DNA from: Corallococcus macrosporus
GTDB lineage: Bacteria; Myxococcota; Myxococcia; Myxococcales; Myxococcaceae
Length of the DNA: 64,000 nt
Assembly: GCF_017302985.1 (NCBI RefSeq)
Contig: NZ_JAFIMU010000007.1
Coordinates: 1,736,001-1,800,000, forward strand
Direction: 5' to 3'
Every line of letters begins with the position of its first letter. Positions within the stretch are counted from its first letter, which is position 1. Shown one piece after another: positions 1-64,000 of this stretch. The notes beneath the pieces were generated by a model. It saw nothing but the letters and a program-made list of their open reading frames with translations. It made no database searches and was not told where the DNA came from. The translations under genes were made by a program, and so were the position numbers.

Positions 1-1427
1 CACCGGTGCAGGTAGCGGGCGCGTGCGCCCACCTCGTTTCGGGCTCGTGAGCCCTCCAGCTCGTCCGGCCCGGACATCGCGCCCGTGTAGGGATTGGCGA
101 AGCCGCGACCGTAGGCACGCAGCGACAGCTCCAGCTCCTTCGACGTGCCCGCCACCACCGTGCGCTGGAGCACGCCGAACCCGCCGCCTCCGTCCGGCGC
201 CGCATCGAACGTGCGCGCCACCTCCACGAAGAGGTCCACGGGCCCCGTGCCCCACGCGCCATCAAGGCCCACCGCGCCGAAAGCACCGCCCGCCGGGTAG
301 CCCGCCGTGGAGCGGAAATCGAGCGCCGCTCCCTCCACGCTCCACACCGGCCGCGCGCCCCACGCCGTCATTCCGGCCTGGGCTCGCGAGGTCCATGCGA
401 TCGCCGCATGGCCCCCGCCCGCCCACTCATGGAACACGCCGGGCAGCGAGCGCGACACCACGCGTGCGTCCCTGCCCGCGAGCCACACCGCTGGCGCCTT
501 GCAGGCAGCACCTTCACAGGGGCCCTGCTCCCTCAGCGCATGCGAGAGCAGTGAACGGGATTGATACGAACCAAAGCCTGTCACCGACACCGCCGGGGAG
601 CTCCGCACCGTGCCCACCACGCCCCGGAAGCCTTCGTCCCACTGGAAGTCCGGCGTCACGTCCGCGGCGCGCTCCTCGGGCGCGCAGGCCCCCTCTCCCA
701 GGAAGCACCAGCGCTCCACGCCACCCGGTGCACGCACGGTGTCGTCGGGCAGGAAGCCATCCGGCGTGGGCAGCCCGGTGGTGTCCAGCGTCAGCCGCTG
801 ACCGAACCCCAGCCGGTACGAGCCCACCAGCACGGAAGCCCGCTCGCCCGACCACTGACCGTGGAACTTGGGTACGGCCACCGACACACCGGGCGCCTCC
901 GCCACCAGCGTCCGCCGGCTCGCATCCCGGTGCACCGCGCCCAACCGCCTCCGGGTCAGCGACGTGAGCAGCCCCACGCGCCAGCCCTCTGGCCCCGCCA
1001 CGCGAACCTGGAGCGCCAGCGGAGGGAGCACCGGATCCGACGCGGCGAACGCCGTCAGCAGCCGCGCATCCCCCGACACCCGCTCCGGCGTCGACGTCAC
1101 CAGGAAGGGCGACAGCCTGCGCCGCTCCTCCGGCGTCAGTCCCCCGGAAGCCTCGAGCCCATCCACGCGCGCGTACGTCAGTCCCGGCAACGCATAGAGC
1201 CCCGCACGCGACGCATGCGCCGGATCCACGCCCGAGCGCCGCAGCACCAGGAGCGCCGCCAGCGTCTCAGCCTTGATGGCGCCGTCCTCCCTCAGCGCGA
1301 ACAGCGCCTGCTCACCACTGTCCTCGGGTTCCACCTCGTAGGAGGCCGCGAGCGACGCGATGGGCAGCACCAGGAGCAACAGCCACACGGCAGCAAGGAC
1401 GGAGCGCACGCGGCGGGCCCTCTGCAC
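1..1427 (-). CDS. Exported helix-hairpin-helix domain protein (partial, 3' end outside window)
   Basis: About 475 N-terminal residues are visible, and the reading frame is still open at base 1. The protein opens with a few arginines and a hydrophobic stretch (AAVWLLLLVLPIASLA), a Sec-type signal peptide. Residues about 40-100 contain a helix-hairpin-helix-like segment (LYALPGLTYARVDGLEA). The long remainder is rich in Gly, aromatic and alternating polar residues and holds a few cysteines, as in outer-membrane beta structures. HhH proteins with barrel-like C-termini are annotated in other Gram-negative bacteria; membership here is my inference. An in-frame TAG at 1446-1448 limits the start. 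GTG 1427 lies 12 nt after an AGGGAAGG ribosome site, whereas GTG 1439 abuts that site, so 1427 is preferred. It is divergent from the esterase gene. DNA binding is not shown. Confidence 0.7.
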   Translation of the reverse strand, partial: MQRARRVRSVLAAVWLLLLVLPIASLAASYEVEPEDSGEQALFALREDGAIKAETLAALLVLRRSGVDPAHASRAGLYALPGLTYARVDGLEASGGLTPEERRRLSPFLVTSTPERVSGDARLLTAFAASDPVLPPLALQVRVAGPEGWRVGLLTSLTRRRLGAVHRDASRRTLVAEAPGVSVAVPKFHGQWSGERASVLVGSYRLGFGQRLTLDTTGLPTPDGFLPDDTVRAPGGVERWCFLGEGACAPEERAADVTPDFQWDEGFRGVVGTVRSSPAVSVTGFGSYQSRSLLSHALREQGPCEGAACKAPAVWLAGRDARVVSRSLPGVFHEWAGGGHAAIAWTSRAQAGMTAWGARPVWSVEGAALDFRSTAGYPAGGAFGAVGLDGAWGTGPVDLFVEVARTFDAAPDGGGGFGVLQRTVVAGTSKELELSLRAYGRGFANPYTGAMSGPDELEGSRARNEVGARARYLHR

Positions 1428-1604
1428 GAGCGGGACCACCCTTCCCTACAGAGCAGTCCTGACGAAGCGTCTGTCCCTTCCCCGGACCCTGCGTCCAGGC
1501 AAGGGACGGCGGGCCAATCCCATCCACGTGGGCGTCGGGCGGTGCGGCTATGCTGTGGCCACATCCTCGCGAGGGCCGGCCCCGTCCGGCCCCAAGAACA
1601 GTGC

Positions 1605-2378
1605 ATGGGCCACGTCCACATCCTTCGCCACTTCCCCTCTCCCCAGGAGGGATTCAACCGCACCGTCCGCATCTACACGCCGGACAACTACGACGCCTGG
1701 CGCGACCACCGCTTCCCGGTGCTCTACATGCACGACGGGCAGAACGTCTTCGCGCATCCGGAGTCCGCCGTCTTCGACACGTGGTGCGCCAACCGCGTCG
1801 CGGCGGAGGGCGTGAACGCGGGACGGATGGAGCCGTGGCTCATCGTCGCGGTGGACTCCGGTCCCGGCCGCTTCCAGGAGTACTCGCCGTGGGACGAGCC
1901 GCGCAACGGTGTCTCCGCGCGCGGTGAGGCCTACGGGCGCTTCCTCGTGGAGGAGCTGAAGCCATACATCGACCGGACGTACCGCACGCGCCAGGGCAGC
2001 GAGTGGACTGGCGTCATGGGCTCCTCGCTGGGCGGGCTCATCTCGCTGTATCTGGGATGGAAGTTCCCACGGGTGTTCGGCCGCATCGGCGCGCTGTCGC
2101 CCACGGTGATGTGGAGCCAGGGCCGCCTGTTCGACGCGTGGCGTGAACACAGCCGGCGCTGGACGCGCATCTACCTGGACGCGGGCGACACCGAGTTCAT
2201 CCACGCGGGTGGCATCCCCCTGGACTACGGCCAGGGCACGCGCGACTTCTTCCACCACCTCAAGGGCCTGGGCTACGGCGACCACGAGGTGTCCCTGGTG
2301 CTGGAGCCCGGCGGCGAGCACCACGAGAAGGACTGGCAGCGCCGGCTGCCGGGAGCCATGCAATGGCTGCTCGGGTGA
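1605..2378 (+). CDS. Alpha/beta-hydrolase, putative esterase (esterase D/Fes-like family)
   Basis: A 257-residue protein typical of the putative esterase family (PF00756). It begins with a beta-sheet opening (FNRTVRIYTPDNYD) and the oxyanion-region motif LYMHDGQNVF near residue 40. The nucleophile elbow GSSLG places the serine at about residue 141, an acidic DAGDTEF segment lies near 195, and the catalytic histidine is in GGEHHEKDW near 240. No signal peptide is seen, so it is probably cytoplasmic and hydrolyses carboxyl esters; the natural substrate is unknown. The reading frame extends far upstream, but homology-like sequence only begins at the ATG at 1605, which has little Shine-Dalgarno signal. 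The next gene starts 10 nt after its stop, so the two are probably co-transcribed. Confidence 0.85.
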   Translation: MGHVHILRHFPSPQEGFNRTVRIYTPDNYDAWRDHRFPVLYMHDGQNVFAHPESAVFDTWCANRVAAEGVNAGRMEPWLIVAVDSGPGRFQEYSPWDEPRNGVSARGEAYGRFLVEELKPYIDRTYRTRQGSEWTGVMGSSLGGLISLYLGWKFPRVFGRIGALSPTVMWSQGRLFDAWREHSRRWTRIYLDAGDTEFIHAGGIPLDYGQGTRDFFHHLKGLGYGDHEVSLVLEPGGEHHEKDWQRRLPGAMQWLLG

Positions 2379-2388
2379 GCGCCCGCCC

Positions 2389-2967
2389 GTGACACGCCGT
2401 CCCCGGTCGGTGCCGCCCGAGCAGCGGCAGGTCTACGTGCAGGTCGTGGAGGGCCTGCTCCAGCACGGCCTGAAGGGCCAGGTGTCTCCCCGCTTGCGTG
2501 AACGGCTGCGCCAGGCGGGCGTGGACCTGGACCGGCCGCTCCTGCCGCTCTACCCCGTGCCGCTCTGGGAGCGGTGCATGGAGATCGTCGTCGAGGAGGT
2601 CTATCCGGGCATGCCCCGGGTGGAGGGCTTCACCCGGCTCGCCCGCGCGCACGTGGAGGGCTACGGGGCCACGCTGCTGGGGCGCGCGGTGATGGGCGTG
2701 ATGCGCATGCTGGGCCCCCGGCGCATGGTGCACCGGCTGCCAGAGGTCCTGCGCGGCACGGACAACTACACGGAGGCGACGCTCACGGAGCGGGGCCCCG
2801 CGCACTTCGAATTGCACCTCAACTCGAGCCTCGGCGCGCCCGGCTACGTGGAGGCCCTCTTCGAGGCCATGCTGACCACGGGCGGCGCGAAGGCGCCTCG
2901 CGTGACGAAGGTGCACGACGACGGGGCGAGCTCCACGTACGTGCTCACCTGGACGCCGGAGCCCTGA
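2389..2967 (+). CDS. DUF2378 family protein (TIGR02265-type, myxobacterial)
   Basis: A 192-residue protein resembling the DUF2378/TIGR02265 family, a group of unknown function expanded in Myxococcales. Visible hallmarks are the central YPVPLWERCMEIV segment, the RLARAHVEGYGATLLGRAV helix, and the C-terminal GAPGYVEALFEAML stretch followed by a beta-rich tail ending TYVLTWTPEP. There is no signal peptide or membrane segment. The start chosen is the GTG at 2389, 10 nt after the esterase stop; the frame continues upstream into the esterase gene, so a coupled start is likely. Function is unknown. Members of this family are often multicopy in these genomes. Confidence 0.8.
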   Translation: MTRRPRSVPPEQRQVYVQVVEGLLQHGLKGQVSPRLRERLRQAGVDLDRPLLPLYPVPLWERCMEIVVEEVYPGMPRVEGFTRLARAHVEGYGATLLGRAVMGVMRMLGPRRMVHRLPEVLRGTDNYTEATLTERGPAHFELHLNSSLGAPGYVEALFEAMLTTGGAKAPRVTKVHDDGASSTYVLTWTPEP

Positions 2968-2970
2968 GCC

Positions 2971-4131
2971 TCACGTCGCCTGGATGAAGCGCACCGCGTC
3001 CTGCATGGACTCCAGGTCCGCGTGGCGCGTGAGGTACATCTCCTCGCCCAGCAGCGAGTGGTAGATGGGCGGCAGCTCGCGGTGCACGAGCAGCGAGCTG
3101 CCCAGCCGCTCCACGATTTGCGAGTGATTGTGTTTGTAGCGCCGGCCGTGACGGCGGGCGCTGTGGCAGACGTGGTGGCGAGGCGTGTACTGGAAGCCCG
3201 CCACCGGGTCGCCCGTCACGACGCGGGCATAGAGCCGGTACACGTCGATGTCGCACGTGTAGTTCATCATGTCCGTCATGAAGCCGCCGGGCGGGCGCAG
3301 GTTGGCCTCGAGCACGACGAAGCGGCCATCCGGCAGGCGGAAGAACTCCAGGTGGAACCAGCGCTCGCGCAGGCCGAACGCGGCGACGACCTGGCGGCCC
3401 AGCACGTCGAGCGCGGCGGGAATGTGCTGGAGGCTCCAGAAGGAGATGTCGCGGCGCTCGGTGACGGTCTCCATGCCGCCGTCGCTGTATTCGTGGCTGA
3501 GCTTGAAGACGATGACGCCGTGGCGGTCCACGATGCCGTCGTAGGTGACGATGGTGCCGCGCACGAAGGGCTGGGCCACGTAGGACGTGGGCAGCGGGTG
3601 GGCGAGCGCCGCGTCCACCTCCGCGTCGCTGGCGACCTTGAACGTGTGGGCGGCGCCCACGCCCACGTCGGGCTTGAGCACGAGCGGGTAGCCCACGCGC
3701 GCGGCGAACTCCTTCACCTGGTCCGCGTCTCGCACGCGCAGGAGGTCCGGGTGGGGGACGCCGGAGGCGTGGAAGACCTCGGCCATGCCGGACTTGGAGC
3801 GCAGCTTGAGGATGTCCGAGGGCTGGAGGCCGGGGACGTGGAAGTCCTCGCGCAGGCGGGCTTCGACTTCGAGCCAGGACTCGTTGAGGGACTCGATGCG
3901 GTCCATGCGGCCGTGGCGCCAGGTGAGGTAGCCGGTGGCGCGCAGGAGGGCGTCGTAGTCGGTGAGGCTGGGGACGAAGAAGTATTCCCGCAGGGACTCG
4001 CGCAGCTCCTGGCGCAGGGACTCGTAGGGCGTGTCACCGATGCCCAGCACGGACACGCCGCGCTCGCGCAGCGCGGTGGCGAAGTGGAAGTACTGGGAGG
4101 GGAAGTGGGGAGAGATGAAGACGAAGTTCAT
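2971..4131 (-). CDS. ATP-grasp domain protein
   Basis: A 386-residue protein with a Rossmann-like N-terminus (MNFVFISPHFPSQYFHFATAL), as in carbamoyl-phosphate-synthase-like pre-ATP-grasp domains. The ATP-grasp core follows: KSGMAEVFHASGVPHP, then YPLVLKPDVGVGAAHTF (nucleotide-binding lysine), and the metal-binding acidic strand HLEFFRLPDGRFVVLEANLRPPGG. The Glu and Asn of LEANLR are the usual Mg-ATP ligands. Such enzymes ligate a carboxylate to an amine or thiol with ATP hydrolysis; the substrate here cannot be told from the sequence, and no biosynthetic partners sit beside it. The ATG at 4131 has an AGGAG site six bases or so upstream. It converges on the DUF2378 gene with 3 nt between stops. 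Confidence 0.85.
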   Translation of the reverse strand: MNFVFISPHFPSQYFHFATALRERGVSVLGIGDTPYESLRQELRESLREYFFVPSLTDYDALLRATGYLTWRHGRMDRIESLNESWLEVEARLREDFHVPGLQPSDILKLRSKSGMAEVFHASGVPHPDLLRVRDADQVKEFAARVGYPLVLKPDVGVGAAHTFKVASDAEVDAALAHPLPTSYVAQPFVRGTIVTYDGIVDRHGVIVFKLSHEYSDGGMETVTERRDISFWSLQHIPAALDVLGRQVVAAFGLRERWFHLEFFRLPDGRFVVLEANLRPPGGFMTDMMNYTCDIDVYRLYARVVTGDPVAGFQYTPRHHVCHSARRHGRRYKHNHSQIVERLGSSLLVHRELPPIYHSLLGEEMYLTRHADLESMQDAVRFIQAT

Positions 4132-4261
4132 GGCTCCTGGCGGGCGAGTCCTCCGCTGGGGTGGGACCATAGCGGCCCCGCCCCCGCCCTAGAAGCCCGG
4201 TGGGGAACAGTGTCCACCAGCGGCACTCGTACGGAGGGCTTGCACCGGGAACACTCGCGGC

Positions 4262-4525
4262 ATGGCGGAGGATTCCAAGGGGTTCACCCAGGCGAGAGAG
4301 GCGATGGGGAGGCACACCATCCCGGAGCTCATCGACCTGCTGGAGAGCGACGACGTCCGCACGAGGTTCCTGGCGGAGATGTGCCTGAGGGACGCGACGT
4401 CCACCTGACTCCACTTCCAGCCCGCGGGTCCGCGGGCCGAAAGAGAAGCCGCGGTGAAGGAGTGGCGCGACTGGTGGGCCGCGCACCGGGACACGTTCAA
4501 GAAGCGCTGGAGCGACCGGGCCTGA
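4262..4525 (+). pseudogene. HEAT-like protein remnant broken by an in-frame TGA
   Basis: The ATG at 4262 opens a 48-codon frame (MAEDSKGFTQAREAM...IPELIDLLESDDVRTRFLAEMCLRDATST) that ends at a TGA at 4406-4408. The same frame then stays open for 38 more codons (LHFQPAGPRAEREAAVKEWRDWWAAH...) to a TGA at 4523-4525. The two halves together look like the end of one HEAT-repeat protein, where a DLLESDD..R..A...LR helix pair is normally followed without a break by a PAGPRAEREAAVKEWRDWW type terminus. I read this as a nonsense mutation in an already N-terminally short gene. No good ribosome site precedes the ATG. A 48-residue product could still be made. Confidence 0.5.
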
Positions 4526-4533
4526 CCCTCCCT

Positions 4534-4830
4534 CTACCCCGGGTCAGGCCGAAGGTCGCTGGCCCTGCCGGTCTGAACGATTTCCTGGATGGCAGCCGCG
4601 ATGCGCTCCCGCGTGACGGCAGCGACGACCACGAGATTGCGCTCAAGAAACACGCTGCCGCCCTTCAGCGCCTCGTGAACATCCTGGGTCAAGCGAGCCG
4701 GGTCGTACACGGTGAGCGTGTACCGATGCCCCTGAATCACCGCGACGACTCCGGGGAGCCAGCCTTTCGCCTCGACCTCCCGCTCGTAGTCCTCAAACCC
4801 GGGAGGGAACTCCAGAACGATGTTGCTCAT
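4534..4830 (-). CDS. Small hypothetical protein (98 aa)
   Basis: A 98-residue protein that I do not recognise. It starts MSNIVLEFPPGFEDYEREV, has a mixed beta/alpha composition with a hydrophobic centre (FLERNLVVVAAVTRERIAAAIQEIV), and lacks a signal peptide, cysteines or metal motifs. It lies 17 nt downstream of the next minus-strand gene and is the last member of a co-directional run that begins with the AAA ATPase gene near 8.4 kb. It may be co-transcribed with that run. The 3' end of the broken HEAT-like gene converges on it. Confidence 0.6.
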   Translation of the reverse strand: MSNIVLEFPPGFEDYEREVEAKGWLPGVVAVIQGHRYTLTVYDPARLTQDVHEALKGGSVFLERNLVVVAAVTRERIAAAIQEIVQTGRASDLRPDPG

Positions 4831-4847
4831 CGGTCTGACACTCGCAT

Positions 4848-5093
4848 CTAGCTGCCAGGCCCATCCAGTAGCCCCCGAGGAAGCAAGCCAGGGATTCTGG
4901 CTTCGAAGGCTCGAACATCCTTGACGAGCTGCTGGACAGACGCGTCGCGCAGTTGCCCTTGGTATGCCAGGGTGTCTTCACACCGGAGAAGCAACCACTC
5001 GACATCCCCAAAAGGGGCGTCTGGCCTTTTCAAGAGCCCGTGAAGAACTCCGGACAGGTCGCGGGCCCATGCGTCTTTTTCACTGCCCACCAT
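4848..5093 (-). CDS. Small hypothetical protein (81 aa)
   Basis: An 81-residue soluble, largely helical protein (MVGSEKDAWARDLSGVLHGLL...VEWLLLRCEDTLAYQGQ...) with no recognised domain. The ATG at 5093 lies inside the 3' end of the MocR gene (14 nt overlap in a different frame) and is preceded by an AGGGG ribosome site, so translational coupling is likely. An upstream in-frame start at 5123 would add ten residues but has no better signal. The next gene follows after 17 nt. Function unknown. Confidence 0.6.
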   Translation of the reverse strand: MVGSEKDAWARDLSGVLHGLLKRPDAPFGDVEWLLLRCEDTLAYQGQLRDASVQQLVKDVRAFEARIPGLLPRGLLDGPGS

Positions 5094-6564
5094 CTCGTCC
5101 CCTATCCGTGAGCATCCCCTCAAGCGCGCGGGCCATGCGACGCACGGCTTCGCGCAGTTCGTCCTCTTGGAGCGAGGTAAAGCACAGTCGCAGCGCGTTC
5201 AGAGGCGCACGGTCGAAGGTGTAGTGACCACCGTGCATGAAGCCGACGCCCTCGCGCAGGCCCCGCTCGGTCCAGCGGGCGGCGTCAACGCCGGGAGCGC
5301 AGCGTGCCCACAGGGTCATGCCGCCCGCGGGCACGGTGAAGTCGAGCGTGGAGTTCAACGACGCACGCAGCGCATCCACCAGCGCATCGCGGCGGGAGCG
5401 GTACACCGAGCGCATCTTGCGGACGTGGCGCTGGACCTCCCCCTCCTCTAGCAGCTCAGCGACAGCGGCCTCGGTGACACCGTCGCCTTGCCGGTCCACG
5501 GCCGCGCGCACGGAGGCCGCACGGGTGATGAACGGAGCAGGCGCGGCGAGGAAGCCCAGCCGCAAGCCCGGCGCGAGCACCTTGGACAGCGTTCCCACGT
5601 AGAGCACGAGTCCGTCCCGGTCCTGGCTCGCGAGCGGCAGCACGGGAGGACCGTCAAAGTGGAACTCGTGGTCGTAGTCGTCCTCGATGAGCGCGACGCG
5701 CGAGGCCCGGGCCCATGCGAGGAGCCGCTGTCGGCGCTCGGCGGAGAGCGTGACGGTGGTGGGATACTGGTGATGCGGCGTGAGGTAGACGGCGCGCACC
5801 GCCCCCAACTGCTCCAGCACGTCCACGCGAAGCCCCTCGGAGTCCACGGGAACGGGCACCACGTTCGCACCGGTGAGACGGAAGGCATCCCACGCGGGCA
5901 GGTAGCCCGGAGACTCCACGGCCACGGTGTCCCCAGGCCGAAGCAGCGTGCGCGCCGCGAGGTCCAGCGCGCCCTGACTGCCCCGGGTGATGAGCAGCGT
6001 GTCAGCAGTGACGGCCATACCGCGAAGCGAAGCCAGCATCCCGGCCAAGGCCTCACGCAGCCCGGCATGGCCCAGGGGCGCGGCATAGTCGAGCAGCCGC
6101 TGTCCCCCGCGCTTCAGCGCACGCCGGTACGCACGCGCGAGCACCTCCGAAGGAAGCAGCCGCACATCCGGGCTACCAGTCAGCAACGACAACATGCCGC
6201 GAGGCGCCGCGGGCCCACGAGGCAGCGCACGCGTCTCCACGGCGGGAGGCATCACGAAGCCCACATCCGGAGCCACCTGCACGGAAGGCGCAGCGGACGC
6301 ATCCTCCGGAGCCGTCTCCGCGACGAAGGTGCCCAGCCCCGGAGTAGTGACAATCCACCCCTGGGCCTCCAGCTCTTGGTACGCAGCAAGCACGGTGTTG
6401 CGGTGCACGCCCAGCGACACCGCGAGCGCGCGGCTCCCAGGAAGCGGCTCCCCGGGACGCAGCCGCCCGCGCCGCACGTCCTCCGCCAGCGCCCGCGCGA
6501 TCTGCACGAAGCGCGGCGTCGGTGACTGCGAATCCAGCGGAACCGTCAGCGTCCAGCGCGCCAT
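5080..6564 (-). CDS. MocR/PdxR-family transcriptional regulator with PLP-dependent aminotransferase domain
   Basis: A 494-residue protein with the MocR architecture. Residues about 15-80 form a GntR-type winged helix (ARALAEDVRRGRLRPGEPLPGSRALA...HRNTVLAAYQELEAQGW). A linker follows, and then a fold-type I aminotransferase domain from about residue 120. The EDDYDHEFHFD signature and the PLP-lysine motif GTLSKVLAPGLRLG (Lys near 327) are intact, so cofactor binding is expected. Family members sense PLP or an amino-acid adduct and regulate nearby genes, often vitamin B6 or amino-acid metabolism; no such target lies alongside here. The ATG at 6564 is only 3 nt after the TOPRIM-like gene and lacks a clear ribosome site, which suggests coupling to the upstream gene. 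Confidence 0.9.
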   Translation of the reverse strand: MARWTLTVPLDSQSPTPRFVQIARALAEDVRRGRLRPGEPLPGSRALAVSLGVHRNTVLAAYQELEAQGWIVTTPGLGTFVAETAPEDASAAPSVQVAPDVGFVMPPAVETRALPRGPAAPRGMLSLLTGSPDVRLLPSEVLARAYRRALKRGGQRLLDYAAPLGHAGLREALAGMLASLRGMAVTADTLLITRGSQGALDLAARTLLRPGDTVAVESPGYLPAWDAFRLTGANVVPVPVDSEGLRVDVLEQLGAVRAVYLTPHHQYPTTVTLSAERRQRLLAWARASRVALIEDDYDHEFHFDGPPVLPLASQDRDGLVLYVGTLSKVLAPGLRLGFLAAPAPFITRAASVRAAVDRQGDGVTEAAVAELLEEGEVQRHVRKMRSVYRSRRDALVDALRASLNSTLDFTVPAGGMTLWARCAPGVDAARWTERGLREGVGFMHGGHYTFDRAPLNALRLCFTSLQEDELREAVRRMARALEGMLTDRGRDGGQ

Positions 6565-6567
6565 GGG

Positions 6568-7320
6568 TCAGGTTTGTGGCGACCTGTTATCCATCACTTG
6601 AACCAACCGCTCCCTGACTTCCGTCAGGAACTGCGTCAACCCTACGCGCTCGCCGCGTTCTCGTAGCGTGTCCAAGGAAGTGTCGCGCAGACATTCGAAC
6701 TCCCGCTCCAGATCTCCGGACGTGAGCTCTTCCAGCGCCTTCTTGGCGTCGTTCTTCGCACCGTGCTCACTCGCGGTCAGTCGGTGTGCGTCTCGAATGG
6801 GATGGAAGGAGAGTCGCTGCTCGAGATTGCTGACTGCTTCTTCTTCGTGGGCCTTCGCCTCGAAGCCGGTGAGGACCCAGCACTCCCGCTTGGGCTCGGC
6901 GACACCGATGACGACTTCGAAGGGCCAGGGCTTGTCTCCGCGAGCCTGCTCCAACCCGATGCACCGACGGTCGTCGGCATCGCTGTCTCGAACCAGCATC
7001 ACCGCTTGCGGCTTCGTGTCCGAGTCCACGAACAGCAAGAGGGCGCGTCGAGCCACAAGGGCATCAGGCTCACCGGGCTTGTCTCCAAAGTGTCCAAAGA
7101 GACCTTTGAGCCCAGCCTTCTTTGCTTCTTCTCGTACGGAGGCCCACCGCAGGAAGGGCTCAGAAGGCGTCAGCCCGCGCCAACGGCGCTGGGTGTCGAG
7201 CATCTCCTCGTCGAGCCAAGGGATGGCCTCCACCAGCACACGGTCGGCTAGCACGCAGGCCGTGTCCCGGTCCGCACGGGCTTCACAGACCACGCCAAAG
7301 TCGTACGCGGGCTCACTCAT
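6568..7320 (-). CDS. TOPRIM-like protein paired with AAA ATPase (candidate defence effector)
   Basis: A 250-residue soluble protein. An acidic residue sits early in VVCEARADRD (Glu13), a hydrophobic strand ends in the acidic cluster MLVRDSDADD (Asp112, 114, 116), and then comes VVIGVAEPKRECWVLTGFEAK. This order of Glu, DxD and a G-A-P-x-x-E-x-W segment resembles stand-alone TOPRIM or DUF4276/RloB-type proteins that accompany AAA_21/AAA_15 ATPases in OLD-like and PARIS-like phage-defence pairs. The assignment is by motif order only. The ATG at 7320 overlaps the ATPase stop by 8 nt (ATGAGTGA), which indicates translational coupling. MocR begins 3 nt after its stop. A nuclease activity is inferred, not shown. 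Confidence 0.6.
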   Translation of the reverse strand: MSEPAYDFGVVCEARADRDTACVLADRVLVEAIPWLDEEMLDTQRRWRGLTPSEPFLRWASVREEAKKAGLKGLFGHFGDKPGEPDALVARRALLLFVDSDTKPQAVMLVRDSDADDRRCIGLEQARGDKPWPFEVVIGVAEPKRECWVLTGFEAKAHEEEAVSNLEQRLSFHPIRDAHRLTASEHGAKNDAKKALEELTSGDLEREFECLRDTSLDTLRERGERVGLTQFLTEVRERLVQVMDNRSPQT

Positions 7321-8398
7321 GCGGCGCGGACGCGGGCACCTTGCCAATCCAGCTCTCGCCCACGGTGCTCCAGAACTCGCCGGGGCTCATCAGGCCCTTC
7401 CACTTCTCGAACTCGGGATGAGCCGTGAGCTTCTCGCAACGAGCAAACCCGTTCTCCGCCAGGAAGGTCATCCGGATCTCCTCCGGCTGCAGGTAGTTCA
7501 GGATGAAGGGCGAGTGACTCGTCGCCACGATCTGCAACTCTGGATCGTTCTTCTGGATGGCGCGCAGGACCGCGATGAGCTTTCCCTGCGCCACGGGATG
7601 AAGCGCGAGCTCAATGTCGTCCAATAAAAGGAGCTTGGGTCGCTGGGGTCCGAGCAGCACCGTCAGAAGGCCCAGTGCCATCAATGTGCCTTCGCCTACA
7701 GAATCCGCAGGCACGCCCTTAGCGCCCTGCATGTCCAGCACGAGCCGATTCCCCCAAAGCGTCCTTTTCTCCGCCACATGGGTTGCCTGGTCATCCAACG
7801 CAATCGTTCTCAAGCTGCTCTGTTCGACCGAGGCACGTTCAACGCGAATCTTCCGCACCGTCGGCACAACCTGCTTCAGCGCGGATTCAATCTCGCCGAA
7901 CAAGTCCTCATGACTCAATTTGAGAAACGCAATCGTAGAGGCCAACCCTGTGCCATCACTTGCAACCGTGGGCACCTGTTCTTCGCTGTATGAGGCGTCC
8001 GCCAACTTTCTTGACTCAAACCTCAACAAGCTCGCAGCAAGCAGTCCTGCATATAGCGCACTATTGGCCCGCCCAATTCTTTGGCGAGTCTCATGATCTA
8101 CTTCTCCGTAGAGGTTACTAGGAAGGTTATTTCCCCCAGAGCTGAGAACCACTTCGGCAAATGTCCCCCCTACACGCCCTTGGTAAACCAGACTGACTGA
8201 TTGGCTCGTGCCGAATGATCGATACTGCTCTGGGATGGCGTGTGCTCGGAGTGGCCCGATCATGGCCGGCATCCGCAAACCATCCAGCAGTGTCGTCTTG
8301 CCAGAAGCATTGGGCCCCACCAGCACGGTGAAGGGCTCCAGGTCCAGGTCGAGTGAGCGATACGCCTTGAAGTTGCGGAACTGCACCTTCTCGATCAC
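7313..8398 (-). CDS. AAA family ATPase (AAA_21/OLD-like, SMC-type)
   Basis: A 361-residue ATPase of the AAA_21 kind. It starts VIEKVQFRNFKAYRSL, then Walker A GPNASGKTT at about 28-36. An ABC-like signature follows (DSVGEGTLMALGLL), then Walker B LLLLDDIELALHP near 256 and the histidine loop VATSHSPFILNYL near 290. The residue after the Walker B aspartate is Asp instead of the usual Glu. These proteins act with TOPRIM or nuclease partners in anti-phage systems; the next gene fits that role. The GTG at 8398 is chosen because GGAGGAGGG lies 7 nt upstream. The central part (about 7.9-8.2 kb) is clearly less GC-rich than the flanks, which suggests horizontal acquisition. Confidence 0.8.
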   Translation of the reverse strand: MIEKVQFRNFKAYRSLDLDLEPFTVLVGPNASGKTTLLDGLRMPAMIGPLRAHAIPEQYRSFGTSQSVSLVYQGRVGGTFAEVVLSSGGNNLPSNLYGEVDHETRQRIGRANSALYAGLLAASLLRFESRKLADASYSEEQVPTVASDGTGLASTIAFLKLSHEDLFGEIESALKQVVPTVRKIRVERASVEQSSLRTIALDDQATHVAEKRTLWGNRLVLDMQGAKGVPADSVGEGTLMALGLLTVLLGPQRPKLLLLDDIELALHPVAQGKLIAVLRAIQKNDPELQIVATSHSPFILNYLQPEEIRMTFLAENGFARCEKLTAHPEFEKWKGLMSPGEFWSTVGESWIGKVPASAPHE

Positions 8399-8423
8399 GC
8401 GTGCACCCTCCTCCCGACGACGA

Positions 8424-8453
8424 CTCCGCCCCGGAATCACTCACAGGGCGGAG
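8424..8453 (-). terminator. Hairpin after ettA
   Basis: An 8-bp stem (CTCCGCCC paired with GGGCGGAG) with a 14-nt loop lies just beyond the ettA stop and just before the AAA ATPase start. It has no clear T-run. A weak intrinsic terminator separating the two minus-strand units is the simplest reading. Confidence 0.35.
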
Positions 8454-8470
8454 CACAGCACCACCGTGTC

Positions 8471-10150
8471 TCAGTTCTTCTGCAGCGGGCGGTAGCGGAT
8501 GCGGTGCGGCTCCAGGGCGTCCGGGCCCAGGCGCTTCTTCTTGTCCGCTTCGTAGTCCTCGAAGTTGCCCTCGAAGAAGAACGCCTTGCTGTCACCCTCG
8601 AATGCCAGGATGTGCGTGGCGATGCGGTCCAGGAACCAGCGGTCGTGGCTGATGACCACCGCGCAGCCCGCGAAGTTGAGCAGCGCGTCCTCCAGGCTCC
8701 GCAGCGTCTCCACGTCCAGGTCGTTCGTGGGCTCGTCCAGGAGCAGCAGGTTGCCGCCCTCCTTCAGCATCTTCGCCAGGTGCACCCGGTTGCGCTCGCC
8801 GCCGGACAGGTCCTTCACCCGCTTCTGCTGGTCCTGCCCCTTGAACGCGAAGCCCGCCAGGTACGCGCGGCTGGGCATCTGGCCCGCACGGCCCAGGTCC
8901 AGGTGGTCCAGGCCACCACTCACCTCCTGGAACACCGTATGGTCACCGTTCAGCGCGTCGCGGCTCTGGTCCACGTAGGCCATCTTCACGGTCTCGCCCA
9001 CGCGCAGCTCGCCCGCGTCCGGCTTCTCCGCGCCCGTCAGCATCCGGAACAACGTCGTCTTGCCCGCGCCGTTCGGACCAATCACGCCCACGATGCCGCC
9101 CGGCGGCAGCTTGAAGTTCAGGTCGTCGATGAGCAGCCGGTCCCCGTACGCCTTGCGCAGCCCCTTCGCCTCCACCACCAGACCGCCCAGCTTCTCGCCC
9201 GGCGGAATCACAACCTCGCCCGTCGGCTCGCGCTTCTCCTGCGACTGGTTGAGCAGGTCCTCGTACGCCGCGATGCGCGCCTTGCTCTTCGCCTGACGCG
9301 CCTTCGGAGACGCACGCACCCACTCCAGCTCGCGCTTGAGCGTCTTCTGGCGGTGGCTCTCCGACTTCTCCTCCAGCTCCAGCCGCTTCTGCTTCTGGTC
9401 CAGCCAGCTGGAGTAGTTCCCCTTCCAGGGCACCCCCTCGCCGCGGTCCAGCTCCAGGATCCACTCCGCCACGTTGTCCAGGAAGTACCGGTCGTGCGTG
9501 ATGCACACGATGGTCCCCGTGTAGGCCTTCAGCGCCTGCTCCAGCCAAGCGACGCTCTCCGCGTCCAGGTGGTTGGTGGGCTCGTCCAGGAGCAGCAGGT
9601 CCGGCTTCTCCAGCAGGATGCGGCAGAGCGCCACGCGGCGCTTCTCACCGCCGGACAGCTTCGTCACGTCCGCGTCGCCCGGGGGCAGGCGCAGGGCGTC
9701 CATCGCCATCTCCAGCGTGCGGTCCAGCTCCCAGCCGTTGTTCGCGTCGATGAAGTCCTGCAGCTTCGCCTGCTCGGCGAGCAGCTTCTCCATGGCCGCG
9801 TCGTCCATGGGCTCCGAGAACTTCGCGCTGACCTCATTGAAGCGGTCCAGGGCGTTGCGGATCTCCTTCAGACCCAGCTCCACGTTCCCCTTCACATCCA
9901 GCTTCGTGTCGAGCTGCGGCTCCTGCGCCAGGTAGCCCACCTTCACCGTGGGGTCCGGCTTCGCGATGCCGAAGAACTCCGTGTCCACCCCCGCCATGAT
10001 GCGCAGGAGCGTGGACTTGCCGGAGCCGTTGGGGCCAATCACGCCAATCTTCGCGCCCGGGAAGAAGGACAGGTAGATGCCCTTGAGGATGTCCTTGCCG
10101 TTCTTGACCTTGCGCAGGTCCTGCATCGTGAAGATGAAATTCTGGGCCAT
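8471..10150 (-). CDS. ettA: Energy-dependent translational throttle protein EttA (ABC-F ATPase)
   Basis: A 559-residue ABC-F protein, almost the length of E. coli EttA (555). It carries two ABC cassettes without membrane segments. The first has Walker [10 protein letters not shown], signature LSGGEKRRV and Walker [13 protein letters not shown]. The second has [18 protein letters not shown] and [12 protein letters not shown]. Between them is the charged linker ([25 protein letters not shown]) typical of the family, which enters the ribosomal E site. EttA binds the 70S ribosome and gates the first steps of elongation according to ATP/ADP ratio. The ATG at 10150 has a GAGGAGG site 5 nt upstream. 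It appears to be a single-gene unit. Confidence 0.95.
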
Positions 10151-10334
10151 GGCGGCCTCCTCGGGATTCGCTGAAACGTAAGCGGTGCCAGCGGATAGCA
10201 GGGAGCCCCATCCGGCTCAAGGCGCCTGCACCGGCCCCGTGTCCGGTTGGACGGGGCGCGTCACGCGTCCAGGAGCGAAAACGCCTGCTCGCTGACCAGC
10301 GAACCCGTTTCGAAGGTGTTAGAGGAAGCGCCCC

Positions 10335-11276
10335 ATGTCCGAGCCCACGACCCCCGCCCTGGAGCTGAAGGGCCTCTCCAAGGCCTACGGCAAGTTCACC
10401 GCCCTGCACGCGGTGGACCTCACCATCCGCCCCGGCGAAATCTTCGCCCTCCTGGGCCCCAACGGCGCCGGCAAGACGACCCTCATCGGCAGCGTGTGCG
10501 GCCTGGTGAAGAAGTCCGCCGGCACCATGAAGGTCTTCGGCAAGGACCTGGACCAGGACCCCACCGGGCCCCGCTACCAGGTGGGCCTCGTCCCGCAGGA
10601 GATCAACTTCGACCCGTTCTTCTCCGTCGCCGAGTCGCTGCGCATCCAGCAGGGCTACTACGGCCAGCCCCGCGACGACGCGCGCATCGATGAAGTCCTC
10701 ACCGCGCTCAACCTCCAGGCCAAGAAGGACTCGCTCACGCGCGCGCTGTCGGGCGGCATGAAGCGCCGGCTGCTCATCGCCAAGGCGCTGGTGCACAAGC
10801 CGAAGCTGGTGTTCCTGGACGAGCCCACCGCGGGCGTGGACGTGGAGCTGCGGCGCGACCTGTGGACGTACGTGAAGAAGATCGCCAGCGAGGGCACCAC
10901 CATCGTCCTCACCACGCACTACCTGGAAGAGGCCGAGGAGCTGGCGGACCGCGTGGGCATCATCAACGAGGGCCGCCTGCTCATGACCGAGGACAAGGCC
11001 GCGCTCCTGCGCCGCTTCGGTGAGAAGCGCCTGGTCGTCACCTTCTCCGAGCCGCAGGCCGCCATGCCCGCCGCGGGCGTGCGCTTCGCCGCGAGCCTGT
11101 CCGCCGACGGCCGCACGCTCACCTACGTGGAGCGCGACAACTGCGCGCCGTCCGGGGAGCTGCTCCGCTCGCTCTACGCGGACGGGCTGCCCATCGCGGA
11201 AGTGGAGACGCGGCGCTCGCGCCTGGAAGACGTGCTCATCGAAATCCTCCGTGGCCGCCCCTCGCAGGCCGCCTGA
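10335..11276 (+). CDS. ABC transporter ATP-binding protein (YadG-like)
   Basis: A 313-residue nucleotide-binding subunit. It has Walker [10 protein letters not shown] at 41-49, signature LSGGMKRRL near 138, Walker B LVFLDEPTAGVD near 158, and the H-loop in VLTTHYLEEAEEL. The C-terminal about 80 residues form the extra domain seen in DRI/NodI/YadG-type exporters (EKRLVVTFSEP...RRSRLEDVLIEIL). Length and partner match the YadG/YadH pair of E. coli, whose substrate is not established. The ATG at 10335 has an AGAGGAAG site. The permease follows after 27 nt, so the two form an operon. Confidence 0.9.
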   Translation: MSEPTTPALELKGLSKAYGKFTALHAVDLTIRPGEIFALLGPNGAGKTTLIGSVCGLVKKSAGTMKVFGKDLDQDPTGPRYQVGLVPQEINFDPFFSVAESLRIQQGYYGQPRDDARIDEVLTALNLQAKKDSLTRALSGGMKRRLLIAKALVHKPKLVFLDEPTAGVDVELRRDLWTYVKKIASEGTTIVLTTHYLEEAEELADRVGIINEGRLLMTEDKAALLRRFGEKRLVVTFSEPQAAMPAAGVRFAASLSADGRTLTYVERDNCAPSGELLRSLYADGLPIAEVETRRSRLEDVLIEILRGRPSQAA

Positions 11277-11303
11277 ACACCCAGCCTCTTCGAAAAACAC
11301 CCC

Positions 11304-12065
11304 ATGAACGTCCTCGGGATGCAGACGCTGTTCGCGAAGGAGGTCCGGCGCTTCATGCGCGTGCCGGGCCAGACCGTCCTGTCGCCCCTCATCAGCACCA
11401 CGCTGTACTTCATCGTCTTCGGCTACTCGATTTCCGGCCGCATCCACGAGGTGGAGGGCCACCCGTACCTGCACTTCATCGTGCCGGGCCTCGTGTTCCT
11501 GGGCATCGCGAACAACGCGTTCCTCAACAGCTCCTCGTCGCTGTTCATCACCAAGATCCAGGGCACGGTGGTGGACCTGCTGGTGGCGCCGCTGGGGCCC
11601 GGTGAGCTGATGGTGGGCTTCATCGGCGGCGCCATGGTGCGCGGCCTGGTGGTGGGCCTGCTCACGTGGATGGTGGCGGCGGTGTTCTCCGGCTTCAGCC
11701 TGGAGCACCCGCTGGCGACGCTCTACTTCCTGCTCTTGTCCAGCTACGTGTTCAGCGTGCTGGGCATGCTGGCCGCCGTGTGGGCGGAGAAGTTCGAGCA
11801 GATCAACTTCTTCCCGACCTTCGTCATGCTGCCGCTCACGTTCCTGGGCGGCGTCTTCTACTCGGTGCGCGAGCTGCCCTCGCCGTGGAACCACATCAGC
11901 CTCTTCAACCCCATGGTCTACATGGTGGAGGGGCTTCGCTACGGCATGCTCGGCAGCAGCCTGTTCTCACCGCTCGTGGGCGGCGCCATCCTCGCCGTCA
12001 CCGCGGCGGTCGCGACGGGCGTCACGTACGCGGTGCTGCGGTCCGGCTACAAGATGAAGGCCTAG
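11304..12065 (+). CDS. ABC-2 type transporter permease (YadH-like)
   Basis: A 253-residue ABC-2 membrane protein with six predicted membrane helices; examples are VLSPLISTTLYFIVFGYSI, LVVGLLTWMVAAVFSGF and GGAILAVTAAVATGVTYAVL. The family motif FLGGVFYSVRELPSPWNHISLFNPMVY is intact near residues 175-205. It pairs with the preceding ATPase as a half-size exporter that would dimerise in the inner membrane. The substrate is unknown; drugs, lipids or polysaccharides are typical of this class. A GC-rich hairpin follows the gene. Confidence 0.9.
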   Translation: MNVLGMQTLFAKEVRRFMRVPGQTVLSPLISTTLYFIVFGYSISGRIHEVEGHPYLHFIVPGLVFLGIANNAFLNSSSSLFITKIQGTVVDLLVAPLGPGELMVGFIGGAMVRGLVVGLLTWMVAAVFSGFSLEHPLATLYFLLLSSYVFSVLGMLAAVWAEKFEQINFFPTFVMLPLTFLGGVFYSVRELPSPWNHISLFNPMVYMVEGLRYGMLGSSLFSPLVGGAILAVTAAVATGVTYAVLRSGYKMKA

Positions 12066-12074
12066 TCCTCAGTA

Positions 12075-12109
12075 GCCCGCCTGCCTCCTTCACGGGTAGG
12101 AAGGCGGGC
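12075..12109 (+). terminator. Hairpin after the ABC exporter operon
   Basis: The arms GCCCGCCT and AGGCGGGC (12075-12082 and 12102-12109) form an 8-bp stem, extended by CCT/AGG after one mismatch. It begins 10 nt after the permease stop. There is no long T-tract, so it is a moderate terminator candidate. Confidence 0.4.
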
Positions 12110-12195
12110 CCCTCCCTGGCGGACAGGACTTCTGTCTTTTTGGAGGTCGGCTGTTTCCCGCCCGCTGAGAAAGCGCGGTATCCTCCCGGACACCC

Positions 12196-13818
12196 ATGGC
12201 GGTCGGTTTCGGGAAATACGAGCTGCTTCGAAAAATCGCTTCCGGCGGCATGGGACAGGTGTTCCTCGCCCGGGAGCACGGGACGGGCTTCGAGCGGCTG
12301 GTCGTCCTCAAGCTCATCTTGCCGCACCTCGCCGAGGACGAAGAGTTCCTGGAGATGTTCCTGGACGAGGCGCGGCTGGTGGCGCGGCTGTCGCACCCGA
12401 ACCTCATCACCATCCTGGACCTCACGGAGATTGAAGGCCGGCACTGCCTGGCCATGGAGTACGTGCAGGGCGAGGACGTGCGCCGGCTGGACCGCTTCGC
12501 GCGCAAGCAGGAGCGCCCGCTGCCGGTGGGACTGGTGGTGCGCATCATCGCGGACGCGGCGGCGGGATTGTCCTACGCGCACGGTGCGCGGGACGGGCAC
12601 GGCCAGCCGCTGAAGCTGGTGCACCGGGACGTGTCGCCGCAGAACGTGCTGGTCGGGTTCGACGGCGGCGTGAAGGTCATCGACTTTGGCGTGGCGAAGG
12701 CGGCCACCAGCGGACAGCAGACGGCGACGGGCGTGCTCAAGGGCAAGTACCCGTACATGTCGCCGGAGCAGGCCAACGGGATGTCGGTGGACGGCCGGAG
12801 CGACCAGTTCGCGCTGGGCGTCGTGATGTGGGAGCTGCTGACGGGCAAGCGGCTCTTCAAGGGCGACACGGACCTGATGACGCTGCGGCTGGTGCGGGAC
12901 TGCCAGGTGCCGCCGCCGTCGCAGTTGAACCCGAAGCTGCCGCCGGGCCTGGACGAGATTGTCCTCAAGGCGTTGGCCCCCACGCCGGAGGGCCGCTACG
13001 CGGACTGCGCCGCGTTCCGGCTGGCGCTGGAGGACTGGGCGCTCAACCTGCGCCTGCCGTCCAGCAGCGCGCACCTGGCCGCGTACCTGCGGGAGCTGTA
13101 CGCGGACCGCATCGCCACGGAGGCGGATCCGGCGAAGCTGGACCAGCTGGCCGAGGACGTGGACCTGGACTCGCAGTCCAACTCCTCGCGGGACGGGATG
13201 CCCACGTCGGGAGCGCGGGGGCAGGCGTCCTCGCGAGCGTCGAAGCTGGTGGGGCCTCCGTCCCGTCCGCCCACGCGCGTGGAGCCGGAGAAGACGCGCA
13301 ACACCGCGGCCCTGGCGCCGGAGCCTCCGAAGCGTCGCGCGTGGCTGCCCTTCGTGGTGGGCGGCGTGGCGCTGGTGGTAGGTGGCGCGGCGGTGGTGCT
13401 GGTGCGCGGTGGCACGGAGGCGGTGACACCGCCCCCGGTCGTGACGACGCGGCCTCCGGATGCCGTGCAGGGCCGCACGCCGGACACGGCCACGCGGCCC
13501 ACGCCGACGGAGCCGCCCGCGCAGAACACCGTGCCCCAGCCGGTACGCCTGATGGTGACGAGCGAGCCGCCCGGCGCCATGGTGCAGGTGGCGGGTGAAG
13601 AGCGAGGCGTTACGCCGGTAGCCTTGCCGCTGGTGCCTGGGGAGCCGTCGGTAGCGGTGACGCTCGCGCTCAACGGCTATGAGCCGGTGACGCGGAATGT
13701 GTCCGCGGCGGACGCGCCGTCGGTGGCGGTGGCGCTCCAGAAGCGGGTGACGAAGCCGGCGACCCAGCCAAAGAAGCCGCCGTCCGCGTCGTCGCTGGGC
13801 ATCAAGACGGGTCGCTGA
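12196..13818 (+). CDS. Membrane Ser/Thr protein kinase with C-terminal PEGA domain
   Basis: A 540-residue Hanks-type kinase. Residues about 8-280 hold the kinase domain: glycine loop IASGGMGQVF (the first glycine of GxGxxG is Ser), ATP lysine in VVLKLI, catalytic HRDVSPQNV, and DFG in VIDFGVAK. A Pro-rich linker leads to a single membrane helix (PFVVGGVALVVGGAAVVLV, about 384-402). The outer part carries a PEGA domain (VTSEPPGAMVQVAGEERGVTP). The kinase would sit in the cytoplasm with PEGA on the periplasmic side, perhaps binding cell wall or carbohydrate. No ribosome site is visible before the ATG at 12196. The substrate is unknown. It is a single-gene unit. Confidence 0.9.
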   Translation: MAVGFGKYELLRKIASGGMGQVFLAREHGTGFERLVVLKLILPHLAEDEEFLEMFLDEARLVARLSHPNLITILDLTEIEGRHCLAMEYVQGEDVRRLDRFARKQERPLPVGLVVRIIADAAAGLSYAHGARDGHGQPLKLVHRDVSPQNVLVGFDGGVKVIDFGVAKAATSGQQTATGVLKGKYPYMSPEQANGMSVDGRSDQFALGVVMWELLTGKRLFKGDTDLMTLRLVRDCQVPPPSQLNPKLPPGLDEIVLKALAPTPEGRYADCAAFRLALEDWALNLRLPSSSAHLAAYLRELYADRIATEADPAKLDQLAEDVDLDSQSNSSRDGMPTSGARGQASSRASKLVGPPSRPPTRVEPEKTRNTAALAPEPPKRRAWLPFVVGGVALVVGGAAVVLVRGGTEAVTPPPVVTTRPPDAVQGRTPDTATRPTPTEPPAQNTVPQPVRLMVTSEPPGAMVQVAGEERGVTPVALPLVPGEPSVAVTLALNGYEPVTRNVSAADAPSVAVALQKRVTKPATQPKKPPSASSLGIKTGR

Positions 13819-14244
13819 GGCGCCTCCTCGTGCCGCCGGTCCGGCGGACAAGCGACGAATGGCTGGAGTGTGCGTGAAGGCGCGAGGACTCCCGCGCGTG
13901 CACGCGACTCCGTGAGCCGCGCCCACGCGTGACCGAAACGCGTCCGTGCCGTTCCCGCACGGCGCCCCCGGCACCTCACGCCCTGCGCGGCCCAAACCTG
14001 TCCGACTGTCGGACAGGTTTTCGCGGCTCGGATGGGCGGGCCCTCCCGCGCGCGCCGGCTGGTCCCAACGGGTCCGACTGTCGGACCAGTTCGTACGGCG
14101 CGCCGCTGACGGGCGGCCTCCACCGGAGTTCTCGTCTTCTCATCCATGGCGATGGAACCGCTTGGGACGGCGCGTGGGCTTGTGCGGCCGTGCCGTTCGC
14201 GCTCGGGCCTTGCGGCTCGGCTTCGTGGGCGCCAGAACAGCCCC
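13819..14244. repeat. Gene-poor stretch with two copies of a 21-bp palindromic repeat
   Basis: This 426-nt gap has no convincing gene. It contains a perfect palindrome at 13997-14017 (arms CCTGTCCGAC and GTCGGACAGG around a central T). A second copy is at 14071-14087 (GGTCCGAC, T, GTCGGACC), about 74 nt further on. They are the same family as the nine-unit array near 39.4-40.0 kb. The rest is GC-rich sequence leading to the truncated GNAT gene. No promoter is recognisable. Confidence 0.8.
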
Positions 14245-14589
14245 ATGCTTGTGATTGAGCCGGCGCGGTTTCCGGAGGACCTGGCGTTGGTGCGGACGCT
14301 GTGGCGCGAGTACGCCGCAGGGCTGGGCATCGACCTGGGATTCCAGGACTTCGAAGCCGAACTCGCGGGCCTTCCCGGCAAGTACGCGCCTCCCGGGGGA
14401 CGGCTGCTGCTCGCCCGGCGTGGTTCGGAGGAGCTGGGGTGCGTGGCGCTGCGGCCCCTCACCGAGGGGGCCTGTGAGATGAAGCGGCTCTATGTCCGGC
14501 CCGCCGCTCGCGGCGAACAGCTGTTCCTGGGACTGGAGCTGAATCAGGCCCGCTTGGCCCGCGACTCCGCGGCCACCACCACGACGTAG
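14245..14589 (+). pseudogene. GNAT acetyltransferase, C-terminally truncated
   Basis: The frame encodes a normal GNAT N-terminus ([33 protein letters not shown]...) and the strand-4 region [26 protein letters not shown]. At the point where the acetyl-CoA loop (Q/RxxGxG/A) and the remaining helices should follow, it changes to [22 protein letters not shown] and stops. The last about 45 nt overlap the 3' end of the convergent VOC gene. About half the fold, including the cofactor-binding loop, is missing, so it is probably inactive. A deletion joining the gene to the tail of its neighbour would explain this. Two palindromic repeats lie just upstream. Confidence 0.65.
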
Positions 14590-14963
14590 CCGTCCGGGTC
14601 CTTCGCCCAGAACTCCCAGCGGCGCGAGTTCGGGTTCACGTGCGGCTCCTCCACCCACTCCACCTTCAGCGCCCGCGCAGCCTCCTCGCACGCGTCGAAG
14701 TCCGTGGTCTCGAACCAGAGCAGCACGCCGTGGCCTCGCGGCGCCGAGTCCGGCCCCATCAGGTTCGCGTGCTCGTCCAGGTCCCATGCGTGGAGCTGGA
14801 GCACGAGCTCGCCGTTGTTCAGCAACATCTCGTACTCGGGCCCGCCGTGCCCGCTCTCGCAGCCGAGCACCTTCTGGTACCACCGGCTGCTCGCCTCCAC
14901 GTCGCGCACCGCGATGAGGGGCTGCGACCGGACGTGGCCGGTGCGGCGGGGCTTGCTCGGCAT
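14544..14963 (-). CDS. VOC family protein (glyoxalase/bleomycin-resistance-like)
   Basis: A 139-residue single-domain vicinal-oxygen-chelate protein. It has the opening [20 protein letters not shown], the mid-strand [10 protein letters not shown], and the closing [17 protein letters not shown]. The two beta-alpha-beta-beta-beta modules are complete. A His (LHAWD) and a late Glu (WEFW) could be metal ligands. Members act as dioxygenases, isomerases or ligand-sequestering resistance proteins; the substrate here is unknown. The ATG at 14963 has a GGAG site 5 nt upstream. Its 3' end overlaps the truncated GNAT frame by 46 nt. Confidence 0.85.
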
Positions 14964-14985
14964 GAGGGCTCCAGGAGGTCCGCGA

Positions 14986-15012
14986 AGGACGGGGCGCTCA
15001 AGGCCCCGTCCT
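14986..15012 (-). terminator. Hairpin after M20 peptidase gene
   Basis: A perfect 10-bp stem (AGGACGGGGC paired with GCCCCGTCCT) with a 7-nt loop lies 14 nt beyond the M20 peptidase stop and upstream of the VOC start. It is a probable terminator for the peptidase gene. Confidence 0.5.
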
Positions 15013-15026
15013 CCGGTGATGCATGA

Positions 15027-16457
<1,431 letters not shown>

Positions 16458-16515
16458 GGCGGCGCCATGCTGCCCAGCCCCGCGCTCGCTGTCGATGGAA
16501 AGCCCCGCCTCCCGA

Positions 16516-16540
16516 GGCCCGGGACACCCCACCCCGGGCC
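16516..16540 (-). terminator. Hairpin after discoidin-domain gene
   Basis: The arms GGCCCGGG and CCCGGGCC (8 bp, 9-nt loop) lie between the stop of the discoidin-domain gene and the start of the M20 gene. There is no T-run. Moderate terminator candidate. Confidence 0.35.
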
Positions 16541-16594
16541 CGCCCGCCCGGCGCGCGGCCTGCCGTCCTGCGTCAGACCGCGAGCGAGCCCGGG

Positions 16595-17857
16595 TCAGGG
16601 CTGGATTTCGCGAACACTCAGCCACTTGAAGTCCACGTCCGTGGCGTTGTCCCAGCGGAACACCGCGAGGGGGCCGCCCCAGGTGATGGGCATGCCCGCC
16701 ACGGCGCCGCCGCAGTGTCCAGCGTCTCCGCCCCACTTGCCCGCGTCGGTGTATTCGGAGGCCTTCTTCCACGTCACCCGGTCCGCGTTCTCGTTGACGT
16801 ACAGCTCCAGCTTCACGGCGGGCTGGCCGCTGACGGTGACGTTGCGCATGACGGCCTTGAAGCCCACCCAGCGGCCCTTGAGCGCGGAGGTGGCCGTGAC
16901 GTACGGCGTCTGTTCGTAGGAGACGTGCCACGTCTCCTTCTCCCAGCGCGCGCGGCCGTCGTAGTGCAGGCCCGCCTTGTAGCTGCTGCCCTCGCAGCCG
17001 GAGTGGTCGTCGTTGTGCTTCCCACCGCGCGCGTACCAAGCGAAGTTGTCCTTCACGTCGCCCACCGCGTTGACCTTCACGAAGCCGGTCATCTCGATGT
17101 TCTTCCAGTCGTTCGGCGCCTGCATGTAGCCACGGCTCGCGAGCACGTCCCGGTCGTAGGTGGGAATCTTCCGGTCGTCATAGCCCGTGGACGTGAAGAC
17201 GCTCATCCGCACCTGCTTGTCCCTCATCTTCCAGGAGCCGTCGCTGTTGCGCGTGATGGAGTCCTGCGGGTCGAAGCGCGCGTCCGCCAGCGCGTTGTCC
17301 GCCAGCGTCCACGCCTCGCCTCCGGACTTGGAGGGATAGAGCTGGGTGACGCCGAAGCGGTCCTTGCCAGCCGTGGGCGTGGCGGGGCCCGTGAGGGCGG
17401 CCCACTCCGCGATGCTGGCCCAGGTGTTGACGGAGTTGCCGTTGACGGTGACGCGCACGTAGCGGGCGTTGCGCGCGGTGAAGCTGTAGCGCTCGAAGTT
17501 GGCGGTGGTGCCGGACGACGTTCGGGAGACGGCGGTGGACCAGGTGCTGCCGTCCGTGGACGTGGCGATGACGAACGTGTTGGTGCGCTCGTCGCCCCGG
17601 TGCCAGGCGATGTCCACCGCGGACAGCGACTTCACGCTGCCCAGGTCGCCCCGGAGCCACTGCCCCACGCCGTCGCTGGACCAGCGCGTGGTGAGGTTGC
17701 CGTCGATGGTGGCGGACGGAAGGTTGCCGTCGTTCCCGCTGGCGGTGACGGCGGTGAAGCCCGACGCGGCGAGCGCCGGCGCCGAAGCCCCGAAGAAGAG
17801 GAGCGCGCTCGCGGTGCGGACGTGACGCTTCCACGGCGATGGATGAGCTGGCGACAA
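16595..17857 (-). CDS. Secreted F5/8 type C (discoidin) domain protein
   Basis: A 420-residue exported protein. A signal peptide (TASALLFFGASAPALAASG) is followed at about 35-150 by an F5/8 type C domain (NDGNLPSATIDGNLTTRWSS, ...YVRVTVNGNS...), a carbohydrate-binding jelly roll. The C-terminal about 260 residues (GVTQLYPSKSGGEAWTL...) are rich in Trp, Tyr and Asp and resemble the beta-sandwich part of secreted polysaccharide-acting proteins, but I see no decisive catalytic motif. A role in binding or degrading an extracellular glycan is inferred. The start is a TTG at 17857 preceded by AGGAGGAAA, which is better than any ATG nearby. It lies 148 nt downstream of treZ on the same strand. Confidence 0.75.
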   Translation of the reverse strand: MSPAHPSPWKRHVRTASALLFFGASAPALAASGFTAVTASGNDGNLPSATIDGNLTTRWSSDGVGQWLRGDLGSVKSLSAVDIAWHRGDERTNTFVIATSTDGSTWSTAVSRTSSGTTANFERYSFTARNARYVRVTVNGNSVNTWASIAEWAALTGPATPTAGKDRFGVTQLYPSKSGGEAWTLADNALADARFDPQDSITRNSDGSWKMRDKQVRMSVFTSTGYDDRKIPTYDRDVLASRGYMQAPNDWKNIEMTGFVKVNAVGDVKDNFAWYARGGKHNDDHSGCEGSSYKAGLHYDGRARWEKETWHVSYEQTPYVTATSALKGRWVGFKAVMRNVTVSGQPAVKLELYVNENADRVTWKKASEYTDAGKWGGDAGHCGGAVAGMPITWGGPLAVFRWDNATDVDFKWLSVREIQP

Positions 17858-17939
17858 GGTGTTTCCTCCTGGCGGCCGAGTACCGGCCTGCCTCCGAGGG
17901 CATTCCTTGTCGTTGCCTGTTTCACGGATGGAAGAAGCG

Positions 17940-17974
17940 GCGGCCCGCCTCCCTGCTCACGGGAAACGGGCCGC
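17940..17974 (-). terminator. Hairpin after treZ
   Basis: The arms GCGGCCCG and CGGGCCGC (8 bp, 19-nt loop) lie 32 nt beyond the treZ stop, before the TTG start of the discoidin gene. Weak to moderate terminator candidate. Confidence 0.3.
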
Positions 17975-18005
17975 GCGTGAAACCGTGTCTGTCCTTGCGT
18001 GCGGG

Positions 18006-19853
18006 CTACTCGCGCAGCTTCACCACCGCCGCGGACGGGCCCTCCAGACGCACGACGTTGCCGGTGAGCGGAGAGCCCTCCACGGTGCCGCCGTAGCGCG
18101 GGTTCTCACTCCACGCGACGATGCCCGCGCTCGCGTGCGGGGGCAGCGTGTGCACCAGCGAGCCCCGGAGGTTCACGATGACGAGCAGCGTGTCCCCTTC
18201 CGCGCGGCGCTCCAGCACGAACGCGTCCGGGCCCAGCGCTCTCGCGTCGTGCGTGCCCTGCTTGCTGGTGAGCACGGGCTCCGTGGCGCGCAGGCGCAGG
18301 AGTTCCTTGTAGAGTGTGTGCACGCCCCGGGCATCCACGCCGTCCAGCTCGTCCCAGTCCAGCGTGGAGCGGGTGAAGGTGTCACGGGCCTGCGGGTCCG
18401 GCACCTCCTCGCCCTTGAAGCGGGAGAAGCCGGCGAACTCCTTGCGGCGCCCTTCGGTGACGAGCTTGCCCAGCTCCGCGTTGTGGTCCGTGAAGTAGAG
18501 GAACGGCGTGCGCGCGTTCCACTCCTGGCCCATGAAGAGCAGCGGCGTGAAGGGCGACAGGAGCAAGAGCGTGCTCATGGCGCGGTAGGCGGCCGGGGAC
18601 ACGTCCTCCGCCAGGCGGTTTCCGAAGGGCCGGTTGCCCACCTGGTCGTGGTTCTGGATGCAGTGGACGAAGTGCCACGGCCCCAGCCCCTTCGGGTCCG
18701 TGCCGCGCGCGTGGCCCAGGTTCTTCGACTTCTGGCCCGTGTAGAACCAGCCCTGCCGCAGCGTCGCGGCCAGGTCCTCCGCGCTGCCGGTGTAGTCCTG
18801 GTAGTAGCCCTCGTGGTCGCCCGCGAAGGCGCGCCGCAGCTGGTGGTGCAGGTCATCCGCCCAGACGCCGTCCAGGCCATAGCCGCCCTCGGACGCGGGC
18901 GTGACGAGCTTGCGCTCGTTGCGCTCATCCTCCGCGATGACGACGACGCGGCGGCCGGAACCCGCGGCGTGGGCGCGCTCGACAATCTCCGCCAGCAGGT
19001 GCGGCTGGCCGTCATCCACGATGGCGTGCGCGGCGTCCAGGCGCAGGCCGTCCGCGTGGTAGTCGCGGATCCACATCTCCACGTTGGAGAGCACCAGCGA
19101 GCGCACGAAGCGGCTGCCCTCGCTGTCGTAGTTCACCGCGTCGCCCCAGGGCGTGTGGTGCTTGCCGGTGAAGTAGTGCGGCGAGTACGCGCGCAGGTAG
19201 TTCCCGTCCGGCCCGAAGTGGTTGTAGACGGCGTCGATGAGCACCGCGAGCCCGTGCGCGTGCGCCGCGTCGATGAGCTTGCGCAGCCCCTTGGGTCCGC
19301 CGTAGGTGGCCTGCGGCGCGAAGAGGTCCACGCCGTCGTAGCCCCAGTTGCGGGCGCCCGGGAAGCTGGCCAGCGGCAGGAGCTCCAGCGTGTTCACGCC
19401 CAGCTCGCGCAGGTGGGCCAGCTTCGGGATGAACGCCTCGAAGGTGCCCTCCGGCGTGGCGGTGCCCACGTGCACCTCGTAGATGACCAGCGCTTGCGGA
19501 TCCGGCCCCTTCCAGTGCGAGTCCGTCCAGCCGTGGTCCGCGCTGACGACCTCCGACGGGCCGTGCACGCCCTTGGGTTGCGAGCGCGACCACGGGTCGG
19601 GGAACGGGTCTCCGCCGTCCACGCTGAGCTTGTAGCGCGCGCCCTCGCCCAGGTCCGGCAGCGCGGCGCCGAAGCAGCCGTCCGCCTCCGGGGTGAGCGG
19701 CAGCTTGCGCAGCACGCGGTCCTCCGCGTCGTAGAGCACCACGTCCACGCCCTTGTGGCCCGGCGCCCAGACGCGCCAGCGCACCGTGGAACCACCCTCC
19801 ACCCACGCGCCCAGCCGGGGCGCCTGGGACCGTCCTTCAGTCGTATGAGCCAT
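18006..19853 (-). CDS. treZ: Malto-oligosyltrehalose trehalohydrolase
   Basis: A 615-residue GH13 enzyme. It has an N-terminal beta-sandwich (VRWRVWAPGHKGVDVVLYD) and then the catalytic barrel from about residue 110. The GH13 motifs are intact: AVYNHFGPDG, the nucleophile in GLRLDAAHAI, the acid/base Glu in VVVIAEDERN, and the transition-state Asp in IQNHDQVGNR. The opening VYEVHVGTATPEGTF and the ELLPLASFPGARNWGYDG stretch match TreZ rather than glycogen branching enzyme. It releases trehalose from maltooligosyl-trehalose in the TreY/TreZ route. TreY and TreX are not adjacent; MalQ lies 20 kb away. The ATG at 19853 has a weak AGGGA site. Confidence 0.9.
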   Translation of the reverse strand: MAHTTEGRSQAPRLGAWVEGGSTVRWRVWAPGHKGVDVVLYDAEDRVLRKLPLTPEADGCFGAALPDLGEGARYKLSVDGGDPFPDPWSRSQPKGVHGPSEVVSADHGWTDSHWKGPDPQALVIYEVHVGTATPEGTFEAFIPKLAHLRELGVNTLELLPLASFPGARNWGYDGVDLFAPQATYGGPKGLRKLIDAAHAHGLAVLIDAVYNHFGPDGNYLRAYSPHYFTGKHHTPWGDAVNYDSEGSRFVRSLVLSNVEMWIRDYHADGLRLDAAHAIVDDGQPHLLAEIVERAHAAGSGRRVVVIAEDERNERKLVTPASEGGYGLDGVWADDLHHQLRRAFAGDHEGYYQDYTGSAEDLAATLRQGWFYTGQKSKNLGHARGTDPKGLGPWHFVHCIQNHDQVGNRPFGNRLAEDVSPAAYRAMSTLLLLSPFTPLLFMGQEWNARTPFLYFTDHNAELGKLVTEGRRKEFAGFSRFKGEEVPDPQARDTFTRSTLDWDELDGVDARGVHTLYKELLRLRATEPVLTSKQGTHDARALGPDAFVLERRAEGDTLLVIVNLRGSLVHTLPPHASAGIVAWSENPRYGGTVEGSPLTGNVVRLEGPSAAVVKLRE

Positions 19854-20074
19854 GTCGTGTCCCTGTTAATCCCCCAGCGTGGACACGGGGAGCACCCCCT
19901 GGACCGGAGTCCCACCGCTGTTCACGGGCCGACCTCTGGGGGGCCACGAGTGCGGACCGGCGGACGGAGGGCCGCATGCCCTGCGCCGAGCGGGGATGGC
20001 TTGTGGCGCCCGGGCACGTCCCGGATGATGGGGCGCCCCCGCCGAAGCCTGGCCCGCTCCTGGAGCCCACCGCG

Positions 20075-21223
20075 ATGTCTCCCCGTTCCGGCGTCGAACC
20101 CTCCGCCTTCCCCGAAGGCCCGCCCATCCAGGAGCGCGTGTCCTCGCTGGAGGTGCTGTCGCCGAAGGAGATCGACGCGCGCCTGGGAGACCTGGGCTAC
20201 CGGGGCCAGCCCGAGGCCCGCCGCGCGGCGTCCGTGCTCGCGTACCGCCACCTGCGCCGCATCCGCCGGCTGTACCTGGAGGGGCTGGAGCCGGAGCCCG
20301 GCACCCGCGAGAACGCCCTCTTCCTGGGCCCCACCGGCTCCGGCAAGACGTTCCTCGTGGAGCTGATGTTCCGCGAAATCCTCGGCGTGCCCACCGTGCT
20401 CGCGGACGCCACCCAGTTCTCCGAAACGGGCTACGTGGGCGACGACGTGAGCACGCTGCTCTCCCGCCTCTACGAGGCCGCGGAGCGCGACGCGGAGTGG
20501 GCCTCCTGCGGCGTCATCTGCATGGACGAGTTCGACAAGCTCGCCACCAGCCGCTCCGACAGCCGCTTCTCCGGCCAGCAGACCACCAAGGACGTGAGCG
20601 GCTTTGGCGTGCAGCGCAGCCTCTTGCACCTGCTGTCCGCGGCCCAGGCCACCTTCCCGCCGGACTTCGGCTTCACCAGCCGGATCCGCTCCGAATCCCT
20701 GGACATGGGCTGCATCACCTTCATCGCCTGCGGCGCCTTCAGCGGCTTCCGGGGCACCGCGGAGACCATGGCCCACGTGGAGCGCGTGGGCTTCGGCCGC
20801 GAGCCGGGCAAGGGCGGGCAGAAGGACCTGGAGTCCATCGCCACGCGCATCACCGAGGAGCACCTGGAGAACACGACGGCATTCTCCCGCTACGGCTTCA
20901 TCCCGGAGCTCATCGGCCGCTTCAACCGGCTGGTGTCCTTCGCGCCGCTGGACGCGGCCACGCTGGGGGACATCCTCCAGGACAACGTGCTGCGCACCTG
21001 GGAGCGCGAGTTCGCCCACGAGGGCCTCCAGCTCTCCGTGGACCCCGCCGTGCGCGAGTGGATCGTCGCCCGCGCCATCAAGCGCGAGACGGGCGCCCGC
21101 GGCCTGCGCACCGCCCTGGCCCCCGCGCTGGAGCAGGCCGCGTACGAACACTTCGGCCACGGCAAGGCCGCCACGGTGCGCCTGGTCCTGAAGGACGATG
21201 CCGTGACGACCGTGCGCGACTGA
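20075..21223 (+). CDS. ClpX-like AAA+ ATPase lacking the zinc-binding domain
   Basis: A 382-residue AAA+ protein. It has Walker A GPTGSGKT near 88, Walker B GVICMDEFDKLA near 152, a sensor/arginine region ELIGRFNRLVSFAPL, and sensor 2 ETGARGLRTAL near the C-terminus. The order and the ADATQFSETGYVGDDV stretch match ClpX, whose DATxLTEAGYVGEDV is very similar. The Cys4 zinc finger of true ClpX is missing and is replaced by about 45 unrelated residues; an insertion after the Walker B region (SRFSGQQTTKDVSGFG) is also unusual. Without the zinc domain, SspB-type adaptor binding would be lost. The start ATG at 20075 follows a GGAG site. It is divergent from treZ. The partner protease is unknown. 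Confidence 0.8.
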   Translation: MSPRSGVEPSAFPEGPPIQERVSSLEVLSPKEIDARLGDLGYRGQPEARRAASVLAYRHLRRIRRLYLEGLEPEPGTRENALFLGPTGSGKTFLVELMFREILGVPTVLADATQFSETGYVGDDVSTLLSRLYEAAERDAEWASCGVICMDEFDKLATSRSDSRFSGQQTTKDVSGFGVQRSLLHLLSAAQATFPPDFGFTSRIRSESLDMGCITFIACGAFSGFRGTAETMAHVERVGFGREPGKGGQKDLESIATRITEEHLENTTAFSRYGFIPELIGRFNRLVSFAPLDAATLGDILQDNVLRTWEREFAHEGLQLSVDPAVREWIVARAIKRETGARGLRTALAPALEQAAYEHFGHGKAATVRLVLKDDAVTTVRD

Positions 21224-21355
21224 GCCGGAGCAGCAGCCGACGTGCCGGGGCCCGGTCCGCGGGGTCCCCGGAGCGTCGTTCAGCCGGGCCCGTCCTTCAC
21301 CCGCGAGTCAGACGCCTTACGGTTGAGGCACACGACAGGCACGCGGAGGCGGCCC

Positions 21356-21733
21356 ATGGCGCACATCAACCAGGAAATCCCCCGGGAGCAGTGGGCGAGC
21401 TACCTCGCCGGCATCAGCAAGCAGTCCGCGACGCAGTGGGTGCGCGTGGAGTCCATCGACGCGGACACGGGCGACCAGCCCCTGGCCGACCGCCTGCCCC
21501 TGGTGGACATCTCCCTGGAGACGAAGGGCAGCGACTCCGGCGCGGTGCAGATCATCGTGGGCCGCGAGGACGAGCGCATCACCCACCGCATCCTCGAACC
21601 GGACCTGCTCGTCGCGGAGCTGGACAGCCAGAGCGGCGCGCTGGAGTGCCTGGAGATTGGCGAGCGCGGCGGCAAGACGCTCATCTTCTTCGAGCGCCCC
21701 TCCGAGGTCGACGAGGTCAGCGCCCGCTTCTAG
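21356..21733 (+). CDS. DUF5335 family protein
   Basis: A 125-residue soluble protein matching the DUF5335 pattern: an opening IPREQWASYLAGISKQ, a strand RLPLVDISLETKG, then AVQIIVGREDERITHRI with the conserved HxI, and the final ECLEIGERGGKTLIFFERP. The function of the family is not known. The ATG at 21356 is preceded by GGAGG at 6 nt. It follows the ClpX-like gene by 132 nt on the same strand and converges with the metalloprotease gene. Confidence 0.75.
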   Translation: MAHINQEIPREQWASYLAGISKQSATQWVRVESIDADTGDQPLADRLPLVDISLETKGSDSGAVQIIVGREDERITHRILEPDLLVAELDSQSGALECLEIGERGGKTLIFFERPSEVDEVSARF

Positions 21734-21805
21734 AAACGGCACGGGGCCAGCGGGAGCGCGTTGACGCCCCCACCAGCCCCTGCCCCCTCAAGGGTGCTGC
21801 TCAGC

Positions 21806-22621
21806 TCACGGGTACAGCGCGCGGGCGCCCTGCTTGTCCAGGGTCGTCAGCACGAGGTCGCCCGTCTGGGTGCCGTTGCACTGCGGGTAGTGCATGACCG
21901 AGGCGCGGTCGTAGGTGGAGGTCAGCGCACGCCACTGGCTGTCCTCGTAGCAGCCGCTCGCGGTGGAGCGGGTGTGCTCGTGGCGGAAGCCCAGCGTGTG
22001 GCCCAGCTCGTGGCGCAGGATGCCCGTCAGGGTCCAGGGCGACAGGTTGCCGAAGGCGCTGCTGTCCACCAGGACGTTGCGGCCGGAGCGGCTGGAGTTC
22101 GGGAAGAACGCGCGCGCCACGTAGGACTGGCCGGACACCGGACGGATGTCGAACAGCACGCCCGTCTGGGACGCGGTGCAGGACGCGTCGTACTGGGACA
22201 GGTAGGTGAAGTTGACGCTCGCGGTGGCCTCCCAGGCCGCCGTCGCGCTCGCCATCGCGTTCACCATCTTGGTCTTGTTGGTGCCGAAGTTGTTGCTGAT
22301 GCAGTAGGTCAGGTTCAGCTTCTGGGTGCTGCTCCACTTGATGTCGCCGCCGATGTAGTACACGGCCAGGCCATCCTGGGACTTGCCCAGCTGCGCCTCG
22401 ACGACGTTGTGGAAGTAGGCCTTGAGCTCCTCCTCGGAATCCAGCGCCTCGTCACCGTTGACGATGATCTTCCCGCCCTCCCACGGCTCGCGGTAGGCGT
22501 TCGCCTGGAACTCCTCCCACGTGGGCTTGACCTCGGACTCCTGCGCCGCCTCGGGACCACCACACGCGGCACCGAGCAGCGAGACACCGGCCAGCATCGC
22601 AACAGAGCGGAACTTGAGCAT
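21806..22621 (-). CDS. Astacin-like zinc metalloprotease lipoprotein
   Basis: A 271-residue protein with a lipoprotein signal (AGVSLLGAACGG; lipobox cysteine about 20). The zinc site HELGHTLGFRHEH lies near residue 205, and a metzincin Met-turn SVMHYP near 243. The HExxHxxGFxHE pattern is that of the astacin/M12 type. The mature part begins with a helical pro-like region (PTWEEFQANAYREPWEGGK) that may inhibit the enzyme. It would act at the outer membrane or outside the cell as an endopeptidase, in keeping with the predatory lifestyle of these bacteria (inference). The ATG at 22621 has an AGGAAGAG ribosome site. Confidence 0.88.
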   Translation of the reverse strand: MLKFRSVAMLAGVSLLGAACGGPEAAQESEVKPTWEEFQANAYREPWEGGKIIVNGDEALDSEEELKAYFHNVVEAQLGKSQDGLAVYYIGGDIKWSSTQKLNLTYCISNNFGTNKTKMVNAMASATAAWEATASVNFTYLSQYDASCTASQTGVLFDIRPVSGQSYVARAFFPNSSRSGRNVLVDSSAFGNLSPWTLTGILRHELGHTLGFRHEHTRSTASGCYEDSQWRALTSTYDRASVMHYPQCNGTQTGDLVLTTLDKQGARALYP

Positions 22622-22828
22622 CGGGAACTCTTCCTGTGTGCTTCGGGGGATGCGCGGCTACCGCCTGGCCTTCCCGCCAGCCGCGGGCCGCGCGCCGGGC
22701 CATTCAGCAACTGCCGGGCCAACGGCGTTTCACAGGAGAAAAACAGGAAACGCGGGGATCTCTGGAGCACCCCCGCTCCAGCCCGTTCCTCGTCAACCGT
22801 CACTTGACGTGACGTTCACAATTCCAAG

Positions 22829-22855
22829 CCCGGGAAAGGATTAGGCTTTCCCGGG
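22829..22855. terminator. Perfect 10-bp hairpin (first of a tandem pair)
   Basis: CCCGGGAAAG pairs with CTTTCCCGGG around a 7-nt loop. It lies between the start of the metalloprotease gene and the stop of the metallo-beta-lactamase-fold gene. With the next hairpin it forms a tandem pair of terminator-like stems, which would shield the protease promoter region from read-through. Confidence 0.5.
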
Positions 22856-22861
22856 AGGAGG

Positions 22862-22888
22862 CCCGCTGTCCGAGAAAGGGACAGCGGG
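22862..22888. terminator. Perfect 10-bp hairpin (second of a tandem pair)
   Basis: CCCGCTGTCC pairs with GGACAGCGGG around a 7-nt loop, 20 nt beyond the stop of the minus-strand metallo-beta-lactamase-fold gene. It is the more likely terminator of that gene; a T-rich tail is absent. Confidence 0.5.
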
Positions 22889-22908
22889 GTGTCCTGATTC
22901 AGGTCACC

Positions 22909-24303
22909 CTAGAGGATGGCCCGGCGCATCTTCCAGTAGGTCTCCTTGGCCATGCGGAAGGTGTTGGAGCCGGGGGGCAGGAGCGTGCGCAGCAGCTCCG
23001 CGGACTGAATCTGGAGGGGGCGCACGCAGTGGGCATCCAGTTGGTGGCGCAGGTAGCCCACCATGTCGCGGCTCTTGTACTCGTTGAAGTAGTTGCGCAG
23101 CTCCGCCGCGGTGCGGGCCTTGCCGTTGTCCGCGTACTTGGCGACGTAGGGGCTGAAGTCCGGATAGAGGCTGCCCTTGCCGAAGCCGCCGTGCACGGTG
23201 GTCTTCATGAAGTTGCCGATGAGCAGGTCGTCGAACACCTGGTACTTCACGGCGGTCATCAGCGAGTTGCGGGGCGCCTCGAAGGTGATGCCCTTGTGGA
23301 AGCGGCGCTTGTTGAACTCGATGACGTGCTCCTTGCCGCCCACGCGGAAGCGCAGGAAGTCCAGCACGGTGCCCAGGTGCTCGACGGCGCGGAAGTACTG
23401 CTCCAGCTCTTTCGCCTCGTCCGCGTCCAGGCACTCGCTCCAGTCATCCCCGTACGCCTTGGGGTCCACCGGCTTGATGGCGCGCTCCTTGGGGTTGATG
23501 GAGACGGAGGAGTCGTTGGTGAAGTCGTGGCGCAGGAAGGCCGGGAGCATCTCGCAGGTGTTGGAGGCGAAGCCCCGCGCGTAGTCCGGCAGCGTGGTGG
23601 TGTACTCGGAGCACCAGACGCTGTCCGCGCGCTGGTACTTGTGCATGGAGCTGAAGGGGACGAAGTAGCGCACGCCGTACGTCTCCGCCATGCGCGCAAT
23701 CGTTTGTCCCACGGGCGTCTTCGCCGCGGCGTACGGGAGGATGCGGTTCCCGTCCTCGGTGAAGAAGTTCATCATGTCCGCGTCGCCGTAGCCGGACAGG
23801 GCCAGCAGGTACGTCTCGCTGTACTCCTTGATGACCCGGCGCACGAAGCGGCCCTGGCCGCGGTCCCCGGCGTCGTTGAGGTTGACGATGAGCCGCCCGC
23901 CCACCTCCACGAGCAGCACCGCGTCCTGGTTCACGTCCGGCAGGCACAGCACGCGAATGCGCGGGGACAGGCGCGTCCACTGACGGTCCTGGAGCACCTG
24001 GACGCGGAAGCCCGCCTCGCGCAGGTCATCCCGGATGCGGCCGCCCACGTGGTTGGGGACGAGCAGCGTGCGCGTGCGCAGCTTCTCCAGCGACGCCATG
24101 CTCAGGTGGTCCGGGTGGCCGTGCGACAGCCACACGTAGGGGCAGTCGATGATGGCCTGGCGCTGCGCGTCCGGAACCTCATGGGACAGCGTCCAGCTGC
24201 CGAAGTACGCGTCCCCGTCCGTCCAGGGGTCGGTCACCAGCACCGGACCGTTGTCGTGACAGATGAGTGTGGCGTTGCCAATCGTCTCGAAGCCCAGCTC
24301 CAT
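22909..24303 (-). CDS. Large metallo-beta-lactamase-fold hydrolase
   Basis: A 464-residue protein with an N-terminal MBL-fold domain: LGFETIGNATLICHDNGPVLVTDPW, then the metal motif LSHGHPDHLSM near residue 60 and RLIVNLNDAGDR near 140. The second half (about 190-464) has no metal motif and looks like the extended part seen in UlaG or CMP-sialate-hydroxylase-like members (DFLRFRVGGKEHVIEFNKRRFHKG). The substrate is unknown. There is no signal peptide. The ATG at 24303 is chosen because the MBL homology starts right there, although a frame runs 20 codons further upstream. Tandem hairpins follow the gene. Confidence 0.75.
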   Translation of the reverse strand: MELGFETIGNATLICHDNGPVLVTDPWTDGDAYFGSWTLSHEVPDAQRQAIIDCPYVWLSHGHPDHLSMASLEKLRTRTLLVPNHVGGRIRDDLREAGFRVQVLQDRQWTRLSPRIRVLCLPDVNQDAVLLVEVGGRLIVNLNDAGDRGQGRFVRRVIKEYSETYLLALSGYGDADMMNFFTEDGNRILPYAAAKTPVGQTIARMAETYGVRYFVPFSSMHKYQRADSVWCSEYTTTLPDYARGFASNTCEMLPAFLRHDFTNDSSVSINPKERAIKPVDPKAYGDDWSECLDADEAKELEQYFRAVEHLGTVLDFLRFRVGGKEHVIEFNKRRFHKGITFEAPRNSLMTAVKYQVFDDLLIGNFMKTTVHGGFGKGSLYPDFSPYVAKYADNGKARTAAELRNYFNEYKSRDMVGYLRHQLDAHCVRPLQIQSAELLRTLLPPGSNTFRMAKETYWKMRRAIL

Positions 24304-24480
24304 TGCGCGCCCCCTTGAACCCCCACGCCCATCCCAATGCGCGTGTGGACGAGAAGGTGGCACCCGGACTTTTGCCTACAAGCTTGGGAAACAAGCTTCC
24401 CTGCCCGGTTGGTTGCCCTCCGCGCCTGCGACCCAGGAAAGGGCTTTCCCTTGTCAGGCGGTTCGAGGCGGATCCGCGAG

Positions 24481-24510
24481 CGCCCCGTGTCCACCGCGAG
24501 ACACGGGGCG
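24481..24510 (-). terminator. Perfect 11-bp hairpin after the topoisomerase-helicase gene
   Basis: CGCCCCGTGTC pairs with GACACGGGGCG around an 8-nt loop, 5 nt beyond the TAA of the long minus-strand gene. It is a strong stem without a T-run and the likely terminator of that gene. The upstream region of the MBL gene begins here; a repeated ACAAGCTT occurs at 24378 and 24391. Confidence 0.55.
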
Positions 24511-24515
24511 GCCCT

Positions 24516-27500
24516 TTAGCGGCGGGACACGAGCGAGAGGATCTGCGGACCGTAGCGCTCCGTGAGCGCGGGGCCCACGCCGTGGATGGACATGAGCTCC
24601 GCGCCGCTGGAGGGCCGCGCGCTGGCGATGGCGTCCAGCACGCGGTCGGTGAGGATGCGGAAGGCGGGCACCTTGCGCTTGCGGGCTTCCGTGAGGCGCC
24701 AGGCCTTGAGGGACTCCACCAGGGCGGGGGACGCCGGGGGCAGCGCGTAGCCCGGCTCCGGCGGCGCGGCGCGGGACGCGTTCCACGACGCCCGGGCGCC
24801 GGAGCCCCCCAAGCTCGGCGGTGACTCGGACGCGGCGCGGGCCCGCCAGCCGCCACGGGCCGGAGGGGGTGCGTCCGTGGGGAACGCTTCCTGGCTGAAG
24901 TCCGCGTCGGGGGTGGGTTCGCGCGGCGTCCAGGAGTCGGTGCCACGGCGGCTCTTGCCACGCGCCCGGGGCGCGGCCTCCTTGCTGGCCGCGCGCTTGC
25001 GGGTCGTGCGCTTCGTGCCGCCGGCGGCCGTGCGGCCCTTGCGCTTCTTGGAGGGCACCTCGCGCGCCTGGGGGAGCACCACCTGCCCGGGGGCGATGAC
25101 GCGCGCGCGGCGGCCGGTGTCCGTCAGGGACAGCCGCTGGAAGAGGATGACCTGGCCGTCCTTGTCGAACGAGTCCGAGTCCAGGCGCACCAGCCCCGAG
25201 CGCACCAGTCCGCCCACGAGCCGCTCGAAGTCGCGGCGGTGGAGCTGTTCTCCGAAGAGCTCCCGGTGGAGCCGTCCGGTGGCCTGGCCGTCGCGCGCGT
25301 GCAGGGCCTCCAGGATGCGGCCCAGCGCGTGGGCCTCCATGGCGGAGGGCTCCTCGAAGCGGACCACCTCGCAGGACTCGGGGGCGCAGACGTCGCACAG
25401 GCCGCAGGCGGCGCCGGAGTCCTGCACGTCGCCGAAGTGCGCCACCAGGTGCCGCATGCGGCAGTCGTGCGCTTCCGCGTACCGGCCCATCTGCTCCAGG
25501 TGCAGCTGCTTGCGCTCGCGCTGCGCGATGTACGCCACGGCCCAGCCCGCGCGGCCGCGGCGCACGTCCTCGTCGGGCGTCATCTCCACGCCGCCGTGGA
25601 TCCACAGCTGCTCCAGGGCCTTGTCGAAGGCCTCGGGGTCGCCGCGCACGCGGGCCTGGATGGAGGCCTTGGGCTCCAGTTCGTTGGAGGTGGCCTGGTA
25701 GATGCGCTCCAGGACGGAGGGGTCCGGGTAGTCGCGGCGGTGGAAGAACTCGTGGGTGCGCCGGTCCACGAAGGCGTGGAGCAGCACCGCGCGCGAATCC
25801 TTACCGTCGCGGCCCGCGCGGCCCAGCTCCTGGTAGTAGCCCTCCAGGCTCGCGGGCAGCGCCGCGTGGATGACGGTGCGCACGTCCGGCTTGTCGATGC
25901 CCATGCCGAACGCGGTCGTCGCGACGATGACCTCCAGGTGGCCCTTGAGGAACGCGGCCTGGATGCGGTCGCGCTCCTGGGGCTGGAGGCCCGCGTGGTA
26001 CGGCGCGGTGTGGAAGTCGTGCGCGAGCAGGTCCGCGTACTGCTCGGCGTGCTTGCGCGTGGACGCGTAGACGATGGCGGGCCGGTGCTCGGGGTTCTTC
26101 AGCAGCGACAGGATGGCGTCGCCGCGCGCGCCCGGGTTCAGCTCGCGCACCTCGATGGCGATGTTGGTGCGGCGGAAGCCGTGGATGAAGGTGTGCGCGG
26201 CGCCGCCCCGGGAGCCGCGCAGGCCGAGTTGCTGGACGATGTCCTTCTGCACGTCCGGCGTGGCGGTGGCGGTGAGGGCCACCACGGGCGCGGGGCGCAA
26301 CAGCGGCAGGCGCGAGCCCAGCAGCCGGTAGTCCGGACGGAAGTCATGGCCCCACTGCGAGATGCAGTGTGCCTCGTCGATGGCGATGAGCGACGGCGTG
26401 CGGCGGGCGAGCAGCTCCACGAAGCCGGGGACGCCCAGGCGCTCCGGAGCGATGAAGAGGAAGTCCAGGCGGCCTTCCAGGTATTCGGCGCAGACCTGCC
26501 GGGAGGTGGCGCGGTCGCGGCCGGAGTGGATGCGGTCCGCGGCGAAGCCCAGGGACTGGAGCCGCAGCACCTGGTCCTCCATCAGCGCGATGAGCGGGCT
26601 GACGACGACGGTGGTGCCCGCGCGAGCGAGGCCCGGGAGCTGGTAGCAGAGGGACTTGCCCGCGCCCGTGGGCATGACGAGGAGCAGGTCCTCACCGGAC
26701 GTGGCCGCGCGGCAGACCTCTTCCTGGTACGGGCGGAAGTCGTTGAAGCCGAAGGCCTCCTTGAGGAGGCCACGCAGCTTGTCCGGAGGCGTGGGCGCGC
26801 GGTGGACGCGCTCCGGCCGGCCGCTGCCCATGTTCACGGCCTGGGGCTGGCGCTTCGCCCGGCCGAAGCCTTCGGAGGAGGCCTGCACGAACGCGGAGCG
26901 CACCTCCGCGGGAGGAATGTTGGGCGCGTTCCGGGCCGTGTTCCATCCACCCGTGTCTCCGTGGGGGCCGTGAGCCGGAGCGCCCGTCGCGGGACGCATG
27001 GGTCCTGTGTGCGCGTCGGATCCACCGTGGGCACCGTGACGAGCGTCGCTGACGGGGGCTCCTGCTCCGAATGCACCCGTGTGACGCGCATCGCTGACAG
27101 GAGCGCCTGCTCCGGATGCGCCCATGGCGCGGCGTGCATCGCCTGCCGCGCCGTGGCCGAATGCGGAGCCCGCTCCCGCGTGCGGCATGCTCGCGGCGGC
27201 ACCGACCTCGTTGCGCGCGGTGTTGGCTCGGGCCGCGCTCCGCACGGTGGCGGTCGCGGCCTCACGGGTCCGGAAGAGTTCCTCCGCGGGCGCCTGCGCG
27301 GGATGCGGCCGGCTCGATTCAAAGCGTCCACTCGCGGGCGCGGGGCCACCACTCCGGGCCGTGGCCGGCGTGGGCGGCAGCGATGTGGGCGCCTGGCCCA
27401 CGACCTCCCGCACATAGGCCTCGATGCCGCTCATGAACGCGTCCAGCGCGCCCTGCCCACGCTCGATGCGCTGGAGCCACGCCTCCCACTGCCCCGTCAT

Positions 27501-29414
27501 CACGGGCGACTTCACGTCCGGGTGCACCACCTGGATGAGGTGGATGCCCTTCTCCGTGGCCACCAGCCGCTTGCCCTCGCGGGTCAGGTACTCGCGCTCG
27601 AGCAGCAGCTCGATGGTCGCGGCGCGCGTCGCGGGCGTGCCCAGCCCCGTGTCGCGCATCGCGTCCACCAGCTCCTTCTCATCCAGCGTGCGCCCGGCGG
27701 ACTCCATCGCCGTCAGCAGCGTCGCCTCCGTGAAGCGCGGCGGGGGACGCGTGCGCTTCTTCACCGCCTCCACGTCCGCCACCGTCTGCGCCTGCCCGCG
27801 CGCGAGCCCCGGCGGCAGGTCCTGCGGCTCGTCGTCCGGCTCGTCTTCCTTGTCCTTGTCCGCGCCCTTCTTGCCCTCCGGCTTGAGGCGCGGCGCCTTC
27901 TGCCCGCCCCCCACGTCCAGGACCTTCCAGCCCACCTTCTCCACCTGCGTGCCCGCGCTGTGGAAGCGGTCCACCACCGGCCCCGCGTCCCCCTTCGACG
28001 TCACCGCGGTGATGACCGTGGTCACCTTCCAGACGTGGTCCTCGTGCCACGCCTGGAGCAGCCGGCGGCACACCAGGTCATAGAGGCGCTGCTCGTCCGG
28101 CGACAGCCGCACGCCCGACGCGGGCATCGGCGTGGGGATGATGGCGTGGTGGTCCGTCACCTTCGCGTCGTCCACGTAGCGCTTGCCCAGCGGACGCTCG
28201 CCCGTGCCCGGCGCCAGGTCCTCGTGGTAGGGCGCCTGGATGGCGCGCACCACCTCCGGCAGCGTGTCCGCCACCGTCTGCGACAGGTGCCGGCTGGCCG
28301 TGCGCGGGTAGCTCAGGAGCTTGTGCTTCTCATAGAGCGCCTGCGCCACCTCCAACGTGCGCTGCGCGCTGAAGCCGAACAGCCGGTTCGCGTGGCGCTG
28401 CAGCTCCGTCAGGTCGTAGAGCAGCGGCGGCGGCATCCGCTTCGTCTCCGCGTCCAGCGACTCCACCGCCGCGCTGCCGCCGCGCACCCGGTCGATGACC
28501 CGGCCCGCCTCCACGCCGTCCGCGTCCAGCCGGCGCGCCTCGCGCACGGAGTCGTAGCCCGGCGGAATCACCGGCTTGCCGTCCGGCCCCGAGCGGAACC
28601 AGGTACCCTGGTATTTCGCCCCCGCCGGCGCGCCCTTGCCGCGAGGCACGAAGGTGGCGACGACCTCCAGGTAGTCCCGGGGCACGAAGTCGCGGATGGC
28701 CAGCTCGCGCTCCACCACCATGGCCAGCGTGGGCGTCTGCACGCGTCCCACGGACAGCATGCTGCCGTAGGTCCCGCTCGCCAGCGTGTAGAGGCGGGAC
28801 AGGTTCATGCCCACGAGCCAGTCCGCGCGGCTGCGCCCCATGGCGGCGTCCGCCAGCGGTGCGTAGGCCTTGCCGTCCTTGAGCTGCTGGAAGCCGTCGC
28901 GGATGGCGCGCTCGGTGAGCGACGACACCCACAGCCGCCGCACCGGCTTGCGGCATCCGGCGGCGTCGTAGATGTACCGGAAGATGAGCTCGCCCTCGCG
29001 CCCCGCGTCCGTGGCGCACACCACGGCGGACACCTCCGGCGCGTTCATCACCCGGCGGACGACCTCGAACTGGCTCTTCGTCGAGTCCGACACCACCAGC
29101 GGCCAGTCCGCCGGCAGCATGGGCAGGTGCGAGCGGTGCCACTTCTTCCATTCCGGGCGAATCTCATGCGGCTGCGCCAGGCCCACCAGGTGGCCGATGG
29201 CCCACGTCACGACGTAGCCGTTGCCGCGAAGGAAGCCCTCGCCGCGCTCGTTGGCGCCCAGGACGCGGGCGATGTCGCGCGCCACGGCGGGCTTCTCCGC
29301 CACCACCGCGAGGACGGATCCCCGTCCACCGCGAGCCGTCCCACCATCCACGCTCCCGTCCCGCGACACCGTCCTGTCCCATCCGGGCGCTTCGCCCATC
29401 TCATCCCACCTCAT
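24516..29414 (-). CDS. DNA topoisomerase III - RecQ helicase - HRDC fusion
   Basis: One 1632-residue frame joins two enzymes. Residues about 35-690 are a type IA topoisomerase III: TOPRIM (VVAEKPAVARDIARVLG; ATDAGREGELIFRYIY) and the active-site tyrosine in LLSYPRTASRHL near 368. Residues about 690-875 are a low-complexity linker with a repeated GAGAPVSDARH. From about 878 follows a RecQ helicase: FRPYQEE, MPTGAGKSLCYQLP, DEAHCISQWGHDFRPDY, ALTATAT, ELGRAGRDG, and a cysteine cluster ending CGLCDVC. An Ala/Lys-rich stretch leads to a C-terminal HRDC domain (from about 1555). Eukaryotic Sgs1-Top3 and bacterial RecQ-TopB act together to dissolve recombination intermediates and decatenate DNA; here they are covalently joined. 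Start ATG 29414 follows GGAGGGG. Confidence 0.93.
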   Translation of the reverse strand: MRWDEMGEAPGWDRTVSRDGSVDGGTARGGRGSVLAVVAEKPAVARDIARVLGANERGEGFLRGNGYVVTWAIGHLVGLAQPHEIRPEWKKWHRSHLPMLPADWPLVVSDSTKSQFEVVRRVMNAPEVSAVVCATDAGREGELIFRYIYDAAGCRKPVRRLWVSSLTERAIRDGFQQLKDGKAYAPLADAAMGRSRADWLVGMNLSRLYTLASGTYGSMLSVGRVQTPTLAMVVERELAIRDFVPRDYLEVVATFVPRGKGAPAGAKYQGTWFRSGPDGKPVIPPGYDSVREARRLDADGVEAGRVIDRVRGGSAAVESLDAETKRMPPPLLYDLTELQRHANRLFGFSAQRTLEVAQALYEKHKLLSYPRTASRHLSQTVADTLPEVVRAIQAPYHEDLAPGTGERPLGKRYVDDAKVTDHHAIIPTPMPASGVRLSPDEQRLYDLVCRRLLQAWHEDHVWKVTTVITAVTSKGDAGPVVDRFHSAGTQVEKVGWKVLDVGGGQKAPRLKPEGKKGADKDKEDEPDDEPQDLPPGLARGQAQTVADVEAVKKRTRPPPRFTEATLLTAMESAGRTLDEKELVDAMRDTGLGTPATRAATIELLLEREYLTREGKRLVATEKGIHLIQVVHPDVKSPVMTGQWEAWLQRIERGQGALDAFMSGIEAYVREVVGQAPTSLPPTPATARSGGPAPASGRFESSRPHPAQAPAEELFRTREAATATVRSAARANTARNEVGAAASMPHAGAGSAFGHGAAGDARRAMGASGAGAPVSDARHTGAFGAGAPVSDARHGAHGGSDAHTGPMRPATGAPAHGPHGDTGGWNTARNAPNIPPAEVRSAFVQASSEGFGRAKRQPQAVNMGSGRPERVHRAPTPPDKLRGLLKEAFGFNDFRPYQEEVCRAATSGEDLLLVMPTGAGKSLCYQLPGLARAGTTVVVSPLIALMEDQVLRLQSLGFAADRIHSGRDRATSRQVCAEYLEGRLDFLFIAPERLGVPGFVELLARRTPSLIAIDEAHCISQWGHDFRPDYRLLGSRLPLLRPAPVVALTATATPDVQKDIVQQLGLRGSRGGAAHTFIHGFRRTNIAIEVRELNPGARGDAILSLLKNPEHRPAIVYASTRKHAEQYADLLAHDFHTAPYHAGLQPQERDRIQAAFLKGHLEVIVATTAFGMGIDKPDVRTVIHAALPASLEGYYQELGRAGRDGKDSRAVLLHAFVDRRTHEFFHRRDYPDPSVLERIYQATSNELEPKASIQARVRGDPEAFDKALEQLWIHGGVEMTPDEDVRRGRAGWAVAYIAQRERKQLHLEQMGRYAEAHDCRMRHLVAHFGDVQDSGAACGLCDVCAPESCEVVRFEEPSAMEAHALGRILEALHARDGQATGRLHRELFGEQLHRRDFERLVGGLVRSGLVRLDSDSFDKDGQVILFQRLSLTDTGRRARVIAPGQVVLPQAREVPSKKRKGRTAAGGTKRTTRKRAASKEAAPRARGKSRRGTDSWTPREPTPDADFSQEAFPTDAPPPARGGWRARAASESPPSLGGSGARASWNASRAAPPEPGYALPPASPALVESLKAWRLTEARKRKVPAFRILTDRVLDAIASARPSSGAELMSIHGVGPALTERYGPQILSLVSRR

Positions 29415-29606
29415 GGCCTGTCCCCTCCCCGCCCCGGCCGCCCACCCGCGGGGTCGGGCCCCCCGCAGTGCGCAGCCCTACCCTTCCCTATCGCGGCAGG
29501 CTGACATGGCCAGGGGCCACCTGTCCCGCTCCGTCACGCCCGCATGCCCTCCAGGGAGGCAGCGGCCGGAACCGGAACGCGGCGAGGGGTCCCGATCAAA
29601 ACGGAA

Positions 29607-29637
29607 ATCGCCCCGGCGCCAGCGCGGCACCGGGGCG
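29607..29637 (-). terminator. Intrinsic terminator after the NADH dehydrogenase-like gene
   Basis: A 13-bp stem (TCGCCCCGGCGCC with GGCACCGGGGCGA, one mismatch) and a 5-nt loop lie 30 nt beyond the stop of the minus-strand gene. In the direction of transcription it is followed by a T-rich tail (TTTCCGTTTTGATC). It fits a Rho-independent terminator closing the operon that reaches back to 34.6 kb. Confidence 0.6.
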
Positions 29638-29666
29638 ACCTTCACCACTTCGCACGTCCTGCGGCT

Positions 29667-31025
29667 TCAGTGCACCGGCGCAGGCTGCGACGCCGGCAGC
29701 TCCGGCCGCGCGGAGGGCGGGAGGACGGGGCCCTGCGCGGAGGGCGCCAGGGCGGGCAGGCGGGTCGCCACCTTGCCGGTGATGAGCCGCATGTCGCGGC
29801 CGCCCTTGGTGAAGAACGTGTACGCCCAGTTGAGCATCACGGAGGCGCGGTTGCGGAAGCCGATGAGGTAGGCCACGTGCACGCCCGCCCATACCAGCCA
29901 CGCGGGCAGCCCCTTCATGCTCCACTTGTCGAAGAGCAAGCCCACCGCGTAGCCGCGGCCAATCACCGCGAAGCTGCCCTTGTCGTGGTAGCGGAACGGG
30001 CTCAGCGGCTTCTGCTGCAGCCGGTCGCGGATGGTCTTCGCCACGTGCCGCCCCATCTGCATCGCCGCCGGCGCGATGCCCGGCACGGGCTTGCCGTTCT
30101 GCTCCACCGCGGCCACGTCGCCAATCACATACACGTCGTTCAGGCCCGGCGCCGTGAGCTGCGGAGACACCTTCACGCGCCCCGCGCGGTCCAGGGGCAC
30201 CTCCAGCGAACGCACCAGCGGCGACGCCGCCACGCCCGCGCCCCACAGCACCGTGCGCGTGGCGATGTGCTCGTCCCCGAACGTGACGCCCTCCTCGTCG
30301 ATGCCCGTCACCATGGCGCCGGTGCGCACCTCGACGTGCAGCGCCTCCAGGTCCTTCTTCGCCGCTTCCGACAGCTCCTCCGGATAGGCGTTGAGCACGC
30401 GCGGCAGCCCCTCCAGCAGAATCACCCGCGCCTCGCGCGTGTCGATGCGCCGGAAGTCCTTCGGCAGCGCGTGCCGCGTCATGTACGAGAGCGCCCCCGC
30501 CAGCTCCACGCCCGTGGGCCCCGCGCCGATGATGACGAAGGTCATCCACTGCCGCTGGCGCACGGGGTCGGACTCGCGCTCCGCGGCCTCGAAGGCCGTG
30601 AGCACGCGCTCGCGGATGCGCACCGCGTCCTCCAGCGTCTTCAGGCCGGGCGCCACCTGCGCCCACTCCGGGTGCTTGAAGTACGAGTGCGTCGCGCCCG
30701 TGGCCAGCACCAGCGAGTCGTAGGGAATCTCCCCGCCCTCCACGACCAGCACCTTGCGGCGCGCGTCCACCGACTTCGCCTCCGCCAGCAGCACCTCCGT
30801 GTTGCGCGAGTGCAGCACGCTGCGGATGGGCGCGGAGATGTCCGCCGGGTTCAGCACCGCCGTCGCCACCTGGTACAGGAGCGGCTGGAAGAGGTGGTGG
30901 TTGTAGCGGTCCACCACCGTCACCCGCACGGTGTCCGCCTTGCCCAAAGCCTTCGCGGCCTGAAGCCCGCCAAAGCCCGCCCCCACGATGACCACGTGAT
31001 GCCTGCTGTCCCGGTCGCGTTCCAT
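29667..31025 (-). CDS. NAD(P)/FAD-dependent oxidoreductase, type II NADH dehydrogenase-like
   Basis: A 452-residue flavoprotein. The first dinucleotide fold is HHVVIVGAGFGGLQAAKAL at the N-terminus (FAD), the second is FVIIGAGPTGVELAGAL near 165 (NADH), and an FAD-contact motif NDVYVIGDVAAVE lies near 300. The C-terminal membrane-anchoring helices (SMKGLPAWLVWAGVHVAYL and following) fit NDH-2, which passes electrons from NADH to quinone without proton pumping. The start is uncertain. ATG 31025 puts the Rossmann motif ten residues in; ATG 31064, 13 codons upstream, has GGGGA at a good distance. It is the last gene of a likely five-gene minus-strand unit. Confidence 0.9.
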   Translation of the reverse strand: MERDRDSRHHVVIVGAGFGGLQAAKALGKADTVRVTVVDRYNHHLFQPLLYQVATAVLNPADISAPIRSVLHSRNTEVLLAEAKSVDARRKVLVVEGGEIPYDSLVLATGATHSYFKHPEWAQVAPGLKTLEDAVRIRERVLTAFEAAERESDPVRQRQWMTFVIIGAGPTGVELAGALSYMTRHALPKDFRRIDTREARVILLEGLPRVLNAYPEELSEAAKKDLEALHVEVRTGAMVTGIDEEGVTFGDEHIATRTVLWGAGVAASPLVRSLEVPLDRAGRVKVSPQLTAPGLNDVYVIGDVAAVEQNGKPVPGIAPAAMQMGRHVAKTIRDRLQQKPLSPFRYHDKGSFAVIGRGYAVGLLFDKWSMKGLPAWLVWAGVHVAYLIGFRNRASVMLNWAYTFFTKGGRDMRLITGKVATRLPALAPSAQGPVLPPSARPELPASQPAPVH

Positions 31026-31126
31026 GGCGGGAAGGTGCGGACGCATGACGCGGGCGGCCAGCATCCATTGTTCCCCGCCTGCCCGGCGGGCCGCCCTCGC
31101 ACGCCCGGCCGCCCTCCGGCCAGGCG

Positions 31127-31561
31127 TCAGGCGCCCGCCGGCGGCGTCACGGACACCAGCAGCAGCTGCCGGTGGATGCGCTCCACGTGCAGCAGCATCG
31201 CGCCCAGGTTCGCGGTGTCCTTCACCCACGGCAGGATGGCCGCGCGCAGCTCGCCCAGGACTCCCGTGCCCGTGGGACCCGTGGTGCTCCAGGCCGCCGC
31301 CACCTCCTGACGCGCGGACTCCGGCAGGTCCGCGTTGCGCGGCTCCTTCGGGATGAAGCGCCCGGAGGCCTTCACCAGGCTGGCCAGCAGCGCGGCCACG
31401 GCCTCCGGCTTCGTGCCCTCCAGCTTCAGCCGGTGGGCCATGCCCAGCGAGTGCAGGCCGTTGAGCCCCTCGCGCGGCTTGCCCTCCGGGGACAGCAGTC
31501 CCTCGCGCAGGTACTCCGCGGGCCGGGTGGCCGACAGGTCGACGTTCTCGCCGTTCGCCAT
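31127..31561 (-). CDS. Hypothetical protein (144 aa)
   Basis: A 144-residue soluble, mostly helical protein (MANGENVDLSATRPAEYLREGLL...) that I do not recognise. A central AVAALLASLVKASGRFI and a C-terminal RAAILPWVKDTANLGAMLLHVERIHRQLLL are the main hydrophobic segments; neither looks like a membrane helix. The ATG at 31561 follows a GGTGGG site; a GTG three codons upstream is the alternative. It lies between a lipoprotein gene (42 nt away) and the NDH-2-like gene on the same strand. Confidence 0.6.
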   Translation of the reverse strand: MANGENVDLSATRPAEYLREGLLSPEGKPREGLNGLHSLGMAHRLKLEGTKPEAVAALLASLVKASGRFIPKEPRNADLPESARQEVAAAWSTTGPTGTGVLGELRAAILPWVKDTANLGAMLLHVERIHRQLLLVSVTPPAGA

Positions 31562-31603
31562 GGATTTCACCCACCAGGGGGAAGAGGTGCCGCCCCCATC
31601 ACA

Positions 31604-32140
31604 TCACGGCAGCGCCGCGAGCGCGTCCCGCACGTGCTTCTCCAGGGCGGGGCGCTCGTGGTCCGTCCACTTGGGGCCGGACCAGGGAAGGCCGTGCAGC
31701 GCGGCCAGCAGCGCCTCCAACCTTGCCCGCGCGTCCCCGGTGCCCGCGTCGGCGTCCACCAGCGCCTTCACCTCGCGGGCCACCCGGCCCTCCAGGGTGT
31801 CGCGCAGGCAGCAGACGTAGACGTCCTCTTCCGGCAGCCGGGAACCCGGCGGTGCGGCGCGGCCCGCCTGGAGCACGCGCTCGTGCGCGGCCACCACGCC
31901 GGGCAGCAGCGACACGAGCGGCGCCGGCTGGGCCAGCAGCGCCGCCAGGTCCCGGTAGCCCTGCTGGAACGCGGGGTTCACCTTCTCCAGGCGCTGGTAG
32001 CACCCGGCCGCGTTGGGATTGAACGGCGTCACGGCGGCCCCCGGAGCCGGGGACCGGCTGCACCCCGACAGCAGGCTCCAGAGCGCCCCCAGCATCAGGA
32101 GCGCTCCGAACCGCGAGGGGAAAGACGGCCGCCGCGCCAT
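31604..32140 (-). CDS. Hypothetical lipoprotein (178 aa)
   Basis: A 178-residue protein with a lipoprotein signal (RFGALLMLGALWSLLSGC; lipobox LSGC, Cys about 27). The mature part is helical with a CCLRDTLEGRVAREV segment and a C-terminal WTDHERPALEKHVRDAL. No known domain. It starts 5 nt after the stop of the exported epimerase and is probably translated from the same message. Its location would be the inner or outer membrane facing the periplasm. Confidence 0.7.
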   Translation of the reverse strand: MARRPSFPSRFGALLMLGALWSLLSGCSRSPAPGAAVTPFNPNAAGCYQRLEKVNPAFQQGYRDLAALLAQPAPLVSLLPGVVAAHERVLQAGRAAPPGSRLPEEDVYVCCLRDTLEGRVAREVKALVDADAGTGDARARLEALLAALHGLPWSGPKWTDHERPALEKHVRDALAALP

Positions 32141-32145
32141 TCCAC

Positions 32146-33315
32146 TCAGCCCGCCTTGGCCGTGCCCTTCGCCTGGTGCCAGGCGGCGAGCACTTCCTTC
32201 TCCCGCTCCGCGGACAGGCCCGAGCGCAGCTTCTCCTGGCGCTCCGGCGGCAGGCCGTGGAACCAGGTCAGCGTGTCACGCACGGTGTCCGCCAGCGGGC
32301 GGGTGGTGAGCCCCGCCTGCGTGGCGCGGGTGATGCTCACCGCGCCGATGCCGCTCTCCGGGCCGGTGCGCGGCACCCACGCGGGCATGTCCGCGAAGGC
32401 CGTCACCTTCTGCTGGTCCAGGAAGGCCGTGTCCACCCAGGTGAAGCGCGCGTCGCTGCCGGTGGCCTTCTGGATGTCCTCCAGCATGCCCTTCATGTTC
32501 ATGGGCTTCAGCGGGCCGGTGACGTTGAAGATGCCCGCGGTGCGGCGCTCCACGTTGCGGATGATGAACGCGGCCAGGTCGCGCGCGTCGATGATCTGCA
32601 CCGGGTCCTCGCCGTCGCCGGGGGCCAGCACCTCGCCGCCCTTCGCCACGCGCAGCGGCCAGTAGGTGAAGCGGTCGGAGCCGTCATCCGGGCCCACGAT
32701 GAGGCCGGGGCGGATGTTGAGCGTGCGGCCGGGCAGCGCGGCCTCGGCCGCCTTCTCGCAGAGCGCCTTGAGCGGGCCGTAGCTCGTCTCGCTGACCTCC
32801 TCCTTCGTCTCGTCCGGGAGGGTGCCCACGGCGTCGGACTCGTTGAGGTCCTTCTTCGTCATCTCCTTGTAGACGGACACGCTGGAGATGAAGACGTACT
32901 GCCCCACGTTGGGCGCGAGCAGCTCCGCGGACGCCTTCACGATGCGCGGCACGTAGCCGGACGTGTCGATGACCGCGTCCCACTTGCGGCCCGCCAGCGC
33001 CTTCAGGCCTTCACCCTTGTTGGGGTCGCGGTCGCCCTGGAGCTTCTCCACGTCCGGGAAGAGGCCCGGGTTGGACTTGCCGCGGTTGAAGAGCGTGAGC
33101 GTGTGGCCGCGCGCCTGCGCCGCCTGCACCAGCGCGGGGCCCAGGAACCGGGTGCCACCCAGGATGAGGATGTTCAGGGGCTTGCCCGGACCAGCGTCAT
33201 CCCCGCCCTTGCTCGCGTCGGCCGGGCCCGCCTTGGGGGACGATGCACAGCCCAACACCTGGACCGCGCCCAACGCGGCCGCTGCTTGAATCACGCCTCT
33301 TCGGGACAGCTTCAT
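32146..33315 (-). CDS. Exported NAD-dependent epimerase/dehydratase (SDR-type)
   Basis: A 389-residue protein. The N-terminus SRRGVIQAAAALGAVQVLGCASS has both a twin-arginine-like pair and a lipobox-like cysteine, so it is exported, probably folded. After a linker it is a short-chain-dehydrogenase/epimerase: nucleotide motif ILILGGTRFLGPALVQAA near 49, then a catalytic-triad-like YVFISSVSVYK and ETSYGPLKALCEK (YxxxK). A periplasmic NAD(P)-dependent sugar-nucleotide enzyme is unusual, because its cofactor and substrate are normally cytoplasmic. The ATG at 33315 has GGAGGAA at 7 nt and overlaps the stop of the transporter gene (ATGA). Confidence 0.75.
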   Translation of the reverse strand: MKLSRRGVIQAAAALGAVQVLGCASSPKAGPADASKGGDDAGPGKPLNILILGGTRFLGPALVQAAQARGHTLTLFNRGKSNPGLFPDVEKLQGDRDPNKGEGLKALAGRKWDAVIDTSGYVPRIVKASAELLAPNVGQYVFISSVSVYKEMTKKDLNESDAVGTLPDETKEEVSETSYGPLKALCEKAAEAALPGRTLNIRPGLIVGPDDGSDRFTYWPLRVAKGGEVLAPGDGEDPVQIIDARDLAAFIIRNVERRTAGIFNVTGPLKPMNMKGMLEDIQKATGSDARFTWVDTAFLDQQKVTAFADMPAWVPRTGPESGIGAVSITRATQAGLTTRPLADTVRDTLTWFHGLPPERQEKLRSGLSAEREKEVLAAWHQAKGTAKAG

Positions 33316-34604
33316 GCCGTGGTTCCTCCGGGAAGGGTCGTCTGCGTCTGCGGAATGCTTTCAGCGGCGCGCGTCTTCTGCTGGCGCGCCAGGTACAGGG
33401 CCACCGCCAGCCACAGCGCGGCCACGGGCACGGCCGCCAGCGACAGGCCCGTCATGCCCAGGCCCAGCGCCGTGAGTCCGCCCTGCAGCCACGCGCTCAG
33501 CGTGTCGCTGCCGCGGTACACCACCGTGTCGATGAAGCTCTTGGACTTGTAGCGGGCCTCGCGGTCCACCGTGGTGAACAGGATTTCGCGCGACGGGCGC
33601 TCCAGCGCGTAGTGGCTCGCGCCCCTCAGCGACTTCACGCCGATGAGCACCGCCAACACCGGCGCGAACGCGAGCACCCCAAACCCTATCAACGTCAGCA
33701 CCGGCGCCACCGCCATGGCCACGCCCAATCCCAGCCGGGAGATGACGCGCCCCGTGACCAGCGTCTGGATGCCCAGCGTCAGCACCTGCACCCAGAAGTC
33801 GATGTCCGCGAACGCCGCCGTGCGCGCCGCCGCGTCCTTCGCCAGGGAAGCGACCAACTGCACCTCCTGGTAGTACAGGAACGTGGAGGTCGCCGCGTAC
33901 AGCAGCACCTGCATCCCCAGCGCGAGCAGGAACGGCGACGTCACCAAGAGCCGCAAGCCCGCGAGCATCCCGCCGCCCACCGGCCCCTCGCGCGTGGCGG
34001 GCTGGTGCTGCACGTCCCGCGCCCAGTGGCCCAGGCGGCGCACGCACTGCGCGCTCACCTCCAGCATCACCGCGGACACGAGGATGAGGTTCACCGGCCC
34101 CACCGGCTCCGCCAGCCGGCCCACCAGGAACGGGCCGACAATCATCCCCGTGGTGCCGCCCGCGGCGATGAAGCCGAAGAGGCGCTTGCCCTGGTCGCTG
34201 GCGAACACGTCCGCCATGAAGCTCCAGAAGATGGAGACGACGAACAGGTTGTAGACGCTCAGCCAGACGAAGAAGGCGCGCGCCACGCCCTCCTTCGCCA
34301 CGCCCCACTTGAGCAGCGCGAAGAAGGCCAGCAGGTTGAAGAGGAAGAAGCGGTAGACGCGCGGCACCACCACCCGCCGGGGGTAGCGCGCCACCAGCGC
34401 GGAGAAGGCCGGCACCGCCAGCAGCATCACCCCGAACGTGACGCTGAAGAGCCAGGGCAGGTGCTTCACGTCCCCCGCGGTGCCCATCTCGTTGCGGATG
34501 GGCCGCAGGATGGCGTAGCCGCACATCAGCGTGAAGAAGTAGACGAACGCCCCGAGGACCGCCCCCACCTCCTCGTCACGGACGTCCACGAAGCGCTTGA
34601 GCAT
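33312..34604 (-). CDS. ATP/ADP carrier-like (NTP/NDP exchange) transporter
   Basis: A 430-residue polytopic protein with about 12 membrane helices. It starts with FVYFFTLMCGYAILRPIRNEMG, which resembles the opening of Tlc/Npt nucleotide transporters, and contains FVWLSVYNLFVVSIFWSFMAD and GFIAAGGTTGMIVGPFL. Family members exchange ATP for ADP or import nucleotides; they are best known from Rickettsia and Chlamydia, but shorter free-living versions exist with unknown substrates. Its stop overlaps the start of an exported epimerase, so the two are translationally coupled. The annotation as nucleotide transporter is by resemblance only. Confidence 0.7.
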   Translation of the reverse strand: MLKRFVDVRDEEVGAVLGAFVYFFTLMCGYAILRPIRNEMGTAGDVKHLPWLFSVTFGVMLLAVPAFSALVARYPRRVVVPRVYRFFLFNLLAFFALLKWGVAKEGVARAFFVWLSVYNLFVVSIFWSFMADVFASDQGKRLFGFIAAGGTTGMIVGPFLVGRLAEPVGPVNLILVSAVMLEVSAQCVRRLGHWARDVQHQPATREGPVGGGMLAGLRLLVTSPFLLALGMQVLLYAATSTFLYYQEVQLVASLAKDAAARTAAFADIDFWVQVLTLGIQTLVTGRVISRLGLGVAMAVAPVLTLIGFGVLAFAPVLAVLIGVKSLRGASHYALERPSREILFTTVDREARYKSKSFIDTVVYRGSDTLSAWLQGGLTALGLGMTGLSLAAVPVAALWLAVALYLARQQKTRAAESIPQTQTTLPGGTTA

Positions 34605-34672
34605 GATGGCGGCGCCCTCAACGTGCGCGGCGGCAGGCTATTCCCTGCCTGCCGGTCTGTGGAGGAAAGTGG

Positions 34673-35968
34673 CTATTTGGCCGCGAGGATTTCCCGCACG
34701 GTGGCCTCTACACGGGGCAGGGCCTCCTCGATTTCAGCCACCGAGGTCGCGCCCACGGAGAGGCGGAACCAGCCGGTGTCCGCCGCCAGGCCGAACGCCT
34801 GGAAGGGCACCACCGCGAAGCGGGCCTTCTCCAGGAGGCGCTTGCGGATGGCGTCATTGGTGGTGAGCCCGTCCCTGCCCACCACGTCGAAGCGCACGGT
34901 GAGGTAGATGGCGCCCTGCGGCGCGATGGCATCCACCGGCAGGCCCGCGTCCTTCATACGCTGGAAGCCCTTGTAGAGGGCGTCCAGGCGCACCTCCACG
35001 CGCTGGCGCATGGTCGTCAGGAAGGACTCGGTGGCCTGGGTGTCGTCCAGGTAGCGGGCGGTGGCGACCTGTTCGGCCTTGGGGGCCCAGGCGCCCACGT
35101 GGCCCAGCACGTCGCGCATGCGGGAGATGAGGGTGGGCGCGCCCACGCCCCAGCCCACGCGCACGCCGGTGGAGGCGAAGGCCTTGCTGATGCCGTCCAC
35201 GAACACGGTGTACGGCGCCATCTCCGGCACCAGCGCCACCGGGGTGACGTGCTTCTTGCCGAAGTTGAGCACCCAGTAGATGTGGTCGTACATCAGGATG
35301 AGGGGCTTCTGGCCGCGGCCCTCGCGCGCGCGGTTCTCCTCCACGATGCGCTGGCAGATGGCGCGCAGGGCCTCCGGGTCCAGCATGGTGCCGGTGGGGT
35401 TGAGCGGGCTGCACAGGCACAACAGGCGCGCGGTGGACAGGTGCGGCTCCAGCTGCGCCAGCGTGGGCATGAAGCCCGCGGCCGCGTCCGTCGTCACCAC
35501 GACGCTCTTCGCGCCCAGCATGTGGGCGTAGTGGTTGTTGTTCCACGACGGCACCGGGTAGATGACGACGTCCCCCGGGTCGAGCACCGCGCGGAAGATG
35601 GCGTAGATGACGGGGCGCGCGCCGCCCGCGATGGTGATGCCCTCCAGCGGGTACTTCAGCCCCAGGGAGCGCTCGTAGAAGCGCTGCACGGCCTGGCGCA
35701 GGTCCAGCACGCCGTCGGACGGCGGGTAGTTCGTCTCACCGGCCTGGAGCGCGGCGCCAATCTGGTCGCGCAGGCCGTCCGGGATGGGGAACTCCTTCGG
35801 GCTGAAGTCCCCCACGGTGAGGTTGCACACCTTGTTGCCCTTGGCCACGAGCTCGCGGATCTCCGCCGCGATGCGGAGGATTTCGCTGCCCACGAGCCCA
35901 CGCGCCATGGAGCTCACGGTGGTGTCGTCGCGGGAGGGACGCGGGAGGGAGGTCAGGTCGAGGGCCAT
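34673..35968 (-). CDS. Class I/II aminotransferase (aspartate aminotransferase-like)
   Basis: A 431-residue fold-type I PLP enzyme. Visible motifs are NLTVGDFSPKEFPIPDGL, NYPPSDGVLDLRQAV, GGARPVIYAIFRAVLDPGD (cofactor region), SPLNPTGTML, YDHIYWVLNFG, the PLP-lysine stretch VFVDGISKAFASTGVRVGW (Lys about 262) and the substrate arginine in WFRLSVGA. The reaction is amino transfer between an amino acid, probably aspartate or a related acid, and 2-oxoglutarate. The ATG at 35968 follows GGAGAG; the frame runs further upstream but with no homology. It is co-directional with the transporter gene 68 nt downstream. Confidence 0.9.
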   Translation of the reverse strand: MALDLTSLPRPSRDDTTVSSMARGLVGSEILRIAAEIRELVAKGNKVCNLTVGDFSPKEFPIPDGLRDQIGAALQAGETNYPPSDGVLDLRQAVQRFYERSLGLKYPLEGITIAGGARPVIYAIFRAVLDPGDVVIYPVPSWNNNHYAHMLGAKSVVVTTDAAAGFMPTLAQLEPHLSTARLLCLCSPLNPTGTMLDPEALRAICQRIVEENRAREGRGQKPLILMYDHIYWVLNFGKKHVTPVALVPEMAPYTVFVDGISKAFASTGVRVGWGVGAPTLISRMRDVLGHVGAWAPKAEQVATARYLDDTQATESFLTTMRQRVEVRLDALYKGFQRMKDAGLPVDAIAPQGAIYLTVRFDVVGRDGLTTNDAIRKRLLEKARFAVVPFQAFGLAADTGWFRLSVGATSVAEIEEALPRVEATVREILAAK

Positions 35969-36142
35969 GGGGTGGAACTCTCCAGTGCACGAAGGGGGGC
36001 CGGGGAGACACGGCCGGCCGGAACCTATACGCAACGGGCCCGGCAGGGCGCATCTTCCAGGCACCGGGGGCATGGCCTCGGCCCGCGCGGTGTGCGAGGA
36101 CTCGGGAAGTCCCCGGGTGACGGGGTTGATGGGAGGAACCGG

Positions 36143-36820
36143 ATGCACCTGCGACAGGGGCTGTGCGCGTTGGGAGTGGTTTGTGGACTGCTGGGCCTGG
36201 GCTGCCAGAAGCAGGAGCCCCAGACCGTCCCCATGGACGTGCCGGCCGTCCCCCCGCCCTCCAACACCGTGCCCCGGGAGGGCCCGGCGGCCACCGCCCC
36301 GGTGGTGCACCAGGTGCTGGACGTGAAGGCGGCCGGCCCCACGGACGCGGGCAGGCCGGCGGCCACGGCGGACGTGGCGGCGGAGGCGGCGTGGACGACG
36401 GCGGCGGTGGAGCGGCCGCGCGGCGAGCCGCCCTCCATCACGCTGCGCTCGGTGCGCACGGGGACGCACCCGGACTACGACCGCACGGTGTTCGAGTTCG
36501 AAGGGCCGCGCCTGCCGGGCTACCACCTGGGCTACGTGAAGACGCCGGTGCAGCGCTGCGGCTCGGGCGACGACGTGACGCCCCCGGGACAGGCGGCGCT
36601 GGAGGTGCGCTTCACGCTGGCTCGGGCGCATGACGACCAGGGGCAGGCCACGGTGGCGCAGCGCACGCTCAAGCCCGCGCTGCCGTCGGTGCTGGAGCTG
36701 GAGCGGCTGTGCGACTTCGAGGGCGAGGTGACGTGGGTGCTGGGCACCGCGCGCCGCGCGCCGTTCCGCGTGCTGGAGCTGACGAACCCCACGCGCCTCG
36801 TGCTGGACGTCCAGCACTGA
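36143..36820 (+). CDS. AMIN-like domain lipoprotein
   Basis: A 225-residue protein with a lipoprotein signal (LCALGVVCGLLGLGCQK; Cys about 21). A Pro/Ala-rich linker of about 65 residues precedes a C-terminal AMIN-like beta domain: SITLRSVRTGTHPDYDRTVFEFEG, GYHLGYVKTPVQ and RVLELTNPTRLVLDVQH. The AMIN fold binds peptidoglycan or helps localise envelope proteins; this solitary AMIN-like version probably anchors at the outer membrane facing the cell wall. The ATG at 36143 has a GGGAGGAA site. It is divergent from the aminotransferase. Confidence 0.75.
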   Translation: MHLRQGLCALGVVCGLLGLGCQKQEPQTVPMDVPAVPPPSNTVPREGPAATAPVVHQVLDVKAAGPTDAGRPAATADVAAEAAWTTAAVERPRGEPPSITLRSVRTGTHPDYDRTVFEFEGPRLPGYHLGYVKTPVQRCGSGDDVTPPGQAALEVRFTLARAHDDQGQATVAQRTLKPALPSVLELERLCDFEGEVTWVLGTARRAPFRVLELTNPTRLVLDVQH

Positions 36821-36841
36821 GGCGGGGGGCTTACGGGCTCC

Positions 36842-37255
36842 CTACTTCTTGGCGGCCGGAGGCTGGAGGCGCTTCTTCGCGATGAGGTCGCGCGCTTCGC
36901 GCTCCGAGTCCGCGAAGTCCACCTCCACCGTCCACTTGCCCGTGAAGTACAGGGCGAGCATGAGCGCCTTGGCGCCCGCGCGCTGGAGCGGGCCCGTGCC
37001 CAGGTAGACGTGGCCGCGGAACCACTCGGCCTTCGCCTGCGCCACCAGCAGCTCGCGCGCGTCCTTCTCGATGCTGGAGTTCGACACGTCGGAGATGACG
37101 AACACCGGCCCCTTCGCCGACACCTCCTGACAGATTTCCAGCACCTTCTTCGAGTCCTCCAGCTTCGAGGGCCCGTTGAACTTCATCACCAACAGGTCCG
37201 GCTCTTCGAATTGCGCGCGATGCGCTCCGAACTCCCACTCACGATGTTTCGCCAC
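36842..37255 (-). CDS. STAS-like (SpoIIAA-like) small protein
   Basis: A 137-residue soluble protein. Its strand-helix order (EEPDLLVMKFNGPSKLEDSKKVLEICQEV, GPVFVISDVSNSSI, ELLVAQAKAEWF, LMLALYFTGKWTVEVDFADSEREARDLI) resembles the SpoIIAA/STAS-like fold found in many proteobacteria. No phosphorylatable serine motif can be assigned with confidence (SNSS is possible). The start is a GTG at 37255 with GAGG upstream; the region before it is AT-richer than average and may hold its promoter. It is downstream of the AraC gene by 32 nt on the same strand. Confidence 0.6.
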   Translation of the reverse strand: MAKHREWEFGAHRAQFEEPDLLVMKFNGPSKLEDSKKVLEICQEVSAKGPVFVISDVSNSSIEKDARELLVAQAKAEWFRGHVYLGTGPLQRAGAKALMLALYFTGKWTVEVDFADSEREARDLIAKKRLQPPAAKK

Positions 37256-37287
37256 GCGGTCCGTGCCTCACCCAATCAAAGAATTGC

Positions 37288-38214
37288 CTAGACCGGATAG
37301 CATCGAGAACGAGGTTTTCCAAGGAGAGTGGCCGCGCCCCCGGTGTCTGTCCTATCTGACCCGGGTCGTGCGCGAACACGGTAGGCCGAGGGGGTGACGC
37401 CGAAGCGAGCGCGGAAGCGGCGGACGAACTCCGACAGGTCCCCGAACCCACACGCGAATGCGATGTCCGCGATGCGCTCTGGACCGGTCCTCAAACGTTC
37501 TGCGGCGAGTGTCAGGCGGCGGCCCAGGATGTAGCTGTAGGGGCTCTCTCCCACCACCTTGCGGAAGGTGCGCAGGAAGTGGTGGCGGCCCATGCCCACC
37601 TCCTCCGCGAGCAGCGCCAGGGAGAGGGGTTCCTCCAGGTGCGCCTCCATCCACCGCACGGCGTTCCCCATGCGCCGTTCGTCCTGGGACGTGACAGGAC
37701 GCGCCCTGCCCTCGTGGACACCGCTCAGCGCCGCGCCCGCCATGCGCAGCACGAGTTCCTCCGCGCCGCGCGAGCCTGGCTGCTCGGCCAGCGCCTGGAC
37801 GTCCGCGAGCAGCGGCGCGAGGCGCTGGAGCGGCGGGAGCCGGTGCACGGGGAAGTCCGTCCGCTTCACGCCGGGCAGTCCTCGCGCCACCTCCTCGATG
37901 AGCTCGGGCTCGAAGTGGAAGGCGACGCAGCGGTCGCCCACGCCGTGCTCGTGGCCGCAGCAGAAGGACGCATGCCGCTCCCCCAGCAGCAGCGAGCCGG
38001 GCGTCAGCAGCACCCGCCCGTTCCGGGAGCGGTAGGTGAAGCTGCCGGACAGCACGGCGGAGATGGACACGCCCGTGTGCTGTTCCTCGAAGACGGGGTC
38101 CTTAGGGCCAGAGCGGCAGACAATCTCTCGCACGCGCCACCCGTCCCCGGAGGCCAGCAGACGCGCGGTGGTCAGGTCCACTTTCCCCAAGTCGGCCACG
38201 GTCCGTCCCTCCAT
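37288..38214 (-). CDS. AraC family transcriptional regulator
   Basis: A 308-residue regulator. The N-terminal half is a cupin-like sensing domain (EEQHTGVSISAVLSGSFTYRSRNGRVLLTPGSLLLGERHASFCCGHEHG) with several His and Cys that could hold a metal or ligand. The C-terminal about 100 residues have two helix-turn-helix units (EEPLSLALLAEEVGMGRHHFLRTFRKVVG and RIADIAFACGFGDLSEFVRRFRARFGVTPSAYR). Only 35 nt separate it from the divergent glycolipid-binding-domain gene, so it probably regulates that gene and itself from the shared interval. The ligand is not known. Confidence 0.92.
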   Translation of the reverse strand: MEGRTVADLGKVDLTTARLLASGDGWRVREIVCRSGPKDPVFEEQHTGVSISAVLSGSFTYRSRNGRVLLTPGSLLLGERHASFCCGHEHGVGDRCVAFHFEPELIEEVARGLPGVKRTDFPVHRLPPLQRLAPLLADVQALAEQPGSRGAEELVLRMAGAALSGVHEGRARPVTSQDERRMGNAVRWMEAHLEEPLSLALLAEEVGMGRHHFLRTFRKVVGESPYSYILGRRLTLAAERLRTGPERIADIAFACGFGDLSEFVRRFRARFGVTPSAYRVRARPGSDRTDTGGAATLLGKPRSRCYPV

Positions 38215-38249
38215 CCTGCCCCCCGCACATCCACCGGGGTGACCGAATC

Positions 38250-39365
38250 ATGGCGATGGAAACAACAACCGTCACGCGCGAGCTCATCTGGCGACGCGTG
38301 ATGGATGACCTGGGTTTCGAGCATGCACGGGCGCGGCGCGGCCAGGAGGGCGCGGAGCTGTCGGGCGTGATTCTCGTCGCGGAGCAGGGCGCACCGCTCC
38401 GAGCGGAGTACTCGGTCGTCTGTGACGAAGCGTGGCGCACGCGTCGGGTGAGCGTGACGCAGACCTGGCGCGGCGAGCGGCGGGCGCTCATGCTGGAGCA
38501 TGACGGCGAGGGCCACTGGCGCAGGGACGGGGCCGTGGCCTCGGAGCTGGAGGGCTGCACGGACGTGGACCTGGGCCTGAGCCCCTCCACCAACGCCCTT
38601 CCCATCCAACGGCTGCGACTCCAGGAGGGAACCACTGCGGAGATCCGCGCGGCGTGGGTGCGGTTTCCCGCGCTGGAGGTCGTGCCCGCGCGTCAGGGGT
38701 ACGCGAGAGTGGGGCCCGCGCGCTATCGCTACGAGAGCCTGGAGAGCGGCTTCACCGCGATGCTGGACGTGGACGCGGAGGGGCTGCCCGTCGAATACGC
38801 CGGCATCTGGCGCAGGCTCGCGGAAGGGCCGGCCGCGTCGGAGTCCGTGACACGGGAGTTCGTGGACGCGCTGGTGAGCCCGGGCCCTTCGAGTGAGCTG
38901 GGCGAAGCGGCGGCCACGTTCGGGTGGCTGGTCGGAGGCTGGGCCGGGACCATCCAGGACCACGACGCGGACGGAAGCATCCGCCAGAGCCAGGGCGAGT
39001 GGTGGTTCCACTGGGTGCTGGAGGGACGGGCGCTGCAGGACGTGTTCATCGTGCCGTCGAGGCACGCGCCTGCACAGTCAGGCCCCGGTGCGAACAGGCG
39101 CTACGGCACCACGGTGCGCACGTTCGACCGGGCCGAGCGGAAGTGGCAGATCACCTGGGTGAGTCCCACGGGCGGCGCCATCAACCGGCTCGCGGGAGGC
39201 CGTGAAGGAGACCGGCTCATCCTGCTGGGTGAGCACCACGGAAAGCCCATCCGCTGGAGCTTTTCCGACATCGGGCCGGACCGCTTCACCTGGCGAGGAG
39301 AGGTACAGGACAGCGCTGGCCAGTGGAGCCTCCAGTCCCGCTTCGACATGCGGCGCATCACCTGA
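38250..39365 (+). CDS. Putative glycolipid-binding domain protein (DUF1089-like) with C-terminal DUF1579-like domain
   Basis: A 371-residue soluble protein of two parts. Residues about 1-190 match the putative glycolipid-binding family (VTQTWRGERRALMLEHDGEGHWRRDGA..., EGCTDVDLGLSPSTNALPIQRL). Residues about 215-371 are a second beta domain (FGWLVGGWAGTIQDHDADGSIRQSQGEWWFHWVLEGRALQDVFIVPS...) that resembles the DUF1579 type. The combination may be a fused ligand-binding pair; the function is not known. The start ATG 38250 is followed two codons later by another ATG. It is divergent from the AraC regulator with a 35-nt gap, so it is the probable target. The repeat array starts 35 nt after the stop. 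Confidence 0.75.
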   Translation: MAMETTTVTRELIWRRVMDDLGFEHARARRGQEGAELSGVILVAEQGAPLRAEYSVVCDEAWRTRRVSVTQTWRGERRALMLEHDGEGHWRRDGAVASELEGCTDVDLGLSPSTNALPIQRLRLQEGTTAEIRAAWVRFPALEVVPARQGYARVGPARYRYESLESGFTAMLDVDAEGLPVEYAGIWRRLAEGPAASESVTREFVDALVSPGPSSELGEAAATFGWLVGGWAGTIQDHDADGSIRQSQGEWWFHWVLEGRALQDVFIVPSRHAPAQSGPGANRRYGTTVRTFDRAERKWQITWVSPTGGAINRLAGGREGDRLILLGEHHGKPIRWSFSDIGPDRFTWRGEVQDSAGQWSLQSRFDMRRIT

Positions 39366-40028
39366 GCCCCAGGCCCCGGACCTCCATGCCGGTTTCCAGA
39401 ACCTGTCTGACAGTTGGACAGGTTTCCGCCGTGCGGGCACGGCGGCCGGCCACAGGCACGAAGTTCCAGAACCTGTCCGACTGTCCGACAGGTCTCCGCT
39501 GCGACGCGGCGGCAGCCCACCTGGCCCCGGGGCTTCAGAACCTGTCCGACTGTCGGACCAGTTTCCGCCGCGCGGACGCGGCAGCCGCCCCAGGCACGAA
39601 GTTCCAGAACCTGTCCGACTGTCGGACAGGTTTCCGCTGCGCGGACGCGGCGGCTGTGCTCAGGCACGAGGTTCCAGCACCTGTCCGGCTGTCGCCGCAC
39701 GGACGCGACGGCAGCCCACCTGGCCCCAGGGCTTCAGAACCTGTCCGACTGTCGGACCGGTTTCCGCAGCGCGGACGCGGTGGCTGCCCGCCCAGGCCCG
39801 GGGTTCAGAACCTGTCCGACTGTCGGACAGGTTTTCGCCGCACCGACGCGGCCGTCCCAGGTACGGGATCCAGAACCTGTCCGACCGGTTTCCGCCGTGC
39901 GGACGCGGCAGCCCACCCAGGCCCCGGAGATTCAAAACCTGTCCGACAGTCGGACAGGTTCGCGCGATACGCCCCGGACGGGCTGTCGCTACCGGTGGCT
40001 CGCCATGCCCTGGCGCGGATGATGCAAC
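39366..40028. repeat. Array of nine palindromic repeats in a 0.66-kb convergent intergenic region
   Basis: No gene lies here. Nine units share arms CCTGTCCGAC and GTCGGACAGG around a central T or A. Unit starts are 39401, 39471, 39540, 39609, 39679, 39739, 39810, 39875 and 39937, so the period is 60-71 nt. Units 4 and 7 are perfect, unit 9 has central A, units 2, 3 and 6 have one or two changes, unit 1 is degenerate, and units 5 and 8 have lost the right arm. The intervals are also alike: most start TTTCCGC followed by GCGGACGCGGC, and end either CAGGCACGAAG-TTCCAGA or CCTGGCCCCGGGGCTTCAGA. The alternation of these two interval types suggests growth by duplication of one- and two-unit blocks. 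All three forward frames are open but carry only repeat-derived peptides. Confidence 0.9.
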
Positions 40029-41996
40029 TCACCACGCCCCGCTTCGAAGGAGGGCAGCGGCGGCATCCAGTCGCGTCAGCAACTCCGCGTGCCGGGTCCG
40101 CACCTCGGCGCCGCCCGCGCGCAGTGCCATGGCCAGGACCTGCGGCAGGTTGAGCGCGGCGCCCGCGCGCAGCCGCTGCTGATAGTGCGCGGTCCAGTCC
40201 TGCGGGATGCGCAGCGACCAGTTGCGCGCGTCCACGGAGCCCGGCGCGTTGTACGTGTCGGGCATGCCCAGCAGGTCCGCGAAGAACACCATCACGCTGC
40301 GCGCACGGCTGGCGAACAGGTCCGCGAACTTCGCCTGCGCGAGCAGCCCGGGGTCCTGCGCCAGCTCGCGCGCGAAGTCCTCGCGCCCCTCCGCTTCCGG
40401 ATGCAGCCGCCACGCGAGGTAGTCCGCCTGGGCGCGCAGCGCGTGCTTCCACTGCCATTCGGACACGAGCCGCCAGAGCGACTTCGTGTCGTGGTTACCC
40501 ACCATCACCCAGTCCTCGGGGGCCACGTTCTCGCTGCGGTACACGTCCGCCGGGTTGTTCAGGTCCGCCTTCTGCGTGACGCGGAAGCGGCCCAGGCCAT
40601 CCCGCGCCATCACGCGCGACAGCTCATGGGGCAGCGTGCTCAGCACCTCGCACAGCACGTCCTCGCGGGCCCGGCCGCGCTCGCGCGCCGTGCGCACCAC
40701 GGAGTCGAAGAGGATGGCGTACCGCCGCACCTGCTCCTCCGGGAGCGACTTCACCCACCCATCCGCGTGACGCGGCACCGAGCGGTCCAATTGCTCCGGC
40801 GCCACGAGGGCGTAGCGCGCCAGCGCCGGATGGTCCGGCAGGTCCGGCGAGGAGAACAGCCGCGCCCCACCCTGCACCGCGCGCAGCGGATCCGCCGAAC
40901 CCGCGCGGTACACCCACGGGCACACGAGCCCGTGCGGATGATCGATGCGCAGCCCGTCGTACTCGGAGAGCATCTTGCCCAGCCGCGCGTCCAGGTAGCG
41001 CAGCACGGGGCCGGGACCGTCCGGCGCGACGTACTGTTCCGGGTCCAGCACCGGGTAGTTCCACGGCTGGCCCTCCGGGTTGGTGCGGCTGGGCGGCGCG
41101 CCCATCAGGTAGTCGCGCAGGAACAGCCCCTGCCGTGCCCACGTGTCCCGGGGCGAGAAGCCAATCTGGAGGTCCCCGTACAGCTTGAGCCCCCACGCCC
41201 CCGCGCGCTCGCGCAGCAGCCCGTGCTGCTCATGCACGAGGAACTGGCGGAAGGCGTACTGCGCCACCGCCTCCGCTTCGACGGTGAGCAGCTCGCGGAT
41301 GCGCGCCTCGGCCTGTGCCTCTTCTCCCGGGCGCGGCGCGAACAGGCGCCCCGCCAGCGAGTCCGCCCAGCCGCGCCAGTCATCCGGCGTGTGGTGCCGC
41401 GTGGCGAGCACGTCGAAGAGCGCATCCCGCTCCAGCCACTCCCGGTGCTCCACGCGGAAGGCCTCGAAGCGCTGCACGAGCACGGGCTCCCGGGTGCGGC
41501 GGAACGTGTCCCACGCCTCCTGGAGCGCCAGCGCCTGTCCCCGGCACGCGGAGTGGTAGCGCGCACCCGGTCCACCGTCCGCGGGCACGTCGGAGGCGAG
41601 CCGGGCCAGCGTGCCGGAGGACAGCAGCGCGCCCCAGGGCCCGTGGGGATCCGTGAGCGGCGCGAGCGCCACGTTCAGCGTGTTGCGGGAGAACAACGTG
41701 CCGTCATAAGGCGACGGGTTGTGCGCGGTGGTCTGCCCCTGCGGCCCCAACTGGATGCCGGTGAAGCCCAGGTCCCGGGCGAAGGCGAGGAAGCGCGCGG
41801 CGCCCTCGGAGTACGGCGAGCCCCGCCCCAGGTCCTCTCCAGGGAGGCCCGGGAAGCTGGGGTCATGGATGCTCAGGACCCAGCGGGTGACGCCCAGCGC
41901 TTCCAGGGCTTCGGTGACGAGCGAGCGGTGCGAATCGGGCAGCGGTGACAGGAGCTCCACACTCCTGACCCTATGGCCCCCCGCCCCATGCGCCAA
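40029..41996 (-). CDS. malQ: 4-alpha-glucanotransferase (amylomaltase)
   Basis: A 655-residue GH77 enzyme. The nucleophile region YDGLRIDHPHGLVCPW (Asp near 348), the acid/base region EDVLCEVLSTLPHELSRVMA, and the transition-state Asp in MVGNHDTKSLWRL are all present, as is GIQLGPQGQTTAHNPSPYDG near the N-terminus. It transfers glucan chains between maltodextrins, in maltose and glycogen metabolism, and could supply longer chains for TreY/TreZ. The start is probably TTG 41996, four bases after AAGGA; GTG 41960 is an alternative. It is 36 nt after the stop of the RND pump on the same strand. The repeat array lies beyond its 3' end. Confidence 0.88.
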   Translation of the reverse strand: MAHGAGGHRVRSVELLSPLPDSHRSLVTEALEALGVTRWVLSIHDPSFPGLPGEDLGRGSPYSEGAARFLAFARDLGFTGIQLGPQGQTTAHNPSPYDGTLFSRNTLNVALAPLTDPHGPWGALLSSGTLARLASDVPADGGPGARYHSACRGQALALQEAWDTFRRTREPVLVQRFEAFRVEHREWLERDALFDVLATRHHTPDDWRGWADSLAGRLFAPRPGEEAQAEARIRELLTVEAEAVAQYAFRQFLVHEQHGLLRERAGAWGLKLYGDLQIGFSPRDTWARQGLFLRDYLMGAPPSRTNPEGQPWNYPVLDPEQYVAPDGPGPVLRYLDARLGKMLSEYDGLRIDHPHGLVCPWVYRAGSADPLRAVQGGARLFSSPDLPDHPALARYALVAPEQLDRSVPRHADGWVKSLPEEQVRRYAILFDSVVRTARERGRAREDVLCEVLSTLPHELSRVMARDGLGRFRVTQKADLNNPADVYRSENVAPEDWVMVGNHDTKSLWRLVSEWQWKHALRAQADYLAWRLHPEAEGREDFARELAQDPGLLAQAKFADLFASRARSVMVFFADLLGMPDTYNAPGSVDARNWSLRIPQDWTAHYQQRLRAGAALNLPQVLAMALRAGGAEVRTRHAELLTRLDAAAALLRSGAW

Positions 41997-42032
41997 CCGT
42001 TCCTTGAGGGTGACGCGAGCTTCCTCCGCGCG

Positions 42033-45000
42033 TCAGTCCTGCCGGGCCTGCGGCTGTGGCCGGGGCTCGCCGCCGCCGTGCGCCGGCCCGTGTGCCTGCC
42101 CGTTCGCCTTGAACACCCGGCGCAGCTTGCCGCCCATCCACGTGCGGGCGTCCGCCAGGATTTCATACACCGTTGGAATCACCAGCAGCGTGAGCAGCGT
42201 GGACGTGATGACGCCGCCAATCACCGCGCGGCCCAGCGGCGCCCGGAAGTCGCCGCCCTCACCGTGGCCCAGCGCCACCGGCACCATGCCCGCGATGAGC
42301 GCCAGCGTCGTCATCATGATGGGCCGCAAGCGGATGCGCCCCGCTTCAATCAAGGCCTCACGCAAGGGCATGCCCTTCTCATGCTGCCACTTGGCGAAGT
42401 CGATGAGCAGGATGGCGTTCTTCGCGACGATGCCCATCAGCAGGATGACGCCGATGAGGCTCATGATGTTGAGCGTGTCCCCGGTCAGCACCAGCGCCAG
42501 CACCACGCCGATGAGCGACAGCGGCAGCGACACCAGGATGGCCAGCGGATCCAGGAACGAGCCGAACTGGATGACGAGGATGAGGTACATCAGCATCACC
42601 GCCACGCCCAGCGCCAGGAACACCCGACCGAACACCTCCTGCTGATCCGCGGACTCACCGCCCGTGGAAATTTCGTAGCCCGGCGGCACCTTCACCGCCT
42701 TGAGCCGCGTCTGCACGTCGTTCATCACCTCCGACAGCGACCGGCCCGCCACGTTCGCCTGCACGTTGATGACCTTCTCGCGGTTGAGGTGATCGATCTG
42801 CGCCGGCCCCACCGTCTGCTTCACCGACGCCACCTGTCCCAGCGGCACCGTCACCGGCGTGCCCGTGGTGCTCATGCCCACCACCAGGGGCAGCTGCGCC
42901 AGTTGGGACGGGTTCTCACGGAACTGCGGCGCCAGGCGCACCATCACGTCGCGCGTCTCGCCAATGGGGTCCACCCAGTCACCGGAGTCCAGGCCCGCGA
43001 AGGCCGGCCGCAGCGACTGCGCCACCTGGCCCACCGTCACGTTGAGCTGGCCCGCGACGCCGCGGTTGAGCTCCACCTCCAGCTCCGGCTTCTCACCGCG
43101 CGTGGACAGCCCCACGTCCACCGCGCCCGGCACCTGCTTCACCTCCTTCATCACCTGCTGCGCGAACTGGTTGAGCCCCTTGGACTCCGGCCCGCGCAGC
43201 TCCAGTTGGATGGACTTGATGGCGCCGCCGAAGCCGCTGGTGAACACGGACACGTTCGCGCCGCCCACCGCGAGCAGCTCCTGGCGCAGCGTCTTGCCCA
43301 GCACCTCCTGGCTCGCCTTGCGCTCGTCCTTCGGCTTGAGCCGCACGTACACCAGCGCCTGGTCCACACCCGGCGAGCGCAGGGGCAGCGGCACGCCGAT
43401 GGTCGTGTACGTGTACGCGACCTCCGGATGCTGGCGCGTGAGGCGGGACACCTCCTCCACCTTGCGCCGCGTGTAGTCCAGGCTGGAGCCGGCGGGCGTC
43501 TCCACCAGCATCTCAATCTCCGCGCGGTCGCTCACCGGCACGAAGCCCGCGCCGCCGAAGACGCCCTGCAGCGCCACCGCGCCCACCAGCGAGCCCACCG
43601 CCAGCAGCACCATCGCGAGCCGGTGGTCCAGCGCCCAGGCGATGACGCCCTTGTAGCGGTCCGCCTGCCGGTCGAACCAGTGGTTGAAGCGCGTCAGCCC
43701 GCGCGAGATGAAGTTGCGCCGCTGGCCCTTCTCCACCTGCGGGTCGGGCCAGTACGCGCTGAGCATGGGGTCCAGCGAGAAGCTCACGAACAGCGACACC
43801 AGCACCGAGCACGCGATGGTGAGCGCGAACGGCTTGAACCACTGTCCCGCCACGCCGTACATGAACGCCACCGGGACGAACACCGCCACGATGGAGAACG
43901 TCGTCGCCGCCACCGCGAGGCCAATCTCGTTCGTGCCCTCGCGCGACGCCGTGTAGTGGTCCTTCCCCATCTCCACGTGCCGCACGATGTTCTCGCGCAC
44001 CACGATGGCGTCGTCGATGAGGATGCCGATGGCGAGCGTCAGGCCCAGCAGCGACATGGTGTTGAGCGTGAAGCCGAACGCCCACACGCTCACGAACGAC
44101 GCCAGCACGGACACCGGCAGCGCCAGACCGGTAATCACCGTGGAGCGCCACGAGTTGAGGAACAGGAACACCACCAGCACCGTGAGCAGCGCGCCTTCAA
44201 TCAGGGCCTGCTGCACGTTGACCACGGAGTTCTCCACGCGCGTGCCCGCGTCGCGGACGATTTCGAGCTTCGCGTTGGCGGGCAGCCGCTGCTGGAGCAT
44301 CTTCACGCGCTCGCGCACGCCGTCCGCGACCTCGGTGGTGCTGTAGCCCTTGGCCTTGATGACCTCGATGCCCACCGCCTGCGCGCCGTTGTAGAGCGAC
44401 AGGGTGCGCGGCTCCTCGGTGCCGGCGAACACGTCCGCCACTTCCCCCAGCCGCAGCGTGCGCCCGCCCCGCTCCGCGATGGGCACCTGCGCGAAGTCCT
44501 CCGGCGTCTCCAGGCGGCCCTTGAGCCGGATGGTGCGCTCCTGCAGCTCGGTGTTGAGCCGGCCCACCGGCGCGGCCAGGTTCTGCGCCTGGAGCGCGGC
44601 CACCACCTGCGCCACCGACAGGCCCGCTGCCTGGAGCGCCGCGGGCCGCACCTGCACCGTCATCTCCCGGTCCACGCCGCCCACCACCGTGGCCTGCGCC
44701 ACGCCCGGCACCGAGCGCAAATCCCCCACCACCAGCGGATCCGCGATGAGCGTCAGCGCGGGCACGTCCAGCGCCTGCGACGTCAGCACCAGCGACACGA
44801 TGGGTTGGTCCGCCGGGTCGAAGCGCGTGAGGATGGGCTCCTCCATCTCCTGCGGCAGGTCCGCGCGCTTGCTGGAGATGGCGTCGCGGATGTCCTGTGA
44901 TGCCTCCTGGATGTCCTTCTCGAAGTCGAAGAAGACCGTGAAGTTCGCCAGGCTGTCCGTGGAGCTGGAGGTCGTCTTCTTCCCGTCCACGCCCGAGATG

Positions 45001-45218
45001 GCGAAGATGGCGTCCTCGATGGGCTCGACGATTTCACGCTCCACCGTGTCTGGTGATGCGCCTGGGTACGCGATGGTGACGTTGATGACCGGCTGCTGAA
45101 CGTCCGGGAACTCGTCCGTCTCCAGGTTGATGAGGGCGACGATGCCGAACACGACGAGCGCCACCATCGCCGTGACGGTGATGATGGGGCGCTTGATGGC
45201 GAAGTCGGAGATGAACAC
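42033..45218 (-). CDS. RND efflux pump, inner-membrane permease (HAE1 family)
   Basis: A 1061-residue transporter of the AcrB/MexB type. It starts with the family opening FAIKRPIITVTAMVALVVFGIVAL, and has a large periplasmic porter loop and the proton-relay helix GLTLAIGILIDDAIVVRENIVRH near 400 with the paired aspartates. A second half repeats the pattern (LIGVILLMGIVAKNAILLIDFA). It would form a proton-driven trimer that exports drugs or lipophilic compounds, with the adaptor encoded 45 nt upstream. No outer-membrane TolC-like gene is adjacent, so a shared one is likely. The start is a GTG with CAGGAG seven bases upstream. Confidence 0.93.
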   Translation of the reverse strand: MFISDFAIKRPIITVTAMVALVVFGIVALINLETDEFPDVQQPVINVTIAYPGASPDTVEREIVEPIEDAIFAISGVDGKKTTSSSTDSLANFTVFFDFEKDIQEASQDIRDAISSKRADLPQEMEEPILTRFDPADQPIVSLVLTSQALDVPALTLIADPLVVGDLRSVPGVAQATVVGGVDREMTVQVRPAALQAAGLSVAQVVAALQAQNLAAPVGRLNTELQERTIRLKGRLETPEDFAQVPIAERGGRTLRLGEVADVFAGTEEPRTLSLYNGAQAVGIEVIKAKGYSTTEVADGVRERVKMLQQRLPANAKLEIVRDAGTRVENSVVNVQQALIEGALLTVLVVFLFLNSWRSTVITGLALPVSVLASFVSVWAFGFTLNTMSLLGLTLAIGILIDDAIVVRENIVRHVEMGKDHYTASREGTNEIGLAVAATTFSIVAVFVPVAFMYGVAGQWFKPFALTIACSVLVSLFVSFSLDPMLSAYWPDPQVEKGQRRNFISRGLTRFNHWFDRQADRYKGVIAWALDHRLAMVLLAVGSLVGAVALQGVFGGAGFVPVSDRAEIEMLVETPAGSSLDYTRRKVEEVSRLTRQHPEVAYTYTTIGVPLPLRSPGVDQALVYVRLKPKDERKASQEVLGKTLRQELLAVGGANVSVFTSGFGGAIKSIQLELRGPESKGLNQFAQQVMKEVKQVPGAVDVGLSTRGEKPELEVELNRGVAGQLNVTVGQVAQSLRPAFAGLDSGDWVDPIGETRDVMVRLAPQFRENPSQLAQLPLVVGMSTTGTPVTVPLGQVASVKQTVGPAQIDHLNREKVINVQANVAGRSLSEVMNDVQTRLKAVKVPPGYEISTGGESADQQEVFGRVFLALGVAVMLMYLILVIQFGSFLDPLAILVSLPLSLIGVVLALVLTGDTLNIMSLIGVILLMGIVAKNAILLIDFAKWQHEKGMPLREALIEAGRIRLRPIMMTTLALIAGMVPVALGHGEGGDFRAPLGRAVIGGVITSTLLTLLVIPTVYEILADARTWMGGKLRRVFKANGQAHGPAHGGGEPRPQPQARQD

Positions 45219-45263
45219 GGACGACTCCTGCGGTGCTGCTTCAAGAAGTGGAGACGCCTGGCG

Positions 45264-46532
45264 CTACTTCGCGGGAGCCTGCTGGGCGGGCTGCGTGGGA
45301 ACGCCCGCCGCCGCCGGCGCCGGAGCCTGCGTAGCCCCGCTGCCGCCCACGCCCTGCTGGGCCTCCGGTGGAGAGGCGGGGCGCTGCTTCTTCAAGCCCT
45401 CCGGCGCGGCGGTGAGCTTCACCGGCGTGCCGTTGGTCAGGTCGCGCGCGGAGCCCAGCAGCACCACGTCCCCGGCCTTCAACCCCGAGCGCACCTCCAC
45501 GGTCTGCGCCACGTCGTCCCGCAGGCCCAGCGTCACCGCCACCTGCTCCACCTTGCCGTTGGAGACGCGCTGCACGGTGGGCGGCTCCTGGCGCGTGTCC
45601 AGCGCGTCCACCGGCACGGCCAGCGCCTCCTTCGACTGGGACGCCACGCGCCCTTGCGCAAACAGGCCGGACAGGAGTGTCTGCTCGGTGTTGGGGATGC
45701 TGACGTAGATGCGCACCTGTCCCGTGGCCGGATCCACCGCCGGGTTGATGCGCTCCACCTCCCCCTTGAAGGCGCGGTCCGCGTAGCCGTTGACGCGGAA
45801 CTCCACCGACGTGCCCACCTCCACCTGGGACAGCTGCGCCGCGGGCACGGAGGCCTCCAGCCGCAGCGTGGCGGGGTCCACCACCGTGAAGAGCGGCGCG
45901 CCTGGCTGGACGATGTCGCCCGCGTTCACCTGCCGCTCGCTCACCACGCCCGCGAAGGGCGCGGTCACCTTCGTGCGCCCCAGTTGATCCTGCGCCAGCT
46001 TCAGCCGCGCCTGCGCGTCCGCCAGCTGCCCTTCCGCCTGCGTCCGCGCAAGCTGCGTGCGCTCGAAGTCGCGGCGGGTGATGACGCCCTGCTTGACGAG
46101 CATCTGGTTGCGCTGCTCATCCGCCTTCGCCACCTGCAAGGCATTGCGCGCCACCCGCAGCGTGGAGCTGGCCGCCAGCACCTGCTCGCGCAGCGTCCCC
46201 TCGTCCACGCGCGCCAGGAGCTGCCCTTCCTTCACGGCCTGCCCCTGGTCCGCCTTCACGTCCAGGATGCTGCCGCCCACCTGCGCGCGGACGCTGGCCA
46301 GCCGCCGCGCCTGGAGCGACCCGGAGATGACGGGGCCGCTCTCCAGCCGCGTGGGCTCCACGCGCACCACGTTCTCCGGTCCCAGAGACACCACCGTGGG
46401 CGCGGTGGGTGCGACGGCCTCCTCGGAGCGCTGCCCGCAGGCGCCCGCCAGCCAGACGACGGCCAGCACGGCCCCCAGCCGCGCACCCCTGCTCCGGGCG
46501 CGGCGTCCCGCTCTCGTTTCGGTGCGTCCCAC
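45264..46532 (-). CDS. RND efflux periplasmic adaptor lipoprotein (HlyD/MFP family)
   Basis: A 422-residue membrane-fusion protein. A lipoprotein signal (RLGAVLAVVWLAGACGQR, Cys about 29) is followed by a barrel-sandwich lipoyl half (GGSILDVKADQGQAVKEGQLLARVDEG), a coiled-coil hairpin (LRVARNALQVAKADEQRNQMLVKQG...RDFERTQLARTQAEGQLADAQARLKLAQDQLGR; given in parts), the second lipoyl half (VTAPFAGVVSERQVNAGDIVQPG) and a beta-barrel domain. It links the RND pump to a TolC-like channel. The start is the GTG at 46532, six bases after GGAGG, just before the basic-hydrophobic leader; the open frame continues upstream. It is the first gene of the pump operon. A Pro/Ala-rich tail ends the protein. Confidence 0.9.
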   Translation of the reverse strand: MGRTETRAGRRARSRGARLGAVLAVVWLAGACGQRSEEAVAPTAPTVVSLGPENVVRVEPTRLESGPVISGSLQARRLASVRAQVGGSILDVKADQGQAVKEGQLLARVDEGTLREQVLAASSTLRVARNALQVAKADEQRNQMLVKQGVITRRDFERTQLARTQAEGQLADAQARLKLAQDQLGRTKVTAPFAGVVSERQVNAGDIVQPGAPLFTVVDPATLRLEASVPAAQLSQVEVGTSVEFRVNGYADRAFKGEVERINPAVDPATGQVRIYVSIPNTEQTLLSGLFAQGRVASQSKEALAVPVDALDTRQEPPTVQRVSNGKVEQVAVTLGLRDDVAQTVEVRSGLKAGDVVLLGSARDLTNGTPVKLTAAPEGLKKQRPASPPEAQQGVGGSGATQAPAPAAAGVPTQPAQQAPAK

Positions 46533-46718
46533 GGCCTGCCTCCACGGCCCCCGCTGACAGCCCCGGTCCAACCCGGGGGCATCCCCGGAGCCGGGTAAAC
46601 GTGGTGCTGCCCCCCCGCCCGGGGAAGTCGTGCCACCACGGAGCGTGAAGCTGGAGAACACCCCCGGCCCGTCCCCACGGCAGGCGGGGAGCCTGGCGAG
46701 CGGCGTCCTGAACGGCGA

Positions 46719-46752
46719 CGGCCTCCGCCCCCAGGCAACGGGACGGAGGCCG
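46719..46752 (-). terminator. Hairpin after the haem-motif lipoprotein gene
   Basis: CGGCCTCCGCCCC pairs with GGGACGGAGGCCG (13 bp, one mismatch, 8-nt loop), 26 nt beyond the stop. No T-run follows. It is a plausible terminator before the efflux operon. Confidence 0.45.
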
Positions 46753-46778
46753 CGGAAGCCCTCACACCGGAGAGAGGC

Positions 46779-48662
46779 TCAGTGGACGCTGGGCGGGGCC
46801 GTCACGAACGACGCCGTGAGGCAGCTCTGGTTGGCCATCTGGTCCAGGAACGTCTGGCGGGCCAGCACCTCGTTGAAGGTGCGCGTGGGCGCGCCGTCCG
46901 CGCGGTCCGGCACGGTGAGCGCGCCGCTGAGGAAGGGCGACAGCGCGCCGTTCCAGTTCACGTGGGTGAAGTTCGTGCCCAGCTCGTCGCCGTGGCAGCC
47001 ATCGCAGGTGTTGAGCGAGAAGACATGCCGCGCCTGACGGTTGGGGATGACGGACGCCGGCTGGCTCCAGAACGGGGGCGTGGCCACGGGGTTCGTCACC
47101 ACGGCACGGCCTCCGCGGAACGGACCACCGCCCCACGGCAGCGGGACGGAGTACGTGCCCGCGACGATGGGCCCCGTGTTGGCGTTCACGTAGGACGGGA
47201 ACAGCGTGTTCTGCGTGGTGCGGTCCGGGGTCTGAGCCACGGTGTGGCTGTTGAGCAGGCCCACGATGGGGGGCGGCGTGGTGGAGAACGAGTTCGGGTT
47301 GATGGTGCTGTTCCAGAGGCGGAACTCGCGCAGCTCCCAGGGGCTGGCCAGCCACTCCTCGTTGGTGCGCACCTGGTTGATGGAGCTGCGGTTGGGCTTG
47401 CGCGGGGACAGGTCGCGTTTGGCGAACTGCTCCGTCAGGGCCTCCAGCGCCGCGTTGTAGGACGCACTGCCCAGCGGCAGCCCGGACAGGGCCTGCCACT
47501 GCTGCGCGTAGCTCTTGATGGCCGCGCAGCCGTTCTTGTCCACCCCGTACTCCAGGATGACCAGGAAGGGCACCGTGTAGCAGGAGGCGCCCGTGCCCGT
47601 GGTGGCCGCGAAGATGAAGCGGCCCTCCCCCGCGCTGCCGGAGCCGTAGGCCGGATTGCTGCCGGCCAGGTCCAGCCGGTTCACGATGGCGATGAGCTTG
47701 AACGGCGACTTCGCCAGGTTCAGCTCGCCGGACGACAGCTTCGGCCAGGGACCGATGATCTTCGTCCCGATGGACGTGCGCGGCGGGTTCACGAAGCCGT
47801 TGACCGTGCGCGGCTGCTCCCACTGCCGCAGCCATTCGCGCACGAAGGTGGAGGGGGCCACGCCCGTGAAGGGCTGGTTGGCCATCTCCGTCATCAGGTA
47901 GTTGAATGTCCACTTCCCGTTCGGGTTGCCCGCGCCGGTGCACGGGTCATAGGTGCGCGTCGTGTCGTTCACGACGGCGGGCGCCCGGATGATGAGCGAG
48001 CGCGCCGGATCCACCAGCGACGCCAGGCCGATGGGCTGGATGGGCACGGGCTGGCCCACCGGGAAGTTGGGGTTGAGCGCCGTCACCGGCACGGTGCGCA
48101 CGAGCCGGCGGTTCTCGAACACGGCCGTCGTCAGCTGCGTGGGAGACTGGGACTGCGCCTGGGCAATGCGCTGCTGCTCCGCCTGGAGCGCCACGAAGTC
48201 GAACGTGCCGGAGGCGGTGAAGAGCAGGTCCCCCGCCACCGCGTCGCCGCTCTGCCCGTTGTCGCGGAACACCAGCTGCTGCTCGCCGTCCGCCATCGTC
48301 AGCGTCCCGCCGCGGAACGCCTCGTTCTCCACGCGCTTCGCGTCCAGCTTCAGCTGGAACACCGTCGCCGTGGCCCGGCTGACCGCGGCCTGGGGAATGG
48401 CGACCAGCGACTCCACCACCGGGCGCGCCGCATCCCCCTCCAGGGCCTGCAGGGTCGAACCGAGCGCCGCCTCCAGGGGGCCGGACGGGTCCACGGCCCG
48501 GGCGGAGGACTCCGCCTGGGGCGCGGAGGGCGCGGGGGTCTCCGTCGTCTCCGGGGCGGGCTGACCACAACCCACCACCAGCGACGAGGCCAGGAGCGCG
48601 AACGGCAGGCGCCGTCCCAGCTTCCCGGGGTGCTTCCACAGCAAAGACAGCTCAGGCTTCAT
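46779..48662 (-). CDS. Large lipoprotein with a single c-type haem-binding motif
   Basis: A 627-residue protein with a lipoprotein signal (RRLPFALLASSLVVGCGQ; Cys about 32). The first about 200 residues include a choice-of-anchor or Ig-like beta part (LTMADGEQQLVFRDNGQSGD). A middle section is Pro/Asn-rich. A CDGCH motif (NTCDGCHGDELG, near residue 555) is a CxxCH haem-attachment site, and HVNWNG follows. Only one such motif is present and no cytochrome fold is obvious, so a haem-carrying role is inferred. The start is the ATG at 48662 with GGAG upstream. The frame extends 53 codons further without a signal peptide. Function unknown. Confidence 0.7.
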   Translation of the reverse strand: MKPELSLLWKHPGKLGRRLPFALLASSLVVGCGQPAPETTETPAPSAPQAESSARAVDPSGPLEAALGSTLQALEGDAARPVVESLVAIPQAAVSRATATVFQLKLDAKRVENEAFRGGTLTMADGEQQLVFRDNGQSGDAVAGDLLFTASGTFDFVALQAEQQRIAQAQSQSPTQLTTAVFENRRLVRTVPVTALNPNFPVGQPVPIQPIGLASLVDPARSLIIRAPAVVNDTTRTYDPCTGAGNPNGKWTFNYLMTEMANQPFTGVAPSTFVREWLRQWEQPRTVNGFVNPPRTSIGTKIIGPWPKLSSGELNLAKSPFKLIAIVNRLDLAGSNPAYGSGSAGEGRFIFAATTGTGASCYTVPFLVILEYGVDKNGCAAIKSYAQQWQALSGLPLGSASYNAALEALTEQFAKRDLSPRKPNRSSINQVRTNEEWLASPWELREFRLWNSTINPNSFSTTPPPIVGLLNSHTVAQTPDRTTQNTLFPSYVNANTGPIVAGTYSVPLPWGGGPFRGGRAVVTNPVATPPFWSQPASVIPNRQARHVFSLNTCDGCHGDELGTNFTHVNWNGALSPFLSGALTVPDRADGAPTRTFNEVLARQTFLDQMANQSCLTASFVTAPPSVH

Positions 48663-48839
48663 GGGGTGTGCTCCACTCACGACGGGGATACCGCGATGAC
48701 AGCCGCGCGGATGGGGCACCCTCCCCTCCTCACCGTTCATGGGCCCCTGGAACCCCCGGGTCCCCTCCCCCCCTGCCGTGAATGCGGAAAACGCCCCATC
48801 CCCCTCCGGTCCTTGCGACACGGAGGCGAACAGGGCGTT

Positions 48840-48900
48840 CTCATAACATGAAACACTGACAATTATCGACTTCCAGAGATTGTAACCTAATCCGCTACAA
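48840..48900 (-). promoter_or_regulatory. AT-rich interval upstream of the haem-motif lipoprotein gene
   Basis: By hand count this stretch has 22 G or C in 60 bases (about 37%), against roughly 70% around it. It lies between the ADYC-type gene stop and the lipoprotein start, about 180 nt before the ATG at 48662. I cannot place a convincing -35/-10 pair, but such a base-composition dip in a GC-rich genome usually marks a promoter or protein-binding site. Confidence 0.35.
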
Positions 48901-48926
48901 GTCTGGGGTTGCCGTAACCTGTCTGG

Positions 48927-49895
48927 CTACAACCCGCTGGCGCCGTAGGGCGACTCGCTGATGAGGCGGGTGCCGGACTGGAAGTGGCCGGTGCTGCCGC
49001 AGTCCGGGATGGGGCTGAAGCCCGAGCACGTCACGGGCACGTGGGCGCGGGTCTCCGCGGTGAAGCAGCGGGCGCCGGCCTCGCTCCACTCGGCCTCCAG
49101 GTTCCAGGACTCGGTGTCGGCCTGGACGCCCACGCCGTCGTAGAGGTTGACCCACTGGCCATCGGAGGTGTGCGACTCACCGTCGCCGCAGAAGTCCGCG
49201 CGCACCATGCGGGTGCAGGCCTGGTGGTGGCCCGCGAGGCTCTCGCCGTTGGCGGCGGTGGCCCAGGGCTTGTAGCCAAAGTGCATGCACTTCGCGATGG
49301 CGGCGCCCTCGCAGGCGAAGGTGAAGGCGGTGGCGTCTTCAATCTTGTCGCCGCCACCCGCCACGCCCTGGAGGTAGTTCCAGCGGCCGGCCACGGCGAT
49401 GGCGGGGAGCGCGGCGCCGTTGGCGTCCTGGCACACGGAGCGCCAGCTGCCGTCGGAGCCCTGGTAGGAGACCTGGTAGGACCACAGGTCGCTGTCACCG
49501 CCGCTGCCCTGGGTGACGCTGTCCACGCGCAGGTGCAGGGTGGAGTCGTCGCCCATCTTGCCGACGAAGCGCGCCCCGGTGAAGTCCGTGCCGGAGAGGG
49601 ACGTGGTGCCGTCCAGGCCGAAGAAGGCCGAGCCCTGCAGCCGCACGTTGCTCAGCGGCTTGCCGGCGGCGGAGTGGGCGCCCGCGTACGCCACGGACAC
49701 CAGCATGCCGCCCAGCTCGGTGTTGTTGAGGTTGCGCCCGTTGAGGTTGCGTCCGTTGAGGTTGCGCCCGTTGGGGGAGACGACCTCCGCCACCTGCGTG
49801 CGCAGGGAGGGAGCGTCGAGCTCCGACGATTCCGTGCCACAGCCCACCGCCACGACGGCGAAACACGCCGCGACCACTCGCTGCAACGTCCTCAT
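48927..49895 (-). CDS. ADYC-type lipoprotein with NGRNL repeats
   Basis: A 322-residue secreted protein with a lipoprotein signal (VVAACFAVVAVGCGTE; Cys about 19). After the signal come three tandem NGRNL copies (residues about 41-57), then a beta-rich domain and a C-terminal part with many paired cysteines: SVCQDANG, FACEGAAIAKCMHFGYKPWA, HHQACTRMVRADFCGDG. This pattern matches the ADYC-type domain found in Myxococcota, of unknown function. The tandem NGRNL looks like a short pentapeptide-type beta-helix cap. It would be outer-membrane anchored and disulfide-stabilised. The ATG at 49895 follows AAGGGG. Confidence 0.7.
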   Translation of the reverse strand: MRTLQRVVAACFAVVAVGCGTESSELDAPSLRTQVAEVVSPNGRNLNGRNLNGRNLNNTELGGMLVSVAYAGAHSAAGKPLSNVRLQGSAFFGLDGTTSLSGTDFTGARFVGKMGDDSTLHLRVDSVTQGSGGDSDLWSYQVSYQGSDGSWRSVCQDANGAALPAIAVAGRWNYLQGVAGGGDKIEDATAFTFACEGAAIAKCMHFGYKPWATAANGESLAGHHQACTRMVRADFCGDGESHTSDGQWVNLYDGVGVQADTESWNLEAEWSEAGARCFTAETRAHVPVTCSGFSPIPDCGSTGHFQSGTRLISESPYGASGL

Positions 49896-50080
49896 CTGGA
49901 TGCCCCTTCCCTTCCCCGACCCCGACCCGCACCGTCTTGCACGGTCAAGGTCAGTCCGGGGGGAGGGAGCGGCAACCGCGGCAGGCCCGTCCGGGCACTT
50001 GCAGCGTCCACTGGCTTCCAGTTGGGAGCGACCCCGGGGCGAGCCCAGCGGTTCCCGGGGGTTTCAGTGTCCGGTGGTGC

Positions 50081-53000
50081 TCAGCCGCCGGACACGGGCG
50101 CGTCCGCGCACACGCGCAGGCCCACCGTGACGTCGCGCAGCGAGGGCTCTGGCAGCTCCCGGTTGGAGGACCGGGCGCTCGTCACGTTGAAGGCGAAGCT
50201 GCCGCCGCGGGCCACCGGGCGGCCGGGCTCCAGCCACGAGCGCGTCCACTCCCACACGTTGCCCGCCATGTCGTCCGCGCCGAAGGGGCTGCGGGACGCG
50301 GGGTGGCTGCCCACGACGTCCGGGCCGAAGCCGCCCGGGTCCTTGCCGTAGGTGACGTCCACGTTGGCCTCGTCCGCGCCCAGCCGGGAGCCGTGGGGGT
50401 ACTCGCGGCCGTCCACGCCGCGCGCGGCCCGCTCCCACTCCAGCTCCGAGCACAGCCGCGCCCCCGGCACCCGCCCGGACGTGGACAGCCACGTCACGTA
50501 GGCCTCCGCGTCCGCGAAGTTGATGCCGCTCACGGGGAACTGGCGCCAGTCCTGCTCCGTGCGCTGCGAGCGCCGCGCGTACCTCACGGGCTCGCCCGTC
50601 CGCGCCGTATAGCGCACGCCGCCGGGCTGGAAGCGCAGCCGCCAGCCGTTGCCGTCCGGCTCCAGCGCCAGGCCCCCGGCGTAGCCGCCCGTGCCCACGC
50701 GGGGCTGGCGCGCGGCGCGGGCCTCGGGGGGCAGCGACGCCAGGTACTGGAGCCAGTCCGCGTACGTCGTCTCGTGCCGGGCGATGAGGAAGCCCTGCAC
50801 GGGCACCGTGTGCAGCGGGGTGGCGTTGAGGAAGTCGCGCACGCTGGACTCGGCGGCGCTGCCAAAGCGCACGTCGCCCGGCGGCACGTAGGCGAAGCCC
50901 GGCGGGAGCGCCCCCGCGCGCACGAGCGGCACGGCGACGCGGCGCGACTCCCCGCGCGTCAGCAGCAGCGGCTGCACGGACTCTTCGTGGCCCGGCGCGC
51001 GCACGCTGAGCTGCCAGGTGCCTGGAGGCACGGTGACGTCGGTCCAGGGCAGCGCGCCCGGGGAGGGCAGCGGCTCGCCCACGACGTCCGGTCCGCCGGC
51101 CTCGCGCGACACAGGGCGCAGCTCCGCGGAGGCACCGGGGGCGTCCACCTGGAGGGACAGGCGGGCGGGCGTGTTCCAGCGGCTCCAGCGCTCGCCGTCG
51201 ACGTCGTAGAGGCGCAGGCGCTGGAGCAGCGCGGGCAGCACGGGCTCGCGCTCGCTTTCGGCCCACAGGGCGCGCTCGTAGAGGAAGTCCGCCAGCGCGT
51301 CGCGCACGTCGGTGCGGGTGGGGGCCAGCGCCAGCGCGCGCTCCAGCCGGTCCGCCACGGCGTCGAAGTGGTGGGAGAGCTGGGCCCCGTGCCCGGCCAC
51401 CTTCGCCCAGGCCCGGTCGCCGTCCGCCTTGTGGCCGGTGTCGTAGAGCCCGAAGGCCTCCGCGCGCTCGGCCTGGAGCGCGTCGCGTTCGCGGCGCACG
51501 GCGTCCATCTCCGAGCCGGCCGCGGCCAGCTCGCCGCGCACGCGCGCGTTGAGCACGTGGCGCTCGCGCCACTGGAGGCCCGCGTACACGAGCCCCAGCG
51601 ACACGATGAAGCCCAGCGCCAGGCCCAGCTTCAGGCGCCGGCTGCGCACGCCGGTGCGGCGGGACGTGCTGAGGAAGGACTGCTCGCGCTGGGTGAGCTC
51701 GGACGGCTCCAGCAGCTCCGTCTCCGCAAGCTGGCGCGGGCCCCAGAGCGACTCGCGCGCGTGGCCCAGGCGCTCCCACTGCGCGGCGGCGGCCTCCAGC
51801 CGGGCCTGCACCTCGCGGCGCTCGCCCGCCTCCACCAGCCAGCGGGCCAGCGTGGCCCAGCCGGTGAGGAGCGCCTCGTGGGCCAGTTCGTACGCGGTGC
51901 CACCCTCCCCCTCGCGCGCCACGAGCAGGCGCGCGCGAACCAGCGCCTCCAGCGCGGCGCGGTAGCGCGGGTCGTCACCCACGAGCTCGCGGTCCGTCTT
52001 GCGCGCGCGGGTGCCGTCCGCCGTCACCAGGCGCAGCATCACCCCGCGCGCCGCCGAGCGCTGGTCCGGCAGCAGGCGGGCCACCGCGGCGTCGGCGTGC
52101 CGGGCGAGCGCGCCGGACACGCCGCCCAGCGAGTCCAGCGCCGCCTGGGTCATCACGCCCTGGGACTCGTCGCGCGCGTCCCACAGCTCCGCCAGCGCGA
52201 ACTGGAGCAGCGGCAGGCCGCCGTCGGAGGCCGCCGTGGAGGCGACGAGCGCGTCCACCACGGCCTCGGACTCGAAGCGCACGCCCTTTACGCGGGCCGG
52301 GCCCACGATGGCCTCGCGCGTCTCCTCCGGGGTGAGCGCGCGCAGCAGGTACAGCGCGTGCGGCACCTCCGGGCCCAGGCCGGGCACGGCGGTGAGGCGG
52401 GTGAGGAAGTCGCTGCGGCCGGTGGCGAGCAGCCGCAGGCCCCCGGCGGCTTCCGTGAGCGACCCCAGCGCGGCGCCCGCGAGCGCGGCCTCCTCCGGCG
52501 GGGACAGCGTCACCAGCTCCTCCAACTGGTCCATGTAGACGAGCAGCCCGCCCTGCGTGCCCAGCTTCGCGCGCAGCCTGCGGCCGAGCGACGTGGGGTC
52601 CTGGCGCAGCGTCTCCGCGAGCGGCTCCTCGTCCACCTCCAGCACCGGCGCGAGCGCCACGGCCAGCGCGGACACGGGCCTGCGTCCGGGCACGAGCCGC
52701 GCGGTGCGCCAGCGGCGGCCGTCCTCCAGCGCGCCGTCCGCCACGGCGGGGAGAATGCCCGCCAGGCACAGGGACGACTTGCCCACGCCGGAGTCGCCCG
52801 TCATCAGCAGGAAGGCCTCCGCCTTGAGCCGCTCCAGCACGGAGCGCTGCTCGCGGCGGCGGCCGAAGAAGAGGGCGCGGTGCTCGGCCTCGAAGGCCTG
52901 GAGGCCGCGGTAGGGATTGCCCTCCGGAACGGAGACCGGCGTCTCCTCGCGCGTCAGCGCCTCCAGCGCGTCGAGCAGCTGCGCGGCGGACGCGTGGCGC

Positions 53001-53896
53001 TGGGCCGGGTCGCGCTTGAGGCACTTGTCGATGGCGGCGGCGAACCCGGGGTCCACCGACGGGGCCACTTCCAGGAGGGGGCGCACGTCGCGGGTGCGCA
53101 CGGCCTCGGACAGCTCGCGCCAGGGCACGTCGCGGAAGGGGCCCCGGCCCGCGCACAGCTCGTAGAGCACGACGCCCAGCGAGTACACGTCACTGCGCGC
53201 GCTGAGCTCCTCGCCCGCCCAGGCTTCCGGGGACATGTAGTAGGGCGTGCCCACCAGCGCGCCGCGCGGCAGGGACGGCAGGAAGACGCCGTCCAGCGAG
53301 CGGGCGCCCAGCGCGGGGCTGGACTCCGGATCCCAGTCCGCGGGCAGCTCCGGCGGCGGCAGGGGCGCGCGCGGCGCGGTGGACTCGCCGGCCTCCGCGC
53401 GGTCGAGCAGCTTGGCGAGGCCGAAGTCGAGCAGCTTCACCTCGCCGCTCTCCGTGAGCACGGCGTTGCCCGGCTTGATGTCGCGGTGGAGCACGCCCCG
53501 TCGGTGGGCGGCACCCAGCCCCCGGGCCAGGTCCCGCCCGATGCCCAGCGCGCGCTCCCAGGGCACCGGCCGGGCCAGCCGGTCCAGGCTGACGCCCCGG
53601 ATGAACTCCGAGATGAGGTACGGCTGATCCTCCAGCTGCCCCACCCGGTACAGGGTGACGACGTTGGGGTGCTGGATGCGGGCGGCGGCCCGGGCCTCCA
53701 CGAGGAAGCGCGCCAGCGCGTTGGAGCCCAGCGACGGGATGAACTTCACCGCGACGGGGCGCTCCAGGAGCGTGTCATGCGCCAGGTACACCCGGCCCGT
53801 GCGCCCCCGTCCGAGCGGCCGCACGATGCGGTACTCGTCGAACTCCTCGGGGGGAGTCCACGCGTCGGGAGGTGGGGACGAGGCGGGAGAGCCCAC
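50081..53896 (-). CDS. Ser/Thr kinase - nSTAND NTPase - FGE-like fusion protein
   Basis: A 1271-residue protein with three parts. Kinase, residues about 20-300: LGRGRTGRVYLA, VAVKFIP, VLHRDIKPGNAVL, LLDFGLAK. nSTAND-type NTPase, from about 328: GLQAFEAEHRALFFGRRREQ, Walker A MTGDSGVGKSS near 365, Walker B LLVYMDQLEELV. Then a membrane helix near 750 (LKLGLALGFIVSLGLVYAGLQ), a PEGA-like stretch, and from about 985 a C-terminal sulfatase-modifying (FGE/SUMF1) fold: GFAYVPPGDVRFG, GNVWEWTRSW, ARGGSFAFN. The catalytic cysteines expected after GGSW/F are not there, so the FGE fold is probably a binding module. Such kinases sense signals and phosphorylate partners in Myxobacteria. The start is a GTG at 53896. 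The response regulator gene is next upstream. Confidence 0.85.
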   Translation of the reverse strand: MGSPASSPPPDAWTPPEEFDEYRIVRPLGRGRTGRVYLAHDTLLERPVAVKFIPSLGSNALARFLVEARAAARIQHPNVVTLYRVGQLEDQPYLISEFIRGVSLDRLARPVPWERALGIGRDLARGLGAAHRRGVLHRDIKPGNAVLTESGEVKLLDFGLAKLLDRAEAGESTAPRAPLPPPELPADWDPESSPALGARSLDGVFLPSLPRGALVGTPYYMSPEAWAGEELSARSDVYSLGVVLYELCAGRGPFRDVPWRELSEAVRTRDVRPLLEVAPSVDPGFAAAIDKCLKRDPAQRHASAAQLLDALEALTREETPVSVPEGNPYRGLQAFEAEHRALFFGRRREQRSVLERLKAEAFLLMTGDSGVGKSSLCLAGILPAVADGALEDGRRWRTARLVPGRRPVSALAVALAPVLEVDEEPLAETLRQDPTSLGRRLRAKLGTQGGLLVYMDQLEELVTLSPPEEAALAGAALGSLTEAAGGLRLLATGRSDFLTRLTAVPGLGPEVPHALYLLRALTPEETREAIVGPARVKGVRFESEAVVDALVASTAASDGGLPLLQFALAELWDARDESQGVMTQAALDSLGGVSGALARHADAAVARLLPDQRSAARGVMLRLVTADGTRARKTDRELVGDDPRYRAALEALVRARLLVAREGEGGTAYELAHEALLTGWATLARWLVEAGERREVQARLEAAAAQWERLGHARESLWGPRQLAETELLEPSELTQREQSFLSTSRRTGVRSRRLKLGLALGFIVSLGLVYAGLQWRERHVLNARVRGELAAAGSEMDAVRRERDALQAERAEAFGLYDTGHKADGDRAWAKVAGHGAQLSHHFDAVADRLERALALAPTRTDVRDALADFLYERALWAESEREPVLPALLQRLRLYDVDGERWSRWNTPARLSLQVDAPGASAELRPVSREAGGPDVVGEPLPSPGALPWTDVTVPPGTWQLSVRAPGHEESVQPLLLTRGESRRVAVPLVRAGALPPGFAYVPPGDVRFGSAAESSVRDFLNATPLHTVPVQGFLIARHETTYADWLQYLASLPPEARAARQPRVGTGGYAGGLALEPDGNGWRLRFQPGGVRYTARTGEPVRYARRSQRTEQDWRQFPVSGINFADAEAYVTWLSTSGRVPGARLCSELEWERAARGVDGREYPHGSRLGADEANVDVTYGKDPGGFGPDVVGSHPASRSPFGADDMAGNVWEWTRSWLEPGRPVARGGSFAFNVTSARSSNRELPEPSLRDVTVGLRVCADAPVSGG

Positions 53897-53972
53897 CAGG
53901 GTTGCCTACGTTTCCCGCGTCCGTGGGTCAACCGGGGGGCCCGCGGGAGCCCGCCCCGGCGCAGGGTGCCGC

Positions 53973-54004
53973 ACCCGAGTGTCCATCCATGGACACTCCC
54001 GGGT
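53973..54004 (-). terminator. Hairpin between response regulator and kinase fusion gene
   Basis: ACCCG-AGTGTCCAT pairs with ATGGACACT-CCCGGGT across a 2-nt bulge, with a 2-4 nt loop. It lies just beyond the response-regulator stop and upstream of the kinase gene, so the two genes may be separately transcribed. Confidence 0.45.
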
Positions 54005-54015
54005 GGGACCTGGGA

Positions 54016-54486
54016 TTACTCCTGACCCGAGCGGGGCTTTGCCTTGCTGGGTTTGAGCATGTTGCGGATCTTGTTCTCCAGGTCCTGGGGCAGACAGGGC
54101 TTGGCGACGAACTCGTCCGCGCCCACGGAGAGGGCGTGCTCGGCGTTGCCGGCGAGCACGTGGCCGGTGAGGGCCATCACGGGGATGTCGCGGGTGCGGG
54201 TGTCCTGCTTGATGCGCCGCGTTGCCTCCCAGCCATCCATGACGGGGAGGGACAGGTCCATGAGGATGATGTCCGGCTCCCCCTCCTGGGCCTTCTCCAC
54301 GGCCTCCAGGCCGTTCTTGGCGGTGTCCACCTCAAACCCGCAGAACTCCAGGTATTCGGCGTACATCTCGCGGGCGTCGTCGAAGTCGTCGACGACGAGG
54401 ACGCGCTGCTTGGCGGAGTTCACGGGAGCGGGCCCACCGCTCGCGGTTGGCTCACCCTCTGGAGATGTCAGGACCGCGTTCTTCAT
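54016..54486 (-). CDS. Stand-alone response regulator (CheY-like)
   Basis: A 156-residue single-domain receiver. A flexible N-terminus of about 25 residues precedes the receiver: VLVVDDFDDAREMY (acidic pair), DIILMDLSLPVMDGWEAT (phosphorylation Asp about 78), VMALTGH (switch Thr) and EFVAKPCLPQDLENKI (Lys). There is no output domain. It is a phosphotransfer or protein-binding regulator whose kinase is not adjacent as a histidine kinase; a Ser/Thr kinase fusion is the next gene. The ATG at 54486 is chosen because the frame above it is unrelated. The tail (SKAKPRSGQE) is basic. Confidence 0.9.
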   Translation of the reverse strand: MKNAVLTSPEGEPTASGGPAPVNSAKQRVLVVDDFDDAREMYAEYLEFCGFEVDTAKNGLEAVEKAQEGEPDIILMDLSLPVMDGWEATRRIKQDTRTRDIPVMALTGHVLAGNAEHALSVGADEFVAKPCLPQDLENKIRNMLKPSKAKPRSGQE

Positions 54487-54661
54487 GGAGCAGAGGCCTC
54501 GCATGCAGGGGAGGGGCGGGACGAATCTAAACACGTCCACGAAAAAGCGCCCGTTCTCGCAAGATTTCCCTGGACGGCTCCCAGGGTAGGTCCGTTGTCC
54601 GCCGCGCGACAGGGGGACACGAGCCGACAGTGTAGGTGGGCGGAGGGACTGGGGGTGGTGG

Positions 54662-56470
54662 CTAGTGGTTGGGGCGGTGGACGTGGAGCCTGGGCTGGGT
54701 GGGGTCCTGCTCTTCGACTTCGGTCCAGGCCAGGAAGATGCGCCCGTCCTTGTCCGTGCCGACCTGGGAGTGGCTCACCGGCGTCGCGCCGGGATTGGCG
54801 CTCAGCGCGCCTCCCATCTGCTCCCAGTGATCCGTGGTCCACCGCTGGACGAACAGGCTTCGCACGGAGGACGAGGCTTCGGACTCGGGCTCTTCGAGCA
54901 GCATGATCAACCTGTCCTGCGCGTCGAGCTTGAGAGCGGTGGCGGAAGCGTCAGTCCGTCCAGGGACGCGGTCGTAGGTATTTCCCACGCGCTCCCAGCT
55001 CCCCGCCATTGGCCACTGCTGCACGAGGACGGACTGACTGCCATTGGACTGGACCGGGCTGGCGACGACGGTCCTGCCATCCCCGCCCACCGTCATCGCG
55101 AACATGGACGACGCGGCTTGTCTGGATGGAGCCGTATACCCGAGATCACTCCCGCCTGACGAACGATTAACGGAAATCGCCCACCCGGGAAATCCATACT
55201 CCGTATTGCTCCAGCCCAGGATCTGCTCGTTCCACTGGTTCAGTTCCAGATGCAGAGAAGTGAGGTTTGGGACGCCCTGGGAGCCTCCCCCGACCCGTGA
55301 TCTCCACTCTCCCGCCTGCAGGCGGAAGACACTGACTCGGAGCTCCGAAGCATTCCTTTCCTTGAAAGCAATGACAGGGATCCCCCCAAAGCTTTCCACC
55401 TTCATTCGCACGTCAGTCACACTGGCTTGCGACAAGACAGGAATGACGGGCGCCCCCAAGGCAGTCCAGGCGCTCCCGGACCACCGCCGGACATGGACCT
55501 CCACGCTTCCATCGAGCTTGGGTTGGACCCAGGCCACGTGCGGGGTGTCCGACGAGTCGAGATGCAGAACACACTCCGTTGCCTGGGGATCTCCAGCGCT
55601 GCCTTGGAGCGGGGCTCCCAGGGCTTGCCAGGCCACCCCGGTCCAACGTTCAACCTGGACGCTGGACGTCCCCGCTCCCAACCGCGCCACCAGCGGAGTT
55701 CCCCCGCGCTCCACCTGGAGCGAAAAGGAATCCACACGGGGCCGAGGGGTCTGCGCGTCGCCCAGGGGGAGAAAAGCAGGAACCCGCCAGGACCATCCCT
55801 GGGAAGGCATCGCCACGGAGTTGCCCGCGGCATCCGTAACGCTCGCATCGAACACCACCCGCATCACTTCGCGCACAGGCAGAAGCTCAAGCGGCTGAAG
55901 CGTCAGGACGCGGCCGTCCTGCGATAGCGAAACCTCCGCGGGGACCTCGCTCTGTCCCGCCAGCAACCGGACCGTCCTGGTGTTCACGTTGCCCGCCATC
56001 ACGGGCTCGGACAGCTCCGCGCGAACGGTCTGGTGCACGGACACCCACTGCGCACCGTCCTCGGGAGTCCGCGACACCAGCGTGGGACCCGTCCGGTCCA
56101 CCACCAGTTGGCGCGGGGCGCTCAAGAACTCCTGCCCGCATCGGCGCGCACGGATGACGAACGCATGCGGGCCCTCCGAAACGGATTGGGTCTTCCAATC
56201 CAGGACGAAGGGCTCCTCCAGGGAGGTGACCGCGGTGCCGTCCACGAGCAGGTCCACGGTGTCCGGTTCGGCCCCCGTCAGTTGAACCTGAAGCCTCGCG
56301 GTGCTCCCGACCGGGGCTCCGTCCGCGGGTGACACCCATTGAAGGTCAATCGGCTCTTCACCTGCGTCACTGCAGTCAGCCACATCGGGGGGAGCCACAA
56401 GGTCGGGAACCTGGATGCATGCTGCGGGCATGAGCAGCAGCGCCACCAGGACGGAACAGGGATTTTTCAT
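54662..56470 (-). CDS. Secreted lipoprotein with Ig-like repeat, unknown function
   Basis: A 602-residue protein with a lipoprotein signal (VLVALLLMPAACIQ; lipobox PAAC). Mature residues about 45-135 and 135-240 are two Ig-like domains: VSPADGAPVGSTARLQVQLT, and LVSRTPEDGAQWVSVHQTVRAELSEP, which is of the Big_5/SbsA type. The rest has repeated beta segments with the pattern VQVERW-TG-AWQALGAP, VHVRRW-SG-AWTALGAP and VQQWPMAGSWERVG, suggesting a propeller. There is no catalytic motif. It may bind carbohydrate or protein at the cell surface. The ATG at 56470 has no strong ribosome site. GC content is lower than average. Confidence 0.65.
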   Translation of the reverse strand: MKNPCSVLVALLLMPAACIQVPDLVAPPDVADCSDAGEEPIDLQWVSPADGAPVGSTARLQVQLTGAEPDTVDLLVDGTAVTSLEEPFVLDWKTQSVSEGPHAFVIRARRCGQEFLSAPRQLVVDRTGPTLVSRTPEDGAQWVSVHQTVRAELSEPVMAGNVNTRTVRLLAGQSEVPAEVSLSQDGRVLTLQPLELLPVREVMRVVFDASVTDAAGNSVAMPSQGWSWRVPAFLPLGDAQTPRPRVDSFSLQVERGGTPLVARLGAGTSSVQVERWTGVAWQALGAPLQGSAGDPQATECVLHLDSSDTPHVAWVQPKLDGSVEVHVRRWSGSAWTALGAPVIPVLSQASVTDVRMKVESFGGIPVIAFKERNASELRVSVFRLQAGEWRSRVGGGSQGVPNLTSLHLELNQWNEQILGWSNTEYGFPGWAISVNRSSGGSDLGYTAPSRQAASSMFAMTVGGDGRTVVASPVQSNGSQSVLVQQWPMAGSWERVGNTYDRVPGRTDASATALKLDAQDRLIMLLEEPESEASSSVRSLFVQRWTTDHWEQMGGALSANPGATPVSHSQVGTDKDGRIFLAWTEVEEQDPTQPRLHVHRPNH

Positions 56471-56612
56471 GGGGGTACGGCTGAGCAAGGACGAATCCAT
56501 CCGGAAGTGGCCCCGTTCCGTATGCATTCCGAGAGGTTGCGCGTCCAGCGACGGGGGGACACGTCTTCCGTCAAGACGGGAGGATCCCGCCCTGGAGACA
56601 GCTTGAAACGAA

Positions 56613-56648
56613 GATGCCCCCGCGAAGCCTGGGCTTCACGGGGGCATC
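56613..56648 (-). terminator. Strong intrinsic terminator after carboxypeptidase-regulatory-like lipoprotein
   Basis: GATGCCCCCG pairs with CGGGGGCATC and is extended by an inner GAAGCC/GGCTTC stem, giving about 16 bp in all. On the minus strand it is followed by TTCGTTT. It begins 28 nt beyond the stop at 56676. Confidence 0.65.
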
Positions 56649-56675
56649 CTGGATGCGTCAACTCCCTACGTCAGC

Positions 56676-58325
56676 TCAAGGAGCAGCGGTCGGCGCGGGG
56701 TGCTGGCCAATGCCCGTCGCTTCCAGGTCCGTGTTGATCCCCTGGCCCCAGATGGACTCGTAGACGTCGTTGGTGCCCAGGACGGGCGCCAGGTTGCTGA
56801 ACGAAACGACGAGACGAACCTGGCTCGGGTTGAGGGCAACGGTACCCGTGTAATTGAAGAAGTAGCGGGTGCTGTACCCAGACGGCTGGATGCCGAAGAC
56901 GGGCAGCTCGGCCGGCGTGCGCGTCTGGACGGGCCTCGTCGGCTCAGCGATCTCCAGGGGGAAGCCCTGGCCGCTGTAGTTGCCGACCTCACCGAAGGAG
57001 TTGCCACCCACGGTGCCGTTGTTGTCGATGTCCGAGGCGAAGAAGACCTGGACGGACTGGCCGACCTGCTTCGCGATGGGCGCGCTGAAGTTCACGAACA
57101 CGTCTTCAAACTGGTTGAGCTGCGTCGCGGTGGCCGCGGGCGGCAGCGACTTCTCCTGGTACCGGAGCTCCGCGATGGTCACGGCCTTCGGCGTGGACTG
57201 GTCGCCGCCGAAGAAGAAGCCCGTGCGGCTGTAGTTGCTGCCACCCTCGGCGGACACGGCGCGCACGAAGATGTTGTACTCCTTGCCCTCCTGCACGATG
57301 CCGTTGGACGGGGTGATGGTCGCCGAGTAGCCGCCGACGTTCACCGAGGCCGTCACCGGCAGCGACTCCTTCGCGTACTCGTCCGTCAGGCGCACGAGCA
57401 GCGAGCCCGGCTGCACCGGCTGGTTGAAGTACACGTAGATGGGCTCGCCCGGACGCACCATGTTCCGGAGCGGATCCAGCTCGGTGGCGCCCTTGAGGCT
57501 GGACACGTTGCCACCCTCGATGGTCAGCGCCACGTTCGACGGCTTCGAGTAGGCCAGCTGCGCGAGCGTCGTGGTCTGCGTCCCCACGATGGAGCCACCC
57601 GAGTAGCTCTTCACGTAGCCGCCCGTGTCCACCACCCCGTCGCCGTTGGAGTCCATCGGGGCGATCCAGAGGTTGTAGGTGCCGTTCAGCCGCGCCATCT
57701 CCACGCCGGAGGGGATGCCGTTGAAGGTCAGCACGCCGTTGGCGTCCGCCGTGGCCTCCACGTAGACCTTGCTCACCACGGAGTTGGCCTGGTCGTAGTT
57801 GCTCAGGATGACCGAGCCCGCCTTGTCCACCTCGAGCACGCCCTTCGCGCCCACCGCCGGACGGCCCTGCGGCGTCACCACGTTGACCACCATCGAGCCG
57901 TTCAGCTGCGTCAGCGTCACCGGGCCGAAGCTCGCGTTGCCGTTGTTGATGGGGACGTTGCCCGCCGTCGAGGGCACCACGGACGTCGCGCGCAGCGTGG
58001 AGTAGCCGCTCTTGCTGAACGTCAGCAGCACCTGCGCGCCCGCCGGCACGTCCGCCATCACGAAGTTGCCGCTGGCGTCCGTCGTCGCCGACTTGCCCGT
58101 CGCCTGGCTGCCAATCGTCATCGCGACCGTGACGTCCGCGAGCGGCTGCAGCGTCGTGCTCAGCACCTGGCCCGACACCGTGCCCTTCGGCGTGGAAGGC
58201 ACCACCACCGACACGTTGTTCGGGTCGTAGACGCCGTCCGCGATGCCATCGTTGTTCGCGTCAGTCGAGTCACCGCACCCCCAAACCATCAGCGGCAACA
58301 CGGCCATCAGCACTTGCTTCTTCAT
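56676..58325 (-). CDS. Lipoprotein with carboxypeptidase-regulatory-like domain
   Basis: A 549-residue protein with a lipoprotein signal (QVLMAVLPLMVWGCGDS). Residues about 50-120 are a carboxypeptidase-regulatory-like (CarboxypepD_reg) domain: GTVSGQVLSTTLQPLADVTVAM, GNFVMADVPAGAQVLLTFSKSGY. Later segments (PVTASVNVGGYSATITPSNG, EYNIFVRAVSAEGGS) look like Ig-like surface modules. An NDGIADG stretch near residue 30 resembles thrombospondin-type-3-like calcium repeats. No catalytic residues. The start is the ATG at 58325 with AAGGTGGGG upstream. A strong hairpin follows the gene. Confidence 0.75.
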   Translation of the reverse strand: MKKQVLMAVLPLMVWGCGDSTDANNDGIADGVYDPNNVSVVVPSTPKGTVSGQVLSTTLQPLADVTVAMTIGSQATGKSATTDASGNFVMADVPAGAQVLLTFSKSGYSTLRATSVVPSTAGNVPINNGNASFGPVTLTQLNGSMVVNVVTPQGRPAVGAKGVLEVDKAGSVILSNYDQANSVVSKVYVEATADANGVLTFNGIPSGVEMARLNGTYNLWIAPMDSNGDGVVDTGGYVKSYSGGSIVGTQTTTLAQLAYSKPSNVALTIEGGNVSSLKGATELDPLRNMVRPGEPIYVYFNQPVQPGSLLVRLTDEYAKESLPVTASVNVGGYSATITPSNGIVQEGKEYNIFVRAVSAEGGSNYSRTGFFFGGDQSTPKAVTIAELRYQEKSLPPAATATQLNQFEDVFVNFSAPIAKQVGQSVQVFFASDIDNNGTVGGNSFGEVGNYSGQGFPLEIAEPTRPVQTRTPAELPVFGIQPSGYSTRYFFNYTGTVALNPSQVRLVVSFSNLAPVLGTNDVYESIWGQGINTDLEATGIGQHPAPTAAP

Positions 58326-58466
58326 CGTCCCCACCTTGAATTTATGACGGAATTTTCACGCCCCAGCTGCTCCCAAAGGGCGGAAATCGGACACTCCCTG
58401 ACCCGGGCACACGCCGTCAAGGTGGGGTGAAATCTACCCAAGCCCATTGAAAGAGGATGACTCACC

Positions 58467-58910
58467 ATGTCAGACGTCAACGACCCCTGCCTGGGCTGCG
58501 CCATCCTTCAGGGGGAGGTCCACCCACCGGGTGGCGTGCTCGCCCGGGCACCCGGACTCGTCCTGCACGGGGTGGCGTCCCCCAGTCCTCTGCCGGGCTG
58601 GGTGGTGCTCACCAGCGATCAGCATGTGCGCGGCTGGTATGACCTGGACGAGGGGGCGGCTCGGGAGCTGGGGCCCTTCGCCGCCCGGGTGATGCGCGCC
58701 CAGCGCGAGGTGCTGGGGGCCGAGCACGTCTACGCCTTCGCCATTGGCGACGTGCTCCGGCACTTCCACCTGCACCTCGTGCCCCGCTTCGCGGACACCC
58801 CGTCCCACCTCCGGGGTCGGGGCGCCTTCGACGCGGCCCCGGCGGAGCACCTCGCGCCCCAGACGCTGGAGGCCGCGGCCCGGCGGCTGGCGGCGGCGCT
58901 CGCCCGCTGA
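58467..58910 (+). CDS. HIT family protein
   Basis: A 147-residue protein of the histidine-triad superfamily. An N-terminal CLGCAIL with GEVHPPGG is typical of HIT-like hydrolases. The catalytic triad is HFHLHLVPR (near 98-106), where the middle His of HxHxHxx is the nucleophile. The partner strand LVLHGVASPSPLPGWVVLTSDQH fits the nucleotide-binding part. Members hydrolyse nucleotide phosphoramidates or dinucleotides. The substrate is unknown. The ATG at 58467 has AGAGGA upstream. Confidence 0.85.
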   Translation: MSDVNDPCLGCAILQGEVHPPGGVLARAPGLVLHGVASPSPLPGWVVLTSDQHVRGWYDLDEGAARELGPFAARVMRAQREVLGAEHVYAFAIGDVLRHFHLHLVPRFADTPSHLRGRGAFDAAPAEHLAPQTLEAAARRLAAALAR

Positions 58911-58981
58911 CCCATGCCGGGCGTGCACTGGGCGCCCGGGAGGGTCCACTGTCATGGACCTGACACCGTATCGGGGGAAGA

Positions 58982-61864
58982 ATGCACGCCGTCCTCATGC
59001 GTGCGTCCCCCCTCGGTCCCTGGCTGCTGTCCCTCTGGCTCCTCACCGCCGCCAGTTCCGCGTTCGCGGACAACAACGCGGACGAGGCGGACATCGCCTT
59101 CGAGCTGGGCAACGACGCGTACTCGCGCGGCAGCTACACCGAAGCGCTGCGCTCGTACTTCACCAGCTACCGGCTGGTCCCCAACCGCAACGTCCTCTTC
59201 AACATCGCGCGCTGCTTCGAGGCGCTGGGCAAGTTCAACGAGGCGTACCGCTACTACAACGACCTGCTCGGGGAGGACCTGCCGGCCGAGGACGCGTCGG
59301 AGGTCTCCCGCTCGCTGGAGCGGCTGCGTCCCAAGGTCGCCCTGGTGCGCGTCACCACCAACCCCCGGGGCGCGGACGTCTTCGTCGACCGCGCGGACCT
59401 GGGCAGCCGGGGCCGCTCGCCGCAGACGCTGGCGCTGTCGCCGGGCCGGCACAAGGTCCTGGTCCAGAAGTCCGGCTACCGCCCCACCGAGACCACCGTC
59501 ACCCTCACCCGGGGCCGGGAGGTGCCGGTGGATCTGGACCTGGCGCTCATCACCGGCGTGGTGGACGTCACCGGCACCCCCGAGGGCGCGGAGGTGCGTG
59601 ACAGCCCCACGGGCCCCGTCCTGGGCCGCATCCCCGTGAAGCTGCGCCTGTCCCCGGGCCAGCGCGTGCTGCACGTGCGCGCCCCCGGCCACGCGCCCGG
59701 CCAGTACGTCATCGACGTGCCCTCCGAGGGCACCCTGCCGCTCGCCGTCACGCTGAATGCGCAGACGGCGCCCAGCGGCCGCGTCGTCGTCACCGCCAAC
59801 CATGACGGCGCCACCGTGCGCGTGGACGGCCGGCCCGCGGGCTTCACCCCCACCGTCGTCACCCTGCCGGAGGGCGAGCACGTGCTGGAGGTGGAGAGCC
59901 GCGACGTGCGCCCCGTGCGCCAGAAGGTCACCGTCATCCCCGACCAGGAGGTGAAGGTCCACGCCACCCTGCGCTACGAGCCGCCCCCCGTGCGCGCCGC
60001 GTCCAAGCGCCTCTTGGCCGTGGACGAGGCCCCCGCCTCCACCACCGTCCTCACGCCGGAGGAGCTGCGCGCGTTCGGGTGGCGCACGCTGGCGGAGGCC
60101 CTGGCCGGCGTGCGCGGCTTCTTCCTCACCGACGACCGGACGTACACGTACCTGGGCGTGCGCGGCTTCTCACCACCGGGCGACCTCAACACGCGCATCC
60201 TCATCCTCTGGGACGGCCACGCGATGAACGACGTGTGGGCCGGCCAGGGCTACGCGGCGCACGACCTCAGCGTGGACCTGGAAGAGGTGGAGCGCATCGA
60301 AGTGGTGCGCGGCCCCGGCAGCGCGCTGTACGGCACGGGCGCGTTCTTCGGCGTCATCAACGTGGTGCCTCGCGAGTCGCTGGGCCTGGACCGGCGGCTG
60401 GAAATCACCGGCGCGGTGGGCGCGCTGGGCGCCACGCGCGTGCACGCCACCACGTCGTGGGAGGACCCGACGCGCTCGGTGCTCTTCAGCCTCGCGGGCA
60501 TGAAGTCCCACGGCGCGGACACCACCCGCCTGGGCGACCCGGGCCCCATCGTCACCGGCCTGGACGGCGAGCAGGCCGGCACCGGTTCGCTGCGCGCGCG
60601 CCTGGGCAACCTGTCGCTGGTGGCCCAGCTTCACGGGCGCAGCAAGGACGTGCCCACCGCGCCCTATGGCACGGTGGTGGGCGCGCAGGGCACCCGCGTG
60701 CAGGACGTGCGCGGCTTCGCCGAGGCGAAGTACGAGCGCCCCCTGTCCGAGCGCTTCGTCCTGTCCCTGCGCGGCGCCCTGGACCTCAGCCGCTACCAGG
60801 GACATTGGAACTACGGCGGCGACAGCACGGCGACGAACACCGACTCCGGCGCGGCGGACTGGCTCACCGCCGAGGCGCGCCTGCTCGCGGGCCTGTCCGA
60901 CGACAACCGCCTCACCGTGGGCGTGGAGGGCCAGGCCCAGCTGCGCGTGGACCAGAAGAGCGTGGGCCCCGCGGTGGACGCGCCGCTGGACACGCGCACG
61001 CGCTCGCTGGTGTCCGTGTACGCGCTGGACGAGTGGCGCCTGCACCCGCGCCTGAACCTGTCGCTGGGCTTCCGCGTGGACAAGTACTCGGACCTGGACA
61101 CCCTGCCGCTCACGCCGCGGCTGGCGGTCATCGGCCGGCCGTATGAGAAGGGCCTCACGAAGCTCGTCATCGGCCGCGCGTTCCGCGCCCCCAACGTCTA
61201 CGAGCTGTTCTACCAGGACAACTTCCTCACCCAGCGCCCCGCGGAGCAGCTGAAGCCGGAGACCATCACCACCTTCGAGGTGGAGCACTCGCACGACCTG
61301 TCGCACGAGCTGCGCGTGACCGTGGCCGGCTATCACAACCGCATCTCCCAGCTCATCACGCTCATCAGCGAGTCCGCGGCCGCGCCGGCCTGCGGCACGG
61401 CGAGCGCGCCCACGCAGTGCCTGGTGTACGCGAACAACTCCGGCGAGACGCTCGCGTGGGGCGCGGAGGCCGGGCTGCACTGGCAGCCGGGGCGCTGGCT
61501 GCTGGTGGACCTGAGCTACTCCTACGTGACGCTGCGCAACGCGTCCCAGGACGTGGTGGACGCCGCGCCCGCGCACCTGGCCTCCGGGCGCCTGCTGCTG
61601 CCCGTGGGCAACGGCGACATGCGCATCGCCACGCAGGCCACGTACCAGAGCGCCCGCGTGCCCGGCATCGCGGGCGCGGACAGCGGCGAGGCGCTGCTCG
61701 TGGGCTTCGGCGTGTCCGGCGACTACGGCCGGCTGCGCTACTTCGCGGGCGTGAACAACCTGCTCGACTCGCGCTACGCCTTCGTCGTCAGCGACGACGT
61801 GTCCGCGGGCCCCGTGCCCCAGTACGGCCGCACCTTCAACCTCCAGCTCACCGGCAGCTTCTGA
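58982..61864 (+). CDS. TPR - PEGA - TonB-dependent receptor fusion
   Basis: A 960-residue exported protein with a signal peptide (LGPWLLSLWLLTAASSAFA). Residues about 35-110 are a TPR-like helical repeat (ELGNDAYSRGSYTEALRSYF, NIARCFEALGKFNEAYRYY). Then come PEGA-type domains, seen as TTNPRGADVFVDRADLG, VTGTPEGAEVRDSP and VTANHDGATVRVDGRPAG. From about 350 follows a TonB-dependent receptor: plug (LRAFGWRTLAEALAGVRGFFL; VLRGP-like EVVRGPGSALYGTGAFFGVIN) and a 22-strand-type barrel ending in GRTFNLQLTGSF with terminal Phe. It would be an outer-membrane, TonB-energised transporter or signalling receptor. The ATG at 58982 follows GGGGGAAG. Confidence 0.88.
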   Translation: MHAVLMRASPLGPWLLSLWLLTAASSAFADNNADEADIAFELGNDAYSRGSYTEALRSYFTSYRLVPNRNVLFNIARCFEALGKFNEAYRYYNDLLGEDLPAEDASEVSRSLERLRPKVALVRVTTNPRGADVFVDRADLGSRGRSPQTLALSPGRHKVLVQKSGYRPTETTVTLTRGREVPVDLDLALITGVVDVTGTPEGAEVRDSPTGPVLGRIPVKLRLSPGQRVLHVRAPGHAPGQYVIDVPSEGTLPLAVTLNAQTAPSGRVVVTANHDGATVRVDGRPAGFTPTVVTLPEGEHVLEVESRDVRPVRQKVTVIPDQEVKVHATLRYEPPPVRAASKRLLAVDEAPASTTVLTPEELRAFGWRTLAEALAGVRGFFLTDDRTYTYLGVRGFSPPGDLNTRILILWDGHAMNDVWAGQGYAAHDLSVDLEEVERIEVVRGPGSALYGTGAFFGVINVVPRESLGLDRRLEITGAVGALGATRVHATTSWEDPTRSVLFSLAGMKSHGADTTRLGDPGPIVTGLDGEQAGTGSLRARLGNLSLVAQLHGRSKDVPTAPYGTVVGAQGTRVQDVRGFAEAKYERPLSERFVLSLRGALDLSRYQGHWNYGGDSTATNTDSGAADWLTAEARLLAGLSDDNRLTVGVEGQAQLRVDQKSVGPAVDAPLDTRTRSLVSVYALDEWRLHPRLNLSLGFRVDKYSDLDTLPLTPRLAVIGRPYEKGLTKLVIGRAFRAPNVYELFYQDNFLTQRPAEQLKPETITTFEVEHSHDLSHELRVTVAGYHNRISQLITLISESAAAPACGTASAPTQCLVYANNSGETLAWGAEAGLHWQPGRWLLVDLSYSYVTLRNASQDVVDAAPAHLASGRLLLPVGNGDMRIATQATYQSARVPGIAGADSGEALLVGFGVSGDYGRLRYFAGVNNLLDSRYAFVVSDDVSAGPVPQYGRTFNLQLTGSF

Positions 61865-61878
61865 GAGACTCTCGCGCC

Positions 61879-62316
61879 ATGGTTGAACTCCGCTTCGACT
61901 TCATCCACCCCGGCCACCCGCTCTACGAGGCCGAACTGGACCTGCGCTTCCGAGTGCTGCGCGAGCCCCTGGGCCACACCCGCGCCTCCGTGAAGTTCCC
62001 CTTCGAGGACGACAGCCTCCATCTGGTGCTCCACGTGGAGGACGACGTGCTGGGCTGCGTGCTGTTCCACCCGGAGGACGCGCACGGCGGCCGGCTCTTC
62101 CAGATGGCGGTGGCCCCCACGCTGCAGGGCAAGGGCTTCGGCGCGAGGCTGGTGCGCACGCTGGAGGATGAGCTGCGCAGACGCGGCTTCCGCCACGTGC
62201 ACCTGCACGCGCGCGCCCCCGTCGTCCCCTTCTACGAACGCCTGGGCTACACGGTGTACGGCGAGCCCTACGAAGAGGTGGGCATCCCCCACCGGAACAT
62301 GCAGCGCGACCTCTGA
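61879..62316 (+). CDS. GNAT family N-acetyltransferase
   Basis: A 145-residue GNAT enzyme with a complete fold: RFRVLREPLGH near residue 24, the strand DDVLGCVLFHPE, the cofactor loop PTLQGKGFGARLV (QxxGxG) near 80-92, and a final VPFYERLGYTVYGEPYEEVGIPHRNM. This last motif is typical of the ElaA-like branch. It acetylates an unknown amine with acetyl-CoA. The ATG at 61879 starts 15 nt after the receptor gene stop, so it may be co-transcribed with it. Confidence 0.88.
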   Translation: MVELRFDFIHPGHPLYEAELDLRFRVLREPLGHTRASVKFPFEDDSLHLVLHVEDDVLGCVLFHPEDAHGGRLFQMAVAPTLQGKGFGARLVRTLEDELRRRGFRHVHLHARAPVVPFYERLGYTVYGEPYEEVGIPHRNMQRDL

Positions 62317-62319
62317 GGC

Positions 62320-63531
62320 TCAGGTCGCGGGGACCTCCGCCGCCGGCAGGCGCCGCGCGCCCCAGAGCACCGCCACCAGCGCCGTGAGCGACATGCCCGC
62401 GCCCACCGCGCACACGCCCGGCCAGCCCGCGCGCGTCCACGCCGCCATGCCCGCCCACGCGCCCGCGGCGCCGCCCACGAAATAGGTCACCATATAAATC
62501 GTATTGAGCCGGCTCCGCGCGTCCGGCCGCAGCGAGTACACGCGCGCCTGGTTGGCGATCTGATTCGCCTGCGCGCCCAGGTCCAGCAGCACGACTCCCA
62601 GCGCGATGCCCCACAGCGAGTGGCCCAGGAGCCAGAGCACGACGAAGGACGCCAGCAGCACCGCGATGGCCAGCGCGTTGATGCGCCGGCCGGCGCCCCT
62701 GTCCGCGAAGCGCCCCACCAGCGGCGCGATGACCGCGCCCGCCACGCCCACCACGCCGAAGAGGCCCGCCACCTGCGCGTCGTAGTGCCCCGGCATGGAG
62801 CGCAGGTAGAGCGCCAGCGTGGCCCAGAAGGCACTGAACGCGCCGAAGGTCAGTCCGCCCAGCAGCGCGTGCAGCCGCAGCACCGGCTCCGTGCGGGCCA
62901 GGTGGATGAGCGACCGCATCAACTGCGGATAGGGCATGGCGGCCACCGGCGGCGCGGAAGGCAGCGCGAAGCGCAGCACCACTCCCATCACCACCATCAG
63001 GCCCGCGGCCACGAAGAACATGGTGCGCCAGCCCAGGTGCGTGCCCACGAAGCCCGCCGCCGTGCGCGACAGGAGGATGCCGATGAGCAGCCCGCTCATC
63101 ACCGTGCCCACCACGCGGCCGCGCTCGGCAGGAGCCGCCAGCTGCGCCGCGAACGGGATGAGCATCTGCGGCACCACCGTGGTGACGCCGATGGCGAAGC
63201 TCGCGGCCACCATCACGTTCAGACTGGGAGCAAGTCCCGCCGCCACCAGCGCCGCGCCCACGCCGCCGCACAACACGAGGATGACCTTGCGGCGCTCCAG
63301 GCTGTCACCCAGCGGCACCAGGAACAGCATGCCCACCGCGTAGCCCACCTGCGTCAGCGTGGGCACCAGCCCCAGCGCGCTCCCGTCCGCATTCAGCGTC
63401 CGGCCGATGTCTCCCAGCAGGGGCTGGTTGTAATAGAGGTTCGCGACGGTGACGGCGCCGGCCACCGCCATCAGCCAGACGAGCGAGGGACGGAGCGAAG
63501 CGGAAGGCGCGGGGTCGGAAGGCGTCTGCAT
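62320..63531 (-). CDS. MFS transporter
   Basis: A 403-residue major-facilitator protein with about 12 membrane helices. The opening SLVWLMAVAGAVTVANLYYNQPLLGDIG resembles YgaY/drug-resistance members. The loop-2 motif is MLFLVPLGDSLERRKVI (G-D/RR-K), and helix 5 is MSGLLIGILLSRTAAGF. It is a proton antiporter for an unknown small molecule, perhaps a drug. The start is the ATG at 63531. Its 3' end faces the GNAT gene with a 3-nt gap. Confidence 0.88.
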   Translation of the reverse strand: MQTPSDPAPSASLRPSLVWLMAVAGAVTVANLYYNQPLLGDIGRTLNADGSALGLVPTLTQVGYAVGMLFLVPLGDSLERRKVILVLCGGVGAALVAAGLAPSLNVMVAASFAIGVTTVVPQMLIPFAAQLAAPAERGRVVGTVMSGLLIGILLSRTAAGFVGTHLGWRTMFFVAAGLMVVMGVVLRFALPSAPPVAAMPYPQLMRSLIHLARTEPVLRLHALLGGLTFGAFSAFWATLALYLRSMPGHYDAQVAGLFGVVGVAGAVIAPLVGRFADRGAGRRINALAIAVLLASFVVLWLLGHSLWGIALGVVLLDLGAQANQIANQARVYSLRPDARSRLNTIYMVTYFVGGAAGAWAGMAAWTRAGWPGVCAVGAGMSLTALVAVLWGARRLPAAEVPAT

Positions 63532-63660
63532 GGTGAGCGGCGCAACGGATAAGCCTCGCGTGGACGCGCTTCAAGCAGGACGTGCGTGCGCGGGCGCCGT
63601 CCGGGCGGGCAGGCCACGCCCCCCTTCCCCACGGCGTCCGCGCGCGGCAGGCTGCGGGCC

Positions 63661-64000
63661 ATGCTTCGTTCCCTTCTGCTGTGCGCGGTGCTGGCCCTGG
63701 CCGGCTGTGGTGGCGATTCCTCCTCGGGTGACCCTGCCAAGGTGACGTACGCCGAGTCCCTGGGCGTGAACCTGTCCTCGATGACCCGGAGCGAGTCCGG
63801 GCTCTACACGCAGGACCTGGTCGTGGGCACCGGGACGGAGATCGTCAACGGGAGCCGCGCGCAGGTGCACTACACGGGCTGGTTGCCGGATGGCTCCCAG
63901 TTCGACAGCAGCCGCGGCGGCACGCCCTTCACCTTCGCGGTGGGCGCGGGTCAGGTCATCGAGGGCTGGGACGAGGGACTCGTCGGCATGCGCGTGGGCG
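63661..64000 (+). CDS. FKBP-type peptidyl-prolyl isomerase lipoprotein (partial, cut by window end)
   Basis: 113 residues are visible. A lipoprotein signal ([22 protein letters not shown]) is followed by the start of an FKBP domain: [61 protein letters not shown]. The FKBP core residues (the VHYTG-LxDG-FDSS run and the VIxGWxEGL) match active isomerases. It would assist folding of exported proteins in the periplasm. The frame is open at base 64000. Confidence 0.9.

Follow-up and report, generated by a model that had tools for sequence, protein, structure and literature searches.

Organization of the palindrome array

The window is the whole 64,000-nucleotide stretch of the Corallococcus macrosporus genome that was analysed. 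Within it, a gene for a Glycolipid_bind domain protein (PF06475; 38301..39365, + strand) and a MalQ-like 4-alpha-glucanotransferase gene (PF02446; 40029..41960, - strand) converge on an intergenic region (39366..40028, bounded by the gene ends at 39365 on the + and 40029 on the - strand) that holds an array of nine palindromic units. The units start at 39402, 39472, 39541, 39610, 39680, 39740, 39811, 39876 and 39938 and together span 39402-39958, with unit-to-unit spacings of 70, 69, 69, 70, 60, 71, 65 and 62 bp. Both arms lie within two mismatches of CCTGTCCGACNGTCGGACAGG in seven of the nine. The palindromes of unit 4 (39607..39633, centre T), unit 7 (39808..39835, centre T) and unit 9 (39934..39961, centre A) are perfect; units 2 (39469..39493, centre T) and 6 (39737..39763) have one mismatch, unit 1 (39399..39425, centre A) has two, and unit 3 (39538..39564) is a hybrid with a CCTG left arm and a CCAG right arm. 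Unit 5 (39677..39695), starting at 39680, has lost its right arm, and the central bases of unit 8 (39873..39890), starting at 39876, are deleted; a first-pass annotation of nine palindromes 60-71 nt apart is therefore right in count and spacing, but two of the units are truncated.

As had been proposed, there are two types of interval, homologous to one another; one ends in GGCACGARGTTCCAG and the other in CCCCGGGGCTTCAG. Their order, however, is a-b-a-a-b-b-a-b and not a strict alternation. Because CRISPR spacers are unique and non-homologous, the array is not a CRISPR, in agreement with the earlier reading. The window as a whole has 29 palindrome-arm matches against 10.3 expected, a number reached in none of 100 shuffles, and the further copies noted near 14.0 kb are a two-unit member of the same family (13997..14089, 72 bp apart), in which the palindrome at 13997 is exact and that at 14069 is of the CCAG type with four mismatches. 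The repeat had no match in an Rfam search or in a blastn search against plasmids, and a scan of 38200-41200 for sigma-70 promoters and terminators gave no site.

Origin and growth of the array

Orthologues of malQ are present in all 16 Corallococcus genomes. The orthologous site has one palindrome in G016, G018, G019, G020 and G029, four in G027 and nine in the window; in G017, G021, G022, G025 and G026 it has none, and the gap is only 1-11 bp. With zero, one or four copies at the site in other species, a single copy preceded the array. Judged by sequence comparison, the array is the product of one ancestral palindrome between the convergent genes, which duplications of ~70 bp raised to nine, the duplication step being read from the anatomy of the repeat. 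The tandem growth suggested at first inspection thus agrees with the copy numbers of 0, 1, 4 and 9 among species. The concern that the array might be a sequencing or assembly artefact is unlikely to be warranted, since other assemblies have one or four copies at this same site and Corallococcus gaps elsewhere hold up to 10. Other Corallococcus clusters also have spacings of 69-73 bp, and insertions of ~83 bp are seen at two further sites in this genome relative to the orthologous regions of three genomes.

A dispersed repeat family in Corallococcus

The 9.81-Mb genome contains 98 palindromes at up to two mismatches and 114 at up to three, compared with none for the reversed control, so the motif is well above the background frequency that would have undone its interpretation as a family. 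All 16 Corallococcus genomes have it, with 6-277 copies each at up to two mismatches; with ~100 copies here, the proposal of a dispersed family is confirmed. The palindrome is rare in other genera of the family, and its 17-base core is nearly absent from the remaining order. The conserved part is AAACCTGTCCGACWGTCGGACAGGTTT, with A or T at the centre in ~97% of copies, and in the weakly conserved flanks of 300-odd copies nothing but AAA/TTT adjoins the palindrome. Changes in one arm are matched by changes in the other (CCTG/CAGG, CTGG/CCAG, CTTG/CAAG). Of the possible pairing, only an inner stem of 11-12 bp is borne out by column tests on solitary copies and by RNAalifold. The outer arms appear complementary by eye in some copies (for example L297-L300), but a long hairpin of the whole unit was rejected on the same tests, and we put forward no larger structured element.

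Only 12 of 188 classifiable copies lie inside called genes and the others are intergenic, as judged with a simple codon-usage gene caller that may miss small genes. A palindrome is present in 40 convergent regions, where length alone predicts 23.5 (p=5e-4); between co-directional genes, the upstream stop codon is the nearer gene end for 39 of 45 copies. The dispersed copies thus avoid promoters and are not ordinary operators of the neighbouring genes. Runs of palindromes are also seen within very long open reading frames, with six copies in L079 (2296-2671) and three in L110 (3137-3425); each spacing is divisible by three, which lets the reading frame accommodate the repeat.

A GntR-type gene family accompanies the palindrome

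Comparison of palindrome loci in two closed genomes exposed a repeat of ~850 bp that ends at the palindrome and encodes a GntR-family protein (PF00392, E 2e-12), of which this genome has 15 gene copies. The protein combines a GntR winged helix-turn-helix with a helical FCD-like domain. Its predicted fold is FadR/FCD-like (pLDDT 81, pTM 0.63), and Foldseek matches it to GntR, NanR, FadR and PmiR structures with E values of 3e-6 to 1e-5, although with TM scores of only 0.35-0.5. Among the proteins L306-L325, 236 conserved residues are followed by long, variable and fast-changing tails; several of these end in a conserved RLWRFI..FLG motif. The palindrome itself occurs in frame within several tails, where it is translated NLSDCRTG, and such a 3' copy or relic exceeds shuffles in ~7 of 20 genes.

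An upstream copy is found at all of the Corallococcus genes covered. Here it precedes 15 of 15 GntR genes, 116-137 bp from the aligned start, and in each of 15 Corallococcus genomes, single-gene genomes among them, the lead GntR copy has it ~107-140 bp upstream of the start. A conserved, promoter-like TGTCAGA box before the gene is separated from the palindrome by 50, 60, 70 or 79-81 bp in 30 of 38 loci, and thus by steps of one helical turn, with the weight of this pattern limited by shared descent and by two loci that are listed twice. The type of palindrome also follows the protein clade: the A genes of this genome (L306-L312) have CCTG and the B genes (L313-L320) CTGG palindromes, and the sole B-like gene of G018 (L325) has a CTGG-type palindrome too. 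The GntR copies resemble each other no further than the upstream palindrome, and no conserved neighbour gene lies beside them except at loci that are orthologous between species. The upstream palindromes could have been carried along within a duplicated unit.

A coupled transposase or RAYT gene, which the first-pass annotation had put forward for checking, was not found: a six-frame search for the Y1 transposase domain PF01797 was negative in all 16 Corallococcus genomes and positive in E. coli and the other controls. Nor do the flanks of the 300-odd copies contain a conserved GTAG/GTGG head at one end of the palindrome. With both PF01797 and a GTAG-like head absent, we do not class the array as REP-RAYT.

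Association of gene and palindrome across genera

Among 96 genomes, the gene is present in 22 of 24 that are palindrome-rich and in five of the 72 others (p=7e-15), although these genomes are phylogenetically non-independent and G021-G025 look like one low-copy group. The association holds outside Corallococcus, with the gene in seven of eight palindrome-rich genomes versus five of 72 others (p=2e-6), and within Corallococcus gene and palindrome copy numbers are correlated with a rho of 0.74, without phylogenetic correction. There are exceptions: at E 1e-20 the gene is missing from the palindrome-rich G006 and G024, and in G079 it is present with no palindrome upstream. The dispersed palindromes of G006, which has no detectable GntR partner at that threshold, number 14, and many are of the CTTG/CAAG type.

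Other genera have genes with 50-56% identity that are not preceded by the palindrome, and several of these carry a related sequence, roughly CCTGTCTGSTTGYCAGACAGG, in the tail; Stigmatella-type genes likewise have the palindrome in the tail and not upstream. As a predictive test, the tail variant was read from the GntR genes of other genera and then searched for genome-wide. Its core is found 65 times in G037, 43 in G080, 39 in G042, 28 in G040 and 19 in G041, with 11 in G079, seven in G039 and zero to four, mostly zero to two, in all others of the 96 genomes. A good part of the 65 matches in G037 are gene tails, because this genome has at least 29 of the genes. The at least 29 GntR-family genes of G037 (a 10.26-Mb genome) and the 16 of G039 constitute an unusually large dispersed paralogue family. 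In G042 the variant palindrome forms tandem arrays with spacings of 59-61 and 80 bp. In another genus, the single-copy homologues L297-L300 (48-50% identity) are preceded by related palindromes, for instance AAGTTGTCCAACAGTTGGACAAGTT and AACTGGTCCGACTGTTGGACCAGTT. Across several genera, these genome comparisons show repeat and multi-copy GntR-type gene going together.

The palindrome as a candidate GntR-type operator

The LldR regulator of E. coli binds AAnTGGTCnGACCAnTT (PMC10272880), and a FadR probe of fadL includes CTGGTCCGACC (PMC4259882). The CTGG-type arm, AACTGGTCCGAC, matches the leading 12 positions of the LldR box, with the half boxes 8 bp further apart. In the CCTG type, a centre A turns the left arm into a CTGTCCGACAG dyad, and a centre T does so for the right arm. 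We infer that the palindrome is a candidate pair of overlapping GntR-type operators, and each copy is probably a binding site of the GntR regulator, as predicted from these resemblances. The initial suggestion of a binding-site cluster accordingly gains strong indirect support from the FadR/GntR-type partner family, but not in the sense of ordinary operators of the genes next to the dispersed copies. We also looked for a constant orientation of the centre base and found none, whether relative to the flanks (67 A and 67 T after EM orientation) or to the GntR gene, where the orientations are mixed.

Centre-base polarity

In G018 (dnaA at ~1 kb) the centre base differs from one side of the origin to the other. 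The same direction was tested in G028 and G027 and held, with cluster-level p values of 0.004, 0.006 and 0.0003 for the three closed genomes. On the + strand, the ratio of A-centred to T-centred palindromes is 28:9 in the right arm of the chromosome and 7:28 in the left (p = 2.3e-6), counting orthologous loci once each and setting the terminus half a chromosome from dnaA. The centre base has no polarity relative to the direction of transcription (33 same, 34 opposite), and background A/T skew was rejected as the cause because its sign is opposite to that of the centre-base polarity. The polarity disagrees between species in nine of 25 orthologous groups, so the centre base turns over. Either a hairpin-specific mutational bias or selection could be the cause of the polarity.

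Relationship to known repeats and regulators

The repeat is a high-copy intergenic palindrome in the 20-40 bp range of REP sequences and resembles REP/REPIN elements and their RAYT genes (PMC2817692, PMC3116915) in that short intergenic palindromes are present at ~100 or more copies with tandem clusters, in that a gene family bears the same palindrome, and in that repeat variants match gene variants. It differs in its partner, which is FadR/GntR-type and present in up to 15 copies here (at least 29 in one other genus), and in the absence of a Y1 transposase from the genus and of a GTAG head; as these last are two defining features, we keep the repeat apart from REP-RAYT proper. The partner resembles FadR/LldR-type GntR regulators (PMC10272880, PMC4259882) in its predicted winged-helix and all-helical C-terminal fold, and the palindrome their operators in its TGGTCnGAC core and its autoregulatory-like upstream site. 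Known members of that group, however, have few sites near promoters, whereas here there are ~100-280, in arrays and mostly behind genes, and the protein ends in a long tail of variable sequence. Imperfect intergenic palindromes such as those of ERIC or MITE type provide another comparison: the insertion units of ~70-85 bp with a palindromic core are similar, but the conserved core here is only ~27 bp and a parent transposon was not found. What is ordinary about the array is its tandem growth from one member of a dispersed palindromic repeat; what is unusual, from comparison of the genomes, is that this repeat follows a multi-copy GntR-type gene through several genera without a RAYT. Our literature search found no description of the repeat, its arrays or the GntR gene family.

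Interpretation and alternative explanations

We consider it probable that these elements are a REP/REPIN-like repeat population with the GntR regulator as its partner in trans and the palindrome as its putative site. Many short intergenic copies would be served by one gene family, of the FadR/GntR type and not a Y1 transposase, with the 21-27 bp palindrome the most likely binding site. The copy upstream of each GntR gene would probably autoregulate that gene, and the dispersed copies, mostly behind genes, are probably weakly selected extra sites that might act by titration or as roadblocks between genes. The array in the window most likely has no specific function, perhaps providing extra putative binding sites or a roadblock between its convergent genes. 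More tentatively, and with some doubt, gene and palindrome may have spread and co-diversified across several myxobacterial genera, with the GntR family replacing the transposase and the centre-base polarity set by replication.

That the array is a classical REP/BIME cluster mobilised by a RAYT has the slimmest of chances. The palindromes recall REP-RAYT systems (PMC2817692) in their copy number, their position between genes and their tandem clusters, as does the palindrome-bordered partner gene. However, PF01797 is absent from the 16 Corallococcus genomes, which refutes a resident Y1 protein, the palindrome has no GTAG-type head, and the idea could be rescued by a lost or highly diverged mobiliser alone. 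It is unlikely, too, that the repeat is a mobile miniature element moved by some other enzyme, with the GntR gene a mere passenger and the array functionless. In favour of such an element are the insertion polymorphism, the tolerated insertions in open reading frames, the preference for the 3' side of genes and the end of GntR similarity at the upstream palindrome; the 10-bp stepping of the box spacing, the match of subtype to clade and the related palindromes of single-copy homologues in another genus suggest instead a functional tie with the protein.

A bidirectional transcription terminator block between the convergent genes, as in the multi-stem terminator first proposed, agrees with the strong hairpin, which AAA precedes and TTT follows, with the excess in convergent regions (40 vs 23.5 expected, p=5e-4) and with the 3' bias in co-directional gaps. 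The 3'-side preference is however not joined by an adequate T run, a consensus scan of 38200-41200 passes no site, many copies lie in divergent regions or upstream of GntR genes, and orthologous loci manage without a palindrome; the terminator is weakly supported at best and has little prospect of being correct. Polar sites that act on replication are exemplified by RTP-Ter of Bacillus, and the palindromes might conceivably be oriented sites of this sort, made of two overlapping winged-helix operators with the centre base setting polarity. The polarity by replichore in three closed genomes, its independence of transcription (33:34) and its sign opposite to A/T skew all fit, but the sites are chromosome-wide, vary widely in number between species and disagree in nine of 25 orthologous groups, and we regard this explanation as very improbable.

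Returning to the REP/REPIN-like population with a GntR partner, its interest lies in that REP-type repeats are explained by a resident Y1 transposase, and Corallococcus, with as many as 277 REP-like palindromes in a genome, has no such enzyme. With the co-varying regulator family, joint amplification of a DNA-binding protein and its site becomes open to test. The tie of a single palindromic base pair to replication direction is unusual as well, with a mutational or a selective explanation possible. Against this reading, a GntR regulator alone cannot move DNA. Orthologous neighbourhoods of G000 and G018 hold the GntR copies L318 and L323, L311 and L324, and L315 and L325, and in at least the first two pairs the genes are closer to paralogues within their own genome than to each other. 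This resemblance suggests that the copies were homogenised by gene conversion or that insertion happened more than once at the same site.
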